From Actinomycetes bacterium (lineage in GTDB: Bacteria; Actinomycetota; Acidimicrobiia; Acidimicrobiales; Acidimicrobiaceae), in assembly GCA_021799035.1 (NCBI GenBank), contig JAJZBG010000003.1, positions 1 to 64,000 of the forward strand: a stretch of DNA of 64,000 nt. Direction: 5' to 3'. Shown here piece by piece: positions 1-64,000 of this stretch. Positions within the stretch are counted from its first letter, which is position 1; each line of letters opens with the position of its first letter. Made by a program: the position numbers and the translations under genes. The notes below the pieces were generated by a model, which was given only the letters and a program-made list of their open reading frames with translations, was not told the origin of the DNA and ran no database searches.

Positions 1-1
1 T

Positions 2-244
2 ACCCTTGAGAAGTACGGGAAATCCTATGAAATAGTGATCTATCCTGATGCGCCACATGGTTGGCTCAATGACACAATGCCTGGAAGATACCGACCTGAT
101 ACTGCAAAATTGGCGTGGGATAGAATCTTAGGGTTCTTTGAAGAAATGTTGACGAAGAGAAACTCATCTGAGCTGATCTTCTCGCGCTATGAAGGCCAGG
201 TTCACCCTGACTATGACTTCTCGAAGAACGTGCGGCTTGAGTAA
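2..244 (+). CDS. Dienelactone hydrolase-family protein, C-terminal part
   Basis: The gene enters the window from the left and only the last 80 residues are visible. They contain YPDAPHGWLNDT, which matches the C-terminal catalytic-histidine segment of dienelactone hydrolases (alpha/beta hydrolases that open lactone rings in aromatic degradation). It is followed by the usual terminal helix (residues AWDRILGFFEEML) and an unusually long tail of about 25 residues. The nucleophile and the acidic residue lie outside the window, so the substrate cannot be inferred. The neighbouring UbiD genes fit an aromatic or carboxylic acid catabolic setting. Confidence 0.75.
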   Translation, partial: TLEKYGKSYEIVIYPDAPHGWLNDTMPGRYRPDTAKLAWDRILGFFEEMLTKRNSSELIFSRYEGQVHPDYDFSKNVRLE

Positions 245-781
245 GACTGCCAGGACCCGCAAGTGCTTCCGCCCAACAACAGATAACGCTGTCCTGAATT
301 TCATGAGCTGATCTTTCGGGGGGCCTCTCAGACTTCTCAAGCTGGACCACTCAGCAAAAACCCACGAGTCGAATCTGGCAGTCACGATATTGCTGTTAAG
401 TGTTCGGCAGACAGAAGGCGTCTAATGAACGCTGTTGTATATTCTTGCATTCGCCCAAACAAGTATTGGCTCGCAATTGGCACGTGATGTGACCGAGTCT
501 TGATTTCGGACACGACAAGTCCGATTTTACTGACCTGAACAACCAAACCATCTGGCTAGGACACCAAATTCAAACAAGGCGTGTGAATCACTCAACGATT
601 CCCAGTTCACCTGTCTAGTCGAGCTAAATAGGACTTTCCCATATCCTCACACTGCGCGAGCGTCTTTATCCGCACGATGAACCCATGGGAGGCTCCCAAA
701 GACGGCACGGTTGCCTTCGATTTGGTCGCTTCCCCAATGTCGATCTCTTCCTGGCTTTCATCTTCATGTCATGCTGGGGGA
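245..781. other. Gene-free interval
   Basis: No convincing gene, RNA or repeat is seen in these 537 bases. It separates two convergent genes, the DLH-family gene and the first ubiD-like gene. A short open stretch on the minus strand around 610-765 lacks a start codon. Confidence 0.5.
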
Positions 782-2257
782 CTACCTCACAAATCCTTCG
801 TCTTCGAACAGGCTGACTGTCGGAGCCTCACTTCTTAGCCCAAGTTCTTGCCATCTAGCAGCCACTTTCTCATACACGCTTCTATCGAGACGCGTGCGCC
901 TTGCAAAGTCCTTGATGTACTTGAACTCTTTGCATGCATTGATGATGCACTTTGATCCCCAAGGCCTGTTTTCAGGAGGATTCTGGCTCGGGTCTAGATA
1001 AGTGCTCCAAGTTTCACGCAGGATGTCTATCGAATCTTTTGGCCTAGATCTAGTGGCCATGGCCCAAATGACTTCAGCGAGACTTGTAGGATCGACATCC
1101 TCATCTACCACAACAATGTATTTGGTGAAGTATGCTCCTCCCATGCATTGCGCTGCAAGTGCGCCCACTTGAGCGGCATGTCCGGCATATTTCTGCTCTA
1201 TCGACACGACGGTCCAGCCCCATCCGGCAGCTTCCGGAGGAGACCAGACTCCTCTGATCCCTGGCACTCCCATTGACTCGAGGTCGCTCCATACTTTGGC
1301 GGACTTTGCAAGTCCCCACATTGCACCAGCTTCATTCGATGGCCAATCTGCCATTAGGGCCGACATCAGGATCGGATTGTTCCGATAACGTATCGCGGTG
1401 ACTTCGATAAATGGAGTCGGTCCTCCAGGACGACCGTAGTAGCCCTGAAACTCTCCAAAAGGACCTTCTTGCGCAGTTCGATCAGGATAGGAGAACCCCT
1501 CGATGATGATTTCAGCATTGGCTGGAAGTTTCAGGCCGGTGATCTCGCTGGTGAAGACTTCTATCGGCTCTCCAGCGATTCCACCCGCGAATTCATATTC
1601 GGACACGTCCTTTGGAAATGTGGTGGCCGCTGTCAGGTAAAGCAGTGGGTCACATCCATACACGGCCGCAACGGGAGCGGGCTTTCCTTGGCTCCACCAG
1701 AGCTCTCGATCAAGCAATGCGTCTTTGCCGGGAGACGCATAGAAGCCAACCTGGTTCGGTCCTTCTATCATCTGTCTGTACGTGCCAAGGTTGATCCTCT
1801 TTGAATTGGGATCCATCGTGAGAACCACATCGGCTGTTCCGATGTAAGCACCTCCGTCTCTGGGCCACATCACCGGCGCGCCAAATTTAGTGACGTCGAC
1901 ATCGTCGCCCATTTCAATGTTCTGGTTCACCGGAGCAATGCTTGGGTCGACTTCTACGGGCTGAGTTCTAGCTCTCATCTTGTGCGCTAGGGTTCGTGCA
2001 AGATCAATTGGCCCGGTTCCAGGGTCTTCGCGAACTGTTAGAGCCAATCTGCGATAACTTGAACCGAAGGGGTTGAACAGCACCCGAAACCCGGCACGTC
2101 CTTGGATGTTCTCGAAAAGCAAGGTTGGGCCGCCAACCTGCTTTCCGGAAAGATACGTGATGGTAGACATCTCGAGGTTCGGGTCAACCTCAGCCTCAAT
2201 TCTCGCCAGCTCTCCCAGATCCTCGACCTTGGCCAGCCAATCACCTAAGCTTTTCAC
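782..2257 (-). CDS. UbiD-family decarboxylase (copy 1)
   Basis: This is a 491-residue protein, the usual length for UbiD/Fdc1 enzymes, which reversibly decarboxylate aromatic or alpha,beta-unsaturated acids with prenylated FMN. The active-site segment EGPFGEFQGYYG at about residues 262-274 carries the two catalytic-type glutamates. NLGTYRQM near residue 152 matches the conserved arginine region. The ATG start is preceded by AGGAGG (CAGGAAGGAGG context). It lies 62 bp downstream of a solute-binding lipoprotein gene on the same strand, so the two are probably co-transcribed. No ubiX cofactor gene is in the window. The substrate is unknown; the closest named relatives act on hydroxybenzoates, phenylacrylates or polyprenyl-hydroxybenzoate. 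Confidence 0.9.
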   Translation of the reverse strand: MKSLGDWLAKVEDLGELARIEAEVDPNLEMSTITYLSGKQVGGPTLLFENIQGRAGFRVLFNPFGSSYRRLALTVREDPGTGPIDLARTLAHKMRARTQPVEVDPSIAPVNQNIEMGDDVDVTKFGAPVMWPRDGGAYIGTADVVLTMDPNSKRINLGTYRQMIEGPNQVGFYASPGKDALLDRELWWSQGKPAPVAAVYGCDPLLYLTAATTFPKDVSEYEFAGGIAGEPIEVFTSEITGLKLPANAEIIIEGFSYPDRTAQEGPFGEFQGYYGRPGGPTPFIEVTAIRYRNNPILMSALMADWPSNEAGAMWGLAKSAKVWSDLESMGVPGIRGVWSPPEAAGWGWTVVSIEQKYAGHAAQVGALAAQCMGGAYFTKYIVVVDEDVDPTSLAEVIWAMATRSRPKDSIDILRETWSTYLDPSQNPPENRPWGSKCIINACKEFKYIKDFARRTRLDRSVYEKVAARWQELGLRSEAPTVSLFEDEGFVR

Positions 2258-2286
2258 TTCCTGCCTCCTTCCTGAGTGAAAGCGAC

Positions 2287-2319
2287 TAGCTGCTGCCCTT
2301 CAATCAAAAACCGCAGCTA
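2287..2319 (-). promoter_or_regulatory. Inverted repeat after the lipoprotein stop codon
   Basis: TAGCTGC at 2287-2293 and GCAGCTA at 2313-2319 form a 7-bp stem with a 19-base loop directly behind the lipoprotein stop codon and before the decarboxylase gene. There is no T-run after it, so a processing or attenuation hairpin is as likely as a terminator. Confidence 0.3.
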
Positions 2320-3522
2320 TTATCCAAGGCCCCACAGTTTCTTGTATCCAGCGACGTAAGGGTTGCCAAATACATTCGTGAGATCAGTAAGGCTCACGCC
2401 CGTTAGATTTGACTTGTCCAAGTACCTGATTGGTACTTCAGGGTTGCCGGGCTTCATGCCACTCATCGCGCGCAGTGCTTGGTCCATAGCCTCCCAACCA
2501 AGCCAAGGTGCAGAAAATCCTGGATCGGCAGAGAAGACTGGACCCTTCTGCACCAGTCCCAAGGTCCCAGAACTTGAGCCATCGGAAGAGACAACAAAGA
2601 CCTTGCCGCTTGCTCCAGCCTGACTCACGCCAGCTGAAGCGAAGATTCCGATAGTATCTGCCACTGGGAAAATGTAGTTCAAAGATGGATTCGCGAGGAT
2701 CAGGGAAGAGACTGCTCCAGCCGTCTTGGTTGGCCAGTTTTGAGGCTCGATATCCTGGGTAGTTAGTATCTTGCAGTTTGAACAGCTGCTAAATACAGAT
2801 TGGATGCCCTTGGCGATAGAAGGTCCCATCGGGTTGTCAAACGTGATTATTGCAGCATTGATCGGCCCGCCGTCGGAATTTACAATCGCCGTGTCTGCCA
2901 TCAAACGTCCTGCTTCAACGAATGAGGGCGCCGAACCTCCATACATTCCCTGACCAAAGCCTTGACCGGCAACGCTCGAATCCGGTTGACCAGTCAGCAC
3001 TCCGATAACAGGAATATTTGCGGCATCTGCAGCCTTGACCGAAGAAGGAACCAGCGAAGTAGCTACCCCATCTAGGATGATAGCCCCGACTTTCTGGTTT
3101 ATGCCTTGCTGTATTCCCTGTTCAATCGTGCTTACAGTCGCTTGGCCGTTATAAGTCTCGACGTTGACTCCGACGGCATGACCAGCTGCCTGTATTCCTT
3201 TTGCTATCTCAACCAATGCATCGGAGACGGTGTCATGCTCGACAATCATGACGCTCTTTCCCTTCAGCTTGGCCGCATCAACTGGTGGCCCCGGAGCCGT
3301 GAAGTTTGGCTCCCCCATATATTTTGCGATCTCCGTCTTTGCAAGTGAGACCGGATTTGCTGAGGCAGCCGTTGTAGTGCTTGCCTTCGTACCAGACGTA
3401 TTTGCAGCTTGCGTTGTTGTCGCAGAAGAAGAACTGCTGGAGCTACCGCAGGCAGAAGCCAGCATCGCCAAGACAGAAAGGCCTGCCGTCACAGCAAAAG
3501 GCATCTTTCTCAAAAAAGTCAT
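2320..3522 (-). CDS. Solute-binding lipoprotein, sugar-binding type (copy 1)
   Basis: A 400-residue protein with a positively charged signal peptide and a Cys following LAMLASA, then a Ser/Thr/Ala linker, as in lipoproteins anchored outside the membrane. The mature part is a type-I periplasmic-binding fold of the LacI/ribose-binding kind (Peripla_BP_4-like); GAIILDGVAT and IPVIGVLTG mark the hinge strands. It is clearly paralogous to the protein at 11720-12916 (shared WEAMDQALRAMSGM and the C-terminal KLWG). No permease or ATPase is adjacent, which is odd. The partner gene downstream is a UbiD decarboxylase, so the ligand may be an acid rather than a sugar. I chose the ATG at 3522 because GGTGGGGGG stands just before it. 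Confidence 0.85.
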   Translation of the reverse strand: MTFLRKMPFAVTAGLSVLAMLASACGSSSSSSSATTTQAANTSGTKASTTTAASANPVSLAKTEIAKYMGEPNFTAPGPPVDAAKLKGKSVMIVEHDTVSDALVEIAKGIQAAGHAVGVNVETYNGQATVSTIEQGIQQGINQKVGAIILDGVATSLVPSSVKAADAANIPVIGVLTGQPDSSVAGQGFGQGMYGGSAPSFVEAGRLMADTAIVNSDGGPINAAIITFDNPMGPSIAKGIQSVFSSCSNCKILTTQDIEPQNWPTKTAGAVSSLILANPSLNYIFPVADTIGIFASAGVSQAGASGKVFVVSSDGSSSGTLGLVQKGPVFSADPGFSAPWLGWEAMDQALRAMSGMKPGNPEVPIRYLDKSNLTGVSLTDLTNVFGNPYVAGYKKLWGLG

Positions 3523-4031
3523 TTCCCCCCACCTTTGCATGTATTGATGCGAAAACGTAAACACGAAAAATCATGTAACGGTGTCGTTGCATATGCCGCC
3601 GTGAACTACCTTTACAGCGTTACACGGCATCAATTGGCGCTACTGAGAGTAAAACGCAATAATAGTGGATTGCGCCAAGACATGAAAAATGTCTTGCTGT
3701 TCTTCCCCGCTCTTGAATGTTGCTTAGATGATAGCGCCGTCTCGAGAATCGAACCAAATTCACAAGTGCGCTAAAAAGTGCCCAGGTGTGAAGCTCATCA
3801 CCATCGCCTGGTGTCTCCAACAGAGCTCATTTAGACAAGTGACTCAGGCTATGTCACCATGTTTGAAGTCCTGGTTGTCTGGGCAAGATACTGCTGTGGG
3901 GAAGTAGTAGTTCTGACTTGATCAGTGGAACCGAAAAATAGCTGACAACTGGGGATAGATTAGCTGATGGACATGTATTGGGGAAATGAGAGCGCTCTAC
4001 ATCTGTTTTGAGCTCAGAAAGAGGGTGGGAC
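3523..4031. promoter_or_regulatory. Divergent promoter region with two inverted repeats
   Basis: This 509-bp gap separates the divergent lipoprotein and second ubiD genes. A perfect 8-bp inverted repeat, CAAGACAT-N5-ATGTCTTG, lies at 3676-3696. A second, TGTAACG (3574-3580) with CGTTACA (3618-3624), is closer to the lipoprotein gene. Both are candidate operators. No coding sequence is seen. Confidence 0.45.
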
Positions 4032-5459
4032 ATGGCTCTGGGGTTTAGGGACTATCTGAATTTTTTGGAAAGCAAGCATCCATCGGAGATCTTGCACGTC
4101 GACGGCGTGGTCAATCCTGCTTCATTTGACGTCACCACGGTACTGACCCATCTGGAGAAACAAGGCAAGTACCCCATGGCCTATTTCTCGAACTGTCTCA
4201 ATCTCAAAGGCGAACTCTCGCGCTTTCCTCTTGCAACCAATATCTATGCGTCCCGCGAGCGTTGCGCCATGGCACTTGGACTGGAGCCCGACCAGAGCGG
4301 TCTTCAACTAGGAATCGAATATGCAAAGCGCGAAGCAGGACGGCTCAACCCCGTAGTGATAGATCGATCAGAAGCACCAGTCTGTGACGTCGTCAAAGTT
4401 GGCAACGAGGCCGACCTTAGTGAGTTCCCGATAGTCAAACACCACTACATGGATGGCGGACCTTATGTGGACATGACTCCGGTCATGAAAGATCCCGATA
4501 GCGGTGCCTACAACATCGCCTTTCTGCGAACTATGTACAAAGAACCCAGGAAGCTAGGCTTCCACATGTCGCCTCGACACAACTGGCAGATCGTGCGCAA
4601 GAATGAAGAGGCTGGAAAGCCAACGCCGGTGGCAATAGTTGTGAGCCACCACCCTGCCTTCTATCTAGGCGCCTTGAACGTATCCCCATTCGGAGTCGAT
4701 GATTACGAACTCACGGGGGCGATCATGAATGAGCCGTTGAGAATCACGCCGTCTCAGACGTGGGGCTCTGACTTCATGATTCCAGCCGACGCCGAGATCA
4801 TCATCGAGGGCGAGGTCCTTCCCAATGTGAGAGAAGTGGAAGGTCCCTTCGGGGAGTTCCCCGGCACGTTTGGTCCACAGCGCGTCCGCTGGGTGATAGA
4901 GGTGAAGGCGATCAGCTATAGAAAAGATGCCGTATACCAGGATATCTTCGTCGGTCATAAGGATAACTGGACTCTGGGTGCAATTCCAAAAGAGGGAACC
5001 ATCTTCAACAGGATCAAAGGAGTTGTTCCTACCGTACGGGGCCTGCACATGCCCGACTCCGGAGCAGGAAGATTCAACTGCTACATCTCAATTGCCAAAA
5101 AGGTAAACGGCGAAAGCAAGCAGGCAGCGATGATAGCTCTGGGCGAATGTGATTTTATCAAACATGTCGTAGTGGTAGACGAGGACATCAACCCTTTCAA
5201 TGAACAAGAGGTTCTCTGGGCAATGGCTACCAGAGTCCAGGCTTCTCAAGATGTCGACATAATCAAGAACGTCAAGGGCAACACCTTGGATCCTTCCCAG
5301 ACAGACGACGTGATGACAGACAAGATGATCATCGATGCCACCAAGCCCTTGGGACGACCCTTTGCCGAACGGGTGCGGGTGCCAGATGAAGCGCTTGAAA
5401 GGGTGAAGCTGGAAAACCTTGTAAACCAAGAAGAGCTTGAGAAATTAGCGAGAGGGTGA
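4032..5459 (+). CDS. UbiD-family decarboxylase (copy 2)
   Basis: A 475-residue paralogue of the enzyme at 782-2257. EGPFGEFPGTFG near residue 269 holds the catalytic glutamates, and the C-terminal half has the usual VVDEDINPFN and WAMATRVQ segments. The ATG at 4032 is preferred over an upstream TTG because GAGGGTGGG precedes it. A small zinc-ribbon gene starts 5 bp downstream, recalling the small third subunit of some non-oxidative hydroxyaryl decarboxylases (VdcBCD type), although its sequence differs. The reaction is probably decarboxylation of an aromatic or enoic acid with prenyl-FMN; the exact substrate is not visible. Confidence 0.9.
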   Translation: MALGFRDYLNFLESKHPSEILHVDGVVNPASFDVTTVLTHLEKQGKYPMAYFSNCLNLKGELSRFPLATNIYASRERCAMALGLEPDQSGLQLGIEYAKREAGRLNPVVIDRSEAPVCDVVKVGNEADLSEFPIVKHHYMDGGPYVDMTPVMKDPDSGAYNIAFLRTMYKEPRKLGFHMSPRHNWQIVRKNEEAGKPTPVAIVVSHHPAFYLGALNVSPFGVDDYELTGAIMNEPLRITPSQTWGSDFMIPADAEIIIEGEVLPNVREVEGPFGEFPGTFGPQRVRWVIEVKAISYRKDAVYQDIFVGHKDNWTLGAIPKEGTIFNRIKGVVPTVRGLHMPDSGAGRFNCYISIAKKVNGESKQAAMIALGECDFIKHVVVVDEDINPFNEQEVLWAMATRVQASQDVDIIKNVKGNTLDPSQTDDVMTDKMIIDATKPLGRPFAERVRVPDEALERVKLENLVNQEELEKLARG

Positions 5460-5464
5460 TCGAG

Positions 5465-5614
5465 ATGGTGAGACTGTTTGATGCGGTTTGCCCGAAATGC
5501 AAAGGCAAGTTCCACTGTCACTGGGATGACCTGAGGCATAAGGAATACAAATTGAACTGTCCATTTTGCGGCACCTCTTTCTCCCAAGAGGAAAGTCCAC
5601 GAATCATCGAATAA
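5465..5614 (+). CDS. Small zinc-ribbon protein paired with UbiD
   Basis: A 49-residue protein starting 5 bp after the ubiD stop codon. It has CPKC at residues 9-12 and CPFC at 32-35, a typical four-cysteine zinc ribbon, with basic residues between. The tight spacing implies co-transcription and probably a complex or accessory role with the decarboxylase. VdcD-like D subunits of vanillate and hydroxybenzoate decarboxylases are also small and cysteine-rich, so that is the leading guess. Confidence 0.65.
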   Translation: MVRLFDAVCPKCKGKFHCHWDDLRHKEYKLNCPFCGTSFSQEESPRIIE

Positions 5615-6349
5615 CCCCGGCAAGAGTCTATTTTTTTGGAATTCAGTGGCTCGACCTAGAGTCGAGAGTCAACCGAGAGTTAACCAGCTTGCCCCACTCA
5701 AGTGCATTGGGTGAGATCTTTGGGCGCTCGAAAGACACAGATGATGCCTCTAACTACCAGCAATTCCCATTGCGGTAGTGGGGCGAGCGGACAAGTATCA
5801 CGCTCCCCTCATTTTCCGAAATGACGGCGCAAGTCTCAATGCATTCCGTAACTGGAACTAAGTCCAGTTTCAGCTTCTCGCCAGTTCGAACGGGCCAGGT
5901 GGGAAACCGTGAGACCTGTTGCGAAACAGGTGAGATTACCGTTTCGGAACGCTTGGATGAGCTTCATGTTTTCGCTGACAGCAGACTGACCAACCCTTGC
6001 CATCCAGACGACCGCAGTTGACACACACTTGGAGGGTGGCCTAGTTTTTAAGAGCGTTTTGGCCTATTTTTCGAGGAGCGTTGACGACCTGTGCAGTTCT
6101 TGCGGCAGTAACCGTCAGATCTTTGTAGTCCAAGCGTCTTTTCGGGGCGATTGCCACTATGACACCGTCATAAGCGACAGATCTATGGGAGAGTTCATCT
6201 GGAGCGCCAGCCCGACTTCGTATCGCTCTGACATCGTTCAGCATCGAGCGTATCCGAAATTGAGAGCAGGTCGCTCCTCCTTGACTCCAGTAGCCCGGCC
6301 CCTCGACGATTAGGCCGAAGTGCTGAATATGGAACATGTCAGCCCAAAC
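5615..6349. other. Gene-free interval with a hairpin
   Basis: In these 735 bases I see no gene with a credible start or family signature. The only structure that stands out is the long hairpin at 5903-5945, listed separately. The neighbouring genes converge here, so no promoter is needed unless the hairpin belongs to a small RNA. Confidence 0.45.
5903..5945. other. Long imperfect hairpin, possible structured RNA
   Basis: ACCTGTT-GCGA-AACAGGT (5914-5931) is a perfect 7-bp stem with a four-base loop. Outside it, GAAACCGT (5903-5910) and ACCGTTTC (5938-5945) extend the pairing with one mismatch. There is no T-run on either side, so it is not a simple terminator. It could be a small RNA element or an operator. 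Confidence 0.35.
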
Positions 6350-7441
6350 TCAGTGGGATAGAAGCCACATGAAAGCACCAGATACCAGTCCAGCCGCTGC
6401 AACCCCGGCAGCCATCAAAGCGGTGACCTTCACGGATATAGATCTGCTGACCATGGCCATTGACGGAAGGCTGATTGCTGGAAGCGTGATCAGCAAAGCA
6501 CCTATGACTGCCGGGCCTGCTCCAATTGAAGAAAGCCCAAGCAGGATTGGAATCTCCCCTGCCGTGGGTATAACCATCATGGTTCCCACAGCAACTGCGA
6601 GCAACACAGCCCAAATCCCCCAGTGATCTGTTGCAGAACCAAACGGAAAGAGCCAGCCTCTAAAAAGGCCCAATAATACGACGACTACAAGATACTCAGG
6701 TAGCAGCGTAAGACACATGCGGACCAGGGCACGGGCAAACCGACGAGGTGCCTCTCCCAAGCTGAAATCATCACCGGAAAATCCACTGGGCAGACTCAGG
6801 CTCTCCGATGCTGAGTCTGTTCTTGTCGAGTGCGCCACTATTGCGGTCACACCGAAAACAAGAAGAACTCCAACAACTATCCTTGTTAGTACCCATTGCC
6901 ACGGAGCTACCAAGATTAGAAATGCCACTACAGCGGGATTCAGTGTAGGATTTCCTACCCAAAAAGCAAGGGATCCAGAAACGGGCACCCCCTCCCTTTT
7001 CAGCGTCGCAACAATTGGCGCACCGCAACATGTGCACATCATGCAAGGTACAGCCAAGAGACCGCCAACAACAGAACTGCCAAAACCAGCCTTCCGCCCC
7101 ATCAAACCCAAAAGCCACCTCTTTGGAAGAAAAGCCTCAACAGCAGACGCTATTGCGAGTCCCACAATAAGAGCCAACCAAATCGACTTGACATAAGCAA
7201 CAGTGAATTGGAGAGCACCGTGGATCGATGGATCTGCACCTGCAGGTCCCGCCACGTTGAATATTGACCCCCCCGACCACGTTCGCGAAGTGAGAAGATC
7301 CGCCAACTTGTGCGAGTACGGCCACCACTTTGCCAAGGCAATACCAGCAAGGGCAACTGCAATCACTATTGCCGATCCTATGAACCAACTTGGCCTTAGG
7401 CTAGCTGGCTCCCTCAGCTGAAGCGCTGACTCCCCTTCCAT
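6350..7441 (-). CDS. ArsP/DUF318-type permease
   Basis: A 363-residue integral membrane protein with about eight to ten hydrophobic segments. It belongs to the permease family PF03773 (ArsP_1), whose studied members export organoarsenicals or act in thiol and metal stress. The motif CMMCTCCGAP in the first half supplies a cysteine cluster typical of the family, and GNPTLNPAV follows it, as in homologues. A central loop of about 40 charged residues divides the two halves. The ATG at 7441 is preceded by GGGGGGA, so the longer upstream reading frame is not needed. It stands alone, without an arsR-like regulator nearby. The substrate is unknown. Confidence 0.8.
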   Translation of the reverse strand: MEGESALQLREPASLRPSWFIGSAIVIAVALAGIALAKWWPYSHKLADLLTSRTWSGGSIFNVAGPAGADPSIHGALQFTVAYVKSIWLALIVGLAIASAVEAFLPKRWLLGLMGRKAGFGSSVVGGLLAVPCMMCTCCGAPIVATLKREGVPVSGSLAFWVGNPTLNPAVVAFLILVAPWQWVLTRIVVGVLLVFGVTAIVAHSTRTDSASESLSLPSGFSGDDFSLGEAPRRFARALVRMCLTLLPEYLVVVVLLGLFRGWLFPFGSATDHWGIWAVLLAVAVGTMMVIPTAGEIPILLGLSSIGAGPAVIGALLITLPAISLPSMAMVSRSISVKVTALMAAGVAAAGLVSGAFMWLLSH

Positions 7442-7854
7442 ATTCCCCCCTATCGGCCGGTTTACAACCACGCAACACTTGATCGGACTATCTATATTCA
7501 CGAGGTTGGATATTCGACACCTGAAACGCGAATTTACGAGCCCGCCGTTTCCAAAATACCAAATTGCATCGACAATTGAATTGAGACGGGCACAGGGATT
7601 CACAAAATTAGCCCTTCATCGGACTGAAGGATGTCACGGCCAAGCAGTTTTGAGCAAACCTGAAACAATTATGTAAACCGGAATGCATTCATCCCTCAGA
7701 CAATTGAGGGCTCCCCAAAAATTAATCAGGAGCTATACGGAAAGTTGTCTATGAAGCCTTGGCGGGATTGCTGGGAATTCTTGTCTGAAGGGACTGGTGA
7801 GGCGGGACCCTGTGGGTCCTAAAAGAACTTCTCATTCCTTGACATACCATAAGA
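7442..7854. other. Gene-free interval
   Basis: No gene is seen in these 413 bases. They include the permease promoter side and two small stem-loops, CCCTCA-N6-TGAGGG near 7691 and GGACCC-TGT-GGGTCC at 7805-7819, just ahead of a hydrolase relic. Confidence 0.4.
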
Positions 7855-8109
7855 GGTCTACGAGTTCGGCATCAAGATCGTTCCCACTGCCAACCTGTTC
7901 AGAGCAGGAAGCAAGATCGGCCTGAAGATAGCCTGTACAGATGGCAAACCGAAGGCCCTGCTCGAGAGGATCGGCACCGACAGCATGACAAGGACAGCAG
8001 CGTCACGGTTACCGTGTTCCACGACGAGGAGCACCCTTCGTACCTTCTCTTGCCAAGAACCGAGGGGAACATCCTCAACACCTACTACTCTGGTGCCCCG
8101 GTGGTCTAG
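7855..8109 (+). pseudogene. Relic of a CocE/NonD-type hydrolase (C-terminal domain)
   Basis: One frame gives YEFGIKIVPTANLFRAGSKI (7856 onward), the jelly-roll C-terminal domain typical of X-Pro dipeptidyl-peptidase/CocE esterases. After about position 7990 the similarity continues in another frame as VTVFHDEEHPSYLLLP, ending at TAG 8107-8109. The N-terminal catalytic domain is absent and a frameshift separates the two pieces, so this is a dead fragment. Confidence 0.65.
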
Positions 8110-8170
8110 CCGAGAGGCCGGAGAATGGCTGTCCTCGTTGAGTGATCGCAACTGTAAGCTCCATATCGAT

Positions 8171-8665
8171 TTAGGGCCTCTGAGACTGTTCCAGATAGGG
8201 AACCAGGCCGCCAAGCTGGATGATCTTCATCAAATGATTAGGGAGCACTGACCCCTGATAAGTGTCATTCTGGCTAATGTTGACGATGCGACCTTCGAGT
8301 GGATAGAGTTCGAGCATGTCGCCGTCCCCGATGCTTTCAACATCGGGACATTCGATGACCGGAAGCCCTAAATTTATGGCATTTCGGAAGAATAGGCGAG
8401 AAAAGAACTTGGCGACGACCGCCGCTACACCTAGATGCTTGAGCGCGATTACAGCTGTCTCCCTACTCGAACCGGAGCCGAAATTTCGCCCAGCGACAAC
8501 TATGTCCCCTTTAGAAACCTGTTTGGGAAATTCAGGACGCAAATTTTCAAGGCAGTGCGCAGAGTAAACCTCTACCCCTTGTCTCGTATATTGACCGATC
8601 GCCATTTGCCCAGTATCGATGTCGTCCCCGAATCTCCACGACTTCCCACGCAAACAAAGCTCCAT
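8171..8665 (-). CDS. LeuD-like hydro-lyase small subunit
   Basis: A 164-residue protein of the 3-isopropylmalate dehydratase/homoaconitase small-subunit family (swivel domain). FGDDIDTGQM near residue 12 and GRNFGSGSSRE near residue 59 are the family signatures, with GSGSSRE forming part of the substrate site. The start ATG follows GGAGGCGATCT. The large iron-sulphur subunit should be encoded just upstream, but only its last codons remain (8678-8764). Thus the protein either works with a large subunit encoded elsewhere or is an orphan. In this catabolic operon it more likely served a citramalate- or tartrate-like substrate than leucine synthesis, but this is inference. Confidence 0.85.
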   Translation of the reverse strand: MELCLRGKSWRFGDDIDTGQMAIGQYTRQGVEVYSAHCLENLRPEFPKQVSKGDIVVAGRNFGSGSSRETAVIALKHLGVAAVVAKFFSRLFFRNAINLGLPVIECPDVESIGDGDMLELYPLEGRIVNISQNDTYQGSVLPNHLMKIIQLGGLVPYLEQSQRP

Positions 8666-8677
8666 AGATCGCCTCCG

Positions 8678-8764
8678 TCAAATAAAGTCCCTGGGATCAG
8701 ATATCCTGCCCTCAACAGCTGCGGCGGAAACGCTAGCCGGAGACGCCAGGAAAACCATCGAGGA
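8678..8764 (-). pseudogene. C-terminal relic of leuC-like large subunit
   Basis: Read on the minus strand, these bases encode MVFLASPASVSAAAVEG and then GRISDPRDFI before a TGA at 8678. This is the conserved C-terminal end of aconitase-type large subunits (LeuC/HacA). The match is lost about 45 bp after the stop codon of the PycB-like gene. The stop lies 12 bp before the leuD-like start, the normal leuC-leuD spacing. About 400 codons are missing, so a deletion has removed the gene. Confidence 0.75.
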
Positions 8765-8811
8765 AGGCCCTTTTGACAAAGAAAAGTGGAACCCGCATGG
8801 GAGCGTGGCGG

Positions 8812-10284
8812 CTAAACGTAACCAAGATTCCCATTTGTTTTGATGGTAAAACCTGGTTGACTAAGCGAAAATTGATCGAGCTTTCGCCCGCCCATTGCCA
8901 TTTCGGCTAGGTCCACAATCGAACGCGGTCTGCTCGAGTACGTCTTGAATGGACCTGCACGCCGCATTGCAGCGACTTCCTCCTCGCCACCACAGACATA
9001 TCTGAGTAGCAGTTCATCATCGGAGACTCCGGGACCCCCAAGTGTCCCCCGTATCTCTTTCAGCGAAGGTTCCTCTCGCTTATTTTCGCGCAGAGTCTTG
9101 GCCCGTGGCCTATCAAGAATATGATCTCGAACATCGGGATCGACTCCATTGCTCGCTTCACTTCCAAATGCACCGGCAACATAGCCGATGACTTCATCGG
9201 TTACAACTCTGTAGCGAATTCCCGAAAGAACGTTTATGGCAGCTTGACTTACGACAAACTGCGAAAACGGAGTCACCATTATTGGGTAACCTAAATCCCG
9301 TCTCACCTGAATGCTTTCGTTGAGCACTTCTTCTAAGCGGCGGATCATTCCCATTTGAGTGAGCTGGTACCTGAGATTGGAAATGACTCCACCAGGCACC
9401 TGATGGACATATTGGGAGTAATCGTACTCAAGTGGCTTGCCTATGGGAAAATTCTCGATCTTGGCCATCCGGAACAGCTCTTGAGAGATTTCCGCGAGAG
9501 GCTGTCCGTCGATTGCCGTCTCATATCCCAGCGCCTGCAAGTTGCTTGCAATATTGAAAATAGACGGCTGCGAAGAGCCGTTGGCCAAAGGCGGTACCGC
9601 AGTATGGACGATATTAATGCCAGATTCAACAGCCGCCAACACAGCCATCGGACCCAGACCTGTGGTGCAGTGAGTGTGGAATTCGAGAGGCACGTTTTCG
9701 ACAGCGTCGAGCAATGCCGGAACAATAGACCTGACTCGTTCCGCGGTCAGAAGACCTCCAGGATCTTTGAGGTATATCAGATTGGGCCGCATTGATGCTG
9801 CTTCTTTGGCCTTGGAAACGTAGTACTCGTCGGTGTGTTTTGGGGACTCTGAGAAGACGAGCGCAACCATGGCGTCAAGGCCTGCCGCCTGTGCAAATGC
9901 AACGGCATTCACTATGTCGCCCGTCATGTCGTTGGCAGCGTCCATTACCTGCAGTCTTCGTATTCCGTTGGCGGCAAGGCGATTTATGTAGAGTTCAGTG
10001 ATTGAAAGTGGCGAACTCTTGAAGGTGGCCGGCGTATAACCCATTGCCGCCAGTTTCGTATTGGGCATCATCTTGGAGACGAGTCGAACCCTCTCCCATG
10101 GATCCTCTCTAAGGTCTCTGACGCATTTTTTGAAATGGCTGGTGGCAATCACTTCAGCTGCGACAAAACCTGCCCGATCCATCTTCTGCGCCAAAGCGAG
10201 CATCATTCCAGTGCGCATGCCTTCCGCCCAAAGACTGGCCTGTCCATCTCGAAAGGTGGTATCCGTAAAGCGAACTTCTCTCAT
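8812..10284 (-). CDS. PycB/OadA-like carboxyltransferase-domain protein without biotin domain
   Basis: A 490-residue protein with an HMGL-like TIM barrel and a PYC_OADA domain, as in pyruvate carboxylase subunit B and oxaloacetate decarboxylase alpha. FTDTTFRDGQ at residues 6-15 holds the metal-binding Asp, YLKDPGG near residue 172 has the active-site lysine, and FHTH near residue 203 provides metal-binding histidines. The C-terminus lacks the biotin attachment motif (AMKM), and no biotin carboxylase gene is near. It may use a separately encoded biotin carrier, or may be a biotin-independent lyase. It follows the CoA-transferase genes by 72 bp, and GGAG precedes its ATG. Confidence 0.8.
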   Translation of the reverse strand: MREVRFTDTTFRDGQASLWAEGMRTGMMLALAQKMDRAGFVAAEVIATSHFKKCVRDLREDPWERVRLVSKMMPNTKLAAMGYTPATFKSSPLSITELYINRLAANGIRRLQVMDAANDMTGDIVNAVAFAQAAGLDAMVALVFSESPKHTDEYYVSKAKEAASMRPNLIYLKDPGGLLTAERVRSIVPALLDAVENVPLEFHTHCTTGLGPMAVLAAVESGINIVHTAVPPLANGSSQPSIFNIASNLQALGYETAIDGQPLAEISQELFRMAKIENFPIGKPLEYDYSQYVHQVPGGVISNLRYQLTQMGMIRRLEEVLNESIQVRRDLGYPIMVTPFSQFVVSQAAINVLSGIRYRVVTDEVIGYVAGAFGSEASNGVDPDVRDHILDRPRAKTLRENKREEPSLKEIRGTLGGPGVSDDELLLRYVCGGEEEVAAMRRAGPFKTYSSRPRSIVDLAEMAMGGRKLDQFSLSQPGFTIKTNGNLGYV

Positions 10285-10356
10285 CTATGACTCCATTGTC
10301 TGAGGACTGCAAACGACCGGAAAAATTCATCGGGGGGGCAAAGTTTCTCGATTCCT

Positions 10357-10986
10357 TTAAATATCGATCGGAAATCCCGTTGCGTTCCTGACCTCCAATA
10401 AATCAGTGCCGGGAGACAGGGTGACAACTTTCCATTTCCTTTCATCCCGCTCGAGCACAGCAAGGTCGGAGTACACTCGACACACCACTGATACGGCTGT
10501 TAGAGGAAACGTGCAGTCGGTGAGAAGCTTTCTTGTGCCATTTTCAGCTGTGTGCATCATTGCCACCCAGAGTTGCTTGACACCCGAGCACACGTCTGCA
10601 GCTCCCCCAATTCCTCCGATCATCCTTTCGTTCGTACTCCAGTTTGAAAGGTCGCCGTTTTGAGAAACCTGAAGGGCTCCCACAATCCCGAGGTCTATAT
10701 GGCCCCCGCGGATCATGGCGAACGAAACGGACGAGTCAAAGAACGATCCCCCGAACCTAATTGATACGGCATTTTTGCCTGCGTCAATAACTTCGGGATC
10801 AGGAGATTCATCTTCTCGCAGAGGCACCATCCCAAGTATCCCGTTTTCGCTATGAAAGACAACCTCTCTACCTTGGGGAATGTACCTTGGAACAAGCGTC
10901 GGAATTCCAACTCCAATATTTACGGTCCAACCGTCTGGAATATCCGACGCAATTCGACGAGCAATTTCATCTCGACTCCAAGCCAA
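10357..10986 (-). CDS. CoA transferase subunit B (SCOT/3-oxoadipate type)
   Basis: A 209-residue beta subunit of a family I CoA transferase, which moves CoA from succinyl-CoA or another donor to a carboxylic acid. HSENGILG near residue 47 carries the catalytic glutamate of this family. The preferred start is the TTG at 10986: it yields M-A-W-S-R-D-E, the normal beginning of the family, and GGGAG lies upstream. An alternative TTG at 11007 would overlap the alpha-subunit stop by TTGA. It is partner to the alpha subunit directly upstream. The acid substrate is unknown; succinate, acetoacetate and oxoadipate enzymes share this architecture. Confidence 0.88.
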   Translation of the reverse strand: MAWSRDEIARRIASDIPDGWTVNIGVGIPTLVPRYIPQGREVVFHSENGILGMVPLREDESPDPEVIDAGKNAVSIRFGGSFFDSSVSFAMIRGGHIDLGIVGALQVSQNGDLSNWSTNERMIGGIGGAADVCSGVKQLWVAMMHTAENGTRKLLTDCTFPLTAVSVVCRVYSDLAVLERDERKWKVVTLSPGTDLLEVRNATGFPIDI

Positions 10987-11003
10987 CGTAGCGCCACTCC
11001 CTC

Positions 11004-11660
11004 TCAAGCAGTCTTTACGACTTTGTCGACGAAAATTCCTGGAAGATCGCAACGCTCAGGAGAGATCTCTCCTATTTCAACCACCTCGGCTGCTTCCGCC
11101 ACCGAGATAGCAGCCGCCATGGCCATCACGCAGTTGAAGTTTCTAGCGGTACCTCTCATCACAAGATTTCCCCACCTGTCCGCCACCGAAGCGTGAATCA
11201 GGGCAACCTCCACATTCAGAGCTGGTTCGAGCAGATATTTCTTTCCGTGGACCTCGACTATCTCCCGTCCCTCGCCGAATTCGGTTCCAATTCCAACCCG
11301 GGTGAGCACGCCGCCGAGACCTGAGCCAGCTGCACGAAGGCATTCGGACAACGTTCCTTGCGGCAAGAGTCTGATCTCGACTCCTGCATTCTGAATCGAC
11401 TTTCGCAAAGTGTCCGATGCGCCTCCAAACGGAAACGAGCAGATTATTCGCGCGACCATACCCGATTCGATCATGGGTTCCAACCGGGCGGCGTTGTTCG
11501 ACACCATTGTTAGCCCGTGTAGTCGACGCTTTTCGAGCACGCTGACAAGAGACGTTGGGAATCCTGCCCCACCAAAACCACCGATGGCAACGGTCATCCC
11601 GTGATCTATCGCAGATATCGCCTTATGTAAACTTTCTCGCTTGTCCGTCACAACCCCCAA
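11004..11660 (-). CDS. CoA transferase subunit A
   Basis: A 218-residue alpha subunit of the family I CoA transferase. GGFGGAGFPTSLV near residue 28 is the glycine-rich CoA-binding start of the family. It forms a heteromer with the B subunit encoded 17 bp downstream. The start is a TTG at 11660 or a GTG at 11651; the sequence does not decide. A paralogous solute-binding lipoprotein gene ends 60 bp upstream on the same strand, suggesting one operon that imports and then activates an acid. Confidence 0.85.
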   Translation of the reverse strand: MGVVTDKRESLHKAISAIDHGMTVAIGGFGGAGFPTSLVSVLEKRRLHGLTMVSNNAARLEPMIESGMVARIICSFPFGGASDTLRKSIQNAGVEIRLLPQGTLSECLRAAGSGLGGVLTRVGIGTEFGEGREIVEVHGKKYLLEPALNVEVALIHASVADRWGNLVMRGTARNFNCVMAMAAAISVAEAAEVVEIGEISPERCDLPGIFVDKVVKTA

Positions 11661-11719
11661 AACGTTGGTACCAACCTAAGACAAACAGCTCTGAACGCAG
11701 GCTGTCAAGAGCGATGTGT

Positions 11720-12916
11720 TTATCCCACGCCCCAAAGCTTTTCGTAACCGGCAATGTAAGAGTTGCCGTAGAGGGTCGACATCGACTTCACATTGACGCC
11801 AGCCAGGTTCGCACGGCTAAAGTACCGAATCGGTACAACCGGGTTCCCTGGCTGCATCCCGCTCATAGCCCTCATCGCTTGGTCCATCGCTTCCCAACCT
11901 ATCCATGGTGTGGAATAGCCCGGATCTGCCGTCATGATAGGCCCTTGTTGAATCAGACTCAGCACCGCGGAATCACCATCTTCCGAAATGACCGACACTT
12001 TGCCTGTCGCTCCTGCTTGCCTGACACCGGGGACCGCAAAGATTGCCATTGTGTCAGCCGTAGGAAATATGTAGTTGAGTCCCGGATTTGCGAGAATCAT
12101 CGATGAAGTTGCGCCGGTCGTCTTTGTGGCCCAAAACTGAGGTTCGATATCTTGAGTCGCCACGATCTTACAGGTCGAGCACTGGCTGAGCACGGACTTT
12201 ATGCCGCTGGCCACAGCGAACTCGCCGGGATTATTGAAATCGATTACAGCTGCTGTGATTGGTCCGCCGTTTGAATCGATTATTGCGGTGTCAGCCATCA
12301 GCCGTCCGAGTTGTGTATATGACGGCCCAGCTCCCCCAAAGATTCCCGGCCCATACCCCTGGCCAGGGGCAGAGAGGTCGGGCTGGGAAGGAAGAACGCT
12401 GATAACTGGAATCTTGGCGGAGTTTGCAGCTGCCACGGAAGATGGCACGAGCGAAGTCGCAATTCCCACCAACATTAAGGCATCGGCCTTTTGGTTAATT
12501 GCTTGCTGAACACCCTGCTCTATCGTGCTAATGACATTCTGGCCGTTATATGTCTGGACATTTATTCCTAAGACCTTGCCAGCTGCCTGAATACCTTGCG
12601 TAATTTGGACTAGTGCTTCTGCGACAGTGTTGTCCTCCACAACAAACACGGTCTTGCCTGTCAACTTCTTGCTATCGATACTTGGCCCAGGTGGCGTGAA
12701 CTCTGGAATCCCCTGATATTTTGCGATCTCGGCTTTTGCCTGGGAAACGATATCCGTGGCCGACGTTGCCGTCGTCGAACTGCTGGCAGCGCTTGGACTT
12801 TGCTTTCCTGATGCACTCGCCGAAGCAGTGCTGGAGCTTCCACATGCCGAGAAGGCCAGCGCCGCGCACGAAAGTCCCACCAATGACGTTAGAATCCCCT
12901 TTTTTGCGCCTTTCAT
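11720..12916 (-). CDS. Solute-binding lipoprotein, sugar-binding type (copy 2)
   Basis: A 398-residue paralogue of the protein at 2320-3522, with a signal peptide, a lipobox-like cysteine after LAFSA and a Ser/Ala-rich linker. The binding domain has the same Peripla_BP_4-like features, including WEAMDQAMRAMSGM near the C-terminus. AAGGGGGGAACA precedes the ATG. It heads the cluster lipoprotein, CoA transferase A and B, PycB-like enzyme, leuC relic, leuD-like gene. As with copy 1, no transporter membrane components are beside it, so it may serve a distant transporter or act as a receptor. Confidence 0.85.
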   Translation of the reverse strand: MKGAKKGILTSLVGLSCAALAFSACGSSSTASASASGKQSPSAASSSTTATSATDIVSQAKAEIAKYQGIPEFTPPGPSIDSKKLTGKTVFVVEDNTVAEALVQITQGIQAAGKVLGINVQTYNGQNVISTIEQGVQQAINQKADALMLVGIATSLVPSSVAAANSAKIPVISVLPSQPDLSAPGQGYGPGIFGGAGPSYTQLGRLMADTAIIDSNGGPITAAVIDFNNPGEFAVASGIKSVLSQCSTCKIVATQDIEPQFWATKTTGATSSMILANPGLNYIFPTADTMAIFAVPGVRQAGATGKVSVISEDGDSAVLSLIQQGPIMTADPGYSTPWIGWEAMDQAMRAMSGMQPGNPVVPIRYFSRANLAGVNVKSMSTLYGNSYIAGYEKLWGVG

Positions 12917-13273
12917 TGTTCCCCCTTGTCAAATAAGACACAGAATCACTCTGACGTCGCAGTTACACCGAACCCACGGCTTTCATGGAAAGCTGATGCT
13001 CCCGCCCCACTACGTTTATAGCGAAGACTCTGATTCAAAGCGTCTTCGCGAATTCAGGGTCGCACAGCGATCGTCGACTATCTTTCCCCCTCGTCGGTGA
13101 TCCCAGAACTTTTATCGCAAACCTCATGGTATATGAGCTATTCCATAAGTGTCAAACATCACATTTACCAAATTACTTGAGATATCAGAATGACCTCGCA
13201 GTGGCCGGTTCCCAAAAACCTGACCAGTCAACGGGGACTTGCCGGTACCATAAACCTCCCACACAAGCAAGTG
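12917..13273. promoter_or_regulatory. Upstream region of lipoprotein 2 with an inverted repeat
   Basis: This 357-bp gap has no gene. GCGAAGAC (13021-13028) and GTCTTCGC (13042-13049) form a perfect 8-bp inverted repeat about 105 bp before the lipoprotein ATG. No T-run follows, so an operator is more likely than a terminator. Confidence 0.4.
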
Positions 13274-14539
13274 TCACGGCTTCCCACCTGGCCCGGATGC
13301 CTGAACAAAAGCGCCTCCGCTCCAACGTGTCATATAAATGTCTGAGACTGCCAGTCCATGGTGATGCGTCTTCGAAGTATTGTAAAGGCCAAAAACGCCT
13401 GGAACATTCGTCAGGTGCTGCATGTAGCCCTGAATTTGCGCCGCTGTAGCGCCAATTCCAAGCTTCTTCAGGGCTCCAATAAGCAGATTCAATGGGTCCC
13501 ATGCGAGCGCCCATGGATTTCCAGGGTGACCTCCAGCAGCTGTCACCGCAGTGTCAAAGGCACTCACTTGAGCTTTGACGGCCGGATTAGTGATATCCGA
13601 TGGGGGAAGATACAAAGGAGGTGTTGGAAAAAAAATGTTCGAAGGAAGAACAGAGGCAAAATGCGTCAGAAGGGCAAAGCTAGCATTTCCATTGTTTGTA
13701 ATTGTGGGTACGCCTTCCATCCCGAGGGCAGACATACCGTTAAGCACGGTACCCAGGGGAGTTCCAGTCGTCCAGATGACCAGTGCCTGCGGATTAGCGG
13801 CTTTGATAACCGACAGTTGAGCACTCACATTGACGGCTGTAGGATCGAACGTCTGATGAGCCACGAGGCGCATGGAAGAGAACTGCGGTAATTTCAGTGC
13901 GGTGACGAGTTGCTGGTTACCATCGACCCCGGTTCCGTCAGTCGAAGTGATTTCAGCAATTTTGGTGTATCCCTTTGCTTTCATAAACGTAAGATACGCT
14001 TCTGCATCGTCAAGAGTTGACGGCCCCGCAGAAAAAACCATGCTGCCGGGTGCGGGATTCTCTATAGGAGACAGGTCGTAAATGAAGGGACCGTCGGCGC
14101 TTGCAAGTGCATCGACGGCCTCATCCGGGGCTGCTATCGACCCATTGATAATTATCGGTACCTTTGCACTGATCCAAGGAGTCGCCAACGAGACGGAAAC
14201 GGCGGGATTGGTTCGATTATCGTCTATAACAATTTTTAGGGGATGACCGTCGATGCCGCCAGTGGAATTCACTTGACTGGCCAGAATATTTAGGGCCTTC
14301 GCTTCCCGACTACCTAAGACCGCACCAGCACCTGTTTCAGACACAAGAGCGTGTATCACATATGGGCTATTCGATGCCGAACCGCCATTTGACGTCGCGG
14401 TAGAAGACTGCCCTGTCGCAGAAGTGCTCCCGCAACCGGTCAAGAACGCCGCGCTAAGCATTGAAAAGACAGCGAAGCGAGACTTTTTCGAACTGCCAAC
14501 CCAGCTTGGCCTATGATCGCCAACATCACGAATCCGCAT
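13274..14539 (-). CDS. Branched-chain amino acid-type solute-binding lipoprotein
   Basis: A 421-residue protein of the Peripla_BP_6 (LivJ-like) class. It has a signal peptide ending in FLTGC, a good lipobox, then a Ser/Thr linker. VSETGAGAVLGSREAKALN is the typical N-terminal ligand-binding start. The ATG at 14539 has GGGGGAA upstream. LivJ-type proteins outside amino-acid uptake often bind aromatic or dicarboxylic acids, which fits the neighbourhood. The permease and ATPase genes that normally accompany such proteins are not here. A LysR regulator is encoded divergently. Confidence 0.85.
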   Translation of the reverse strand: MRIRDVGDHRPSWVGSSKKSRFAVFSMLSAAFLTGCGSTSATGQSSTATSNGGSASNSPYVIHALVSETGAGAVLGSREAKALNILASQVNSTGGIDGHPLKIVIDDNRTNPAVSVSLATPWISAKVPIIINGSIAAPDEAVDALASADGPFIYDLSPIENPAPGSMVFSAGPSTLDDAEAYLTFMKAKGYTKIAEITSTDGTGVDGNQQLVTALKLPQFSSMRLVAHQTFDPTAVNVSAQLSVIKAANPQALVIWTTGTPLGTVLNGMSALGMEGVPTITNNGNASFALLTHFASVLPSNIFFPTPPLYLPPSDITNPAVKAQVSAFDTAVTAAGGHPGNPWALAWDPLNLLIGALKKLGIGATAAQIQGYMQHLTNVPGVFGLYNTSKTHHHGLAVSDIYMTRWSGGAFVQASGPGGKP

Positions 14540-15004
14540 TATTATTTCCCCCAAAATTTTCGAAGATTCGACTCGAGTCGATTGCGTTAAAGTAATGTAC
14601 GCACCACAGCGTTGAGCGGAGTGCAAAAGAAATCGTTGCACTAGAACAAGTCATGAATCCGCCCTATATCATTCCCGACGGCGCCGCCCACGAGGTGACC
14701 AAACTCCCTGCAGAAATATTGACCGCGTATCGAACCTGAGCCATCCCAAAACGGTTGACCGCCCAAACGAAACCACTAGCCATCATCCGAGAATGGATCT
14801 TCGACACGACTCATGAAAAATAACAGTTTGTAACCAGCTTCAGAAAATCTTAGGGTGGAACCGCTCAAGGGCAAAAAGCGCCATTTTGACGCGTATAAAT
14901 TGGGAAACCACCCACTTTGGGTCCAGCTTGCCTCGTGAGAGTAAGATAGCTGAGGTGGTTATTCTCACCCAGCCCTAGCTACCGAGCGGTCTAAAGGGAG
15001 ATTC
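14540..15004. promoter_or_regulatory. Divergent promoter region with a 14-bp palindrome
   Basis: The 465-bp gap lies between the LivJ-like gene and the divergent lysR gene. TCGACTCGAGTCGA at 14568-14581 is a perfect palindrome 28 bp before the lipoprotein ATG and is a good operator candidate. No coding sequence is seen. Confidence 0.45.
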
Positions 15005-15910
15005 ATGGACGAGGCAAGAGTCCAGCTATTCGTAAATATACTGCGTCACCGATCCCTTCGAAAAGCGGCCGAACAAACGTTCATGACTGAACCAACCATC
15101 AACAATCGGCTTAAGACGTTGGAGCGAGAGCTCGGGATTGCGTTGCTGGAAAGAACCCCTCGAGGTATTTCACTTACTCCCGAAGGGGAAGTCTTTGCAG
15201 CACTGGCACCTAGGCTGCTCGGCACATGGCAAGACATTCGTAGAGCAATGTTGCCTACGCAAGAACAAGACGAACTTTGGGTCGCTGCCACACCAGATCT
15301 CGCCAGCGTCATTCTTCCGCAGTTCCTCGCTCATTTGAGTCAGACTTCGAGACGAAGCCCTTCGGGCGTGATCGTTTGCCATCCCCCGGAGCTTCTTCAA
15401 GGTTTGGAATCTGGAAGGTTCCATGTGGGCCTGCTTCACAGTGTCGGAAATCTTCCAAACTTGGCGACCTTGAGACTGTTCGAAGATCGCCTAACTCTGA
15501 TAGCCGGAGAGCAACTTCCTGATATTCCGCTCGAAGCCATTGCCGATTGGGAGTTGTTTGCCCCAGTGCGAGACTATCTCGCGTGGGAGCTTATAGAGAC
15601 TTTCTTCAAAGACCACCACGTATGGCCACGCAACATTGTCCACGTCAACCATCCGCTGTTAATTACGCAGATCGTAAGAAATCATACCGGCGTACGCGGA
15701 ATCGTTGCCGAAGGAATGCTATCTAAGGTGGCCCTCAACGAGGGCCGATCACCATATAGAGTGAATGTGATAAATGCTGAGCTGCCGTCCCTCCCAACAT
15801 TTGTCACGTGGCGCAAAGATGAGCAATCAAGCCACATCAAGGACTTCGTTGATCTCCTTACGAAGTTTGTTTCAGCCAAAAGACCAAATAATTCCCTCCG
15901 CTTCTCGTAG
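15005..15910 (+). CDS. LysR-family transcriptional regulator
   Basis: A 301-residue regulator. The winged helix-turn-helix occupies residues 3-60 (RSLRKAAEQTFMTEPTINNR, then LERELGIALLERTPRG), followed by a LysR substrate-binding domain. AAGGGAG precedes the ATG. It is transcribed away from the LivJ-like lipoprotein gene and is the only regulator in the catabolic region, so it may control that gene and the CoA-transferase operon in response to their substrate. The effector is not known. Confidence 0.88.
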   Translation: MDEARVQLFVNILRHRSLRKAAEQTFMTEPTINNRLKTLERELGIALLERTPRGISLTPEGEVFAALAPRLLGTWQDIRRAMLPTQEQDELWVAATPDLASVILPQFLAHLSQTSRRSPSGVIVCHPPELLQGLESGRFHVGLLHSVGNLPNLATLRLFEDRLTLIAGEQLPDIPLEAIADWELFAPVRDYLAWELIETFFKDHHVWPRNIVHVNHPLLITQIVRNHTGVRGIVAEGMLSKVALNEGRSPYRVNVINAELPSLPTFVTWRKDEQSSHIKDFVDLLTKFVSAKRPNNSLRFS

Positions 15911-16190
15911 TTGATCGTCGTGAATTCCTTATAAAGGTCCCAGCCGCGAGGATCCGGAAAACCTGGGGGTCCAACGCATGCTTTGCCCGGAACGTCTAGT
16001 GGAACGAAATCCTTTCTACAAGGCAATACCTATATCGATTGCATTTAGCCTTGACGACATTTGGAAAGTGAAATGAGCCTACGCATGGGGGAAAGATGTC
16101 TCGTTTAGCAAATGGATTCTCATTCAAGGACAGGTGGCTGACCCGATCAGCCTCAGCGGCTGCGCCGCTCTCCGATGGAGAACAGCCACA

Positions 16191-17060
16191 ATGAGTGCGC
16201 AAAACGGGTCGATGAAAACGCCAGTCGTTACGTTGTTAGGAACTGGCACACCAATACCCGACCCCGATAGACACGGCCCAAGTCAAGTAATTGAGCTAGG
16301 CGAAGACACTGTGCTAATTGATTGCGGTGCGGGAGCACTTCACAGATTTCTTCAGTCGGGATTAGATGCCAGCCAAATTAGCCATATTCTGCTAACTCAC
16401 CTGCATTCAGACCACGTATCCGGTCTTAACGACTTTCTGTGGGCCGGATGGGTGGGTCGATGGTGGAAAGGCCGGCCGCCTCTCCTATGCGGACCACCAG
16501 GTACCAAGGTATTTGCCGATCGACTTTTCCACGCTTTCGAGGAGGATATTCGGTTAAGGACTGATGAGGGTGCGGTTTCCGTATCGGACTTGAAAATTCC
16601 CATCATTGAGGTCGAAGACAATTGGACAAGCACCCGCGCAAACTGGAAATTGACAGCATTTCGAGTGGACCACCTCCCAGTTAGGCATGCATTCGGCTTC
16701 AGATTCGAATACGAGGGTAAGTCAGTAGTGATCTCGGGAGATACAACGAGATGCACAAATCTGATCGAGCACGCCCGGAATGCCGACCTGCTGATCCATG
16801 AAGTCGCCTGGGAAAAGGGGATGAGGATGTCGATAGATCAATCCGAAGGAGCTGACCGAGCGCGGTTGGAACGAATCCTGAACTATCACACGTCTTCATT
16901 AGACGTCGGAGGGATCTGTTCATTGGCCAATGTGAAGCATCTTGTGCTATCGCACCTGATGCTCGCCGGAGGGACCCCTGCAGACTTAATTACGGACGTC
17001 AGAAAATCTTTTGACGGCAAGGTAACCGTCGGTTACGATCTCGCCAAATTCACTCCATAA
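16191..17060 (+). CDS. Metallo-beta-lactamase-fold hydrolase, RNase Z-like
   Basis: A 289-residue protein with the zinc motif HLHSDH near residue 66, an aspartate in SGDTT and a later histidine in LSHLML. These match the RNase Z/arylsulfatase-like branch of the MBL superfamily. The ATG at 16191 has GGAG nine bases upstream; a second ATG at 16212 is possible. It is the last host gene before the integrated element. A tRNA-processing role is possible but not shown; many such proteins are esterases or sulfatases. Confidence 0.75.
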   Translation: MSAQNGSMKTPVVTLLGTGTPIPDPDRHGPSQVIELGEDTVLIDCGAGALHRFLQSGLDASQISHILLTHLHSDHVSGLNDFLWAGWVGRWWKGRPPLLCGPPGTKVFADRLFHAFEEDIRLRTDEGAVSVSDLKIPIIEVEDNWTSTRANWKLTAFRVDHLPVRHAFGFRFEYEGKSVVISGDTTRCTNLIEHARNADLLIHEVAWEKGMRMSIDQSEGADRARLERILNYHTSSLDVGGICSLANVKHLVLSHLMLAGGTPADLITDVRKSFDGKVTVGYDLAKFTP

Positions 17061-17190
17061 GCCGTGAACGACACCTAAAAATAAAGTTTCACAACATCGC
17101 AAATAATCCGAATACCTTCCAGCAGCGCGCCGCGCACTCAAAGCCGATCTCGAAAGCCCAGATACGGCGGTGGCGGCCTAGAAAAAAGAG

Positions 17191-17237
17191 AGAAGTCACA
17201 CCCCGGTGCAATAATTGCCTTTAGGGGCGTGACTTCT
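17191..17237. promoter_or_regulatory. Strong inverted repeat beside the left attachment site
   Basis: AGAAGTCACACCCC (17191-17204) and GGGGCGTGACTTCT (17224-17237) pair over 14 bp with one mismatch around a 19-base loop. It lies 80 bp outside the left att repeat. It may be a terminator for the convergent side, a scar of an insertion sequence or a recombinase-related arm. Confidence 0.4.
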
Positions 17238-17271
17238 GTCGTTATGACAGGGTTAGTTTTGTCGCCAACCC

Positions 17272-17853
17272 TTGGTCGTGGGCCCGACTGGACTCTTCTT
17301 GAACTACAGCACCGACAAGGTGCAGGGTTCTCATACGGATACTTTGGTGGTCTCGACGGGACAGTTGTCGAACTCTGGTATAGACCAAGTAAAGGGTTCT
17401 CATACGGATACTTTGGTGGTCCTCGCCAGACTCTTCTCGAACTCGACCCCGTCTGCGCTTTGCCGTGCGATAAACGCCTATCGTCGGCTGAACCTAACTG
17501 CACCCCGCCACAAACGAGAAGGTCGGGTACAGACCAAGCGAGCAAAGCGACTCAGCGAGAAGCAGTGTGTACAATTGGCTCAACATTACGAATGCGGCGC
17601 AACGGTATACGACCTGGCCTCAGAATATGCAATTGACCGCCGAACCGTTTCATTGCGACTAAGGGATCAAGGAATCATGTTGCGTCGCCAATCCCCGACT
17701 AACGAAATGATTGACGAAATGGTTCGGCTCTACTTTACAGGATTATCCGCAGCAAAGGTTGGAGAAGAAATCGGCGTTTCAGCAGATACGGTACTCAACC
17801 ATCTTCGGCAACGAGGAGTAGATAGGCGAGCTCCCCACAGACCGCGCTCGTGA
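17272..17853 (+). CDS. Double helix-turn-helix ORF, probable detached tail of the serine recombinase
   Basis: The open frame runs through both left att copies and into a basic region with two helix-turn-helix motifs, GATVYDLASEYAIDRRTVS and LSAAKVGEEIGVSADTVLNH. The first resembles the resolvase-type DNA-binding tail (HTH_7). The only starts before the motifs are a TTG at 17272 in host DNA and a TTG or GTG inside the att core, none with a Shine-Dalgarno sequence. This suggests it is the 3' part of a longer gene. In the circular element it would be joined in frame to residue 565 of the recombinase at 38757-40490. If translated alone in the integrated state, it could be a small DNA-binding protein. 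Confidence 0.6.
   Translation: MVVGPTGLFLNYSTDKVQGSHTDTLVVSTGQLSNSGIDQVKGSHTDTLVVLARLFSNSTPSALCRAINAYRRLNLTAPRHKREGRVQTKRAKRLSEKQCVQLAQHYECGATVYDLASEYAIDRRTVSLRLRDQGIMLRRQSPTNEMIDEMVRLYFTGLSAAKVGEEIGVSADTVLNHLRQRGVDRRAPHRPRS
17317..17350 (+). repeat. Left attachment repeat, outer copy (attL)
   Basis: This 34-bp stretch is identical to 40419-40452. It contains the 24-base unit starting GTTCTCATACGGATAC. Read on the plus strand, it encodes KVQGSHTDTLV in the same frame as the right copy does inside the recombinase gene. Confidence 0.85.
17393..17419 (+). repeat. Left attachment repeat, inner copy
   Basis: A second copy of the core, 27 bp identical, lies 69 bp to the right of the outer copy and in the same reading frame. 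The flanking bases differ (AAGTAA instead of AAGGTGC). It may be the footprint of an earlier integration or an internal tandem duplication. Confidence 0.75.
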
Positions 17854-17896
17854 TAATTCGGTATAACCGTTATTTGGCTACCGAGTTTTGGAACTT

Positions 17897-18167
17897 CCTA
17901 TCGTGCTCTCAGATGAGCAGAAAGCCATATTTGAGATGTGATCAAGGGCTCTGCGCCACTCCCTCACCGCAAAGTTCTGCGGCTCGTGCGCTGCTGATGG
18001 CATCAGCTGGTGTGGCTACGAACGAGCTGGCAAGACGTCTGGGCGTGACCGATACGTCGGTGCGTTTTTGGCGTCGACGTTTCGAGCTCATGGAAACAGA
18101 CGGCGTTGGCGTCATCGCAAAAGGACTTATACCAAGTTCGTTAAACTCGACCGCGAAAACCGCCTAA
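17897..18167 (+). pseudogene. Relic of an IS630-type transposase N-terminus
   Basis: PIVLSDEQKAIFEM, a TGA in place of a usual Trp, then SRALRHSLTAKF match the N-terminus of IS630-family transposases. After a frameshift near 17975 the match continues as ELARRLGVTDTSVRFWRRRF, the helix-turn-helix and arginine-rich linker of the family. The DDE catalytic domain is missing. No inverted-repeat ends were found. Confidence 0.65.
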
Positions 18168-18302
18168 GGTCACGCGACATCCAAGCAATTTTTAGGCTGT
18201 TCCAAGGGCCCAGCTAAATCAACTTTGCTGATACCTTGGCCATATCTTTCATTCTCAAGAAGAGCGTACGCCGCATTTCGCAAATCCGGTTTGATAGCAA
18301 AC

Positions 18303-18473
18303 CTACTTCTTTTTGCGCATGTCGCTCTCCACTGAGTGTCCAATCCAACTGCTCACACCGGCGCCAATCACAGCCCCTATCGGACCTCCCATCATGGCGC
18401 CAATAATTCCGCCAATTGCTCCTCCGATTCCGGCACCAACTACCTTCGGTTCCTCATTTGACTGCTTTGCCAT
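18303..18473 (-). CDS. Small glycine-zipper membrane protein
   Basis: A 56-residue protein with an acidic N-terminus (EEPK at residues 7-10), then a glycine-zipper stretch (GAGIGGAIGGIIGAMMGGP and PIGAVIGAGV) and a charged tail ending DMRKKK. AAGGAGA lies ten bases before the ATG, so the start is well supported. Glycine-zipper hairpins insert into membranes; some are toxins, some are lysis or stress proteins. An inverted repeat, GTGTGAC (18520-18526) with GTCACAC (18547-18553), sits upstream and may be its operator. The function is unknown. Confidence 0.65.
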   Translation of the reverse strand: MAKQSNEEPKVVGAGIGGAIGGIIGAMMGGPIGAVIGAGVSSWIGHSVESDMRKKK

Positions 18474-18727
18474 TATTTCTCATCTCCTTCTGCTAAGCGT
18501 TACAAATTATCGCATAAGGGTGTGACACAACCGGTAATTCCACCCCGTCACACTGACGCGGGTTGAAGTTCGTGGACTTCGAACAATTCGATACAGACTT
18601 GCTTGGTATTTCTCATTTCCAAGAGTACTTTACGTCCTGGTCCTTCTTGCCACTCGCGTGTGGGCAAAATCGGAGGTCACGGAATAGCTGTCTTTACATG
18701 GGGCTTTCAGTCTGTCGACCATAATGA

Positions 18728-19999
18728 CTACGCTGCAACAACGACAAGTGCTCGACGCAAAGCACCGATTGCTCCAATGACGGCATTCATTACATCCAGG
18801 TTGCAGTCCCAAAAACCCAGTGGAACAGGACGCTCAGAGGTTCTCGTGAGCGACTGCAATAGTTCAACCAAATCACGATCTTCAAAAGTGAGCGCAGGAT
18901 CGCTTCGTCTCCCATATCCCCGAAATAGTCGAAGCTGAGGGGAGCGAAGAGCATCACTTTCAAGATTAATTTTGAAGGGATGGTCAAAAGCGAATAGGTC
19001 ATGAAACGCTTGATTTCTGGCATCAGCAACAACTGACCGATATCTCTCCAGTGAGGGCTTTCCTTTTCCTACGAGAGAAAATGGCAACTTGGCAAAGCGA
19101 TGAGCGAGTTCCACCTGCTCGAAAACCGTTAGCCAGAAAATGAGTGGTTTAAGATCACAAATTCCTACCATTAGGTTCAAAAACCCGCGAACACCGTCCG
19201 CAAAATTGTAGGCCAATCTTAGAAGCTCGTTGTACGCTTCACCATCATCTGGCTTCTCCTGGTGCATGGCTAACGCTCCTGAAAACGCATCTACTTGCTC
19301 GTGTATTCGAAGGAACACATTGCCAAGAATTGATGGGGCGTCTTCCATAATGTCCTTCAGATCTACAGGACATGTCACGGCCTCCTCGAGCGCATGAAAA
19401 GCAGACTCGAACACATCGCTCAAAGCCTCAATATCGAGATCAAGGTCGGTTGATTTCGCTTGCGCTGCGGTCCAGGCAACGTCCAGACTTGAAATATCAC
19501 CAAATGAGAGTACGCCATCCAAAAGCTCGACTGTGTGAGTTTGGTTTGGCGAATAGCGTAACACTTGAGCCCAAGGCACTCCCGGTAAGTCGACTTCTGC
19601 AGCTTCGGGATCTCCAATTCGACCAACCAGGCTGAATAGAATAGTGCCCAACCCGGGCAATTGATCGGAAATAGCGGTTCTAAGATCGGAAGTACTGTAC
19701 TGTGAAACCGTCTTTTGTGAAATCCGCTTGAACTGAGAATTAATTCGACTTCTTGTTGTTACGATTATCGGTGGTAAAGTAAATTCACCGGTTTCGTCAA
19801 TCTGAATTCCCAAATAATTGACGTTCTTGACCGTTGAACGACCTTCGCGAAATAAGAAAGAATTATTGACAACCACAAGGTCATTGGGGCGAATGGATTC
19901 GGCGCCCTTCCAAGTATCGAATGCATCCGATGCAAGTAGCAATTCACACTCATCCACCACTGCCTTCTCAATGCGGTTGACTCGTTCTGTATCGTCCAT
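18728..19999 (-). CDS. Unrecognised 423-residue protein of the defence island
   Basis: I do not recognise a family. The protein is soluble and acidic in the middle, with a hydrophobic helix near residues 285-305 (LKPLIFWLTVFEQVELAHRF). It starts with a charged region rich in glutamate and aspartate. There is no visible Walker, nuclease or methylase motif. GATAAT stands nine bases before the ATG and a usual ribosome site is lacking, which suggests a near-leaderless mRNA. Its position between mobile-element relics and a ubiquitin-like operon makes an anti-phage or maintenance role plausible, but nothing in the sequence proves it. Confidence 0.6.
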   Translation of the reverse strand: MDDTERVNRIEKAVVDECELLLASDAFDTWKGAESIRPNDLVVVNNSFLFREGRSTVKNVNYLGIQIDETGEFTLPPIIVTTRSRINSQFKRISQKTVSQYSTSDLRTAISDQLPGLGTILFSLVGRIGDPEAAEVDLPGVPWAQVLRYSPNQTHTVELLDGVLSFGDISSLDVAWTAAQAKSTDLDLDIEALSDVFESAFHALEEAVTCPVDLKDIMEDAPSILGNVFLRIHEQVDAFSGALAMHQEKPDDGEAYNELLRLAYNFADGVRGFLNLMVGICDLKPLIFWLTVFEQVELAHRFAKLPFSLVGKGKPSLERYRSVVADARNQAFHDLFAFDHPFKINLESDALRSPQLRLFRGYGRRSDPALTFEDRDLVELLQSLTRTSERPVPLGFWDCNLDVMNAVIGAIGALRRALVVVAA

Positions 20000-20126
20000 T
20001 ACTCCAACATTATCATCGAAGACAAAGAGGGGGGCGCTAAATGACGGCTGTGGTGAGGGGCCTCCGGAAACCGAAGCAGCACCGCCGGACCCCTCAGGTT
20101 GGTCTCGGCCTATTCTTCATCAAGGG

Positions 20127-20298
20127 CCAAGCGGCTCTACGCTACGGAGCTTCCTCGCCCAGTCGATCTCTACGAGTCAGGGAGCACCGTCTACGAGCTG
20201 GCACAGGAGTTCAGTATCAAGCCGCCAGAAGGTGTCCAAACACCTGAAGGCGGCCGGCGTCCAGTTCCGCCTCAGCTCGCTCAACCCGGCAGAAGTTG
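20127..20298 (+). pseudogene. Decayed recombinase-tail-like helix-turn-helix fragment
   Basis: One frame gives YESGSTVYELAQEFSI, and after a frameshift at about 20218 the next frame gives RQKVSKHLKAAGVQF. Joined, they match the first helix-turn-helix of the ORF at 17272-17853 (GATVYDLASEYAIDRRTVS). It is thus a broken paralogue of the recombinase tail, perhaps left by an earlier element. Confidence 0.55.
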
Positions 20299-20314
20299 GG
20301 TGGGGTGATACGAG

Positions 20315-20710
20315 CTATTGAAACAACCTGCGCCACAGCCGACGGAGGATGCCTAGCTTCCGCTTATCTGTTTGCCCCGCTGCGTAGTACTTAGTCCGTT
20401 GTGCAGCCTCTCGCTCGCGTCCGGCCTTGATGTGCTCGTCCGTCCATTCACCACTCCACTCGATCTCACCATCAGCAATCCAGTAGTGCGATCGGCAGGG
20501 ATGCTGCCAGTTCCCGACGGATGGACACAGTGAAACACCCTTGGGCCCGTCGTCGATGCTCCATTCTGTTGGTCCAATCGGCGTCCGGATCTTAGCTCCA
20601 CACCCACATGCACACAGGTGGGCAGCAGCACCGTACTCCTCGGCAAAATAGAGAATGCCTGGCTTGAGAACCTTGGGCATGAACTGCACCCGCTGGAGTT
20701 CGATTCTCAC
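20315..20710 (-). CDS. DUF6527-type protein of a ubiquitin-like operon
   Basis: A 131-residue protein matching the DUF6527 family, which occurs with multi-ubiquitin and DUF6791-ThiF genes. It contains CACGCG near residue 31 and PCRSHYWI near residue 67, a set of cysteines and a histidine that may bind zinc. The GTG start overlaps the stop codon of the E1-like gene as GTGA, so translation is coupled. The lysine- and arginine-rich C-terminus is variable. Its biochemical role is not established; zinc-binding adaptor, E3-like or deconjugating functions are all guesses. Confidence 0.75.
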   Translation of the reverse strand: MRIELQRVQFMPKVLKPGILYFAEEYGAAAHLCACGCGAKIRTPIGPTEWSIDDGPKGVSLCPSVGNWQHPCRSHYWIADGEIEWSGEWTDEHIKAGREREAAQRTKYYAAGQTDKRKLGILRRLWRRLFQ

Positions 20711-21903
20711 TTGACACCTTCTTCGTATGTCTTGAGTTCTGCGATGTTGAAGATGTGATGATCGGCGGGAATATCGGCCCGGTAGAAGCCGCACAGTTGC
20801 TTATACTTGATGACCGCAAGCGAGGCGTTCAGTGCGTTCAGCTCGGCAATTTGAATGTTCGCGCGGTACACGTTCTCGGGCTCGTCGACCTCAGCAGCAA
20901 ATTTGCAGCCACGCACCGCCGTTGCTTTGTCGGGCAAAAACTCGGTCACGCGCATCGAGCCAGTCAGTCCGGCTGTCTTCTTTTTCAACCCCATGCCGAC
21001 GTCAATGAACGGTATCCCCGCACCGATAAGTACGTCGAATATACGAGCCCGCGAAGATCCCTTATCAACACATACGAAGGCAAAGGTGACGCCATCAAGT
21101 TCGGCGGCGCTGGTCTCATCGATGTAGGTCGGTTTCAGTATCAACCCGTGGCGGAAGTTCTCGTAGCGATCCTGCAACACCTGTGCTTTGGGCTTGTCAA
21201 ACTCACTTTCATGGGTTCGTCCGGGAGCACGGTATGCGTTGTGCACGTGGAAGTCGTCGCCATCAAAGCCGCGAATCTCCTTCACCCTGGTCTTCACCAG
21301 ATAGTCCAGAACGTAGGACCCAGTCCCGCCCAAACCAATGACCGCTACGACCTCAACTTCAAACTTCGATGCCAGTTCACCGATCTCTGCTTTGCTCGTA
21401 AGGGTGTCTCTGAACTTGAAGATCGGATCTTCGACATCGTCTGTCACTGATCGGTGCGTCAGCGGGGACACTCCGTGGCGCTCCATCGCGGGACCGCAGA
21501 TAATCGTGACATAGCTCTCGACCTTCGCAAAGAAGTCCGCGAACCCGGTGAGCGTGCCGTTGACTCTAGGCTTGTTCGAAAACGATCGCTCGACTTTGAT
21601 ATCAGCGCACGCAGGACTGAGCTGGATCGTGATCGGGCCGCCGGCGAGGTTGGCAATCGCGGTTCCATCCAGTTGGTGCGGCGGCTATCCCGCGAAGTAA
21701 ACCTGATGATCATCCTGTCGGACATGGTCCTGATCGATGAAAACGAGCTTGGCGACGATAGCACCCCATTGGAGACCGCCGGCCGAATCGAGATAAGGAA
21801 TATCTCGAACCACCAGGTGATTGGAGACATCAAGTGCGACCGCATAACCCTTATCAACCAGGCGTGCTAGATCTTCGTTATGACTGACCAGTCTCTGAAA
21901 CAC
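20707..21903 (-). pseudogene. DUF6791-ThiF E1-like adenylyltransferase interrupted by an in-frame TAG
   Basis: Read through, the gene encodes 398 codons: an N-terminal DUF6791 domain (from FQRLVSHNEDLARLVDKGY) and a ThiF/E1-like adenylation domain with VIGLGGTGSYVLDYL near residue 187. Such enzymes adenylate the C-terminus of a ubiquitin-like protein. Codon 73 (21685-21687) is TAG, yet the same frame continues beyond it with conserved family sequence (VERSFSNKP, IICGPAM). There is no frameshift, only one nonsense codon, probably from GAG because homologues have FIGE at this point. It may be a fresh null mutation, or the E1 domain may restart at an internal codon such as the ATG at 21486. Confidence 0.75.
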
Positions 21904-22138
21904 TGAAGATCATGCCTTCCTTAACCTTAACAGAAGCACCCGGCGCAAGGACGCCTTCAGGCTTCTCCCCGTGGCCGTTACGGTAAGTGACGGCGTAGGT
22001 GATTTCAGTGTGCTGCGGGTAGTCCGGCACGTCGAGCGTGACCACCTGAGCGTACGAGATGTCTTCATTCTTGGGCCACTCGTGGGGAGTGCCTTCTACA
22101 ATAATTGTTACAGTCTTCGAATCCTGAGCGTCTGCCAT
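21878..22138 (-). CDS. Multi-ubiquitin-type ubiquitin-like protein
   Basis: An 86-residue protein with one beta-grasp domain of the bacterial multi-ubiquitin family: ISYAQVVTLDVPDYPQ, TYAVTYRNGHGEKPEG and VKVKEGMIFSVS are the family signatures. The C-terminus is SETGQS and lacks a terminal Gly-Gly, so trimming, or conjugation through another end, would be needed if it is conjugated. GAGGAGAT precedes the ATG. It is the first gene of the operon and overlaps the E1-like gene by 26 bp. Bacterial ubiquitin-like operons of other types have been shown to act against phages, which suggests defence here too. Confidence 0.82.
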   Translation of the reverse strand: MADAQDSKTVTIIVEGTPHEWPKNEDISYAQVVTLDVPDYPQHTEITYAVTYRNGHGEKPEGVLAPGASVKVKEGMIFSVSETGQS

Positions 22139-22321
22139 ATCTCAATATCTCCTCGTGTTATCGTTCGCTAGCTGCCTACACCAATTTTAAATCTCATAGC
22201 ACTTTTCGGTCAAGAATTCCGTGATGGATTCCTATACTCGTTTCGACAACACCATCGGTACATCCATACCTAGGCGATATTCCCCGACACTTAGCTTTCA
22301 TCTCTGCTTTGATCGACCGAC

Positions 22322-23242
22322 TCACTCAGAACCTCCATCATGATCATGGGACGAACTCACACCTTGCAACTGCTCGCTCGACCCTCTGAGTGCCTCCGCT
22401 ATGACCTTACCGAGGCCGCTATCTGACCGAAAATAAATCTCCTGGAACGCAGCTCGTACCTGCAGCTTGTTGATGGCTACAACCATACCTTCAGATAGAT
22501 CTCGTCTCCGATTATCTTTCGCGAGAGCTATCACATGTCTTGGTCCTATTGGCATGAATATGGCGTTGGCATCCGCCCAGGTAGCTCCAAATAAGACTCC
22601 GGCGCGATCGGTGTCTTTGTCGTAGGTCACGACTGGACAGTCGCCCAACACAAATTCTGATTTCAGCGCTACACCGATCTCGATGCCAAAGCTGGCTATC
22701 CGCTTCTTTGCTTCAGCAAAATACTTGAGGAACTGATCTCGAAGAAACCCTTGTTCCAAGTCCTTCTCAAACGCCCGCTGAACACTATCCCTAGCAAACT
22801 GTTCAACCCTTAGTTCAGGTAGGTAGATCCCTGAAAACGCCCTAGCCACACTTTGTGCTGGGAACCTGCTAAGAACGTCATCCGCTATCTTGCTGCCGTA
22901 CTGAACTTTGAGTCGATCAACCATCGCTCTGATCGCGAAGCTCCGTGCCCAATGCATTGCCATACAGTCCTTTAGGACGGCGAGATATTGCAAATTCTTG
23001 CGCTTGAGGAGATCGTCGTCATCCAGCAATTTGAATATGTGAGGTAACTTCTTCTCGACCTCGTTATTCCAAACTTGCTCAAGTTCCTCGGCGCCAGCTT
23101 TGACCAGATCCTCCAGACTTCCGAGTTGGGCTGCTGGCTTAGCATCGTCGATTAGCGTGTTGACGTTGAGTACACCAATAGGGCCATTCTTGCGGTCCGC
23201 CCAGCGATTCAACAACACTCGGGACACAAGGTGCTGATTCAT
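22322..23242 (-). CDS. DUF4238-family protein
   Basis: A 306-residue protein that begins MNQHLVSRVLLNRWAD, the typical opening of DUF4238 proteins (a QHLV/HHLVP histidine motif). The family is common in defence islands but has no established activity. The start codon overlaps the stop of the upstream DUF3644 gene by ATGA. The centre has a charged helical segment and the C-terminus is histidine- and serine-rich. As the last gene of the Mrr-HsdMSR operon it may be a defence accessory or regulator. Confidence 0.75.
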   Translation of the reverse strand: MNQHLVSRVLLNRWADRKNGPIGVLNVNTLIDDAKPAAQLGSLEDLVKAGAEELEQVWNNEVEKKLPHIFKLLDDDDLLKRKNLQYLAVLKDCMAMHWARSFAIRAMVDRLKVQYGSKIADDVLSRFPAQSVARAFSGIYLPELRVEQFARDSVQRAFEKDLEQGFLRDQFLKYFAEAKKRIASFGIEIGVALKSEFVLGDCPVVTYDKDTDRAGVLFGATWADANAIFMPIGPRHVIALAKDNRRRDLSEGMVVAINKLQVRAAFQEIYFRSDSGLGKVIAEALRGSSEQLQGVSSSHDHDGGSE

Positions 23243-24291
23243 GACACGGGCTCGACTTTCGGTTTAGGTGCTTTCCCGAGAAAAGTGCGATACTTATCTT
23301 CTGTACTCGTTTCTTTGACTATCTTGGCGATGAATGCCGCCGTATAGACATAGTCCCCGTGTGGCTCGTCGTACACGCAGTACTTCTCAATAGTACGTTC
23401 TGGGTGTTGATTACCGGTTCCTGGTCGACAATTGAGTTTGCGCCAAGCCTTGACACAATCATTCGTTGTAAATCGAAACGGTATTTGTCGTTGAACTTCT
23501 CTGGCCACTACAGCAGGACGCATCATCCCCGCACCCGAAACAGGACGATTTTGCTCCCGAACAACGACTGCGCCCGTCTTGCCGAGAGAAGAAAGCACAT
23601 TGCGTTGCTCTTTCGTCAAATCACTTTCACGAATGAAGTTCAAAGCTCTATCCGCGGCACCTGATGAACCAACAGTCTGTACAAGAGTTACTCGGAATTC
23701 CAAGTGCAAGTCATTAGCGATTGAGTCGTCGATCCCCGACTTAAGTTGTGCAAGAAAGTCCCTTGTATTGACTGGCAGATCTTCAACTAAACTCTCGCGT
23801 CGTGCTGTGCTCAATGCCGAGATATAACCTACATAAATGGGAAATCGCATTTGATCGCCAAGTGAATACTTCGCTCCAAAACAGCTCGTGAGCTCATCCT
23901 CAAAGTTAATCAATAAGGAATGCGCGTATCCGGCAGTGAGTGCTGCTACTGCCTCGTGATACCGGTGTTCAATCTTATTTCGAATGGCAATAGTTATCTC
24001 AAGATTGGCCCTTACAGGATTGATTTCCGGCCACTTGTACGCAATGGACTTCTTTAAGTCCCAGGTCTTTGGTTCACCATCAATCTTCTTGAGGCGACCG
24101 TTCGGATACTTGTAACGAATATCCACGCCTTCCCTTTTAAACTCGGCATGAAGGAGGTACAACCAGGCAAGATGCATGTGAACGTAAAATCCTTCGAGGC
24201 TACGCGGTTGACGAGGCTGATTGTAAAGATCGACCGCCAATAGGGACTCATCCATGGCGCCCTCAAGTGTCGTCTTCCACACAGCCTTCAT
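23239..24291 (-). CDS. DUF3644-family protein
   Basis: A 350-residue protein of the DUF3644 family. LLAVDLYNQPRQPRSLEGF near residue 17 and RNKIEHRYHEA near residue 107 are family-type features; the RNxxEH pattern recalls HEPN-like RNases, so RNA cleavage is possible. The C-terminal third resembles a winged-helix region. It is encoded after hsdR with one small ORF between, and it overlaps the DUF4238 gene by 4 bp. The role is unknown, though its tight coupling to restriction genes suggests a backup or regulator. Confidence 0.75.
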   Translation of the reverse strand: MKAVWKTTLEGAMDESLLAVDLYNQPRQPRSLEGFYVHMHLAWLYLLHAEFKREGVDIRYKYPNGRLKKIDGEPKTWDLKKSIAYKWPEINPVRANLEITIAIRNKIEHRYHEAVAALTAGYAHSLLINFEDELTSCFGAKYSLGDQMRFPIYVGYISALSTARRESLVEDLPVNTRDFLAQLKSGIDDSIANDLHLEFRVTLVQTVGSSGAADRALNFIRESDLTKEQRNVLSSLGKTGAVVVREQNRPVSGAGMMRPAVVAREVQRQIPFRFTTNDCVKAWRKLNCRPGTGNQHPERTIEKYCVYDEPHGDYVYTAAFIAKIVKETSTEDKYRTFLGKAPKPKVEPVS

Positions 24292-24319
24292 GGTTAGGTC
24301 TCACCTCCATTGATGCACC

Positions 24320-24460
24320 TCATGAATTACCATCTCCTACAAACAGCCCAGCCTGCTGCAATATGAGCTCAACAGTCATGTCCTTGCGATCAGGAGGCTG
24401 GCTGTGCTTTGTAGGAAAGCAGTGGACCTTCGAGAACGTAGATGTCAGCACGAAAGCCAT
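24320..24460 (-). CDS. Small ORF between hsdR and the DUF3644 gene
   Basis: A 46-residue ORF that begins 2 bp after the hsdR stop codon and ends 28 bp before the next gene. It contains DRKDMTVELILQQAGL, which faintly recalls a beta-grasp (ubiquitin-like) core but is too short for a whole domain. It could be a real small protein, a translational bridge or the remnant of a longer gene. Confidence 0.4.
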   Translation of the reverse strand: MAFVLTSTFSKVHCFPTKHSQPPDRKDMTVELILQQAGLFVGDGNS

Positions 24461-24462
24461 GG

Positions 24463-27400
24463 CTACTCTTTGTCTCCCTCGAAACTCAGGCCGAAAAACC
24501 GCTCGAAGAATGCCCCGAGTCGCGCGAGCACACGTTGTTTCTTCACGCCGTGACCGCCGTCGGAAGAGAAGCGTGAGACTGGAGGGAGGATCTTTGTGAC
24601 GGCTGTTCCAGCGGTTGGAATGGCACCGTCGCGAAAAGCACGCTCGATAAACTTCCTAGTCTCGTCTGGACTTAATTCTTCCTGAGCGATGATGTCGTCA
24701 AGCTCAGCTATTCGCTGGGCATCGACGAACGCTCGCCACTCTTCATCGATCTTGCCGCTGGCAGAGACTGAATCAACGAAGGTCATGATGAGATCCTTCT
24801 TGTTGCGTAACGAGAGGCTGGAGTCAATCGCACGCTGAATCTGCGTGATCGCCTCTGTCTCCTTGTCCGTACCGTCTCCCCGGGCTTCACGCCATTTCTG
24901 GACGAGCATAAGGATGTAATCGACGTTGATCTCGACCTGCTTTATTAGCTCAATCTCAAAGACGATATCGTCGTTAATTGACTCCTTATCAGCGTCACCG
25001 ATTCGCCGAAAGTTAGCGTAGAGATCGAGATATACGCTGCGGTAGTCCTGGCTTTGTCGCTCGGTGAGAATCTCGTTGTCAGCGAACTCGTCGAACGAAG
25101 TCAGGATGTTCTGCAAGCGAAGAATTGCACCAAAGAGCGAAATGAAGTCCTTCTGTGCCGCTTCACCGACGATCTGAGTACCTGGCGGGTACTTCGTGAG
25201 CAGCTCTTGGGCGCGCTCGGCGTATTCGGTGTAGTAGTCGTCATAGGGCTTGAGCAGTACGATGCCGCGAGCATCTTTGTTTCCGAATAATGCGATGGCG
25301 TTATTGGTCTCTTCTTCTAGATCACGGAAGGAGACGATGTTGCCGTAGGTCTTTACTGAATTCAGAATTCGATTAGTGCGTGAGTAGGCCTGCAGGAGTC
25401 CATGGTTTACAAGGCGCTTATCCGCGAAAAGCGTGTTGAGAGTCGTTGCATCAAATCCGGTGAGAAACATGTTCACGACGATGACGAGGTCGATCTCGCG
25501 ATTCTTCAGCCGTAGCGACAAATCTTTGTAGTAGTTCTGGAATTTGTCTGAAGAGGTGTCAAAGCTGGTACCAAAGAAAGCGTTGTAGTCCTTGATTGCA
25601 TCGTCGAGGAAGTCACGCGATGGCCGGTCAAGCGCGTTTGTCTCGAAACCCTCTTCATCAAGGTAGTCATCTCCAATGTCTTCGTTTGGGGCATAGGAGA
25701 AGATGATGCCGATCTTGAGCTTGCGGTCGGAAAGCAAGTCTCTCTGCTGGATCTTAAACTCGGCGTAGTATCGCTTTGCTGCGTCGATCGAAGCCGTTGC
25801 GAAGAGCGCATTGAACCCATGGACATGCTTGCCCGGCACTGAGTAGTGTTCGGCCCGCTTGGTCTTTTGATTGAAGTGCTCCAGCGTGTAGGCGACGACC
25901 TGGCGGAGTCGCTCCGGGGCGAGCAGTGCACGCTCGGTGTCAATGGCTGAAACCTGCTTATCAGCCAGACCTTCGGAGAGCTTGATGGTGTTCACATAGT
26001 CAATGCGAAATGGCAGGACGTTCTTGTCACTAATTGCGTCGACGATTGTGTAGGTGTGCAGCTTGTCGCCAAAGGCCTGCTCGGTGGTTCTCAGATTCGG
26101 GTTGCCACCACTGCTCGAGTTCCCAGCGAAGATCGGCGTGCCGGTGAAGCCGAACAGGTTGTAGCGCTTGAACGCCCGGGTTATTGAAGTGTGCATGTCA
26201 CCGAACTGAGAGCGGTGGCATTCATCGAAGATAATCACGACATGTCCGCCATATATTGCGTGACCCTTATTACCGGCGATGAAGGTCGACAGCTTCTGAA
26301 TTGTTGTGATGATGATCTTGGCACCTGGGTCTTCTAACTGCTTCTTGAGCACGGCCGTAGAGGTGTTCGAGTTAGCGGCGCCTCTTTCGAAGCGGTCGTA
26401 TTCCCTCATTGTTTGGTAGTCAAGATCCTTGCGGTCCACGACAAAGAGCACTTTCTCTACATCACTGAGCTTCGAGGCGAGTTGGGCGGCCTTGAAGCTG
26501 GTCAGCGTCTTGCCTGATCCAGTGGTGTGCCAGACATACCCTCCTGCGGTAATCGTACCGAGTTGTTTGTAGTTCGTGGAGATTTCAATCTTCCGCAGGA
26601 TCCGCTCGGTGGCGACTATCTGATAGGGACGCATCACCAGCAAAAGCTTGTCGGCAGTGAGTACGCAATAGCGGGTCAGGATATTTAGCAGGGCATGCTT
26701 TGCGAAGAATGTCTTCGTAAAACCTGCGAGATCCTGGATTGGTTTATTGGTGGCATCCGCCCACCACGAGGTGAACTCGAACGAGTTCGAGGTCTTGCGC
26801 ACCTTCTTCGATCGGGTACTCTCGTCCAAGTGTTGACGTCGGGTGGTGTTGGAGTAGTACTTAGTCAACGTACCGTTACTGATTACAAAGAGCTGCACGT
26901 ACTCAAAGAGACCAGAGCCGGCCCAAAAGCTGTCTCGCTGATAGCGGTCAATCTGGTTGAATGCCTCACGAATATCAACGCCACGGCGTTTGAGTTCAAC
27001 ATGCACGAGTGGCAGTCCATTGACAAGAATCGTTACGTCATAGCGATTCGAACGAGCAGCGCCACCATCGTCCTTACCGATCTCGTACTGATTGATGACC
27101 TGCAGTCGGTTGTTGTGGATGTTCGTCTTGTCGAGAAGCATGACGTTCTTCGTTGAGTTGTCATCTCGCTTTAGGACCTGGATGTGGTCGTCATGGATGC
27201 GGATGGTCTTCTCGACGATGCCATCGTTCGCTCCGGCGATCTTCTCACTGAAGAAACGCTTCCATTCGGATTCCGAGAAAATGATTGAGTTCAGGGTCTC
27301 AATCTGAGTGCGGAGGTTATTGATAAGTTGCGCTTCACTCGTGATCGGAAGGAACTCGTATGCCTGTGACTCCAGCAGTTTGATGAATTCTCGTTCCAGG

Positions 27401-27516
27401 TCCGCCTCGGACTGATAAGCGGCGTCAGTTGATGCATCCGGGATAAATTCTGCAACGACCGTACTTTCCGAGCTGACGGCAATCGGTTCGTATCGGCTTG
27501 CCTTAGCCTCGTTCAC
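24463..27516 (-). CDS. hsdR: Type I restriction enzyme, R subunit
   Basis: A 1017-residue motor and nuclease subunit. The N-terminal nuclease domain has VHVELKRRG near residue 172 (PD-(D/E)xK type). The SF2 translocase follows with GSGKT near residue 332 and DECHRSQFG near residue 429. It works with HsdM and HsdS to cut unmodified DNA after ATP-driven translocation. Its start overlaps the hsdS stop by ATGA, so the three subunits are made together. It appears full-length and intact. Confidence 0.95.
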   Translation of the reverse strand: MNEAKASRYEPIAVSSESTVVAEFIPDASTDAAYQSEADLEREFIKLLESQAYEFLPITSEAQLINNLRTQIETLNSIIFSESEWKRFFSEKIAGANDGIVEKTIRIHDDHIQVLKRDDNSTKNVMLLDKTNIHNNRLQVINQYEIGKDDGGAARSNRYDVTILVNGLPLVHVELKRRGVDIREAFNQIDRYQRDSFWAGSGLFEYVQLFVISNGTLTKYYSNTTRRQHLDESTRSKKVRKTSNSFEFTSWWADATNKPIQDLAGFTKTFFAKHALLNILTRYCVLTADKLLLVMRPYQIVATERILRKIEISTNYKQLGTITAGGYVWHTTGSGKTLTSFKAAQLASKLSDVEKVLFVVDRKDLDYQTMREYDRFERGAANSNTSTAVLKKQLEDPGAKIIITTIQKLSTFIAGNKGHAIYGGHVVIIFDECHRSQFGDMHTSITRAFKRYNLFGFTGTPIFAGNSSSGGNPNLRTTEQAFGDKLHTYTIVDAISDKNVLPFRIDYVNTIKLSEGLADKQVSAIDTERALLAPERLRQVVAYTLEHFNQKTKRAEHYSVPGKHVHGFNALFATASIDAAKRYYAEFKIQQRDLLSDRKLKIGIIFSYAPNEDIGDDYLDEEGFETNALDRPSRDFLDDAIKDYNAFFGTSFDTSSDKFQNYYKDLSLRLKNREIDLVIVVNMFLTGFDATTLNTLFADKRLVNHGLLQAYSRTNRILNSVKTYGNIVSFRDLEEETNNAIALFGNKDARGIVLLKPYDDYYTEYAERAQELLTKYPPGTQIVGEAAQKDFISLFGAILRLQNILTSFDEFADNEILTERQSQDYRSVYLDLYANFRRIGDADKESINDDIVFEIELIKQVEINVDYILMLVQKWREARGDGTDKETEAITQIQRAIDSSLSLRNKKDLIMTFVDSVSASGKIDEEWRAFVDAQRIAELDDIIAQEELSPDETRKFIERAFRDGAIPTAGTAVTKILPPVSRFSSDGGHGVKKQRVLARLGAFFERFFGLSFEGDKE

Positions 27517-28754
27517 ACCAAAGCCTCCTCAAAAGTTAGGAGACGGTTTCGGTAGTGTTCGTACTGCTTGCGACGAGCGTTTAGCTCGGCGGGGAGGCCC
27601 GCCGACAGATCGTTCACAAGTGCATCAAACTTGTCGAGGATGTCGACGATTCTGTCTTGCTCCTCTCGAGGTGGAAGCGGGATCTCGATTTTGGCAAGAT
27701 TCTTTGCCGACACGTCAATAACCTTCGTACCCGAGGCATATTTGCGCTTCGCTAGAGAGAATTCGGTTGTCTGGAAGAAGTACGCGAGGTACTTCGCGTT
27801 TTGGGTGTGTTTGATCACCGTAGCGTGTCCGCCCGTGACGACTTGCTCGCGACCGAGCCATGCGACGGCTTTGCCCACGTCGTCGATGTTTTCGCTTGTA
27901 TTGGTAATCACGATGTCGCCGGAATCGACCTTGGCGAGCTTGGCTGCGGTGTTCGGCGAAACAAAGGACTTGGTCTGGGTCGCCCAGGTACCGTAGTAGG
28001 TATAGATCTGACCGTAATGGATAGCGCCGATGCCAGAATCCGTGAAATCAGTTTTGGGCATCCCGTTTCCTCGGACGAGTTTGGCGAATTCACCCATCGG
28101 AATCCTCGGTACCCCCCCCGTTTCAGGGAAGCTCAGCAGCGTATTCCGGTAGTAGGCGTACTGACGACGACGGGCTTCCAGCTCTGCTTCCAGCTCTGCT
28201 TCCAGCTCTGCTTCCAGCTCTGCAAAGGTATCGAGGATACGTACGATTTCCTGTTGTACTTCGAGGGGTGGGATGGGAAACTTAAAGTGCTTAAATGCAG
28301 ACATGTCGACTGCAGCAAAACTGGAGGTCGTGATATTACTCCGACACCATTCGTCGAGCACGAAACAATAATAGAAAACAAACTTCATATCGAACAGCCG
28401 AACAAAGTTTGGCTTGGGCCATAGCGCCGTGAACCTCTGGTTTGACATGAACGGGATCGTGATCAGCGCATGTTCACCAATCGTTGCGGATGTGGCGAGA
28501 ATAATCGAGTTTGCAGGGAACAGCCTGCCGCCTTTCACGGCGGACGCAGGAATGTGCTGGATAGCGTCGTCTAGTATTCGACCGTTTTCCCGTATATCTT
28601 CCATGCGGAACCATGGAATCGTTCCATTAGTCCAGTTCGAGACATCGGCCTTTGATGGCGTATAGCCATTCCGCATTTCAAAAATGTCAGCCAGTGACTG
28701 GAACTCAACGCCCTTCGGGCAGAACTTCTCGATAAGTTCACCAATCCCACTCAC
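27513..28754 (-). CDS. hsdS: Type I restriction enzyme, S (specificity) subunit
   Basis: A 413-residue protein with two target-recognition domains. Each is followed by a conserved helical spacer: the central one ends ARRRQYAYYRNTLLSF and the C-terminal one ends ARRKQYEHYRNRLLTF. The central spacer contains four AELE units encoded by perfect 12-bp repeats. The subunit selects the bipartite DNA target for both methylation and cleavage. It overlaps hsdM and hsdR by 4 bp each. Confidence 0.93.
   Translation of the reverse strand: MSGIGELIEKFCPKGVEFQSLADIFEMRNGYTPSKADVSNWTNGTIPWFRMEDIRENGRILDDAIQHIPASAVKGGRLFPANSIILATSATIGEHALITIPFMSNQRFTALWPKPNFVRLFDMKFVFYYCFVLDEWCRSNITTSSFAAVDMSAFKHFKFPIPPLEVQQEIVRILDTFAELEAELEAELEAELEARRRQYAYYRNTLLSFPETGGVPRIPMGEFAKLVRGNGMPKTDFTDSGIGAIHYGQIYTYYGTWATQTKSFVSPNTAAKLAKVDSGDIVITNTSENIDDVGKAVAWLGREQVVTGGHATVIKHTQNAKYLAYFFQTTEFSLAKRKYASGTKVIDVSAKNLAKIEIPLPPREEQDRIVDILDKFDALVNDLSAGLPAELNARRKQYEHYRNRLLTFEEALV
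28176..28223 (-). repeat. 12-bp x4 tandem repeat in hsdS
   Basis: TTCCAGCTCTGC is repeated four times without a mismatch on the plus strand. On the coding strand each unit encodes AELE, in the spacer between the two recognition domains. The unit length keeps frame, so copy-number slippage would lengthen or shorten the spacer and alter the target, as with the TAEL repeats of the EcoR124 family. Confidence 0.9.
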
Positions 28755-30316
28755 AACGTACCCTCCAGGTCCGCAACAATCGCGTCGATCTGGTTACGGA
28801 GCTCTTGTTGATGCTTGACAATTCGGGCAATTTCGGCATTCAGAGACGTGATGTCGACAGCTTCGCTATTGTCCTCCCGTTCTACATAGGAGGAAACAGC
28901 GATGTTGTAGTCGTTGGTCTTGATGTCCTCGTAAGGGACGAGTCTGGCAAAGTAGTCCTCGGATTTGCGCGTCGTGAATGCATCGAGGATCCTCTGCTGG
29001 TTAGCTTCGGTGAGCTTGTTCTTGTTACCACCTCGGACGTACTCAGCTGAAGCGTCAATAAACAGAATTGCACTATCCTTTTTGGATTTCTTCAGGACGA
29101 GAATGCAGGTCGCAATGGTCGTGCCGAAAAAGAGATCCGGCGGAAGTTGAATGACCGCATCGACGTAGTTGTTGTCAACGAGGTACTTGCGGATCTTCTG
29201 CTCCGCACCTCCACGATAGAGCACACCTGGAAACTCGACAATGGCAGCCGTGCCGTTCACGGCCAGCCAGTGGAGCATATGCATGGTGAAGGCTAGATCA
29301 GCCTTCGACTTCGGCGCGAGTACGCCGGCTGGTGCGTAGCGAGGATCGTTGATTAGCAGCGGGTTGGCGTCACCCTCCCATTTAGTGGAGTACGGAGGAT
29401 TAGAGACGATAGCCTCGAACGGCTCTTCGTCCCAATGGGCTGGATCAAGCAGCGTGTCGCCATGAGTAAGGTCGAATTTCTCGTAATTCACGTCGTGTAG
29501 GAACATGTTGATGCGAGCTAGGTTGTAGGTCGTCAGGTTGATCTCCTGGCCAAAGAAGCCCAAGCGGACGTTGTCCTTGCCGAGTACCTTGGCGAACTTC
29601 AGCAGCAAGGACCCAGAACCGCATGCAGGGTCGTAGACCTTGTTCACGGAGGTTTTACCGACTACCGTAATTCGAGCAAGCAGCTCGGATACTTCCTGTG
29701 GGGTGTAATACTCGCCTCCTGACTTACCTGCACTCGACGCGTACATCTGCATCAGATACTCATAAGCATCGCCAAAGGCATCGATGGTGTGGTCGGAGAA
29801 ACTACCAAGACCGAGATCACCGATGGCATCCAGGAGCTTGACTAGCTTCTCATTGCGCTTGGCCACCGTCTGTCCGAGCTTGGCACTGTTTACCTCAAGA
29901 TCGTCGAATAGACCTTTCAAGTCGTCTTCTGAGTCGGTGCCGACTGCGGAACCTTCGATGTTCTTGAATACTCGCTCAAGCGTTTCGTTCAGGTTCTCGT
30001 CGTTAGCGGCACGTTTGCGGACGTTGGCGAAGAGTTCGCTTGGAAGGATATAGAAGCCCTTTTCGGCCACCGTCTCCTTTCGTCCAAACTCTGCCTGGGG
30101 GTCGCTCAGCTTGGCATAGTCGAAGTCGGCCTGTCCAGCACTGCGCTCGCTAGCGTTTAAGTAAGCAGTCAGGTTTTCAGAGATGAAACGGTAGAAGAGG
30201 ATTCCGAGCACGTATGTCTTGAAGTCCCATCCATCGACGCTGCCACGCAGGTCGTTGGCGATACGCCAGATGGTCTTGTGCAGCTCGGCACGCTGGGTCT
30301 CTTTGGTCAGGCTCAT
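28751..30316 (-). CDS. hsdM: Type I restriction enzyme, M (methyltransferase) subunit
   Basis: A 521-residue adenine-N6 DNA methyltransferase. It starts with the HsdM N-terminal helical domain. DPACGSGSLLLKF near residue 228 is the AdoMet-binding motif and NPPYSTKW near residue 304 is the catalytic motif. With HsdS it protects host DNA; with HsdR it forms the restriction complex. Its start overlaps the Mrr-like gene by ATGA. Confidence 0.95.
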   Translation of the reverse strand: MSLTKETQRAELHKTIWRIANDLRGSVDGWDFKTYVLGILFYRFISENLTAYLNASERSAGQADFDYAKLSDPQAEFGRKETVAEKGFYILPSELFANVRKRAANDENLNETLERVFKNIEGSAVGTDSEDDLKGLFDDLEVNSAKLGQTVAKRNEKLVKLLDAIGDLGLGSFSDHTIDAFGDAYEYLMQMYASSAGKSGGEYYTPQEVSELLARITVVGKTSVNKVYDPACGSGSLLLKFAKVLGKDNVRLGFFGQEINLTTYNLARINMFLHDVNYEKFDLTHGDTLLDPAHWDEEPFEAIVSNPPYSTKWEGDANPLLINDPRYAPAGVLAPKSKADLAFTMHMLHWLAVNGTAAIVEFPGVLYRGGAEQKIRKYLVDNNYVDAVIQLPPDLFFGTTIATCILVLKKSKKDSAILFIDASAEYVRGGNKNKLTEANQQRILDAFTTRKSEDYFARLVPYEDIKTNDYNIAVSSYVEREDNSEAVDITSLNAEIARIVKHQQELRNQIDAIVADLEGTL

Positions 30317-31212
30317 TCAAAAAAATCCTCATCTACATCAACAATTTGAAGAGTCCGTTTAACTTGGACTCCAACTCGGTAGCGGATCATAAGCTCGGCT
30401 AGCCGAGATCCATCTATGAGAACCACTCGGGTTGGTACACTCTTGGCATATTCAACTGCCCCAGAGCTGAAACGGCCCGTGGTGATAAATACGCCTTGGT
30501 TGGCTTGCTGTCCCTGCAACGCGCCCACAAACGACTGAATGTCTGGACGCCCTACTGAGCTATCCAAGGAATAGCGTTTTGCCTGAATGTAGACGCGACT
30601 TAGCCCAAGTACATCTTGATCAATGATACCGTCAATGCCTTCGTCGTTAGACAACTGTGTCCTTGTGGCCCTGGCGTCAGCGCCGCCATAGCCCATAGCG
30701 ACCACTAAATCAACGACGGCCTGCTCGAAGAAGGCGGGATCCTGAGAATGCAGACGAACGAGGAGATTACTCGCCACTTCATCATTAATGCGCGAAATAC
30801 CTCGTTCGACGAGCTCGTGGGGGTCAAGTTCGTCAGGCGCAGGTGCGCTTACGGCTGCGGGTAAGTATTTCTTGCGGCCATCGTCATAACCCTCGATTAA
30901 GCGAAGATCTGCCTCGGTCAGCGAATTTGGATGTGCCTCGAGAAGTATACGGCCTGATTCTGTGATCGAGTGATGGCCACGAGAAGGTCGCATGATCGCA
31001 TTGGCCTTGACGAGATACGTGATCGCCCAGCTAATTCGATTTTCGAACCTTCGTTCTCCTGAATCGAGTACCTCAGCTCGCTGCTCATCATCGAGATGGG
31101 TTTCGTGAGCTACAAGGTCGTATAGCTCCCGCCGACTCGGAATCTTTCCGTCAGAAAGAACTTTCAGGGTCGGAACCATGAATTGGTCCCATGTAGGCAA
31201 TGCGCTTGTCAC
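30313..31212 (-). CDS. Mrr-like restriction endonuclease
   Basis: A 299-residue protein with an N-terminal winged-helix Mrr_N-type domain (from LPTWDQFMVPTLKVLSDG) and a C-terminal Mrr_cat nuclease domain. GIDGIID near residue 189 and YIQAKRY near residue 207 supply the PD-(D/E)xK residues in their QxK form. Mrr enzymes cut methylated DNA. The GTG at 31212 is chosen because AGGAGG lies 5 bp upstream; it overlaps the upstream small ORF as GTGA. Because HsdM downstream methylates adenine, the two activities must have compatible specificities. Confidence 0.88.
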   Translation of the reverse strand: MTSALPTWDQFMVPTLKVLSDGKIPSRRELYDLVAHETHLDDEQRAEVLDSGERRFENRISWAITYLVKANAIMRPSRGHHSITESGRILLEAHPNSLTEADLRLIEGYDDGRKKYLPAAVSAPAPDELDPHELVERGISRINDEVASNLLVRLHSQDPAFFEQAVVDLVVAMGYGGADARATRTQLSNDEGIDGIIDQDVLGLSRVYIQAKRYSLDSSVGRPDIQSFVGALQGQQANQGVFITTGRFSSGAVEYAKSVPTRVVLIDGSRLAELMIRYRVGVQVKRTLQIVDVDEDFFE

Positions 31213-31475
31213 GGTTGCCTCCTGACGGGCGAGACAGTATCGCCCGCGGCCTGGGAAATCAGAGCCAAGGTGTTGGTTACGGTCTCCAAGTGAAGCTGAT
31301 CTTCGCAACAGCTGTAATTGACATCAACGAGACCTTCAGGATCATTATCGAAGCCAACAATGTGTTCGTACTCGCTTGGCTCCTGATTGCCACGAAGCGC
31401 GTCCGCAGTGTCCCACAGGCGCTGTTCGAGCGTCTTGGCTGGCTTCGTCGCAGTCTTGCGTACCTGGGCCGCCAT
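31209..31475 (-). CDS. Small protein with a truncated HsdM N-terminus
   Basis: An 88-residue protein. Residues 14-41 (TLEQRLWDTADALRGNQEPS onward) match the first helices of a second, different HsdM family. The match stops abruptly at YEHIVG. A cysteine-containing segment (VDVNYSCCEDQLHLETVT) of unknown origin follows. The stop TGA overlaps the GTG start of the Mrr-like gene, so the remnant now leads that operon. It may be a decoy or leader peptide, or only a scar kept for coupling. Confidence 0.55.
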   Translation of the reverse strand: MAAQVRKTATKPAKTLEQRLWDTADALRGNQEPSEYEHIVGFDNDPEGLVDVNYSCCEDQLHLETVTNTLALISQAAGDTVSPVRRQP

Positions 31476-31535
31476 CAGTGACATTCCTGCCATAAACTCT
31501 TAAACTGGCGCCTTGATTTTTGCATAAGTCCCCTT

Positions 31536-31570
31536 ATTATAACATTGTATGCAAGATCCAAAAATCTGAA
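31536..31570 (-). promoter_or_regulatory. Likely promoter of the restriction operon
   Basis: On the minus strand a perfect TATAAT lies at 31536-31541, about 60 bp before the start of the first small ORF. A weak TTTTTG-like -35 element stands about 17 bp upstream. No other good promoter is seen in the gap, and all following genes overlap, so this one probably drives the whole operon. Confidence 0.45.
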
Positions 31571-31715
31571 TACAATACTACTGATCGCCTGTTACACAGC
31601 GCATTTCGAGGCAATATTGGACAGCTAATACGAATTCAAAGCAACCAATTTGCCCTCAATCTCTGTGGTCATTTGCCATCAATAATCCGATTTGATTCCA
31701 ATCTTCGACTTGTAC

Positions 31716-32699
31716 TCACCATTCCCAAGCAATGCCGCTATAGAGTCCACCGTATAAGTCGCGAAACTCGACCTTTACTCCCGGCTCATCGCCAAACTCG
31801 AGGATCTGGCCGATGTGGGGCGTTCCAGGTCGTTCAAAGTGCGTAAGTCCACGGTAGCTCCAGATGGTGCTTGGTCGCTCGCCACTGAAGACCGCCCCGA
31901 ATGAGGCAAACCTAGTGGGCTCGTGAAAGGCCTGACTATGTTCAGTGAGAGCACCAGGGGTACCAAGGTCTGGGTCAGCGACTATCCGAAACTTGAGGTC
32001 GTAGGTCTCGCCTCGGCGCATCGGCTCCTTGTACCAGAACTGATGGGTGAAGCTCGCCCCGATGCGTTCGGTCTTGACCGTAAAGTCCCCTTCGGGGATG
32101 GGCCGACCTGGGTATGAGCTGCTGATCGAGATAAAGTCGGCCTCATCGAAGGCAGCAATGAGCTGGTGCCACTCCCTGTTCTCCTGCCAGTCTCGGTTAC
32201 GGACCACTGTCAGAATACGGGCGGCCTGCTGGACGAAGCCGTTATGTGACTGCGGCACCGCAAAGCCAGTTGGGGACTTGGGGTACCAGCCCGTGACGAG
32301 CTGCTTACGCAGGTTATCCATTGCTGATTCTTCCCGGTCAGCGACAGCTTCAACCTTGATGCCGTGCCTATCGCCGTAGTGTCGGCGGCGATCCTTGAGG
32401 TACGTCATACCTTCGGTCTCAGGGGCAAGGCCAAAGACATCAAGCAGTATCTCGGGATGGGGATCACGTAGCGACTCAATGGCAGAAATGAAGCGTTCCC
32501 GCAACACCTCATACGATTCATTGTCCCCACCAAGAAGCTGGCGAACGAGATTGGCTCTGGCGATACGGGCTGGGGAGAAGCCAGCGTCTTTGTGCAAGTA
32601 GACAAGATCTTGGAGAACGTTGTAAGCCTGCTTGGGGTCCCACGCTGATGGTTCAATCCATCGATATGATGACCGGACCGACTTTGATTGCGACTCCAA
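31716..32699 (-). CDS. Unrecognised protein with a sigma-like helical N-terminal half
   Basis: A 327-residue protein starting with TTG. The first half is helical and charged, with LRERFISAIESLRDPHPEIL and YLKDRRRHYGDRHG, a pattern seen in regulatory proteins of actinobacterial mobile elements. The second half looks like beta-strand-rich sequence (FTVKTERIGASFTHQFWYKE) and has many aromatic residues. There are no catalytic motifs that I recognise. It is divergent from the transfer gene train and may regulate it. Confidence 0.5.
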   Translation of the reverse strand: MESQSKSVRSSYRWIEPSAWDPKQAYNVLQDLVYLHKDAGFSPARIARANLVRQLLGGDNESYEVLRERFISAIESLRDPHPEILLDVFGLAPETEGMTYLKDRRRHYGDRHGIKVEAVADREESAMDNLRKQLVTGWYPKSPTGFAVPQSHNGFVQQAARILTVVRNRDWQENREWHQLIAAFDEADFISISSSYPGRPIPEGDFTVKTERIGASFTHQFWYKEPMRRGETYDLKFRIVADPDLGTPGALTEHSQAFHEPTRFASFGAVFSGERPSTIWSYRGLTHFERPGTPHIGQILEFGDEPGVKVEFRDLYGGLYSGIAWEW

Positions 32700-32761
32700 T
32701 TCCTACTCCAACTCTGATCCTGGGCATATCTCCAATGCAAAGCCAGCTCTAACCTCGAGAA

Positions 32762-32787
32762 TATTCGATTTAGCAATATGTCGAATA
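32762..32787. promoter_or_regulatory. Inverted repeat between divergent genes
   Basis: TATTCGA (32762-32768) and TCGAATA (32781-32787) form a perfect 7-bp inverted repeat with a 12-bp spacer. It lies between the gene at 31716-32699 and the plus-strand small-gene train, in the place expected for an operator. Confidence 0.4.
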
Positions 32788-32882
32788 CCAGCGATGAGAG
32801 GTGTGGATGGCCCGCTGCAACGGACCACCCACGGTGTCATCGCAACACAGTCGGATTAATTGGAGAAAGGAGCAAGGACAAT

Positions 32883-32918
32883 ATGAAGGCTATCAACTAT
32901 GAGGCGGTGACCCTATGA
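32883..32918 (+). CDS. 11-residue leader peptide
   Basis: ATG at 32883 with AAAGGAGCAAGGA upstream opens an 11-codon frame (MKAINYEAVTL). Its TGA overlaps the ATG of the next gene as ATGA. The good ribosome site belongs to this leader and not to the next gene, so translation of the latter probably depends on it. Confidence 0.5.
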   Translation: MKAINYEAVTL

Positions 32919-33247
32919 GCGAGTTGGCTACTTATAACGGAGGTGGTGCACTCTCCCGAGATGCTCGTCGAGTTGGACGTGAGATCTCCCGGGGCCGCCT
33001 CGGCACACAAATCAGAACCAGCCAGGTCGATAATGTTACCGACGTGACACTAGCCAAGGTTGAGAATCTGACGATGGCTACTGGCAACGCAATGCAGCAG
33101 ATCACTCGGGTCTCCCAGGCACAGCGTCAACTTGAGATGATTGCACCAGATGCTGCTGGTCGCTTGGCCTTTATTGCTGATGACCACATGCTCGGCTGTG
33201 CAGAGTTGTTGTCTGATCTGCGGCGCGACCTGCGCCGAATCAGATGA
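32915..33247 (+). CDS. Small unrecognised protein of the element
   Basis: A 110-residue protein with a basic N-terminal third (RDARRVGREISRGRLG), a middle rich in Thr/Val/Gln and a C-terminal helix ending LLSDLRRDLRRIR. It is not in a family that I recognise. It is coupled by ATGA overlaps to the leader before it and to the membrane protein after it, so it belongs to the same transcript as the transfer genes. Confidence 0.6.
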   Translation: MSELATYNGGGALSRDARRVGREISRGRLGTQIRTSQVDNVTDVTLAKVENLTMATGNAMQQITRVSQAQRQLEMIAPDAAGRLAFIADDHMLGCAELLSDLRRDLRRIR

Positions 33248-33453
33248 CCGCGCTGCTAGCGCTGGGCATCGCCGTCCTGGCATTGGCGCTCTCGGGCGCC
33301 GGTGTCTGGGCGCTCTTGGCCTGGCGCCAATACCGTCGCACCTTCGATATCTTCGCCGAACGACTCTCGGTTGACGCTCGTCTTGAGAAGCTCACCGTAC
33401 AGGCATTGTCTGCTATGCGCGAAGCCGCACGTAGGACAGGTGGTCTCACATGA
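33244..33453 (+). CDS. Small single-span membrane protein
   Basis: A 69-residue protein with one hydrophobic segment (LALGIAVLALALSGAGVWAL) at residues 5-24, followed by a charged cytoplasmic-type tail. It is linked by ATGA overlaps at both ends. A role in anchoring the ATPase or in surface exclusion is possible; nothing more can be said. Confidence 0.6.
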   Translation: MTALLALGIAVLALALSGAGVWALLAWRQYRRTFDIFAERLSVDARLEKLTVQALSAMREAARRTGGLT

Positions 33454-33686
33454 GAGCAGCAGCAAACAGCAGTCGCAGTTGGATTGACCGGCGAGCGACG
33501 GCGAAGGAAGGTGATGTCGCCACGCGCATCGTGGTCGATGCGATGAACAAGATGGCCAGCATTCTCTCCCCTACACAAAGCAGGCTCACCGGCTCTGCTG
33601 CAGCGGCTCGCATCCATAAGCTGGTCCGGCGTCTTACAGGAATCTTTCTCGATCCCTCGAGGTCTTGGCTCAGGTATGAGGAGTAG
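33450..33686 (+). CDS. Small basic protein of the element
   Basis: A 78-residue arginine-rich soluble protein (SWIDRRATAKEGDVATRIV, and a tail HKLVRRLTGIFLD). It starts at an ATGA overlap with the preceding gene. The function is unknown; its charge would suit nucleic-acid binding. Confidence 0.55.
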   Translation: MRAAANSSRSWIDRRATAKEGDVATRIVVDAMNKMASILSPTQSRLTGSAAAARIHKLVRRLTGIFLDPSRSWLRYEE

Positions 33687-33692
33687 TTGGCA

Positions 33693-33881
33693 ATGTTGGA
33701 CCGGCTTGTCGGGATCTGCTTGGCGCTTCTTGTGGCAGCGATGGCGATATACGTGGCGGTGAGACTCATCGAGTCGATCGCAGCGGAATTGGTCGACATC
33801 GGAGCGGCAGTTGGTGGGCTCATCATCCTGGGTTCCGTCGTAAGTCTGCTGTGGCGAAGAAATCGCATGAATCGTTGGTAA
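33693..33881 (+). CDS. Small two-span membrane protein
   Basis: A 62-residue protein with two hydrophobic segments (LVGICLALLVAAMAIYVAV and AVGGLIILGSVVSLLW) and a basic end. The ATG at 33693 is 6 bp after the preceding stop, and ATGAGGAG provides the ribosome site. It closes the small-gene train. Confidence 0.6.
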   Translation: MLDRLVGICLALLVAAMAIYVAVRLIESIAAELVDIGAAVGGLIILGSVVSLLWRRNRMNRW

Positions 33882-34023
33882 TTGGAAGAACGTTGTTTAT
33901 TCCGCAACGCCATTATTGGTAAACATTACGAGATCATAATTCGCATGAATTGCAAGAGATACGAGGCGTCGCATCGCACGTCTTATCGGTAGTCACCTTG
34001 GCGACCTCTGCTATTGCAAATGG

Positions 34024-34059
34024 TCCCCGGGATGTTTTTAGATGTAATCACCCCGGGGA
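34024..34059. promoter_or_regulatory. CCCCGGG inverted repeat before the methyltransferase gene
   Basis: TCCCCGGG (34024-34031) and CCCGGGGA (34052-34059) form an 8-bp inverted repeat with a 20-base spacer that contains a T5 run. It is about 100 bp upstream of the MT-A70 start and may be an operator, or the terminator of the small-gene train. Confidence 0.4.
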
Positions 34060-34155
34060 TGCTCCTCGCAATTCTCGGTGGACTTCTATATCAACCTAAT
34101 CAACATCCCGTGCTTTCGACGGCAATCGAAAACTCGGGCAGAAAGGAGCTTCTTA

Positions 34156-34770
34156 ATGGTAACACAAAACCTGTTCCCTAATAGCGGGCCGGTGTTCCGG
34201 CAACAGTTCAAGACCATCTTGGCCGATCCCCCGTGGGACGTTCAGCAAAAAGGCGCGCTCGGAGCGGCATCGCACTACAAACTCATGACACTGGATGAGA
34301 TTCAAGCCATGCCGGTGGTCGACCTAGCGGCAGCCGATGCCCACTGCTGGCTCTGGGTCACCAACGCCACCTTACGGGCTGGCTATGACGTCATGGAGTC
34401 ATGGGGCTTCACTCCCCGGTCTCCGTTGACCTGGATCAAGCCACGGATTGGCTTGGGTCAGTATCTTCGCAACGCTACCGAGCACCTGATTCTCGGTACA
34501 CGAGGACATGCTCCGGTCAACTTCCGTGCCCAGCCGACATGGATGTTTGCTCCGCTGCAAGAACACTCACACAAGCCCGAGGAACAGTATGCAGTCATCG
34601 AGCGGGTCAGCAATGGACCATACCTCGAACTGTTCGCCCGGCGGCGGCCACCCTCGAACGCCGAGTGGAGCGTATGGGGAGACGAGGTCGAGGCCGACAT
34701 CGTCATCCCCGGCTATCCAGTCCCCTCTGATACCGGTGGCCAAGATGGAGGTCGTAATGCCGAGGCGTAG
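34156..34770 (+). CDS. MT-A70-family adenine methyltransferase
   Basis: A 204-residue AdoMet-dependent methyltransferase. ILADPPWDVQ at residues 20-29 holds the catalytic DPPW motif of the MT-A70 family (relatives of Ime4/METTL3; the bacterial members mostly methylate adenine in DNA). TWIKPRIGLGQYLRNATEHL is the conserved second half of the fold. AAAGGAG lies before the ATG at 34156. It overlaps the next small gene by 14 bp. On a mobile element such enzymes usually protect the DNA from host restriction or change its regulation. Confidence 0.9.
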   Translation: MVTQNLFPNSGPVFRQQFKTILADPPWDVQQKGALGAASHYKLMTLDEIQAMPVVDLAAADAHCWLWVTNATLRAGYDVMESWGFTPRSPLTWIKPRIGLGQYLRNATEHLILGTRGHAPVNFRAQPTWMFAPLQEHSHKPEEQYAVIERVSNGPYLELFARRRPPSNAEWSVWGDEVEADIVIPGYPVPSDTGGQDGGRNAEA

Positions 34771-34993
34771 GAAGCGCAAGACCAACCAGAAACGCCAGGA
34801 GGAGCGGGCCTTGCGAGTGCGTGGCGTGCGACGAGGTACTCCAGATGCGAAGAAGCTCTCCCGGGCATTCATCGGACTGGCACTTGCTCGAGCCGAGGTC
34901 GAGGCACAAGCACAGGAAAAGTCAACGAAGCGCGCTAATGATCGTCACCAACCTGGAAACGACGACGAAGGGGATCAAGATGAGGCGTCATAA
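34757..34993 (+). CDS. Small highly basic protein
   Basis: A 78-residue protein with a strongly basic start (MPRRRKRKTNQKR) and an acidic end (GNDDEGDQDEAS). GGAGG stands five bases before the ATG, inside the methyltransferase gene. It overlaps both neighbours, so it is translated as part of the set. It may bind nucleic acid; the family is unknown. Confidence 0.6.
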   Translation: MPRRRKRKTNQKRQEERALRVRGVRRGTPDAKKLSRAFIGLALARAEVEAQAQEKSTKRANDRHQPGNDDEGDQDEAS

Positions 34994-37178
34994 CCGGTCT
35001 CGCTCCAAGAGTTCAGGCAGTGGTTGGGTGTTTTCCCAGTTGCATCTCCCTCGTCCGCTAGGGGTCGATCAGGTCAACGCAATGCTACTGCGAATGGCTG
35101 CCGACAGGGCCGCACCGCCACTGGTTTTCGAGGCTCGCAGCGAGCATGGCCAATTCACCCAGCATCTGCTCGGCACGCCAGCGCAGCATGTCATCTGGGT
35201 ACAGCGAACCCTTCGGCATCTGCTTCCAGAACTCGATATCGACGGCATCGATCAGCCGCGTCTTGAAGTGGACCGCTCAGTCAGAATAAGGATACGTCCA
35301 AGGGCGTTCGCCTTGGCTACAGAACGTGCCGAGGTCACGAGCCTGAGCCTGCTCTCTGCGTTGTATGCACGGCTCGAGGCTGGGGAACGTTTAGTGGTTC
35401 AGATCATGCTTGGTCGGCGAATGGCACCGAAACACCTGCCGAAAGAGATTGCCGATCCCACCCAGCCATGGTGGCAGATGCTAACCATGGGTGAGCACCC
35501 GGCAGGTAAGGCTGTGCGAGAGCAGGTTGACACAAGATCCGGCCAACATGGATTCGCAGCCATAATCCGCATAGGGGTAACAGCGAAGGAACGAGAGCGC
35601 AGACAACAGCTGGTCATCGGCGTACTCGGGGCCTTGTCAACGGCAATTGACCGTGCCACCTACATAGATCTGGTAATCGAGCCACCGGTTCGGCTCAATG
35701 CCCCACGTCTTCCGAGGCACTGGAATCTGCATCTCGGAGCCACTGAACTGACGGGCCTGCTGGGCTGGCCATTAGGGGACTACGACCTGCCGGGCGTCGC
35801 TCCATTGCACCCCCGCCCGATGCGAGTGCCTGAGCAGGTGAATCGATCCGAGCGGCTCTTCGCTGTTCCTGGTGGCCCGGGACCAGGAATGCCAATAGGG
35901 ATCGCGGCTTCGGATATTACGGCACACCTGTTGGCGATGGGTCCGACCGGCGTTGGTAAGTCGACAGTACTTCTCAACCTCATCGCCGCCGACATCTCAG
36001 CTGGGCGTCCGGTGTTGGTGATCGATCCGAAGTGGCAGCTGATACGTGACATCGTCGAGCGGGCAGTTCCGCAAGTGAGAATCGACGACGTCGTGATTAT
36101 CGATCCAGCCGAAGCGAAGACCGGAAAGGTGGTTGGCTTCAATCCACTCAACGTTGGTGATCGTGATCCTGACGTTGTGGTCGATGGGTTAGTAGCGGTC
36201 CTTAGGGAGGTCTTTCACGACGGCTGGGGACCTCGCACCGAGGACATCATCCACTCCGCACTCCTCACGCTCGCCAGGGTTGGCACAAATCGCAAGTTAC
36301 CCTTCACACTGATTGACCTCCCTCGGCTTCTGGCGGACGAGAGGTTTCGACGTGGCATCATCGGAGAAGTAATGGATGACCCCGGTCTCGCATCGTTTTG
36401 GTCGGGTTATCTGGCTATGTCTCCTGGCGCACAGGCACAAGCCATCGCTGCGCCGATGAATAAGCTGCGTCAGTACCTGCTCAGGCCAAGTCTCAGGTCT
36501 ATTCTCGGCCAGGCCGATCCCCCATTTCGGCTTCGGGACCTGTTCAAGGACAACAAGGTAGTACTTGTTCCGCTCAATGAAGCACTGATCGGCCCCATCA
36601 CAGCCCAGCTGCTCGGTTCCCTGATTGTGGCCGAGACGTGGTCGGCAACGATGGAGCGTGCGAGCGAAGCTGATCCATCCAGCCGTCCGGCAACCGTGGT
36701 CATCGACGAGGTGCAGCAGTATCTGCACCTGCCGGTCTCGATCGACGATGCTCTGAGCCGTTCTCGCTCCAGCGGTGTAGGCTGGCACCTCGCCCATCAG
36801 CATCGAGCTCAGCTTCCTGCCTCGACCCGGGCGGCGATTGATACAAATGCAAAGTCCAAGATCATCTTCCAGCTCCTTGATCCCGACGATGCATACGCTC
36901 TCGCAAAGCAGGCTCCCAGTCTCCAGGCAGTCGATTTCCTAAGCCTTGGTCAGTACCAGGCGTATGCGAACCTGACTTCTGGTGGAGCGCCATCGGGATG
37001 GGCACTGATCCGAACGCTTCCGCCACCGGAGCCAACCGGTCTCGGCAAAGAAGTTCGTTCCCGCAGTCACGATCGATATGCCAGTTCTATCCCAAGACCC
37101 CCACATGGCCCATCCAGTGAATCGCATTCCTGCGGGGCGGAGAGAGATGAACTGGGACGGAAGAGGAGACGTACATGA
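34980..37178 (+). CDS. TraG/HerA-like DNA-transfer ATPase
   Basis: A 732-residue ATPase of the VirD4/TraG-HerA group. Walker A is GPTGVGKST near residue 321 and Walker B is VVIDEVQQYL near residue 572. HLAHQHRAQL, a sensor-type segment, follows. The N-terminal 300 residues have no membrane spans, as in the soluble forms from actinobacterial elements. The start is the ATG at 34980, preceded by AAGGGG. It likely moves DNA during conjugation or mobilisation, with the small membrane proteins upstream as possible anchors. Confidence 0.82.
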   Translation: MRRHNRSRSKSSGSGWVFSQLHLPRPLGVDQVNAMLLRMAADRAAPPLVFEARSEHGQFTQHLLGTPAQHVIWVQRTLRHLLPELDIDGIDQPRLEVDRSVRIRIRPRAFALATERAEVTSLSLLSALYARLEAGERLVVQIMLGRRMAPKHLPKEIADPTQPWWQMLTMGEHPAGKAVREQVDTRSGQHGFAAIIRIGVTAKERERRQQLVIGVLGALSTAIDRATYIDLVIEPPVRLNAPRLPRHWNLHLGATELTGLLGWPLGDYDLPGVAPLHPRPMRVPEQVNRSERLFAVPGGPGPGMPIGIAASDITAHLLAMGPTGVGKSTVLLNLIAADISAGRPVLVIDPKWQLIRDIVERAVPQVRIDDVVIIDPAEAKTGKVVGFNPLNVGDRDPDVVVDGLVAVLREVFHDGWGPRTEDIIHSALLTLARVGTNRKLPFTLIDLPRLLADERFRRGIIGEVMDDPGLASFWSGYLAMSPGAQAQAIAAPMNKLRQYLLRPSLRSILGQADPPFRLRDLFKDNKVVLVPLNEALIGPITAQLLGSLIVAETWSATMERASEADPSSRPATVVIDEVQQYLHLPVSIDDALSRSRSSGVGWHLAHQHRAQLPASTRAAIDTNAKSKIIFQLLDPDDAYALAKQAPSLQAVDFLSLGQYQAYANLTSGGAPSGWALIRTLPPPEPTGLGKEVRSRSHDRYASSIPRPPHGPSSESHSCGAERDELGRKRRRT

Positions 37179-37399
37179 CTACCTATCTTTTACCAACTTC
37201 CACAACCCTATTAGAGAAGAAGAACGGAGGCCGAGGGTTCGTCGTCGTCATCTCGACCGTCGTGCCACGACCCTGGAATTGCATGTGCGCATGGAGGCCT
37301 TTGGCCAAACTCCGCCTTTGGCGGGAGGGGACTGACCCCGCATTGCGGGGTCGTGAGGGGCGGCGAAAAGTTCAGCTGGTAACCGGAGGTGCGACATGA
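37175..37399 (+). CDS. Small ORF coupled to its neighbours, over a hairpin array
   Basis: A 74-codon frame whose ATG overlaps the ATPase stop (ATGA) and whose stop overlaps the next start (ATGA). The overlaps support translation. The protein has no recognisable domain and its second half is encoded by three strong hairpins (37296-37352), so part of it may exist only to carry the DNA or RNA structure. Confidence 0.45.
   Translation: MTTYLLPTSTTLLEKKNGGRGFVVVISTVVPRPWNCMCAWRPLAKLRLWREGTDPALRGREGRRKVQLVTGGAT
37296..37352. repeat. Array of three adjacent hairpins
   Basis: GGCC-TTT-GGCC (37296-37306), CCGCC-TTT-GGCGG (37312-37324) and GACCCCGC-ATT-GCGGGGTC (37334-37352) follow each other, each with a three-base loop. 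They end 43 bp before the replication-relaxation gene. An origin of transfer or replication, or an RNA regulatory structure, fits such an array. Confidence 0.55.
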
Positions 37400-38208
37400 T
37401 ACGCTCGGATCTCGACACCCTAAAAGATCGCCTCGCCGATCGTGATTACGAGCTGCTTGGTAGCGTAGAGAAGTTCCGACTGCTAAGTACCAAGCAGATC
37501 CAGCGGCTCCACTTCGATCCCGTGCATCCAACACCGATAGCCTCAGCTCGTGCCTGCAATCGAACGCTGTCACGGCTTCGAGATGCCCTGGTGCTCAAAG
37601 CGCTCAAACGTCGCATCGGTGGAGTCCGGGCCGGATCAGCAGGATTCGTCTGGTACATCGGTCCGGCTGGTGAACGAATACTCCAGAGCCTTGACCCTCC
37701 CGTCATATCCGGGCGCCGCAACTATCGAGAACCATCTCGGCACTTCGTCGAGCACACCCTGGCGATATCTGAGCTGGCTGTGCGGACAATCGAAGCTGGG
37801 CGTCACGGTGACTCAGAAGTACTCGAAGTCCAGGCGGAACCAGCCAGCTGGCAGCAGTCACTGTCGAAATTTGGTACAACGCTTACACTCAAGCCCGACC
37901 TTCGCCTCGTCACCGGTTCTGGCGACTACGAGCACCACTGGTTTATCGAGGTTGACATGGCCAGCGAACACATGCCGGTAATTGTGCGCCAGTGCGCTGC
38001 CTATGAGGCGTTCCGGGCAACGGGCCGCTACCAGGTGACACACGGCCTTTTCCCGGCCGTTCTCTGGGTGGTCCCTGGATCTGCCCGAGCGGAGACCGTT
38101 CGGGCCGCCCTGGCGGCGACGGCGGGCTTGGACCCGGCCCTGTTCCGGGTCTGCACCACCGAAGAGTACCTGGAGGTTGTCACTGGCCAACCCTCTGAGA
38201 GCTCCTGA
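37396..38208 (+). CDS. Replication-relaxation family protein
   Basis: A 270-residue protein of the replication-relaxation family (PF13814), common on actinobacterial plasmids and integrative elements. It has an N-terminal winged-helix region (KFRLLSTKQIQRLHF) and a nuclease-like core with HWFIEVDMASEH. The family is thought to act at the element's origin. ATGA couples it to the preceding ORF, next to the hairpin array. Confidence 0.8.
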   Translation: MIRSDLDTLKDRLADRDYELLGSVEKFRLLSTKQIQRLHFDPVHPTPIASARACNRTLSRLRDALVLKALKRRIGGVRAGSAGFVWYIGPAGERILQSLDPPVISGRRNYREPSRHFVEHTLAISELAVRTIEAGRHGDSEVLEVQAEPASWQQSLSKFGTTLTLKPDLRLVTGSGDYEHHWFIEVDMASEHMPVIVRQCAAYEAFRATGRYQVTHGLFPAVLWVVPGSARAETVRAALAATAGLDPALFRVCTTEEYLEVVTGQPSESS

Positions 38209-38226
38209 CCGGCCATTGCCCAGGTA

Positions 38227-38254
38227 ACAGAGCCATTTCCACAGAGCCATTTCC
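38227..38254 (+). repeat. 14-bp tandem direct repeat
   Basis: ACAGAGCCATTTCC occurs twice in direct succession, 105 bp before the ribbon-helix-helix gene. Ribbon-helix-helix dimers often bind short direct repeats, so this is a likely autoregulatory operator. Confidence 0.55.
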
Positions 38255-38358
38255 GACTTGACTTCTCGGCCAGACAGAGCGTCAATGTCACAGGCCCCGA
38301 AGCCAAACAGCCTCGGAAGCGATATCACTAAACAACTAACCGAAAAGGAGGTTTACAC

Positions 38359-38745
38359 ATGAAAGAAGTAGAACAAGGATCGCGAGCAATGCCCTATAGG
38401 GGCAGGCATGATCCAAATAAGCAAGAACAACACACCAAAACCCTGGCAATTCGCGTCGAGGAGACCCTGCACGCACAATTGCGATTCATCGCCCAGCTGC
38501 GAGAGAGCAGCATTAGCGACGAAATCCGTCAGGCGATTGAAACTCGCATCGCCTCGGCTCAGGATGATCCCGAGATCATCGCCCGTGCGAAGGAGGCTCG
38601 TGATGAGCTGGAGCGAGAAGCAGCGGCACGCAGCGCCGCAATCGCTGGCTTCTTGGGCAAGTCTGCAGTCGCTGCCATAATTGACCAACCATCTGTCACC
38701 GCAACCAAGGCGCAGCAGAACAGCCGCAAGACAGAAAACGAATAG
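38359..38745 (+). CDS. Ribbon-helix-helix DNA-binding protein
   Basis: A 128-residue protein. Residues 28-65 (KTLAIRVEETLHAQLRFIAQ, then SISDEIRQAIE) form a CopG/Arc-type ribbon-helix-helix. The C-terminal half is helical and ends in an Asn/Lys-rich tail. AAAGGAGG precedes the ATG. It lies 11 bp upstream of the recombinase gene, so it is probably its regulator or directionality partner. Confidence 0.75.
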   Translation: MKEVEQGSRAMPYRGRHDPNKQEQHTKTLAIRVEETLHAQLRFIAQLRESSISDEIRQAIETRIASAQDDPEIIARAKEARDELEREAAARSAAIAGFLGKSAVAAIIDQPSVTATKAQQNSRKTENE

Positions 38746-38756
38746 GAAGGAGTGCC

Positions 38757-40523
<1,767 letters not shown>

Positions 40524-40559
40524 GCTAGTTGATTTACAAACTCGATGTCATATGGCGCG

Positions 40560-40632
40560 CTCCGGGGGAGAGACTCGAACTCTCAACCGCACGATTAACA
40601 GTCGCGTGCTCTGCCAATTGAGCTACCCCGGA
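40560..40632 (-). tRNA. tRNA-Asn (GTT)
   Basis: The minus strand folds into a cloverleaf with acceptor TCCGGGG and CCCCGGA, anticodon loop CTGTTAA (GTT) and T arm GAGAG-CTCTC. No CCA is encoded after the discriminator G, in contrast with the neighbouring CAT tRNA. Confidence 0.95.
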
Positions 40633-40641
40633 ATACAGCCC

Positions 40642-40659
40642 AAAAACCTCTTTGAGGCG
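40642..40659 (-). terminator. Short terminator-like hairpin after the sigma gene
   Basis: On the minus strand, GCCTC-AAA-GAGG is followed by TTTTT. It lies between the end of the sigma gene and tRNA-Asn. The stem is only four to five base pairs, so the call is tentative. Confidence 0.4.
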
Positions 40660-40713
40660 AAACTCAATCTAGTAGAGGCTGAGAGCGCTTCAGTCAAGTT
40701 TTGCAAATTTAGC

Positions 40714-41628
40714 TCACTCTTCCCACAACGCCTTGAGTGCCTCGGAAAATTCCGGCCTTCGTAATTGAGCAAGCGCCTTCTGCTCCACTTGTCTCAGCTT
40801 CTCTCTTGTTCTTGCAAACTTCTTTGCAGTCTCATCCAAGCTATGGGGCCTATCGCAGTCAAGGCCGAACCTGTATGACATAATTGCCCTGTCATTCTCT
40901 GAAAGAACCTGCATCACATCCCGGATTGCTCCCACGACAGCTTCTCTCGAAACCGTCTCGTCGGGCTTGACTGCACTTTCGTCCTCTACTACATCGGATA
41001 GCACCGAGTCGACATCTGAGCCTATCTGCTGTTCCAGTGATACGGCATCTGAAGAATATCGCATCAGCTCAAGTACTCTTCCAGGATGCATGTCCAGCTT
41101 TTCACCGAGCTCTTCGGGCGTTGGATCACGGGAGAGAGACTGCTGAAGCCCCCTCTGAACCTTATAAAGGCGCACAAGTTCCTCAGTAACATGTTGGGGC
41201 ACCCTGATTGCCCGCGACTGATCGCCTATCGCCTTGAATATCGACTGGCGAATCCACCACGTGGCGTATGTTGAAAACTTGAACCCGCGAGAGTAATCAA
41301 ATTTCTCGACCGCCTTCATGAGTCCGATATTGCCCTCCTGAATCAGGTCTGGGAAGGGGACACCTCTATTTCGATATCTCTTCGCTATTGAGACGACAAG
41401 GCGAAGGTTTGCCCTTGTGAGCCTCTCTCTGGCCCTTTCGCCAGCTTCCAGTATCTCTGGATCCCCTTGCCGCTCTCCTACGGTGCCAACCCTCCTCTGG
41501 ACATCAACTGACTCAGAAATGACTTTCGAAAGAGCTCGCTCCTCGTCGGGTCTCAGCAAAGGCGTCTCTGCGATCTCCTTGAGATACGTCCTGATATCGT
41601 CGGTCCTGCTTGAGTCAAAGTAGCTCAT
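40714..41628 (-). CDS. Sigma-70-family sigma factor, RpoD-like
   Basis: A 304-residue group 1/2 sigma factor. Region 1.2 begins TDDIRTYLKEIAETPLL, region 2 has RYRNRGVPFPDLIQEGNIGL and YATWWIRQSI, and region 4.2 has TREKLRQVEQKALAQLR. Region 1.1 is absent. It starts 3 bp after the dnaG stop, the classical macromolecular-synthesis arrangement. It is probably the main or a main-like sigma factor; whether it is the essential one cannot be told from here. Confidence 0.88.
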   Translation of the reverse strand: MSYFDSSRTDDIRTYLKEIAETPLLRPDEERALSKVISESVDVQRRVGTVGERQGDPEILEAGERARERLTRANLRLVVSIAKRYRNRGVPFPDLIQEGNIGLMKAVEKFDYSRGFKFSTYATWWIRQSIFKAIGDQSRAIRVPQHVTEELVRLYKVQRGLQQSLSRDPTPEELGEKLDMHPGRVLELMRYSSDAVSLEQQIGSDVDSVLSDVVEDESAVKPDETVSREAVVGAIRDVMQVLSENDRAIMSYRFGLDCDRPHSLDETAKKFARTREKLRQVEQKALAQLRRPEFSEALKALWEE

Positions 41629-41631
41629 CGA

Positions 41632-43491
41632 TCAGGCCTCGGCTTCGCTCTCAACCAGCCAAACCAACAGCTGCCCCGTCGCATCGATCCGCTCGCTTCC
41701 ACCCGAACGGAGTCCTTCCTGCAAGATGCGGATCCGTACCAGTTCACGCGAGAGATCTTCCAACTCTTTCGAGCCTGAGTTCAGAGACCTGGCCTGAAGT
41801 TTCATCCTCTCCAACCTGCGATTCACACCGCGCTCCACGAGTCGAGAGACTACGTCGAAGGGATCTGTGCTCGGCGCCTCCACCGCCAGGCGTATCAAGA
41901 GCTCTTTTGCCTCCCTACCTGCAGCTTCAACTTTTGGTCCAGCTTCTGATATCTGGGTAAGCCCATCTAGCGCAATTCGAAGAGCACGATGAGTTGGATG
42001 AGTGAATAGCACCAGTGGGAAGAACTCTGACATCTCTTCCAGATTGTGCACTAGCGTTTTCAAACCCTCAATGGCAGGACGATCCGAGAGCCCAAGTTCC
42101 TCCGCAGTCGCTGGAGCTTTGCCTGCTTCGCCGGTTTGCACCGGCAAGTCCGCTTGGACTCGGATGCGAGGCTGATCGACAAGGTACTGCCGCGAACGCA
42201 ACGCTTGCTCCAACCTCACATGAAGGTCTTTCATCTCGAAGCGACACTTGTCAGCCACCATCATCAGGTAATCGTTTCGCACCAAGGGATTCGGATGCTC
42301 AGCAATGACCTCGACGGCCTCTTCCACTACGCGTACTCTTCCCTCTATGGTGGACATGTCGCCGACATCGAAGAGCCTATGAAGTCTGAACTTCATGAAT
42401 GGCTTGGCATGCTTGATCGAATCCCGAAGCCTGTCAGGGTCTTTCTGCCCAAGCTCTCCTGGATCTATCCCGCCTGGAAGATCGGCGACATAGATCTCGA
42501 GCTTGTGCTTCTTCTCCCACTGATAAAACTTTTCGGTAGCACTTATGCCTGCACCATCTGCATCAAATGCGAGAATTATTCGCTTCGAAAAACTCTTGAT
42601 CTTAGCCAGGTGATCCTCGGTTAGCGCAGTGCCGCATGTGGCAACTGCTCTAGGAATCCCTGCCTTATAGAAAGAGATAACATCGGTGTAGCCTTCACAC
42701 ACGATAATCTCACCCTTGGCGACCACATCGACCTTTGCAAGGTTGAGCCCGTAAAGCGTCTTCCGCTTCGAATAAAGTTGCGTCTCCGGAGAGTTTTTGT
42801 ACTTTGGCAACACTTGCCCGGTCGAATCATCTTGGATCGATGGAAGCACTCTTCCGCCGAACGCAACAGGCTTTCCCGAAGCGTCGAAGATTGGAAAGAT
42901 CACGCGTGCACGCAGCTGGTCAATTGGGCGGCCATGCTTGTCCAGATATCCGAGACCAGCATCCACAAAGACGTCCTGATCCACGTCGAGGTGGGAAAAG
43001 AGAGCGGACGGCGAATCGGGTGCCCAGCCTAGCTTGAATCTTTCCCAGTCGTTCTGCTCGATGCCCCTAGAATCGAGATACTCACGAGCACTTTCACCTC
43101 CGGGGCTGTGCATTAGCTGATCGTGGTAGAACTCTACAGTCCTGGCGACCGCCGACTGCAGAGAAGAGCGTTTGGTCACATGCTTTGAAAGCTCTGCTGA
43201 ATCATAAGTAAGTGCAATACCAGCCCGGCCGGCCAGATACTCGACTGCAGGCACGAAATCAAGCCTCTCGATCTGCCGAACGAAAGAAATAGCGTCACCA
43301 GATGCGTGGCATCCGAAACAGTAGAAGAAGCCTTCTTCGGCATTTACGCTGAAGGAGGGGGTGTTCTCCGAGTGAAAAGGGCACAGGCCTACGTACCTCG
43401 AACCGACCCTCTTCAATGCAACATGCTCACCAATGAGTGCCAAGATGTCGGTCTGATCCAGCACCTTCGACACGTCGTTCTCTTCGATCAA
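41632..43491 (-). CDS. dnaG: DNA primase
   Basis: A 619-residue primase that makes RNA primers at the replication fork. The N-terminal CHC2 zinc finger has CPFHSENTPSF and YCFGCHASGD (residues 38-65). The Toprim core contains VCEGYTDVI and AFDADGAG. The C-terminal third is the helicase-binding domain and is less conserved. The TTG at 43491 is the likely start, with a GTG seven codons on as an alternative. Confidence 0.94.
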   Translation of the reverse strand: MIEENDVSKVLDQTDILALIGEHVALKRVGSRYVGLCPFHSENTPSFSVNAEEGFFYCFGCHASGDAISFVRQIERLDFVPAVEYLAGRAGIALTYDSAELSKHVTKRSSLQSAVARTVEFYHDQLMHSPGGESAREYLDSRGIEQNDWERFKLGWAPDSPSALFSHLDVDQDVFVDAGLGYLDKHGRPIDQLRARVIFPIFDASGKPVAFGGRVLPSIQDDSTGQVLPKYKNSPETQLYSKRKTLYGLNLAKVDVVAKGEIIVCEGYTDVISFYKAGIPRAVATCGTALTEDHLAKIKSFSKRIILAFDADGAGISATEKFYQWEKKHKLEIYVADLPGGIDPGELGQKDPDRLRDSIKHAKPFMKFRLHRLFDVGDMSTIEGRVRVVEEAVEVIAEHPNPLVRNDYLMMVADKCRFEMKDLHVRLEQALRSRQYLVDQPRIRVQADLPVQTGEAGKAPATAEELGLSDRPAIEGLKTLVHNLEEMSEFFPLVLFTHPTHRALRIALDGLTQISEAGPKVEAAGREAKELLIRLAVEAPSTDPFDVVSRLVERGVNRRLERMKLQARSLNSGSKELEDLSRELVRIRILQEGLRSGGSERIDATGQLLVWLVESEAEA

Positions 43492-43797
43492 GAGATGATC
43501 CCCACTCGAACCCTACATTTCCTAAAGCGAATTACTTCTCTAAAGCCCGGACGCGGAATCCGGCCATGGACTGCCGCCTCTGACAAATCCAGAACCCCTC
43601 AATCAAATTTCCCACAAATCTCTGACCAACAAAAGAATCTTTGCATTCCTGTGTGAGAATCTACCCCGATAAATGGTATGGGACATCCTCTCCTACCGTC
43701 TCCCGCTCGGACGACCTCGCAAACTGCCTGCAAGACGGCTCTTGAGCCTGTATGGTTGTGAAATCAATCCAGCGACTTACAGGAGATCGTTTTTCAG
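43492..43797. other. Gap between divergent dnaG and dehydrogenase genes
   Basis: This 306-bp stretch holds no gene. It must contain the promoters of the dnaG-sigma operon (minus strand) and of the dehydrogenase gene, but no clear promoter box is evident to me. Confidence 0.4.
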
Positions 43798-44898
43798 ATG
43801 CGGATTCAGGCTGCCGTCGTTAACAACAAGGGTGAGGATTTTCAGATTGACACAGTGGAACTCGATCCTCCTCAAAGCGGAGAAATACTGGTCAGAATGA
43901 TTGCGTCTGGCATCTGCCACACCGACATCAACGTGAAGAACCAGACCCACCGAGTACCAGCACCTGCTGTTCTCGGCCATGAGGGTGCTGGAATAGTTGA
44001 GGAAGTTGGCCCCGGAGTTGCCGACCTTGAGGTGGGCGACCACGTTGTTCTGGGATTTGCGTCTTGCGGTGTTTGTCGAAACTGCTTGATGGCACGCTCC
44101 TTTGCGTGTTCGCGACATGCCGAGCTGAATTTCGGCGGGAAAATGGATGACGGGAGTCACCGACTGCATCGTGGTGATCAACCTCTCTCCAACTTCTTTG
44201 GACAGTCCTCATTCGCCACCCACTCTGTCGCAAAATCACGAAATGCTGTCAAAGTACCCAAGGACATAGATCTGGCTCTTCTAGGACCACTCGGATGCGG
44301 TTTGATGACCGGAGCCGGAACCGTGTTCAACAGGCTGTCGCCCCCTCCTGGGTCGGCAATTGCGGTAGTCGGGGCCGGAGCCGTTGGGCTGAGCGCAATC
44401 ATGGCCGCGGCAATTGTCGGTTGCAGCACGATCATCTCCATCGATATTCACCAGAATCGCCTTGACCTCGCCCTTGAACTCGGAGCAACTCATGTCATAA
44501 ATGTTCAAAAAACACCGGACATCGTAAGCGAAATCCGCTCCATAACCAATGGTGGAGCAGATTTCACAGTGGAAGCTGCGGGCCACCCGCTTCTCTTGCG
44601 GCAGATGGTCGATGCGCTCGCACCCATTGGTACTGCAGTTCAGCTCGGTGGGCTGCCACAGGGTACAGAGGCCTCGATCGACTCCAACGACTTGAGGTCA
44701 AAGAGCAAGACAGTTGCTGGCCTAGTGGAAGGTGGCAGCGTGCCTGGGGCTCTTATTCCCCAGCTCATCGAGTTCTACAAAGAGGGCAAATTCGCTTTCG
44801 ACAAGCTGGTGACCTTCTACCAATTCGAAGAGATCAACAAAGCAGCCGCAGATGCCCACGACGGCAAAGTCATCAAGCCTATACTGCGCTTCCCCTGA
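43798..44898 (+). CDS. Zinc-dependent alcohol dehydrogenase
   Basis: A 366-residue medium-chain dehydrogenase of the class III/aryl-alcohol type. Catalytic zinc ligands lie at Cys40 (ASGICHTD) and His61 (GHEGAG). The structural zinc site is Cys90, Cys93, Cys96 and Cys104. The nucleotide fold has VVGAGAVG near residue 198. AGGAGA lies upstream of the ATG. Oxidation of an aromatic or other primary alcohol with NAD is likely. It stands next to a dihydroxyphthalate decarboxylase-like gene on the other strand. Confidence 0.9.
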   Translation: MRIQAAVVNNKGEDFQIDTVELDPPQSGEILVRMIASGICHTDINVKNQTHRVPAPAVLGHEGAGIVEEVGPGVADLEVGDHVVLGFASCGVCRNCLMARSFACSRHAELNFGGKMDDGSHRLHRGDQPLSNFFGQSSFATHSVAKSRNAVKVPKDIDLALLGPLGCGLMTGAGTVFNRLSPPPGSAIAVVGAGAVGLSAIMAAAIVGCSTIISIDIHQNRLDLALELGATHVINVQKTPDIVSEIRSITNGGADFTVEAAGHPLLLRQMVDALAPIGTAVQLGGLPQGTEASIDSNDLRSKSKTVAGLVEGGSVPGALIPQLIEFYKEGKFAFDKLVTFYQFEEINKAAADAHDGKVIKPILRFP

Positions 44899-44983
44899 GC
44901 AGAGAACTTTATGTCAAAGTACCTGAGCTCCCCAAGGCCCCTTGCAATATCGCGACGAGACGCAAAACGAATTGGAAAGGGAG

Positions 44984-45979
44984 CTATACCTTGAATGAAC
45001 TCTGCACCCCGGCGGGAAACAGCTCCTCCACCTCCAGCGGCCTATGGGTCACTCCCTGATCATATGTGAAACGAAGAAATGAGCTGAGCGTCACCCTGTT
45101 TGGCTCCACGCCATAGGGCCAATATCCATCTTCACCGAATAGCTCGGCAATCCTGCCCGCAAACACACGTGACCAAGGGAGCGGGAAGCGACTGGCAGTC
45201 ACGTCGAACAACCTTTCGACCGAACGCCTCTTCGCCTCCTCGAAAGCTTTGAGCAGGTTCATTGCTATCCAGGGGTACTGCTCAACGACCGCTTTCTTGA
45301 TGGCCACCACGTGCATGATCGGAAATATCTTCGTCTTCTGCCAGTACTCGTATTCAGCCTCTTGGTAGTCGACGAGGATCCGCCTCACCCTTGGATCGCC
45401 CTCCTCAACCGAATGTGGGGCGTGAGCAGACATCGCGACATCGATCTCACCGGAAAGAAGCATCTCGTTCAGTGATTTGGTCGGCTCGGACCTGTAACTG
45501 ACTCCCGCGGGAATGCGTAGGCTCACCTTTTCCACCCTTCCCGGATCATTCACGCCTGCCTGGACCCACTCAATGTCTGTCAAGGGAATCCCAACAGTCT
45601 CCGTCAGGTAGCCCCTCGAGTACACGGCAGCAGTCTGCGCCCATTCAGGAATGCCTACCTTCAATCCGCGTATCTCGTGGATCGTCGTCGGACCGTCGCT
45701 GCGCACGTAGAAAGACGACTGCCTGAAGACACGAGAGGGAAATACTGGTATGGCGGTTACATCACAATCTGGTTGAGAAACGAGCGAGACGTATTTGGCA
45801 AACGACAACTCGCACACGTCGAACTCCCTGAACTTCAAGAACCTGTAGAAGATCTCCTCGACCTGCAAATCCAACGCCTGAAGCTCGACGCCCTCCACCG
45901 GAACGACCCCATTGGTCAGATCACGAACGTGATCGTAGTCACTGATTGCAAGAGTTAGCTTTACAGCATTCTTCCCCAA
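44984..45979 (-). CDS. 4,5-dihydroxyphthalate decarboxylase-like protein
   Basis: A 331-residue protein of the family that includes 4,5-dihydroxyphthalate decarboxylase and resembles periplasmic-binding folds (NMT1-like). LTLAISDYDHVRDLTNG is the typical opening and FPIMHVVAIKK lies in the middle of the fold. There is no signal peptide, which argues for a cytoplasmic enzyme. The start is a TTG with GGGGG six bases upstream. Family members often lack proven activity, so decarboxylation is only likely. Confidence 0.75.
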   Translation of the reverse strand: MGKNAVKLTLAISDYDHVRDLTNGVVPVEGVELQALDLQVEEIFYRFLKFREFDVCELSFAKYVSLVSQPDCDVTAIPVFPSRVFRQSSFYVRSDGPTTIHEIRGLKVGIPEWAQTAAVYSRGYLTETVGIPLTDIEWVQAGVNDPGRVEKVSLRIPAGVSYRSEPTKSLNEMLLSGEIDVAMSAHAPHSVEEGDPRVRRILVDYQEAEYEYWQKTKIFPIMHVVAIKKAVVEQYPWIAMNLLKAFEEAKRRSVERLFDVTASRFPLPWSRVFAGRIAELFGEDGYWPYGVEPNRVTLSSFLRFTYDQGVTHRPLEVEELFPAGVQSSFKV

Positions 45980-46253
45980 CTGAAACCCCCAACTAGCTAC
46001 TGAGAAAAGGCTCTATGACGGATGTTTTGCGCTAGTACCATCGTGATCAACGTTGCCAACAATCACAACCGAGCTGTAGACGGCAAAGCGTTATGCGCCC
46101 AAACTTCAAGCGCCGTTACCTACGTGTTCCCATGGTATCAGAGGGGAGCACTCCGTTACTTCAGCAAGATGCCGCTCAAAATACTGACTGACTCACCAGA
46201 GACCCCTTGCAATGAAACCTCGCAATAAGCGAGGGCTGGATTACGGATGTGCC

Positions 46254-46259
46254 TATAAT
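46254..46259 (+). promoter_or_regulatory. TATAAT -10 box of a leaderless transcript
   Basis: A perfect TATAAT ends seven bases before the GTG at 46266, so transcription would start at or beside the first base of the start codon. There is no ribosome site. The -35 region is poor. Confidence 0.55.
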
Positions 46260-46265
46260 GTTGCG

Positions 46266-46586
46266 GTGGACGAGGAATCAGTTTTCGACCATCTCAGAGC
46301 TTTCGTGCAAGAACGCGACTGGACTCAGTTTCATACCCTGGAAAATCTAGCTAAGAGCATATCGATAGAAGCCGGAGAACTTCTCGAATGCTTCCAATGG
46401 AGCGATGACTCTTCGACAGCGAAAGTTGAAGACGAACTGGCCGATGTGCTCACATACTGCTACTTGCTTGCTGATCGACTAGGAGTCGATCCAGGGGAAA
46501 TCGTACTGAGGAAGCTCGAGGCCACTCGTACTAAGTACCCAGTGGACAAGGCGCGAGGGCGGAGCGCCAAGTATGACGAGCTTTAG
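46266..46586 (+). CDS. MazG-like nucleotide pyrophosphohydrolase
   Basis: A 106-residue all-helical NTP pyrophosphohydrolase of the MazG-like/dCTPase group. EAGELLECFQW and EDELADVLTY hold the acidic metal-binding residues (ExxE and ExxD). The GTG at 46266 is chosen because it gives the family's usual beginning (MDEESVFDHLRAFVQERDW) and sits just after a TATAAT box. An upstream ATG at 46212 is less likely. It overlaps the next gene by 14 bp. It hydrolyses nucleoside triphosphates to monophosphates; beside a helicase-nuclease it may be part of a phage-defence pair. Confidence 0.85.
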   Translation: MDEESVFDHLRAFVQERDWTQFHTLENLAKSISIEAGELLECFQWSDDSSTAKVEDELADVLTYCYLLADRLGVDPGEIVLRKLEATRTKYPVDKARGRSAKYDEL

Positions 46587-48294
46587 GATACAACAACTTC
46601 CACTTTCAAGCCTCTCTCGCGATGGACTCCTTTTCAGCGATGCGCGCTTCAGCAACTGGCCTGTTGTCTACACCTTGAACGACGACAAGCGCGTTTATGT
46701 TGGAGAGACGCTGAATTTCGCCGTTCGGATGAGCCAACATCTCTCATCACAAGAGAAAAAGAGCCTCCGCATCGCAAGGATAATTCTCGACGATACCTTC
46801 AACAAGTCCGTTTGCCTCGACCTCGAATCGTACTTGATCCGCTTGTTAGCCGGCGATGGCAGATTCCAGGTGATGAACCTGAATGACGGGATCACCGATT
46901 CCAACTACTTCGACCGCTCGCGCTATCGGGAGGTCTTTGCCGAAATATGCGACAGGTTGCGGGAGCAGGGGCTCTTTGGGCAAACGATCACAGAGATTGA
47001 AAACAGCGACCTGTTCAAGCTCTCGCCGTTCAAATCTCTGAACATTGACCAGATGGTCTCGATTCAAACTCTGCTCGCAAGCCTTCTTGGTGACATTGAT
47101 CAAAAGACATCGAGCACTAGCGTCATCAGGGGAGATCCCGGAACTGGCAAAACGATAGTCGCAATCTTTTTGATCAAACTGCTCCGAGATATCCAAACCA
47201 CTTCCCTAGATGATGATCCAACGACTGACTCGCCCTTCGCCGAGTTCTTTACTTCGAGAAATCAGGACCTGCTCAAAGAGCTTCGTGTGGGATTAGTGGT
47301 CCCGCAACAGTCTCTCAGACGCTCGATCCAAAACGTATTCAAGCTGACCCCTAAACTTGCAGCTGACCTGGTGCTGTCGCCTTTCGAGGTGGGAGAGAGC
47401 GACAAACCATTCGACGTGCTAATTGTCGACGAGGCTCATCGGCTGAGTCAGCGCGCAAATCAGCCTTCCGCTGCGCAAAATAAAAGGTTCAAAGCAATCA
47501 ACTACTCTCTTTTTGGAAAAGATGACGATTCGGTCAACCAACTCGATTGGATAACAGAGAAAAGCACACATCGGGTTTACCTTCTCGACATGGCTCAGAG
47601 CGTGAGGCCCGCGGATCTTCCGATACAGATCCAGGAGGGGCTCATCGAAAAGGCCAGGGAAACCAGGCGGTATTTCGAACTACGATCCCAGATGCGCATA
47701 AAAGCTCACGAAGACTACGTCGGCTACGTGAGAGCTCTGCTAAGCCCTGAGCCACCCACAAAGCGCTTGGAGTTTGACGGCTATGAACTGCGTCTGTTCG
47801 ACGATGTTCACAAACTTCGTGACGAAATAATCAAGCGCGACAGCGAAGCAGGCCTTTCCCGCATGGTAGCAGGCTTCGCCTGGCCCTGGAAAAGCAAAAA
47901 GGATCCGACTGCTCATGATATCGAACTCGATGGCCTGAAGCTCAACTGGAACGGAAAAGCAATTGACTGGATCAATTCAGCGAATTCGCTCTACGAGGTA
48001 GGGTCGATCCACACGGTGCAGGGATATGATCTCAACTACGCCGGCGTCATCATCGGCCTTGATCTTCGCTACGACCCGGGGTCCAAAAGCCTTTATATTG
48101 ATCGAAAGAACTACTTCGATGCAAAAGGCAAGGAGAACAACAAGCGATTGGGGATTACCTACACCGACGAAGATCTCTTGCTGTTCTTGACGAATATATA
48201 TGGGGTTTTGCTAACCAGAGGGATGCTTGGAACCTATGTATACGTTTGCGACCCGAATCTTCGTGACTACTTTCGACAGTTCATAGGCACATAA
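46573..48294 (+). CDS. GIY-YIG nuclease fused to a DUF2075 SF1 helicase
   Basis: A 573-residue protein. The N-terminal part (about residues 25-110) has VVYTLNDDKRVYVGET, a GIY-YIG nuclease signature. The rest is an SF1-like helicase of the DUF2075 family, with GDPGTGKT near residue 187 and VDEAHRLSQ near residue 286; TVQGYDLNYAGVIIG forms motif V. It overlaps the MazG-like gene by 14 bp, so the two act together. Such proteins occur in defence islands, but the substrate is unknown. Confidence 0.85.
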   Translation: MTSFRIQQLPLSSLSRDGLLFSDARFSNWPVVYTLNDDKRVYVGETLNFAVRMSQHLSSQEKKSLRIARIILDDTFNKSVCLDLESYLIRLLAGDGRFQVMNLNDGITDSNYFDRSRYREVFAEICDRLREQGLFGQTITEIENSDLFKLSPFKSLNIDQMVSIQTLLASLLGDIDQKTSSTSVIRGDPGTGKTIVAIFLIKLLRDIQTTSLDDDPTTDSPFAEFFTSRNQDLLKELRVGLVVPQQSLRRSIQNVFKLTPKLAADLVLSPFEVGESDKPFDVLIVDEAHRLSQRANQPSAAQNKRFKAINYSLFGKDDDSVNQLDWITEKSTHRVYLLDMAQSVRPADLPIQIQEGLIEKARETRRYFELRSQMRIKAHEDYVGYVRALLSPEPPTKRLEFDGYELRLFDDVHKLRDEIIKRDSEAGLSRMVAGFAWPWKSKKDPTAHDIELDGLKLNWNGKAIDWINSANSLYEVGSIHTVQGYDLNYAGVIIGLDLRYDPGSKSLYIDRKNYFDAKGKENNKRLGITYTDEDLLLFLTNIYGVLLTRGMLGTYVYVCDPNLRDYFRQFIGT

Positions 48295-48479
48295 GGCTTA
48301 GGTCTTTCTTCTTGCCTGGATCCAAGTTCCCTTCCAACCGTTCGCCTGACAAACGCGTCGAAAGGTCCAACAGTGATGGAAACGACTCTGAATGTCAGCA
48401 GATAGAGCCATTTGAGCCGGACATGAAAGCCCCAACAGCGCAGCTAGGCGCGCTCAAAGAGACCGTTGAAGCCTTGACG

Positions 48480-51101
48480 CTAGTTTTTCGCGCGCAAAAC
48501 AGCCTGAGCTGCAGCAAGGCGCGCTATCGGAATCCGGAAGGGCGAGCATGAGACATAATCCACTCCGGCATGAACAAAAATCTCGATCGAAGCAGGATCG
48601 CCCCCGTGCTCACCGCAGACTCCAACCTTCAGAGAAGGCCTTGTAGCTCGGCCTCTTTCCACCCCTATCCTCACCAGCTCTGCGACGCCACCTGGGTCTA
48701 GCGTCTTGAATGGATTGGCAGGCAACAACCCGAGATCGATGTAGGTCGCCATGAGACGGCCTTCGACATCATCCCTTGAAAAGCCGAATGTCATCTGAGT
48801 CAAGTCATTCGTGCCGAACGAGAAGAAGTCCGCAGCCTCTGCTATCTCATCTGCCCTTATGGCCGCTCGCGGGGTCTCGATCATTGTGCCGATCGTGATC
48901 TCCAGCCCTTTGACCTTTTGGCCATCAATAGCATCCTGCACCCACGATCTCGCCAGTGCAAGCTCTTCTCTGGTAACAGTCAAAGGAATCATTATCTCGA
49001 CTACCGGGTTCTTCCCCTTTTTCTTCAGCTCCGCAGCGGCCTGAAGCAGGGCCTTTACCTGCATGGCGTATAGGCCAGGCTTGATGACCCCGAGACGGAC
49101 TCCCCTTGTCCCGAGCATTGGATTGACCTCTTTCCATGCTTTTGCCGCAGCAAATAGTGCTGCCTCCTCAGGAGTGAGGCCCATTGTGGCCTCTTTTATC
49201 GAGAGGTCGAGCGTATCTGGAAGGAACTCGTGCAAAGGTGGATCCAGCAGTCTGACCGTGACTGGCAGCCCATCCATCGCTTCGAGGATTTCTTTGAAAT
49301 CGAACTTCTGCGCGGCCCTTAGCTCCTCGAGTGCCTCCAGCTCGTCATCTGGAGTGGCAGCAAGAATCATCTTCCTTACGATCGGAAGCCGGTCCTCCGC
49401 CAAGAACATATGCTCAGTTCTACAAAGGCCAATCCCTTCGGCACCGAACGAACGGGCCTTGGCGGCATCGGGCCCATTATCTGCATTGGCCCTGATCGCA
49501 ACTTTTCCAAAACGAATCTCATCAGCCCACTTGAGTATTGTCTGAAACTCTGGTGGAGGTGTTGAAGATGTCAACTCCACGGCTCCCAGGACCACATCAC
49601 CGGAGGTGCCATCTATTGAGATCTCGTCACCCTCGAATACAGTGGTTCCGCTTGCGATGAATGACCTGCCAACGATTCTCACCGCGTCGGCTCCGACCAC
49701 TGCGGGCTTGCCCCAACCTCTTGCCACTACAGCAGCATGGCTTACAAGTCCTCCCCTGGAAGTGAGCACCCCCTCTGAGGCGAGCATCCCATGGACATCG
49801 TCGGGGGATGTCTCTTTGCGCACCAGAATGACCTTTTCACCCTTCTCGCTAGCAGCTATGGCGTCCTCCGCGGAGAAGTACACCTTTCCCACCGCAGCGC
49901 CGGGAGAAGCCCCCAGACCTCTGGCAATGACATGGAGGTCTTTCGCGGCGAACTGCGGGTGAAGCACAGAGTCAAGGTGGTCGGCGGTAATGCGAAGCAC
50001 AGCCTCTTCCTTGGTCAACGAGATTTCAGGCTCATTGGTCATATCCACCGCCATGTGCAGCGCCGCGACCCCGGTCCTCTTGCCTATCCGGGTCTGAAGC
50101 ATCCAGAGCCTTCCGCTCTCAATGGTGAATTCGGTATCGCACATGTCCCGATAATGAGCCTCCAGGCGATTAAAGATTTCGACCAGCTGCGAGAAAATCT
50201 CCGGGAACCTACCCTGCAAAGCCATGAGCGGCTCTGTGTTGCGAACCCCTGCAACCACGTCTTCGCCCTGAGCGTTCACCATGAAATCGCCGTACATTCC
50301 CTTTTCACCGGTGGCTGGATCTCTTGTGAAACCAACCCCCGTACCTGAATTGTCATCCCTGTTTCCGAAGACCATCGACTGTACGTTTACGGCCGTTCCT
50401 AGATCATTGGGGATTCCCTCTCGTCTTCGATAGGCGATGGCACGAGAGCCGTTCCATGAAGCGAACACAGCTTCTATCGCGCCCCTCAACTGCTCCAAAG
50501 GCTCCTGAGGAAACGGCTTGCCGGTATGGCGCTCAACGATGTCTTTGTACGCTGCGGTCAGATACTTCAAAAGCTCAGACGGAACCTCGGAATCGATCGA
50601 TGCGCTGGAGAGCTCCTTTGCCGCTTCGAAGAGCTTGTCAAACTCATCGCCTGGAACACCAAGCACGATCCTTCCGTACATGGCAATGAATCGCCTATAG
50701 GAGTCGTAGGCGAATCTTAGATCGTTAGTCTGAGCAGCGAGCCCCTCAACCGAACTGTCGTTGAGACCGAGATTGAGAACGGTATCCATCATTCCCGGCA
50801 TAGAGAATTTCGCGCCTGATCTGACCGACACCAGCAAAGGATATGAAGGGTCGCCCAGACTTTTGCCCATTTTCTTCTCTAGCGCAGAAATAGCCTTGGA
50901 CACCTGATCGGTCAAGTGCTGTGGCCACCCAGAGGAGAGATACTCCCTACAGGCCTCGGTCGTGATCGTAAATCCAAAGGGCACTGGAAGTCTGAGGACC
51001 GAGGTCATCTCAGCCAGGTTCGCTCCTTTGCCTCCCAGGAGGTCTTTGAGCTCCATTGGCGGACGCGGGTGTTCGTGGTCAAAGTCAAACACGTATTGCA
51101 T
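48480..51101 (-). CDS. ppdK: Pyruvate, phosphate dikinase
   Basis: An 873-residue enzyme that interconverts pyruvate, ATP and phosphate with phosphoenolpyruvate, AMP and pyrophosphate. The N-terminal ATP-grasp region has GGKGANLAEM. The phosphohistidine domain has GGLVSHAAVVARG near residue 450. The C-terminal TIM barrel has the catalytic cysteine in VGVCGEHGGDP near residue 826. Full length for the family. It converges with the helicase gene; no strong terminator was identified in the 185-bp gap. Confidence 0.96.
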   Translation of the reverse strand: MQYVFDFDHEHPRPPMELKDLLGGKGANLAEMTSVLRLPVPFGFTITTEACREYLSSGWPQHLTDQVSKAISALEKKMGKSLGDPSYPLLVSVRSGAKFSMPGMMDTVLNLGLNDSSVEGLAAQTNDLRFAYDSYRRFIAMYGRIVLGVPGDEFDKLFEAAKELSSASIDSEVPSELLKYLTAAYKDIVERHTGKPFPQEPLEQLRGAIEAVFASWNGSRAIAYRRREGIPNDLGTAVNVQSMVFGNRDDNSGTGVGFTRDPATGEKGMYGDFMVNAQGEDVVAGVRNTEPLMALQGRFPEIFSQLVEIFNRLEAHYRDMCDTEFTIESGRLWMLQTRIGKRTGVAALHMAVDMTNEPEISLTKEEAVLRITADHLDSVLHPQFAAKDLHVIARGLGASPGAAVGKVYFSAEDAIAASEKGEKVILVRKETSPDDVHGMLASEGVLTSRGGLVSHAAVVARGWGKPAVVGADAVRIVGRSFIASGTTVFEGDEISIDGTSGDVVLGAVELTSSTPPPEFQTILKWADEIRFGKVAIRANADNGPDAAKARSFGAEGIGLCRTEHMFLAEDRLPIVRKMILAATPDDELEALEELRAAQKFDFKEILEAMDGLPVTVRLLDPPLHEFLPDTLDLSIKEATMGLTPEEAALFAAAKAWKEVNPMLGTRGVRLGVIKPGLYAMQVKALLQAAAELKKKGKNPVVEIMIPLTVTREELALARSWVQDAIDGQKVKGLEITIGTMIETPRAAIRADEIAEAADFFSFGTNDLTQMTFGFSRDDVEGRLMATYIDLGLLPANPFKTLDPGGVAELVRIGVERGRATRPSLKVGVCGEHGGDPASIEIFVHAGVDYVSCSPFRIPIARLAAAQAVLRAKN

Positions 51102-51246
51102 CGATCCTCCTAAATACCACTCGGGGCTCGGCTAGCCATTGGCGGAATCTCGAACTGAGCGATCACTTTGAGCAAGTCAACGTAGGTTTTACCCTAAGGT
51201 CGGGTTATTAATCCTACTACTGCAGCGGCGTTAAGTGAATGTTTGC

Positions 51247-52551
51247 CTACAGCCAGTGCAGGATCGAGACGAGATGGTCCTTCAGTTCCGGAATCGGAAC
51301 TCTTATCTGGTCAGTACTGTCCCTGTCCCTGATCGTCACTGAGTTGTCCTCGAGCGAGTCGAAATCTACCGTCACGCATGCAGGGGTGCCGACCTCGTCC
51401 TGGCGGCGATATCTGCGACCTATCGACTGCGTGTCGTCATAGTCGCAAGAGAAGGTCGGAGAAATGGCCTCGAAGATCTGATCAGCCAGCTTCATAAGAG
51501 ACTCTTTCTTCGAGAGGGGCAAGATGGCAACCTGGTAGGGGGCCAGCCTTGGATCCAGCCTCAAAACGGTTCTTGCCTCCCCGTTCACCACGTCTTCATC
51601 GTATGCCGCCACCAAGAAAGCCATCATGGTCCGGGTGGCTCCTGCCGCGGGCTCTATGACATATGGAATGTATGGCTCGTTGGTGACGGGATCAAAATAC
51701 TCGAGCCTTTCACCTGAGTGCGCGCCATGAGCCTTCAGATCGAAATCTGTTCTGTTGGCAATTCCTTCGAGCTCTCCCCAACCCCACGGAAAAGCAAATT
51801 CCACATCGACAGTCCCTGCTGAATAATGCGAAAGCTCTTCCTTTTCGTGATGCCTAAGGCGAAGAAGGTCCTCGCGAATGCCGAGATCCACGTACCACCG
51901 CAAGCGCTCGTTGTACCAGTATTCGAACCACTTGGAGGCTTCATCTGGAGGAACAAAGTACTCCATCTCCATCTGCTCGAACTCTCGCGTTCGAAAGACG
52001 AAGTTCCCCGGCGTTATCTCGTTCCGAAAAGACTTGCCTACCTGGGCAATGCCGAAAGGTGGCTTCTTCCTGGTCGTCTGCAGGACGTTCTTGAAGTTGA
52101 TGAACATTCCCTGAGCAGTCTCCGGACGAAGGTAGGCTACTGAAGCTTCGTCTTCAACCGGGCCAACATATGTCTTGAACATCATGTTGAAAGCCCGGGC
52201 TTCGGTCAGATCGGTCGAGCCGCAATTGGGGCACACGCCCTGTATATGATCTGCGCGCCATCTTTCTTTGCAGTTCCGACAATCAACAAGAGGATCGGTG
52301 AAGTTCGCTATGTGACCTGAAGCCTCCCATATCTTTGGAGTGGAAAGGATCGAGGCGTCCAACCCAACCACGTCGTGGCGCAGTTGAACCATCGATCTCC
52401 ACCAGGCATTCTTGACATTTCTCAGCATGAGAACGCCCAAGGGGCCGTAGTCGTATGTCGACCGGAAACCCCCATATATCTCGGCGGACGGGAAGATGAG
52501 TCCTCGCCTCTTCGAGAGATTTACAATTTTCTCCATCAAGTCTTCAGCCAT
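51247..52551 (-). CDS. glyQS: Glycyl-tRNA synthetase, dimeric type
   Basis: A 434-residue class II aminoacyl-tRNA synthetase of the alpha2 type. A four-cysteine zinc cluster (CRNC and CPNC) lies near residues 96-123. AQGMFINFKN and FRNEITPGNF are the motif 2 region, and the C-terminal anticodon-binding domain begins near residue 335. It charges tRNA-Gly and is essential. Its gene stands alone between ppdK and a transporter gene. Confidence 0.95.
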   Translation of the reverse strand: MAEDLMEKIVNLSKRRGLIFPSAEIYGGFRSTYDYGPLGVLMLRNVKNAWWRSMVQLRHDVVGLDASILSTPKIWEASGHIANFTDPLVDCRNCKERWRADHIQGVCPNCGSTDLTEARAFNMMFKTYVGPVEDEASVAYLRPETAQGMFINFKNVLQTTRKKPPFGIAQVGKSFRNEITPGNFVFRTREFEQMEMEYFVPPDEASKWFEYWYNERLRWYVDLGIREDLLRLRHHEKEELSHYSAGTVDVEFAFPWGWGELEGIANRTDFDLKAHGAHSGERLEYFDPVTNEPYIPYVIEPAAGATRTMMAFLVAAYDEDVVNGEARTVLRLDPRLAPYQVAILPLSKKESLMKLADQIFEAISPTFSCDYDDTQSIGRRYRRQDEVGTPACVTVDFDSLEDNSVTIRDRDSTDQIRVPIPELKDHLVSILHWL

Positions 52552-52663
52552 GTGCGCTCGATCCTACCAGCTCACAATTTGGGCACCTGCCACGCACATG
52601 TGCGGACAGTGGCGAGACTACCCGCACAGCCGCTAGTGACGCAACTCCCAACGAGCAGATGCG

Positions 52664-53935
52664 TCAAGGCTCTTGCCGAGTTCCCAGCAACGGTGGAGCT
52701 GTGCCCGCTGCCTCTGCGAAGGGAGTTGCTCTGAATGAACGCCACAGGATGAGATCGTAGGATATCTTCATCACTGCACTGGCAATAAAAGGGGCAGTAG
52801 CAGAAACGTTGGAGAGCAGGAATCCACCTATTGCTGGACCAACGGAGCGGCCTGCCTGCCTTCCCATAGATGTCTTTGCGGCAGCAGTTCTGCGGGACTC
52901 AGGCGTGACGACTGAGGCAACATAGCTCTGGCGGGTGGGCACGTCCATCTTGACCAACAGCGATCGCCCTAGCAGCAGAAGGCATGCGGCCAAAGCTCCA
53001 GGCGCAAACGGAACCGCCACAAGTAGCAGACTCGAAGGTATATGCGTGAACACTGCGGTGTTGAGAAGACCGACTTTTCTAGAGATTCTTTCCGCAAGCG
53101 GATACGAGATTGCCGAGAGCACATCCATGCCAAAAAAGAGCAGTGAAAGAGCGACTACGCCAAGGCTGAAGTGGTATCTCAGCCAGAAAACGACCAACGT
53201 TGGCGCCACAACGCCGCTTCCTGCGGAATCAAGAATAAAAAGTATCGACAATCGGTGTATGACCGCATTGGATCCACTTGCATGCTCAAACCTCTGGCTT
53301 TCTGGCGAACTGCCCGACTCATCGCCACTTGGCAGTCGTGCACCTGCAACTGGAGCAATATCGATGACGGCAAACGACACTGCCGCAACTGCGATGCCAA
53401 TTCCGACGTAAAACCAGATCAAGAATTTCAGACCTTCAACCTGGCTCATCCCAAGGAGCGTTGGAAAAGAGGCAAACAAGGCGCCCGCCGCCCCTGTGAC
53501 CATGGCTATCACACCGTTGCGCGCAAACACGGCAGTGCGTCGCTCCGATGGCGATTGAGCCAGCACTCCTTCGACAAGGGCGCTGATGAACATTCCACCA
53601 CTTGGCGGGAGAACCCCCAGAAAGGCGCTCATAAACAACACGCCCTGAGAGTGAGCAAGAGAGATCACCACTCCCGTCCCCGCCATGAGAACCCCGGAAA
53701 TACCTAATGGAGTCCGGGCACCGTATCGATGAGCAAGCTTGGTCAAAAGGTGCGTGATCACGATTCCAGCCGCCACCGATATGCCTGTTACGATCCCCAA
53801 GCCCAGCGCAGAGAGGCCAAGCCTTCGCGCAACGATCACAAATACGATCGAGAAGTACCCCATCGCGAAACTGCGCATGCCGTCTGCGGCAAAAAGAGGA
53901 GCTTGGCGACGCAGTGTTCGAGAGTCGCTATTCAA
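52664..53935 (-). CDS. Major facilitator superfamily transporter
   Basis: A 423-residue protein with about 12 membrane spans. The loop between spans 2 and 3 has KLAHRYGARTPLG, an MFS motif A variant. The TTG at 53935 is chosen because GAGGGG stands just before it; a longer frame starts at 53971. A charged loop lies in the middle, as in 6+6 MFS proteins. The substrate cannot be inferred. Confidence 0.8.
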   Translation of the reverse strand: MNSDSRTLRRQAPLFAADGMRSFAMGYFSIVFVIVARRLGLSALGLGIVTGISVAAGIVITHLLTKLAHRYGARTPLGISGVLMAGTGVVISLAHSQGVLFMSAFLGVLPPSGGMFISALVEGVLAQSPSERRTAVFARNGVIAMVTGAAGALFASFPTLLGMSQVEGLKFLIWFYVGIGIAVAAVSFAVIDIAPVAGARLPSGDESGSSPESQRFEHASGSNAVIHRLSILFILDSAGSGVVAPTLVVFWLRYHFSLGVVALSLLFFGMDVLSAISYPLAERISRKVGLLNTAVFTHIPSSLLLVAVPFAPGALAACLLLLGRSLLVKMDVPTRQSYVASVVTPESRRTAAAKTSMGRQAGRSVGPAIGGFLLSNVSATAPFIASAVMKISYDLILWRSFRATPFAEAAGTAPPLLGTRQEP

Positions 53936-54075
53936 CTGATCCCCTCGGTGACGGCAACGAGGCAACGGCAAGCGCTTCTCGCCTTACAAGAGATGCCATT
54001 TGGATTCCCCCTCAATATCGAACCCGCCCGCTTCGAAATCCCAATGCCACCAGGAGCGGCCCCGGGTTAATCCAG

Positions 54076-54795
54076 TCAGTGACGCACGATCGACGATCGA
54101 ACAGTGCGCAGCGAGCGCTCCAGAACCACTTCGAGAGCTTGCAAGGCAAGCAGCTCTGTTTCGCTTATTACTGGCGAGCTTTCTATCCTGAGAATCTGTG
54201 CCAGCTGACCACCAACCGAGCCAGAGATTGCTTTGATAGCCTCGGTAGACACTCTCTTTCCGTTAGCGTGCTCCTCGCATAGCACACCTCCAGCAGCTGG
54301 GTCGAAACCAGCCATGGCACCGGCCGATCCACAGTTCACGCAAACCGACATCTGGGGCCTATAGCCCTGAAGCGCAAGAAGCTTCCATATGAAAGAACTC
54401 AAAAGCATCTTTGGATTGTCAGCTTCAAGAACCCTAAGAACCCGCACTACTAGGTTGAACAGCTCAGGATCGGAGTACCCGTCCTGAGCGATCTGCTCGG
54501 TCGCCTCAAGAATCACGTTTGCCTTGTAGAGACGATCCAAGTCCTCGCGAGTTTGCTTGAATAATTCAATAGTCTCGGCCTGGGATACCACATCAAGCTC
54601 ACGCCCCTTCCAGCAGAGAAGGGAAACTAGGGACAGAGGTTCGAGTCTCGACCCGAACCGGCTTTTGGTCTTTCTGACCCCTTTGACAACTGCTCTAATC
54701 TTGCCCGATTTCTCGCCCAGCATCGAAACGATCCGGTCTGACTCGCCGAGCCTCCAAGTGCGCAGGACCAGCGCCGAATCGCGATACAGGGTCAC
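54076..54795 (-). CDS. recO: DNA repair protein RecO
   Basis: A 239-residue recombination mediator. The N-terminal OB fold includes WRLGESDRIVSMLG and the zinc-like CVNCGS plus a later cysteine (VLCEEH) are near residues 147-170. It loads RecA onto gaps with RecR. The GTG start overlaps the stop of the small membrane-protein gene as GTGA. Confidence 0.9.
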   Translation of the reverse strand: MTLYRDSALVLRTWRLGESDRIVSMLGEKSGKIRAVVKGVRKTKSRFGSRLEPLSLVSLLCWKGRELDVVSQAETIELFKQTREDLDRLYKANVILEATEQIAQDGYSDPELFNLVVRVLRVLEADNPKMLLSSFIWKLLALQGYRPQMSVCVNCGSAGAMAGFDPAAGGVLCEEHANGKRVSTEAIKAISGSVGGQLAQILRIESSPVISETELLALQALEVVLERSLRTVRSSIVRH

Positions 54796-54950
54796 CGCTT
54801 TCTAATCCTCGCACCAAGTTGAAACAACACTATGTAAACCACTAGCAAAACCAGTAGCACCCATGAAGCGTTGAAGCCAGCTAGCGCAGTTACCACTAGA
54901 GCGACAAAGAGCAGGACCCATAATCCCACAGCCATGCGCGAGGCGATCAT
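54792..54950 (-). CDS. Small membrane protein between uppS and recO
   Basis: A 52-residue protein with two hydrophobic spans (VGLWVLLFVALVVTALAG and WVLLVLLVVYIVLFQLG) and the basic end ARIRKR. Its ATG overlaps the uppS stop (ATGA) and its TGA overlaps the recO start (GTGA), which is good evidence for translation. The function is unknown. Confidence 0.65.
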   Translation of the reverse strand: MIASRMAVGLWVLLFVALVVTALAGFNASWVLLVLLVVYIVLFQLGARIRKR

Positions 54951-55690
54951 AATCCCTCGATCCCCCCGTAACGGCGGTCACGGCTCTGATACTCCCGGAT
55001 CGCCCTATAGAGGTGATATCGGCGGAAATCTGGCCATAGGACATCTGAGAATACGAGCTCAGAGTAGGCAAGCTCCCATAATAGGAAGTTCGAGATCCGG
55101 TACTCCCCGGAGGTTCGAATCACGAGATCGGGGTCGGGCATGTCAGGGAAATACAGATAAGAGCTGATCGTTTTCTCCGACACTTTGGATGCTGGAATGC
55201 CATCTTGAATAATCGCCGAGACCGCATCGGCTATCTCCGCCCTGCCACCGTAATTGAAGGCAATGGTAAGCGTCATTGTTCGATTGTGACGGGTGAGTTC
55301 AATGCTGTCATCCATCTTCCTCAGCAGCCTCCTTGGGACTCTCCAATCACGCCTCCCGCTAAACCGTATGCGAACGCCCTTTTCATGGAGTTCGTCTCTA
55401 TGGCGCAGGAGCAGTCCCTCGTTGAAACGCATTAGAAATCGGACTTCGTCTGGAGGCCTTTTCCAGTTCTCAGTAGAGAAGGCATAGACAGTCAGCCATT
55501 TCACGCCTATTTCGAGCGCTCCGTCGATGGTGTCCATCAAAGCTTCCTCGCCGGCAGAATGGCCTTCCGTGCGCGGCAACCCTCTCTTTTTCGCCCATCG
55601 ACCGTTACCATCCATCACGCATCCCACGTGAACAGGAATGCGCGTTGGATCAATACCCTCCAGCTCAAGATTGGCGTCGAAATCGGCCAT
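54947..55690 (-). CDS. uppS: Isoprenyl transferase (undecaprenyl diphosphate synthase family)
   Basis: A 247-residue cis-prenyltransferase that makes the polyprenyl carrier lipid of cell-wall synthesis. VGCVMDGNGRWAKKRGL near residue 21 contains the catalytic aspartate and GHSAGEEA follows. RTSGEYRISNFLLWELAYSE is the C-terminal signature. The ATG at 55690 is chosen over an upstream frame because it starts 13 bp after the nitrobindin-like gene and has GGGG before it. Confidence 0.93.
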   Translation of the reverse strand: MADFDANLELEGIDPTRIPVHVGCVMDGNGRWAKKRGLPRTEGHSAGEEALMDTIDGALEIGVKWLTVYAFSTENWKRPPDEVRFLMRFNEGLLLRHRDELHEKGVRIRFSGRRDWRVPRRLLRKMDDSIELTRHNRTMTLTIAFNYGGRAEIADAVSAIIQDGIPASKVSEKTISSYLYFPDMPDPDLVIRTSGEYRISNFLLWELAYSELVFSDVLWPDFRRYHLYRAIREYQSRDRRYGGIEGL

Positions 55691-55703
55691 GTCCCCCACT
55701 CGC

Positions 55704-56195
55704 CTACTCACCTTCGGATCGCACCAAGCTTGCTTCGAGATGGAGCCGGTATTCCTCTCCAAGTGCCTCCATATGAAGCTGGTACGATAGCGCGCCATTT
55801 TCAAGATAGAAGTAACGCCCGGTTCTTGTCACCTCTTTTGCCGATGGCGATGTTGCCACAACATGGGAATTCAGATCAAATCGAAAATTGTCACCATCCC
55901 TCATGACCTCGCCTACAAGGACTTCGCTGATGCCAGTCGGCTGGACGATAAGCAATTCCAAATTCGAATGTTGCTCGTCAACTCGTATATAGCCCAGCTC
56001 CTGGTGCATAGGAGAGCCCTGCAAAGAGGTGGTGTGCTGGGTGTAGATAAAAAAGCCCTTGGGCGATCTAGTGAACTCAATGGTCTCGAGATAATCGAAC
56101 TCCCCGCTGTCCGGATAGGATCCACTACCCTGGCCGTGCCAGGTACCCTCCAGCCTATCCAGTAGCAGTTTCGGCGAGCATCTCTCAAACGCCAC
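55704..56195 (-). CDS. Nitrobindin-family heme-binding beta-barrel protein
   Basis: A 163-residue ten-stranded beta-barrel of the nitrobindin/THAP4-like family. GTWHGQGSG near residue 17 is the family's GxWxGxG motif. A histidine near the C-terminus (YRLHLEAS) is a candidate heme ligand. Members bind heme and act on peroxynitrite or nitric oxide. The start is a GTG. It is encoded just ahead of uppS, as in other actinobacteria. Confidence 0.8.
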   Translation of the reverse strand: MAFERCSPKLLLDRLEGTWHGQGSGSYPDSGEFDYLETIEFTRSPKGFFIYTQHTTSLQGSPMHQELGYIRVDEQHSNLELLIVQPTGISEVLVGEVMRDGDNFRFDLNSHVVATSPSAKEVTRTGRYFYLENGALSYQLHMEALGEEYRLHLEASLVRSEGE

Positions 56196-56418
56196 GATCA
56201 GTTCCGATCTCCACCATGCAAACCATCCACGCCAATGACTTTACCAACTTAAATATTAAAAAATGAGAATCGACTCTCTGCGGTAACAACTTTGGCACTG
56301 CGCCGAAAAAGTCGTTCCAAAGTGCAATGGTATTCGCCATCTCGAACAACAGCTACAGAATCCGCACAAGACCTCTCATTAAACTCGCGACAGGCAACCC
56401 CGGCGCTATTTGGAGACG

Positions 56419-57264
56419 TCAGTACCCTAGACGCTCGAGCGAATGCGCCTTGGACTGCCAGTGAGGATTGACCTTTACAAAGAGCTCAAGAAATGCTCCA
56501 GGTGGAAGCTGCTCGCGCACCTTGCTCCCCACCTCTTTCAAGATCAGACCGCCCTTCCCAATGACAATCGCCTTCTGGCTTGATCGTTCAACATAAATCT
56601 CACACCTGATCCGCGGCCACTCCCACTCTGTGACTTTGCACGCTATGGAGTGCGGCAACTCCTCCCGAGTCAAAGTCAGAAGCTGTTCGCGCACCAGCTC
56701 AGCAACCCAATCAGCATCGGAGATGTCGGTCAGCGTCTCTGGAGGGTAGTACATCGGACCTGGTGACAGCCGGTTGAATAACTCGTCTACGAGCTCGTTT
56801 ACGCCGTCTCCGGTCTTGGCAGACACCGGGAAGTAGCTCGACTTGTCAAACTTGGAAAGCGCACTCAACTGGGCAAGTATCTTCTCGCGGGGAACTAGAT
56901 CGCACTTGTTGACGACGACGATTGCATTCTTGGGAGCTCGCGCGAGGACAAATGAGTCGCCCTTGCCGACCTCCTGGCTGGCGTCGGTCAGAACTATGAC
57001 TATGTCCACATCCTCAATAGCCTGGTTCGCCGCGTCATTCAGCCTTTGGCCCAGCAAAGACTTGGGCTTGTGGATCCCCGGCGTGTCCACAAAAACAATT
57101 TGGCCCCTCTTTTCAGTCAGGATGCCGCGCACCTGGGTCCTTGTTGTACTCGGCTTATCCGAGACGATCGATACCTTTTGACCGACAATGGAGTTCAAGA
57201 GCGTTGACTTGCCAACATTCGGCCTGCCTACAATGCTCACAAATCCTGACTTGAAACTACTCAT
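56419..57264 (-). CDS. era: GTPase Era
   Basis: A 281-residue ribosome-assembly GTPase. G1 is GRPNVGKST at residues 13-21, G3 is DTPGIHKP, and G4 is NKCD. The C-terminal KH domain binds the end of 16S rRNA. It overlaps the CorC/HlyC gene by 8 bp. Confidence 0.96.
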   Translation of the reverse strand: MSSFKSGFVSIVGRPNVGKSTLLNSIVGQKVSIVSDKPSTTRTQVRGILTEKRGQIVFVDTPGIHKPKSLLGQRLNDAANQAIEDVDIVIVLTDASQEVGKGDSFVLARAPKNAIVVVNKCDLVPREKILAQLSALSKFDKSSYFPVSAKTGDGVNELVDELFNRLSPGPMYYPPETLTDISDADWVAELVREQLLTLTREELPHSIACKVTEWEWPRIRCEIYVERSSQKAIVIGKGGLILKEVGSKVREQLPPGAFLELFVKVNPHWQSKAHSLERLGY

Positions 57265-58603
57265 CCGGATCCCTTATTGGCTCGGACTCGGTTTTGAACA
57301 ATCTCACTCTTCCAATGCGCCTTCTCGTGACTTTTTCCGCAACCAGGCGATAATGTCCCACATCAACGTGCTCGCCTTCTTCGGGAAGATGGCCTAACAA
57401 GGAAAGGAACAGGCCTCCAACGGTATCCCATTCCCCTTCCGGCAGATCTAAGCTCAGCTGCTCGTTCAGTTCATCCAAGCTTTTCGCCGCGACGATCAGG
57501 TACTCGTTTACGGCTATCTTTTCCACATCGACAATGTCCTTGTCGAATTCGTCAGAGATCTCGCCAACCAACTCCTCGATAAGGTCTTCCAATGTGACCA
57601 GGCCGGCAGTTCCCCCGTATTCGTCAAAGACTATTGCCAACTGGAATTTGCCAGACTGCATTTCGCGGAGGAGATCTGCGACTGGCTTGGTCTCAGGAAC
57701 GTAATGAGCAGCGCGAACAAGACCGGATACCGCCTGGTTGGATCTCGCCTCCCTGTCAGCCCGCATGAGATCCTTGAGAAGCACGATGCCTATGACATCG
57801 TCAATCGTCTCTTTGTACACAGGAATTCTTGAGAAGCCGGCATCAAGAGCCACTTGCAGCACTTCGTCGACCCGCGCTGTCTCGTCAACAGCAACCATGT
57901 CGGTACGGGGAACCATGACCTCCCTGGCGACGGTGTCGCCGAAAGAGATAATCGAGTGAATCAACTCGCGCTCTTCAGTCTCAATGACCTCCTCCTCCAG
58001 GGCGGCGTCCGCCATTGCCAACAGCTCCTCCTCGCTGACAGTGCCGAGAAGAGGAACTGACTTGCCTCTGACGAGCAGATTGGTCAGCCCTAAGATGCCC
58101 TTGGACAGAAGCCGGATCACAGGAAATCGAACTATGGCCCTCACAAGAGGGACCGAAAAGAGTGCAGCGCGCTCCGGATTCCTGACAGCCCAGTTCTTCG
58201 GAATCGCCTCTGCAATCAAGAAGATCACGACAACCTCGAATGCTGTGCTGATAGCCAATCCCACAGCCCCGAAAATATGGCTGATAAGAGCTCCAACAAG
58301 CGTCGCGGCCACCAACTGTGAAAATACCGCGACCAATAATACTGGGTTTAGAAAACCGCTCTGATTTTCAAGGAGCTTTAGCAGCAGCGATGCGCGCTTT
58401 GCCTTTATCTCCGTGAGGGCCATGGCCTTCACTTTGGTCATTCGAGTTAATGAAGTCTCAGCTGCCGCAAGAAGACTTGCAAGGAGAACCAGAAGAACCA
58501 CGGCAATTATCGTGAGCGTGTCATACCCTGTCCAGTGATACGACGCCGCGCTTGCGGTTACAGTGCCGAGATATTCCAAGCTCTGTTTAGGTATCTCATC
58601 CAT
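57257..58603 (-). CDS. HlyC/CorC-family transporter-like protein
   Basis: A 448-residue protein with an N-terminal CNNM/DUF21 membrane domain (four spans, residues 28-180), two CBS domains (about 215-340) and a C-terminal CorC_HlyC domain. [11 protein letters not shown] opens the CBS pair, and [17 protein letters not shown] is the CBS2 signature. Relatives act in magnesium or cobalt efflux. It sits between ybeY and era, the usual gene order. Confidence 0.9.
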
Positions 58604-58609
58604 ATGGTC

Positions 58610-59146
58610 TTAGACAGCCCCCGGGAGCGAGCCCTTTCTATAGTGGAGCTGAAGCAGCTCCTGCTCCCTCTCCTCCATTATTTCGGCTTCATCGTCGAGT
58701 TCATGGTCCAACCCAAACAGGTGCAGGATGCCGTGAACAATTAATAACGCCATCTCATCGTCAAGACTGCCGTCGTGGGAGTTGATCCCAGCATGCTCGC
58801 GGGCATTCTCAGAAGCTACTTCTGGACACACAACTACATCGCCAAGCAAGAACGGCACGGAATCCTGGCTGGAAGAACGCTGGTTGTTGGAACTTGAATC
58901 AGGAGATCGCCCCACAGCATACGGCTCCGTCTCAATCGGAAACGACAGCACGTCTGTCGGGCCTTTCTTCCCCATGAATCTCTCGTTCAGCCCGGCAATG
59001 GCGCTCTTGTCAACAAAAATTAGCGAGAACTCGGCATTGCCAGATACCTTCTGAGACTTCAGGATATCAAGCGCAAAACGCATCCATCGGTCTTCGTCCA
59101 CTGGAAAGGCACTCTGCTCGTTCGCTATGAAAACCTCAACGGCCAT
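58610..59146 (-). CDS. ybeY: Endoribonuclease YbeY
   Basis: A 178-residue metal-dependent RNase needed for 16S rRNA maturation. HGILHLFGLDHELDDE carries the HGxLHLxGxDH zinc motif. A serine-rich insertion (RSPDSSSNNQRSSSQDS) precedes the conserved core. The ATG at 59146 is preferred because it begins the family's N-terminus (MAVEVFIANEQ). Confidence 0.92.
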   Translation of the reverse strand: MAVEVFIANEQSAFPVDEDRWMRFALDILKSQKVSGNAEFSLIFVDKSAIAGLNERFMGKKGPTDVLSFPIETEPYAVGRSPDSSSNNQRSSSQDSVPFLLGDVVVCPEVASENAREHAGINSHDGSLDDEMALLIVHGILHLFGLDHELDDEAEIMEEREQELLQLHYRKGSLPGAV

Positions 59147-59205
59147 CGAACCCACCCCAAAACCAACTAGACGCGCCAATTTTCAACGGCTCAACCATAT
59201 GCCCT

Positions 59206-60186
59206 TCAGGCAATCGTTCCAACCCTCGCTCGCTGCTCCACATGCGTGTCCGCACTCTCATATGCAGCCACGATCTCAGAGACTATCTTGTGCCTCACGA
59301 CATCTCTCTTGCCAAGCCTCACGAAGGCAAGATCATCTATACCAGAGAGTATCTCTTCCAGGCCCACGAGACCAGACCTGCCCGCAGGAAGGTCGACCTG
59401 GGTAATGTCTCCGGTTATTACAGCTTTGGAGCCGAAGCCGATTCGCGTGAGAAACATCTTCATCTGCTCAGGAGTCGTATTCTGAGCCTCATCCAAAATG
59501 ATGAACGAGTTGTTGAGCGTGCGGCCACGCATGAACGCAAGTGGAGCAACTTCGATTGTCCCACGCTCCATGAGCTTGAGAATCGCTTCAGAATCCATCA
59601 TGTCGTAAAGCGCATCGTATAGGGGCCGTAGATATGGATCCACCTTTGCCATCAGGTCGCCCGGCAGAAAACCTAAACGTTCGCCAGCCTCTACGGCAGG
59701 CCGAGTAAGAATTATCCTGTTTACTTGCTTGGCCTGCAACGCCTGAACCGCTAGGGCAACTGCGAGATACGACTTGCCCGTTCCCGCCGGACCAATGCCG
59801 AACGTAATAATGTTCCGCGCTATAGCGTCGGTGTAATGCTTTTGGCCAGCAGTCTTTGGCCTGACACTCTTGCCTCGCCCTGATCTGAGGAGCTCTGTCG
59901 TGAGCACCTCGGAGGGCTTTTCATCGGAACGAACCATGTCTATGGTCCTCGAGAGATTTGCAATATCCAATTTCTGGCCGTGCTGAAGCAAGGTGACCAG
60001 CTCTTCAAAAAGCTGGGCCACCCTTTCCGACTCGTTGCCAGAGACGGTAATCTCATTTCCCCTCACGCGAATGTCAGTCCCCGGAAATTCGGATTCGACT
60101 AACCTAAGAAGCTCGTCCTGGTATCCAAGTAGTCCAACCATCAACGAGTTGTTTGGAACAGATATCTGCACCTGCGATGTCGTCAA
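59206..60186 (-). CDS. phoH: PhoH-family ATPase
   Basis: A 326-residue PhoH-like protein. An N-terminal KH-like region (LLGYQDELLRLVESEFPGTD) leads to the ATPase with GPAGTGKSY and FIILDEAQNTT. It forms a unit with ybeY downstream and is thought to act on RNA. I place the start at the TTG 60186, with GAAAGG nine bases upstream, because the family begins close to VQISVPNNSLMVGLLG. The frame is open to 60351 but that extension does not look like the family. Confidence 0.88.
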   Translation of the reverse strand: MTTSQVQISVPNNSLMVGLLGYQDELLRLVESEFPGTDIRVRGNEITVSGNESERVAQLFEELVTLLQHGQKLDIANLSRTIDMVRSDEKPSEVLTTELLRSGRGKSVRPKTAGQKHYTDAIARNIITFGIGPAGTGKSYLAVALAVQALQAKQVNRIILTRPAVEAGERLGFLPGDLMAKVDPYLRPLYDALYDMMDSEAILKLMERGTIEVAPLAFMRGRTLNNSFIILDEAQNTTPEQMKMFLTRIGFGSKAVITGDITQVDLPAGRSGLVGLEEILSGIDDLAFVRLGKRDVVRHKIVSEIVAAYESADTHVEQRARVGTIA

Positions 60187-60462
60187 GCGGCAATGCCTTT
60201 CACATGTGGCCTTTGACCAAATTGGTTGGCCATAAGCCTTACAATACTCCTTTAAGGACATAGTGTCCTTTATTAAGTCTACTTGCCCGGCGTGTTTGCA
60301 TCGATTTACATGAACGAACCGCGTCGTTTCCCAGGGAGTCCACAATTTCACGATGGTGGCGCCAACTCAGATTCAGAAGTTTCTGCTTGCAAACTCCCAC
60401 GGCAATGTGTAGCTTTTTGATGCCCGATCCCTCACGATGACGCCACACCAGAAGGACAGGCA

Positions 60463-61227
60463 TTGTTACCTTTTCTGAGTCGCACAAAGAGCAGGCTTCA
60501 GCCCGGCATCTATCGCAAAAGACACTTCCGAACTGCCGTCGGCTACACGCTTCTTGCAATCTCGATAATCACATCATTCACCACCCTGGCCGTCTCCCTC
60601 GGACGGCACCAGATAACAGCATTTCAGGTGAGCACACCGGTATCAAGCGGGTCGCACATTCTGAGAAGTCAACTCAGCCAGATTGAGATCACAAGCTCTA
60701 ACAAGAAGATCTCATCCCAGTTTGCCACCGGTTCCGATATTGCCAGCATGATAACGCGGCACCCTCTCACGCCTGGCGACCTTGTGGAGCGGGCCGACCT
60801 CGAAAGCGCAGTTCAACACAGTGGGCAGCCTGACGAAATGTCTGTCCCACTTGACGCCTCCAAGGCGCCGATCAGCGAGATTGCGCCAGGTGATTACGTG
60901 GAGCTGATCGCCACGATAGGATCAGGATCTGCTGCAACCTCGCGTGTTGTGGCAAGCGCAGCAAAAGTGATAGGAATCACCAAGACCAGCTCGTCCTTCG
61001 GCCAGACTGGCCAGAGCGGTGCTGATCTGCTGCTCTCGGTCAACAACCCGCTGGAAGCGATTGCAATCGCGCAAGCTGAAACAGCGGGCTCCCTGGTGGG
61101 TATTAAGGTTGGTGGGGACGCCACACCGGCATTCCAAGGCGTCTTCTCACTAGAGAACCGGCTGGGCCAGGGAAATGCTGCGTCAACCTCTCAACCTCCA
61201 CTCAACGGACAAGCGCCGCAAAGGTGA
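60463..61227 (+). CDS. SAF-domain protein, CpaB-like
   Basis: A 254-residue protein with one N-terminal membrane anchor (residues 26-47) and a SAF domain (LRSQLSQIEI and HPLTPGDLVERADLE), as in the pilus-assembly protein CpaB. A TTG start is preceded by GAAGGA. The Ser/Gln-rich C-terminus is low-complexity. The nearby cpaF-like gene supports a role in a Tad-type pilus or secretion system. Confidence 0.7.
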   Translation: MLPFLSRTKSRLQPGIYRKRHFRTAVGYTLLAISIITSFTTLAVSLGRHQITAFQVSTPVSSGSHILRSQLSQIEITSSNKKISSQFATGSDIASMITRHPLTPGDLVERADLESAVQHSGQPDEMSVPLDASKAPISEIAPGDYVELIATIGSGSAATSRVVASAAKVIGITKTSSSFGQTGQSGADLLLSVNNPLEAIAIAQAETAGSLVGIKVGGDATPAFQGVFSLENRLGQGNAASTSQPPLNGQAPQR

Positions 61228-61239
61228 AGACATGCAAGA

Positions 61240-62124
61240 TCAGACTAGGTTGTAACGCTCCTCCTCGTCGACCTCAATAATCTCCCGTTGGACCAAGTAG
61301 GTGAGCGAAGCCCTAGTGGACTGTTTGGCTGGCTTGAACAACGCATCAGGAAGCTCCGGGCCGTAAATCTTGCGCGTCAGGTCATCGACGTTGATCGGAA
61401 CTTCCTGATCGAGAATCGAGACGATCTGGGCCAATCGATGATGGCGATGGGAGATGTAGTACTCGATCACCTTTTCAGACAGCTCTTCAGATATCTCAGG
61501 CCCGTGACCTGGCAAGATTACCTGGCTTCCAAGCTTTCTGACTTTTGCCAAAGAGGAAAGGTACTTCTCGAGATCTCCATCCGGGTGCGCTATCACAGAA
61601 GTTGAACGGCCCAGCATGTGGTCTCCTGCGAGCAGATGGCCGCTATCAACCTGAAACGCCAGGTGATCATGCACGTGTCCGGGTGTAGCCACGACTTTGA
61701 TCTGCTTGTTGCCAAGCTCGAAACGATCATCATCGCCCAATACCTTTCCAATTCCAAAGACCAACCGAGGAAGAAAGGCGCTTACTCCAACTCCGAACTC
61801 TCGGGACCACAGCCTGGCCGTCTCACTATGATCCAGATGATGATGAGTCAGAAAGATTCCCACCGCTTCGACATTCTCGCTGTCAAGCACAGTCTTCACG
61901 TTTTCCAAGTGGAGATCTGATACTGGGCCTGGATCGACGATGAGAGCGGCACCGCCTGCGCGATCCATGATGACATACGTGTTGGTCCCGTCTAGCGTGT
62001 TCGGTGAGGGGTTGGGGGCCACAACCCTTGCCAATTCATCGCTGATGTAGGTTATAGTTTCCAGCGTCCCGAGTGGAGGGATCCCAGCCGCTATCCTCGG
62101 GTCCTGGGGCTCGTCTTCCGTCAT
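61240..62124 (-). CDS. Metallo-beta-lactamase-fold hydrolase, LACTB2-like
   Basis: A 294-residue protein with THHHLDHSETA as the zinc motif, GHVHDHLAF and GDHML as further ligands, and a C-terminal winged-helix-like domain (RASLTYLVQREIIEVDE). This architecture is that of LACTB2-like nucleases and hydroxyacylglutathione-type hydrolases. The ATG at 62124 has GAGGGG upstream and is preferred over the upstream frame. The substrate is unknown. Confidence 0.8.
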   Translation of the reverse strand: MTEDEPQDPRIAAGIPPLGTLETITYISDELARVVAPNPSPNTLDGTNTYVIMDRAGGAALIVDPGPVSDLHLENVKTVLDSENVEAVGIFLTHHHLDHSETARLWSREFGVGVSAFLPRLVFGIGKVLGDDDRFELGNKQIKVVATPGHVHDHLAFQVDSGHLLAGDHMLGRSTSVIAHPDGDLEKYLSSLAKVRKLGSQVILPGHGPEISEELSEKVIEYYISHRHHRLAQIVSILDQEVPINVDDLTRKIYGPELPDALFKPAKQSTRASLTYLVQREIIEVDEEERYNLV

Positions 62125-62407
62125 TGTTCGCCCCTCGAAGTCTCTATCGAAATCGTATACCGATCCCACCAGCTTCTCGGCCGCAAGCCTGCTCCGGACT
62201 GCTCACCAGTACTACGAGCATCGTCTTAGCAAGTCCTTCAACAACAAATGTCAATGCCACTAATTGCAGTATTGGCTGGCAATGGATGCCATCGTCGAGC
62301 CATTCGATGCGACGGGATGCAAGCGCCCTTGATTCCCCGCTGGCAAGTTGCTAGTGTGTTGTCGCCTCCTCCGAAATACACAATGAGCCGCGGTACCAGC
62401 GAAGCTC

Positions 62408-63763
62408 ATGATTATGGATATCGGATTGGACACATTGAATAACCCGGCAGTTCCGGAGCCTTCCGGAGCAGCAGCCCAGATCGAGCACCAGCTTCTCGAA
62501 TTTCTTCGCAAATCAGAAGCCGACCTCAACACCCGCTCCTCCCTCAAGAGCGCAAAACGCGAGCTGGCAAGGCTGATCGCAGCGTGGAACGAGGAGCATC
62601 CATCTCGAATCATCGGAGACGACGAAGGATTCGGTGAGAAGGTGCTCAGAAATCTCATTGGCTTCGGGCCGATCGAGCCTCTCCTGGAGGACAACTCCGT
62701 GTGGGAGATCTCCGTAAACGGACCTAAGGACATATTTGTCAAGGCTCACGGCAGAACTCCGAGGAAGCATCATGAAAGCTTTCATGACCAGCAGCACCTC
62801 GAACGAGTTCTCTCAAGAATGCTTGAGACCTCCGTCGGAAGCAACCGGCAATTGGATCCGTCGCTTGGGATCCAGGATGCCCAGCTTCCCGATGGCACCA
62901 GGCTGCACATTGTTCATCCGGAGCTGACAAGGGATTTCTCCTTTGCGGTTTCCATCAGAAAGTTTTCAAAGAACTCCTTCATGGCAATCGAAGACTTCGT
63001 CAGAGCCGGATCTCTATCTCCCCAAGCAGGAGACTTCTTTTTCAGGGCGGTCGAATCTGGAGCCACCATTGTTGTATCAGGGCCTCCCGGATCGGGTAAA
63101 ACGACTCTCTTGGGAGCACTGATTGAGGCGATCCCTGACTCAAAAAGAGTCATAGTCATAGAGGAGACCCCCGAGATTCGCATTTCCAAGCCGGACAGAG
63201 TCCAGCTCCACACCCGAACCAGCCGGCCAGCACGAGAAGAGATCACCCTCCGATCCCTGGTTAAAGCAAGTTTGCGAATGAGTTCAGACGTGCTGATACT
63301 TGGAGAGGTGAGGGACGACGAGAGCCTGCCCCTGCTCCTCTCCTTTTCGACTGGCATTCAGGGGATGAGCACGATTCACGCCTCGAACTGCAGGGATGCG
63401 CTTTCAAGGCTTCGCCTCCTCACCCAGCTCGCACTGGGAGGATCCGTGCCGATCTGGTCTATCAACCAGATGATTGCAAACTCGATTGATCTAGTCGTTC
63501 AGCTCAAGAGAGTTGCCAATACCGTGATCGTAGACGAGGTAATTGCACTAGAAGAAGGCTCCAAAGAACTTGAATTCGGATTTGTAACCACGGAGTTGTT
63601 CACGTTCGACTCTTTGCGCTCGACGCTACAATTCTCCGGGCACAATCCGCTTCGTCTCAGCCATGTCAAAGTCGAAAAGGAGCTTTCGGAAAGGCTTGAT
63701 GGCGGCAGCGAAGTTCTCCTTGAGGCAGCCGCCGCTCCTCTTCCTGTCGAGGCTGGCGTATGA
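62408..63763 (+). CDS. cpaF: CpaF/TadA-type secretion ATPase
   Basis: A 451-residue ATPase of the type II/IV secretion superfamily. GPPGSGKTTLLGAL near residue 223 is Walker A and EETPEIRI is the Asp-box region. LGEVRDDESLPLLL is Walker B and TGIQGMSTIHA is the His-box. It powers assembly of Tad-type pili or a related secretion system. Its stop overlaps the next start by ATGA. Confidence 0.92.
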   Translation: MIMDIGLDTLNNPAVPEPSGAAAQIEHQLLEFLRKSEADLNTRSSLKSAKRELARLIAAWNEEHPSRIIGDDEGFGEKVLRNLIGFGPIEPLLEDNSVWEISVNGPKDIFVKAHGRTPRKHHESFHDQQHLERVLSRMLETSVGSNRQLDPSLGIQDAQLPDGTRLHIVHPELTRDFSFAVSIRKFSKNSFMAIEDFVRAGSLSPQAGDFFFRAVESGATIVVSGPPGSGKTTLLGALIEAIPDSKRVIVIEETPEIRISKPDRVQLHTRTSRPAREEITLRSLVKASLRMSSDVLILGEVRDDESLPLLLSFSTGIQGMSTIHASNCRDALSRLRLLTQLALGGSVPIWSINQMIANSIDLVVQLKRVANTVIVDEVIALEEGSKELEFGFVTTELFTFDSLRSTLQFSGHNPLRLSHVKVEKELSERLDGGSEVLLEAAAAPLPVEAGV

Positions 63764-64000
63764 GGGCAGTAGTGATGGCCGTGATCGGCCTCTTGGTGCT
63801 CACCTCCCGACGTTTCCCTCGATCAAAGAAGGGATCCCGACTATCGCGAACATCTGCCATGGTCGGCCAAGTCCGGAAAGCCATAGGCGATATCTACCGA
63901 ATAATGGCCGGCACTGAGCACCGCATGCCATCAGGGTATTCCCTTGCAGTGGTGGCCATGGCTGGATTGGCGTGTGCATGGTTGGCTGGATTCACTTGGA
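63760..64000 (+). CDS. Pilus-assembly membrane protein, TadB-like, N-terminal part
   Basis: The frame begins at the ATGA overlap with cpaF and is still open at the window end (80 codons). It starts with a hydrophobic helix (VVMAVIGLLVLTS), then a basic linker and a second helix near the edge. Position after cpaF and membrane topology fit TadB, the inner-membrane platform protein. The diagnostic GSPII_F domain lies outside the window. Confidence 0.6.
   Translation, partial: MRAVVMAVIGLLVLTSRRFPRSKKGSRLSRTSAMVGQVRKAIGDIYRIMAGTEHRMPSGYSLAVVAMAGLACAWLAGFTW

Follow-up and report, generated by a model that had tools for sequence, protein, structure and literature searches.

An overlapping pair of genes in the window, the whole 64,000-nucleotide stretch of DNA analysed here, is probably a mobile two-gene module directed against phages and other mobile elements. 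The first gene encodes a MazG-like nucleotide pyrophosphohydrolase; the second encodes a single polypeptide with a GIY-YIG nuclease domain and a superfamily 1 (SF1) helicase domain of Schlafen group 3. The genomic context of this candidate supports defence, and the mechanism proposed below is one that we infer. The sequence-only reading of the same DNA had suggested that the pair could hold back phage DNA synthesis and at the same time break down foreign DNA; such a dual action remains a proposal.

The two genes and their products

The coordinates of the pair and of the features around it are collected in Table 1. The overlap of 14 bp claimed from the sequence is exact to the base, and the domains named there, MazG-like and GIY-YIG/DUF2075 helicase, were recovered with Pfam (PF12643, PF01541 and PF09848). 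A longer mazG reading frame is present in the list of open reading frames (ATG, 46212-46586, +, 124 aa); the GTG at 46266 is the start in register with relatives.

Table 1. Positions of the gene pair, its signals and neighbouring elements in the window
Feature	Position	Strand	Description and evidence
mazG-like gene	46266..46586	+	106 aa from GTG; all-alpha nucleotide pyrophosphohydrolase, DCTPP1-like; Pfam, PDB sequence searches, AF2, Foldseek, catalytic residues
GIY-YIG + SF1 Schlafen-group-3 (PF09848/DUF2075) helicase gene	46573..48294	+	573 aa; Pfam, AF2, structural matches, 43-sequence alignment
mazG end / helicase start overlap	46573..46586	+	14 bp, ATGACGAGCTTTAG
GIY-YIG domain	46660..46857	+	aa about 30-95; Pfam, AF2, alignment
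SF1 helicase domain	47119..48252	+	Pfam, alignment
TATAAT -10 element	46254..46259	+	begins 12 nt ahead of the mazG GTG; leaderless promoter predicted
GGAG, Shine-Dalgarno-like	46561..46564	+	8 nt before helicase ATG, within mazG; sequence, locus scan
Inserted segment	45996..48473		synteny and homology break-points; pair is sole content
hsdR (type I R-M)	24463-27516		
hsdS (type I R-M)	27513-28754		
hsdM (type I R-M)	28751-30316		
Recombinase-like ORF	38757-40490		by eye; terminates at tRNA-Met 40447-40523

The first protein matches the MazG-like family PF12643 at 6.9e-23 (81.1 bits, cut-off 27). Residues R17, W19, H23, E35, E38, E41, E57, D60 and K83 are invariant in all 29 sequences compared, and the AF2 model is all-helical (pLDDT 86.9). 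Fold and the E..E / E..D metal-binding set place the protein among the dCTPase-like all-alpha NTP pyrophosphatases. Foldseek returned the mouse dCTPase with 5-Me-dCMP (6sqw) at the top and 4qgp among the best matches, and the PDB sequence search gave 6.6e-34 for DCTPP1/AF1178; E. coli MazG and iMazG lie far behind mouse dCTPase and AF1178. With DCTPP1 (RS21-C6) and the archaeal AF1178 the window protein shares fold, sequence and the catalytic E/E/E/D/K set, and its R-D-W, Q-F-H and Q-W motifs align with theirs. Because it is closer to DCTPP1 than to E. coli MazG, the trimming of nucleotide triphosphates envisaged in the sequence-only reading can be narrowed towards deoxycytidine-type nucleotides, and its substrate may be deoxycytidine-type triphosphates. 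Unlike DCTPP1, it is bacterial and stands in an operon with a nuclease-helicase, and its substrate preference here is suggested by homology.

The second protein matches PF09848 (SLFN-g3_helicase, which we take to be the former DUF2075) at 9.4e-65 (219.6 bits) and PF01541 (GIY-YIG) at 8.6e-6 (26.4 bits, cut-off 22.6). In all 43 helicases aligned, the nuclease residues Y33, Y42, G44, R52 and E85 are invariant, as are the helicase Walker A (G187..GK193), DE286-287, Q373, R375 and R549, the motif VI arginine. The AF2 model has a pLDDT of 91.4. Its secondary structure (E31-36, E40-46, H49-58, E67-73, H78-95) follows the beta-beta-alpha-beta-alpha order of GIY-YIG nucleases, and the domain carries the catalytic Y..Y-x-G..R..E set; this assignment rests on Pfam, on that order and on weak PDB profile matches to EndoII, UvrC and I-TevI. 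VIA structural matches cover mainly residues 103-573, the helicase part, and include UvrD (Z 20.8, rmsd 3.7), SLFN11 (Z 19.4, rmsd 3.9 over 276 residues) and RecD2 (Z 17.7, rmsd 3.9). Together with the PF09848 match, the Walker A/B motifs and the motif VI arginine, they place this part among the SF1 helicases of Schlafen group 3. Since the catalytic motifs are invariant, the AF2 models good and the structural matches present, the active sites of both proteins are intact and both are predicted to be active.

The PF09848 helicase domain is common to the window protein and the group III Schlafens (SLFN11, SLFN14, SLFN5). Schlafens carry their own RNase core at the position where the window protein has GIY-YIG. 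Unlike them, the window protein has no match to a Schlafen RNase core family in Pfam at E 0.001, and a Schlafen protein proper was rejected as an identification. Either DNA or RNA could be the substrate of the helicase-nuclease. Some other PF09848 helicases that adjoin MazG (L107, L113, L123, L020, L104 and L009; about 620-670 aa) show no GIY-YIG domain. No Pfam family is matched by the ~240 aa at their N-terminus, where a different nuclease may lie.

Expression signals also recur. In 97 of the 103 loci scanned (L022-L101 and L164-L190), a TANNNT box begins 12 nt (71 loci) or 13 nt (26 loci) ahead of the MazG start. Among 714 neighbouring ORFs of at least 200 aa, such a box was found at the first start in 34, and at any start within the first 60 codons in 64. 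Given promoter spacing in actinobacteria, a distance of 12-13 nt would let transcription begin on the start codon itself, yielding a leaderless mRNA; the near-universal box marks a promoter that is conserved across many genera and probably leaderless. Among the 82 loci whose genes overlap by 14 bp, 67 have a GGA/GGAG-type motif with at least three matching bases within mazG before the helicase start, a count made without a shuffled control.

Recurrence, insertion and mobility

Relatives were sought with a helicase alignment of ten sequences, each species being represented by one genome. This gave at least 577 confirmed relatives, of which the best 80, all actinobacterial per their records, were used. 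At 73 of these best 80 of at least 577 loci, the helicase is preceded by MazG in the same orientation, about 1.1 kb off in one of the 73 (L063); at one locus (L070) MazG is downstream of the helicase. At the remaining six MazG was not found, and one of them (L099) ends at a contig end. Coupling of the two genes, as proposed from the sequence, finds support in the same set: a start codon permits the identical 14-bp overlap at 60 of the best 80 of at least 577 loci, and the overlap is 4, 11 or 20 bp at others. A conserved third gene was sought in these 80 loci, again the best of at least 577, and the next commonest neighbour families reach only 7 of 80, so the system comprises two genes.

The pairing holds in other samples. 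Of 119 genomes in the genus to which the Microbacterium ulmi locus belongs, 30 match (27 full-length copies, three remnants only); MazG is upstream of all 27 full-length copies, with an overlap of 14 bp in 15 and 4 bp in 12. In 396 genomes of the window's phylum, strong PF09848 matches (8e-53 or better) occur at 39 places in 36 genomes, and MazG adjoins 18 of the 39, upstream, downstream or divergent, including helicases without Pfam-visible GIY-YIG. At one locus (L119) the arrangement is divergent, with MazG and helicase on opposite strands. On annotated plasmids, two of the seven regions opened have a 'nucleotide pyrophosphohydrolase' adjoining the helicase: downstream and beside R-M genes in Ligilactobacillus salivarius, and upstream in the archaeon Halalkalicoccus jeotgali. 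Recurrent pairing, on which the sequence-only reading had staked its case, is thus borne out by the three ratios above (73/80 in the best 80 of at least 577, 27/27 and 18/39).

These numbers bear on the simplest alternative, that a chromosomal MazG gene happens to stand beside an unrelated helicase. The housekeeping flanks in the window would suit such chance neighbours; the recurrence, the same overlap and the common promoter box speak against them, as does the fact that a search of the 2.47-Mb genome found no PF12643 gene besides the window copy. Chance adjacency is hardly credible and was rejected on the recurrence of the pair.

The association is not rigid. A FastTree tree of 123 helicases, used only for counting changes of arrangement and read with a warning of long branches, requires at least 22 such changes, so the MazG-helicase association has been re-formed or lost many times. 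Excluded from the tree were loci L164-L207, proteins shorter than 500 aa and 20 loci whose helicases were partial, duplicate or too distant. In 27 of its 123 rows the helicase has no adjacent MazG. The same holds for two of seven members in the window's family. MazG is therefore not strictly required, and the 27 rows fit a core cutter with an enhancing partner. At two loci (L141 and L142, in G264 and G255), two different PF09848 helicase genes stand in tandem without MazG. On a Limosilactobacillus fermentum plasmid (L018, 5908-7632), a GIY-YIG helicase lies immediately upstream of type III CRISPR cas6 and cas10.

A toxin-antitoxin-like or addiction module, in which one partner restrains a toxic other and the element is thereby retained in the cell, would share with the pair two coupled genes and a presence on mobile elements; MazG genes also adjoin mazEF in E. 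coli. Neither partner looks like an obligatory antidote, however, because the helicase lacks MazG in those 27 of 123 rows, and in two genomes (G013 and G018) the helicase is broken next to a MazG that is still open. Both proteins also keep complete enzyme motifs, and addiction is a quite improbable explanation. In the two draft assemblies just named (loci L003 and L205), the helicase frame is broken and the overlapping MazG frame is still open, which reflects either decay or an error of the draft assembly.

Distribution within the window's own lineage is patchy. Seven of 42 genomes of the family match, the window's own included, and two of nine in the genus; MazG adjoins the helicase in five of the seven and is absent beside it in G011 and G037. 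The surroundings of the window copy are housekeeping genes, as the sequence-only reading had noted: adh, a 331-aa ORF without Pfam match, ppdk and glyS. Its description of the pair as a separate island also held, for the same ppdk-sbp intergenic site lacks the pair in four congeners (G002, G005, G006 and G008). There, ppdk is followed by the next gene after about 330-375 bp; in the window the distance is 2.5 kb, and the pair alone fills it. Homology stops on the left at 45963-45995 and restarts on the right at 48474-48499, and no target-site duplication was seen by eye at the insertion.

One of these congeners, G006, carries the pair at another site, on a contig that opens with tRNA-Lys and a tyrosine-type integrase. 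In two viral contigs the pair lies directly 3' of an endolysin gene, a usual site of prophage cargo; it is followed by an integrase and tRNA-Met in one (L102), and a tRNA-His lies 3.6 kb further in the other (L104). The pair is accessory and is cargo in two prophages. It is rare in the collections of phage records and viral contigs, which yielded only four matches and four loci, respectively. The sequence-only reading had passed over other features of the window: about 6-22 kb upstream of the pair lie a type I R-M system and, next to tRNA-Met, a recombinase-like ORF; the stretch 18728-40490 is probably an integrated element, ~6 kb from the pair.

Defence-rich neighbourhoods and the proposed mode of action

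A survey of the pair in defence islands, as the sequence-only reading had suggested, gave a positive answer. Around 24 loci, the two nearest genes per side (96 genes) matched 196 PADLOC models at 1e-8, and 96 genes at the far ends of those stretches matched 189. In the control, drawn from the surroundings of glyS in 20 of these genomes, 96 genes matched 27. These figures count models, which are redundant and overlapping, and not genes, and many control matches carry names that housekeeping proteins also match (dGTPase, SspA/DndA, DnaG-like). Of 56 full-flank loci, 34 were drawn at random and 24 passed the filters; the GC3 gene filter fails in low-GC genomes, and such loci were dropped. The control used 96 of 99 eligible genes from 20 of the 24 genomes. 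Near and far flanks hardly differ, and the contrast is only with the control; this is expected if defence islands are longer than 10 kb. Named near neighbours include PD-Lambda-1, SspE, PbeA, a type IV restriction endonuclease and Pfam GmrSD, and farther ones GajA, JetA and HEC-01; the flanking genes vary between loci. The pair is thus enriched among defence genes and present on mobile elements, in prophage and tRNA-integrase contexts.

Such a setting has to be weighed against a house-cleaning or repair operon, in which MazG would clear away dNTPs that are damaged or non-canonical and repair of DNA containing them would fall to the GIY-YIG helicase, serving the host under stress and not against phages. 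DCTPP1-type enzymes clean 5-methyl-dCTP (PMC10742078). The repair protein UvrC is among the weak GIY-YIG matches, the window copy sits among core genes, and a NUDIX/MutT-like family, recognised by eye, neighbours 4 of the 80 loci (the best 80 of at least 577). Core repair genes, however, would not be expected in about a quarter of one genus's genomes, at prophage cargo sites and in defence-rich neighbourhoods. A repair operon is an improbable reading, and both it and an addiction module fit mobility and context worse than an anti-phage module does. Several points do count against defence: helicases without MazG, the broken helicase frames of G013 and G018 (both draft assemblies), the isolated window copy among housekeeping genes, the absence of a PADLOC model that covers either gene, and the redundancy of the model counts with their near-equal values for near and far flanks.

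As an anti-phage module, the pair would work as follows; where transcription begins, which nucleic acid is attacked, what MazG hydrolyses, how the two proteins act together and protection itself are all proposals. Transcription would begin at the leaderless promoter and MazG would be translated first, with the helicase translationally coupled to mazG through the 14-bp overlap. The GIY-YIG-SF1 helicase would engage nucleic acid, most likely DNA, that is invading or replicating, and cut it, the motor serving to find or unwind the target. This attack is the most likely first step, given intact motifs and context. The DCTPP1-like MazG would then hydrolyse dCTP-type triphosphates and leave the invader short of precursors for replicating its DNA and for mending the cuts; alternatively, it may destroy the invader's modified dCTPs. 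Draining or cleaning of the deoxycytidine triphosphate pool is the most likely second step, as homology suggests.

A more specific version can be imagined and is rather unlikely to be correct. Here MazG would specifically hydrolyse dCTP, or else the modified dCTPs of the phage type (5-methyl-, 5-hydroxymethyl-), and its partner would be a Schlafen-type helicase in which GIY-YIG replaces the RNase core. One arm would clear the modified precursor and the other would cut nucleic acid carrying it, under a constitutive leaderless promoter and borne by prophages against competitors.

Relation to known defence systems

PADLOC 2.0.0 holds no model that covers either gene: none matches MazG, and matches to the helicase are partial and weak. 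The candidates PDC-S14 and PDC-S41 were rejected, the former matching only ~aa 37-106 and the latter only aa 362-566. SNIPE (PD-Lambda-1), presumably a defence nuclease of DUF4041 plus GIY-YIG, shares a nuclease of the GIY-YIG kind with the window protein, which has a helicase instead of DUF4041; it was rejected, as DUF4041 is absent in Pfam and no PD-Lambda-1 model matches at 0.1. Genes of the DUF4041/PD-Lambda-1 kind do turn up in the neighbourhood of the pair.

Two broader classes come close. Gabija, Nhi and Hna are nuclease-helicase defences and have a nuclease and a helicase-type motor in common with the pair. Unlike them, it has another nuclease, GIY-YIG and SF1 in a single polypeptide, and a MazG partner; the Nhi model matches the helicase over only 30 residues around Walker A. 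Nucleotide-depletion defences, such as dCTP deaminase and dGTPase, attack the dNTP pool as antiviral effector, which is also proposed here; unlike them, the pair would use pyrophosphohydrolysis joined to a nuclease-helicase.

DefensePredictor names MazG and MazG-C as predicted, unvalidated and uncharacterised defence domains; GIY-YIG and helicase are absent from its text (PMC13092281). A literature search, covering few subscription papers and no preprints, found no description of a MazG and GIY-YIG-helicase pair. The components are of known kinds, and their combination appears undescribed in the literature searched.

The pair is a small, widespread and testable candidate defence module not covered by PADLOC 2.0.0, known from actinobacteria, from plasmids of a lactobacillus and a haloarchaeon, and from prophages. 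Through sequence or fold, it connects defence in prokaryotes with two families of human proteins, DCTPP1, which cleans the dNTP pool, and the Schlafen helicases. Cooperation of pool attack and nucleic-acid cutting would also bear on the MazG domains predicted as defence. If the more specific version were true, a dCTP-clearing MazG acting with a GIY-YIG Schlafen-type helicase would represent an undescribed antiviral principle.
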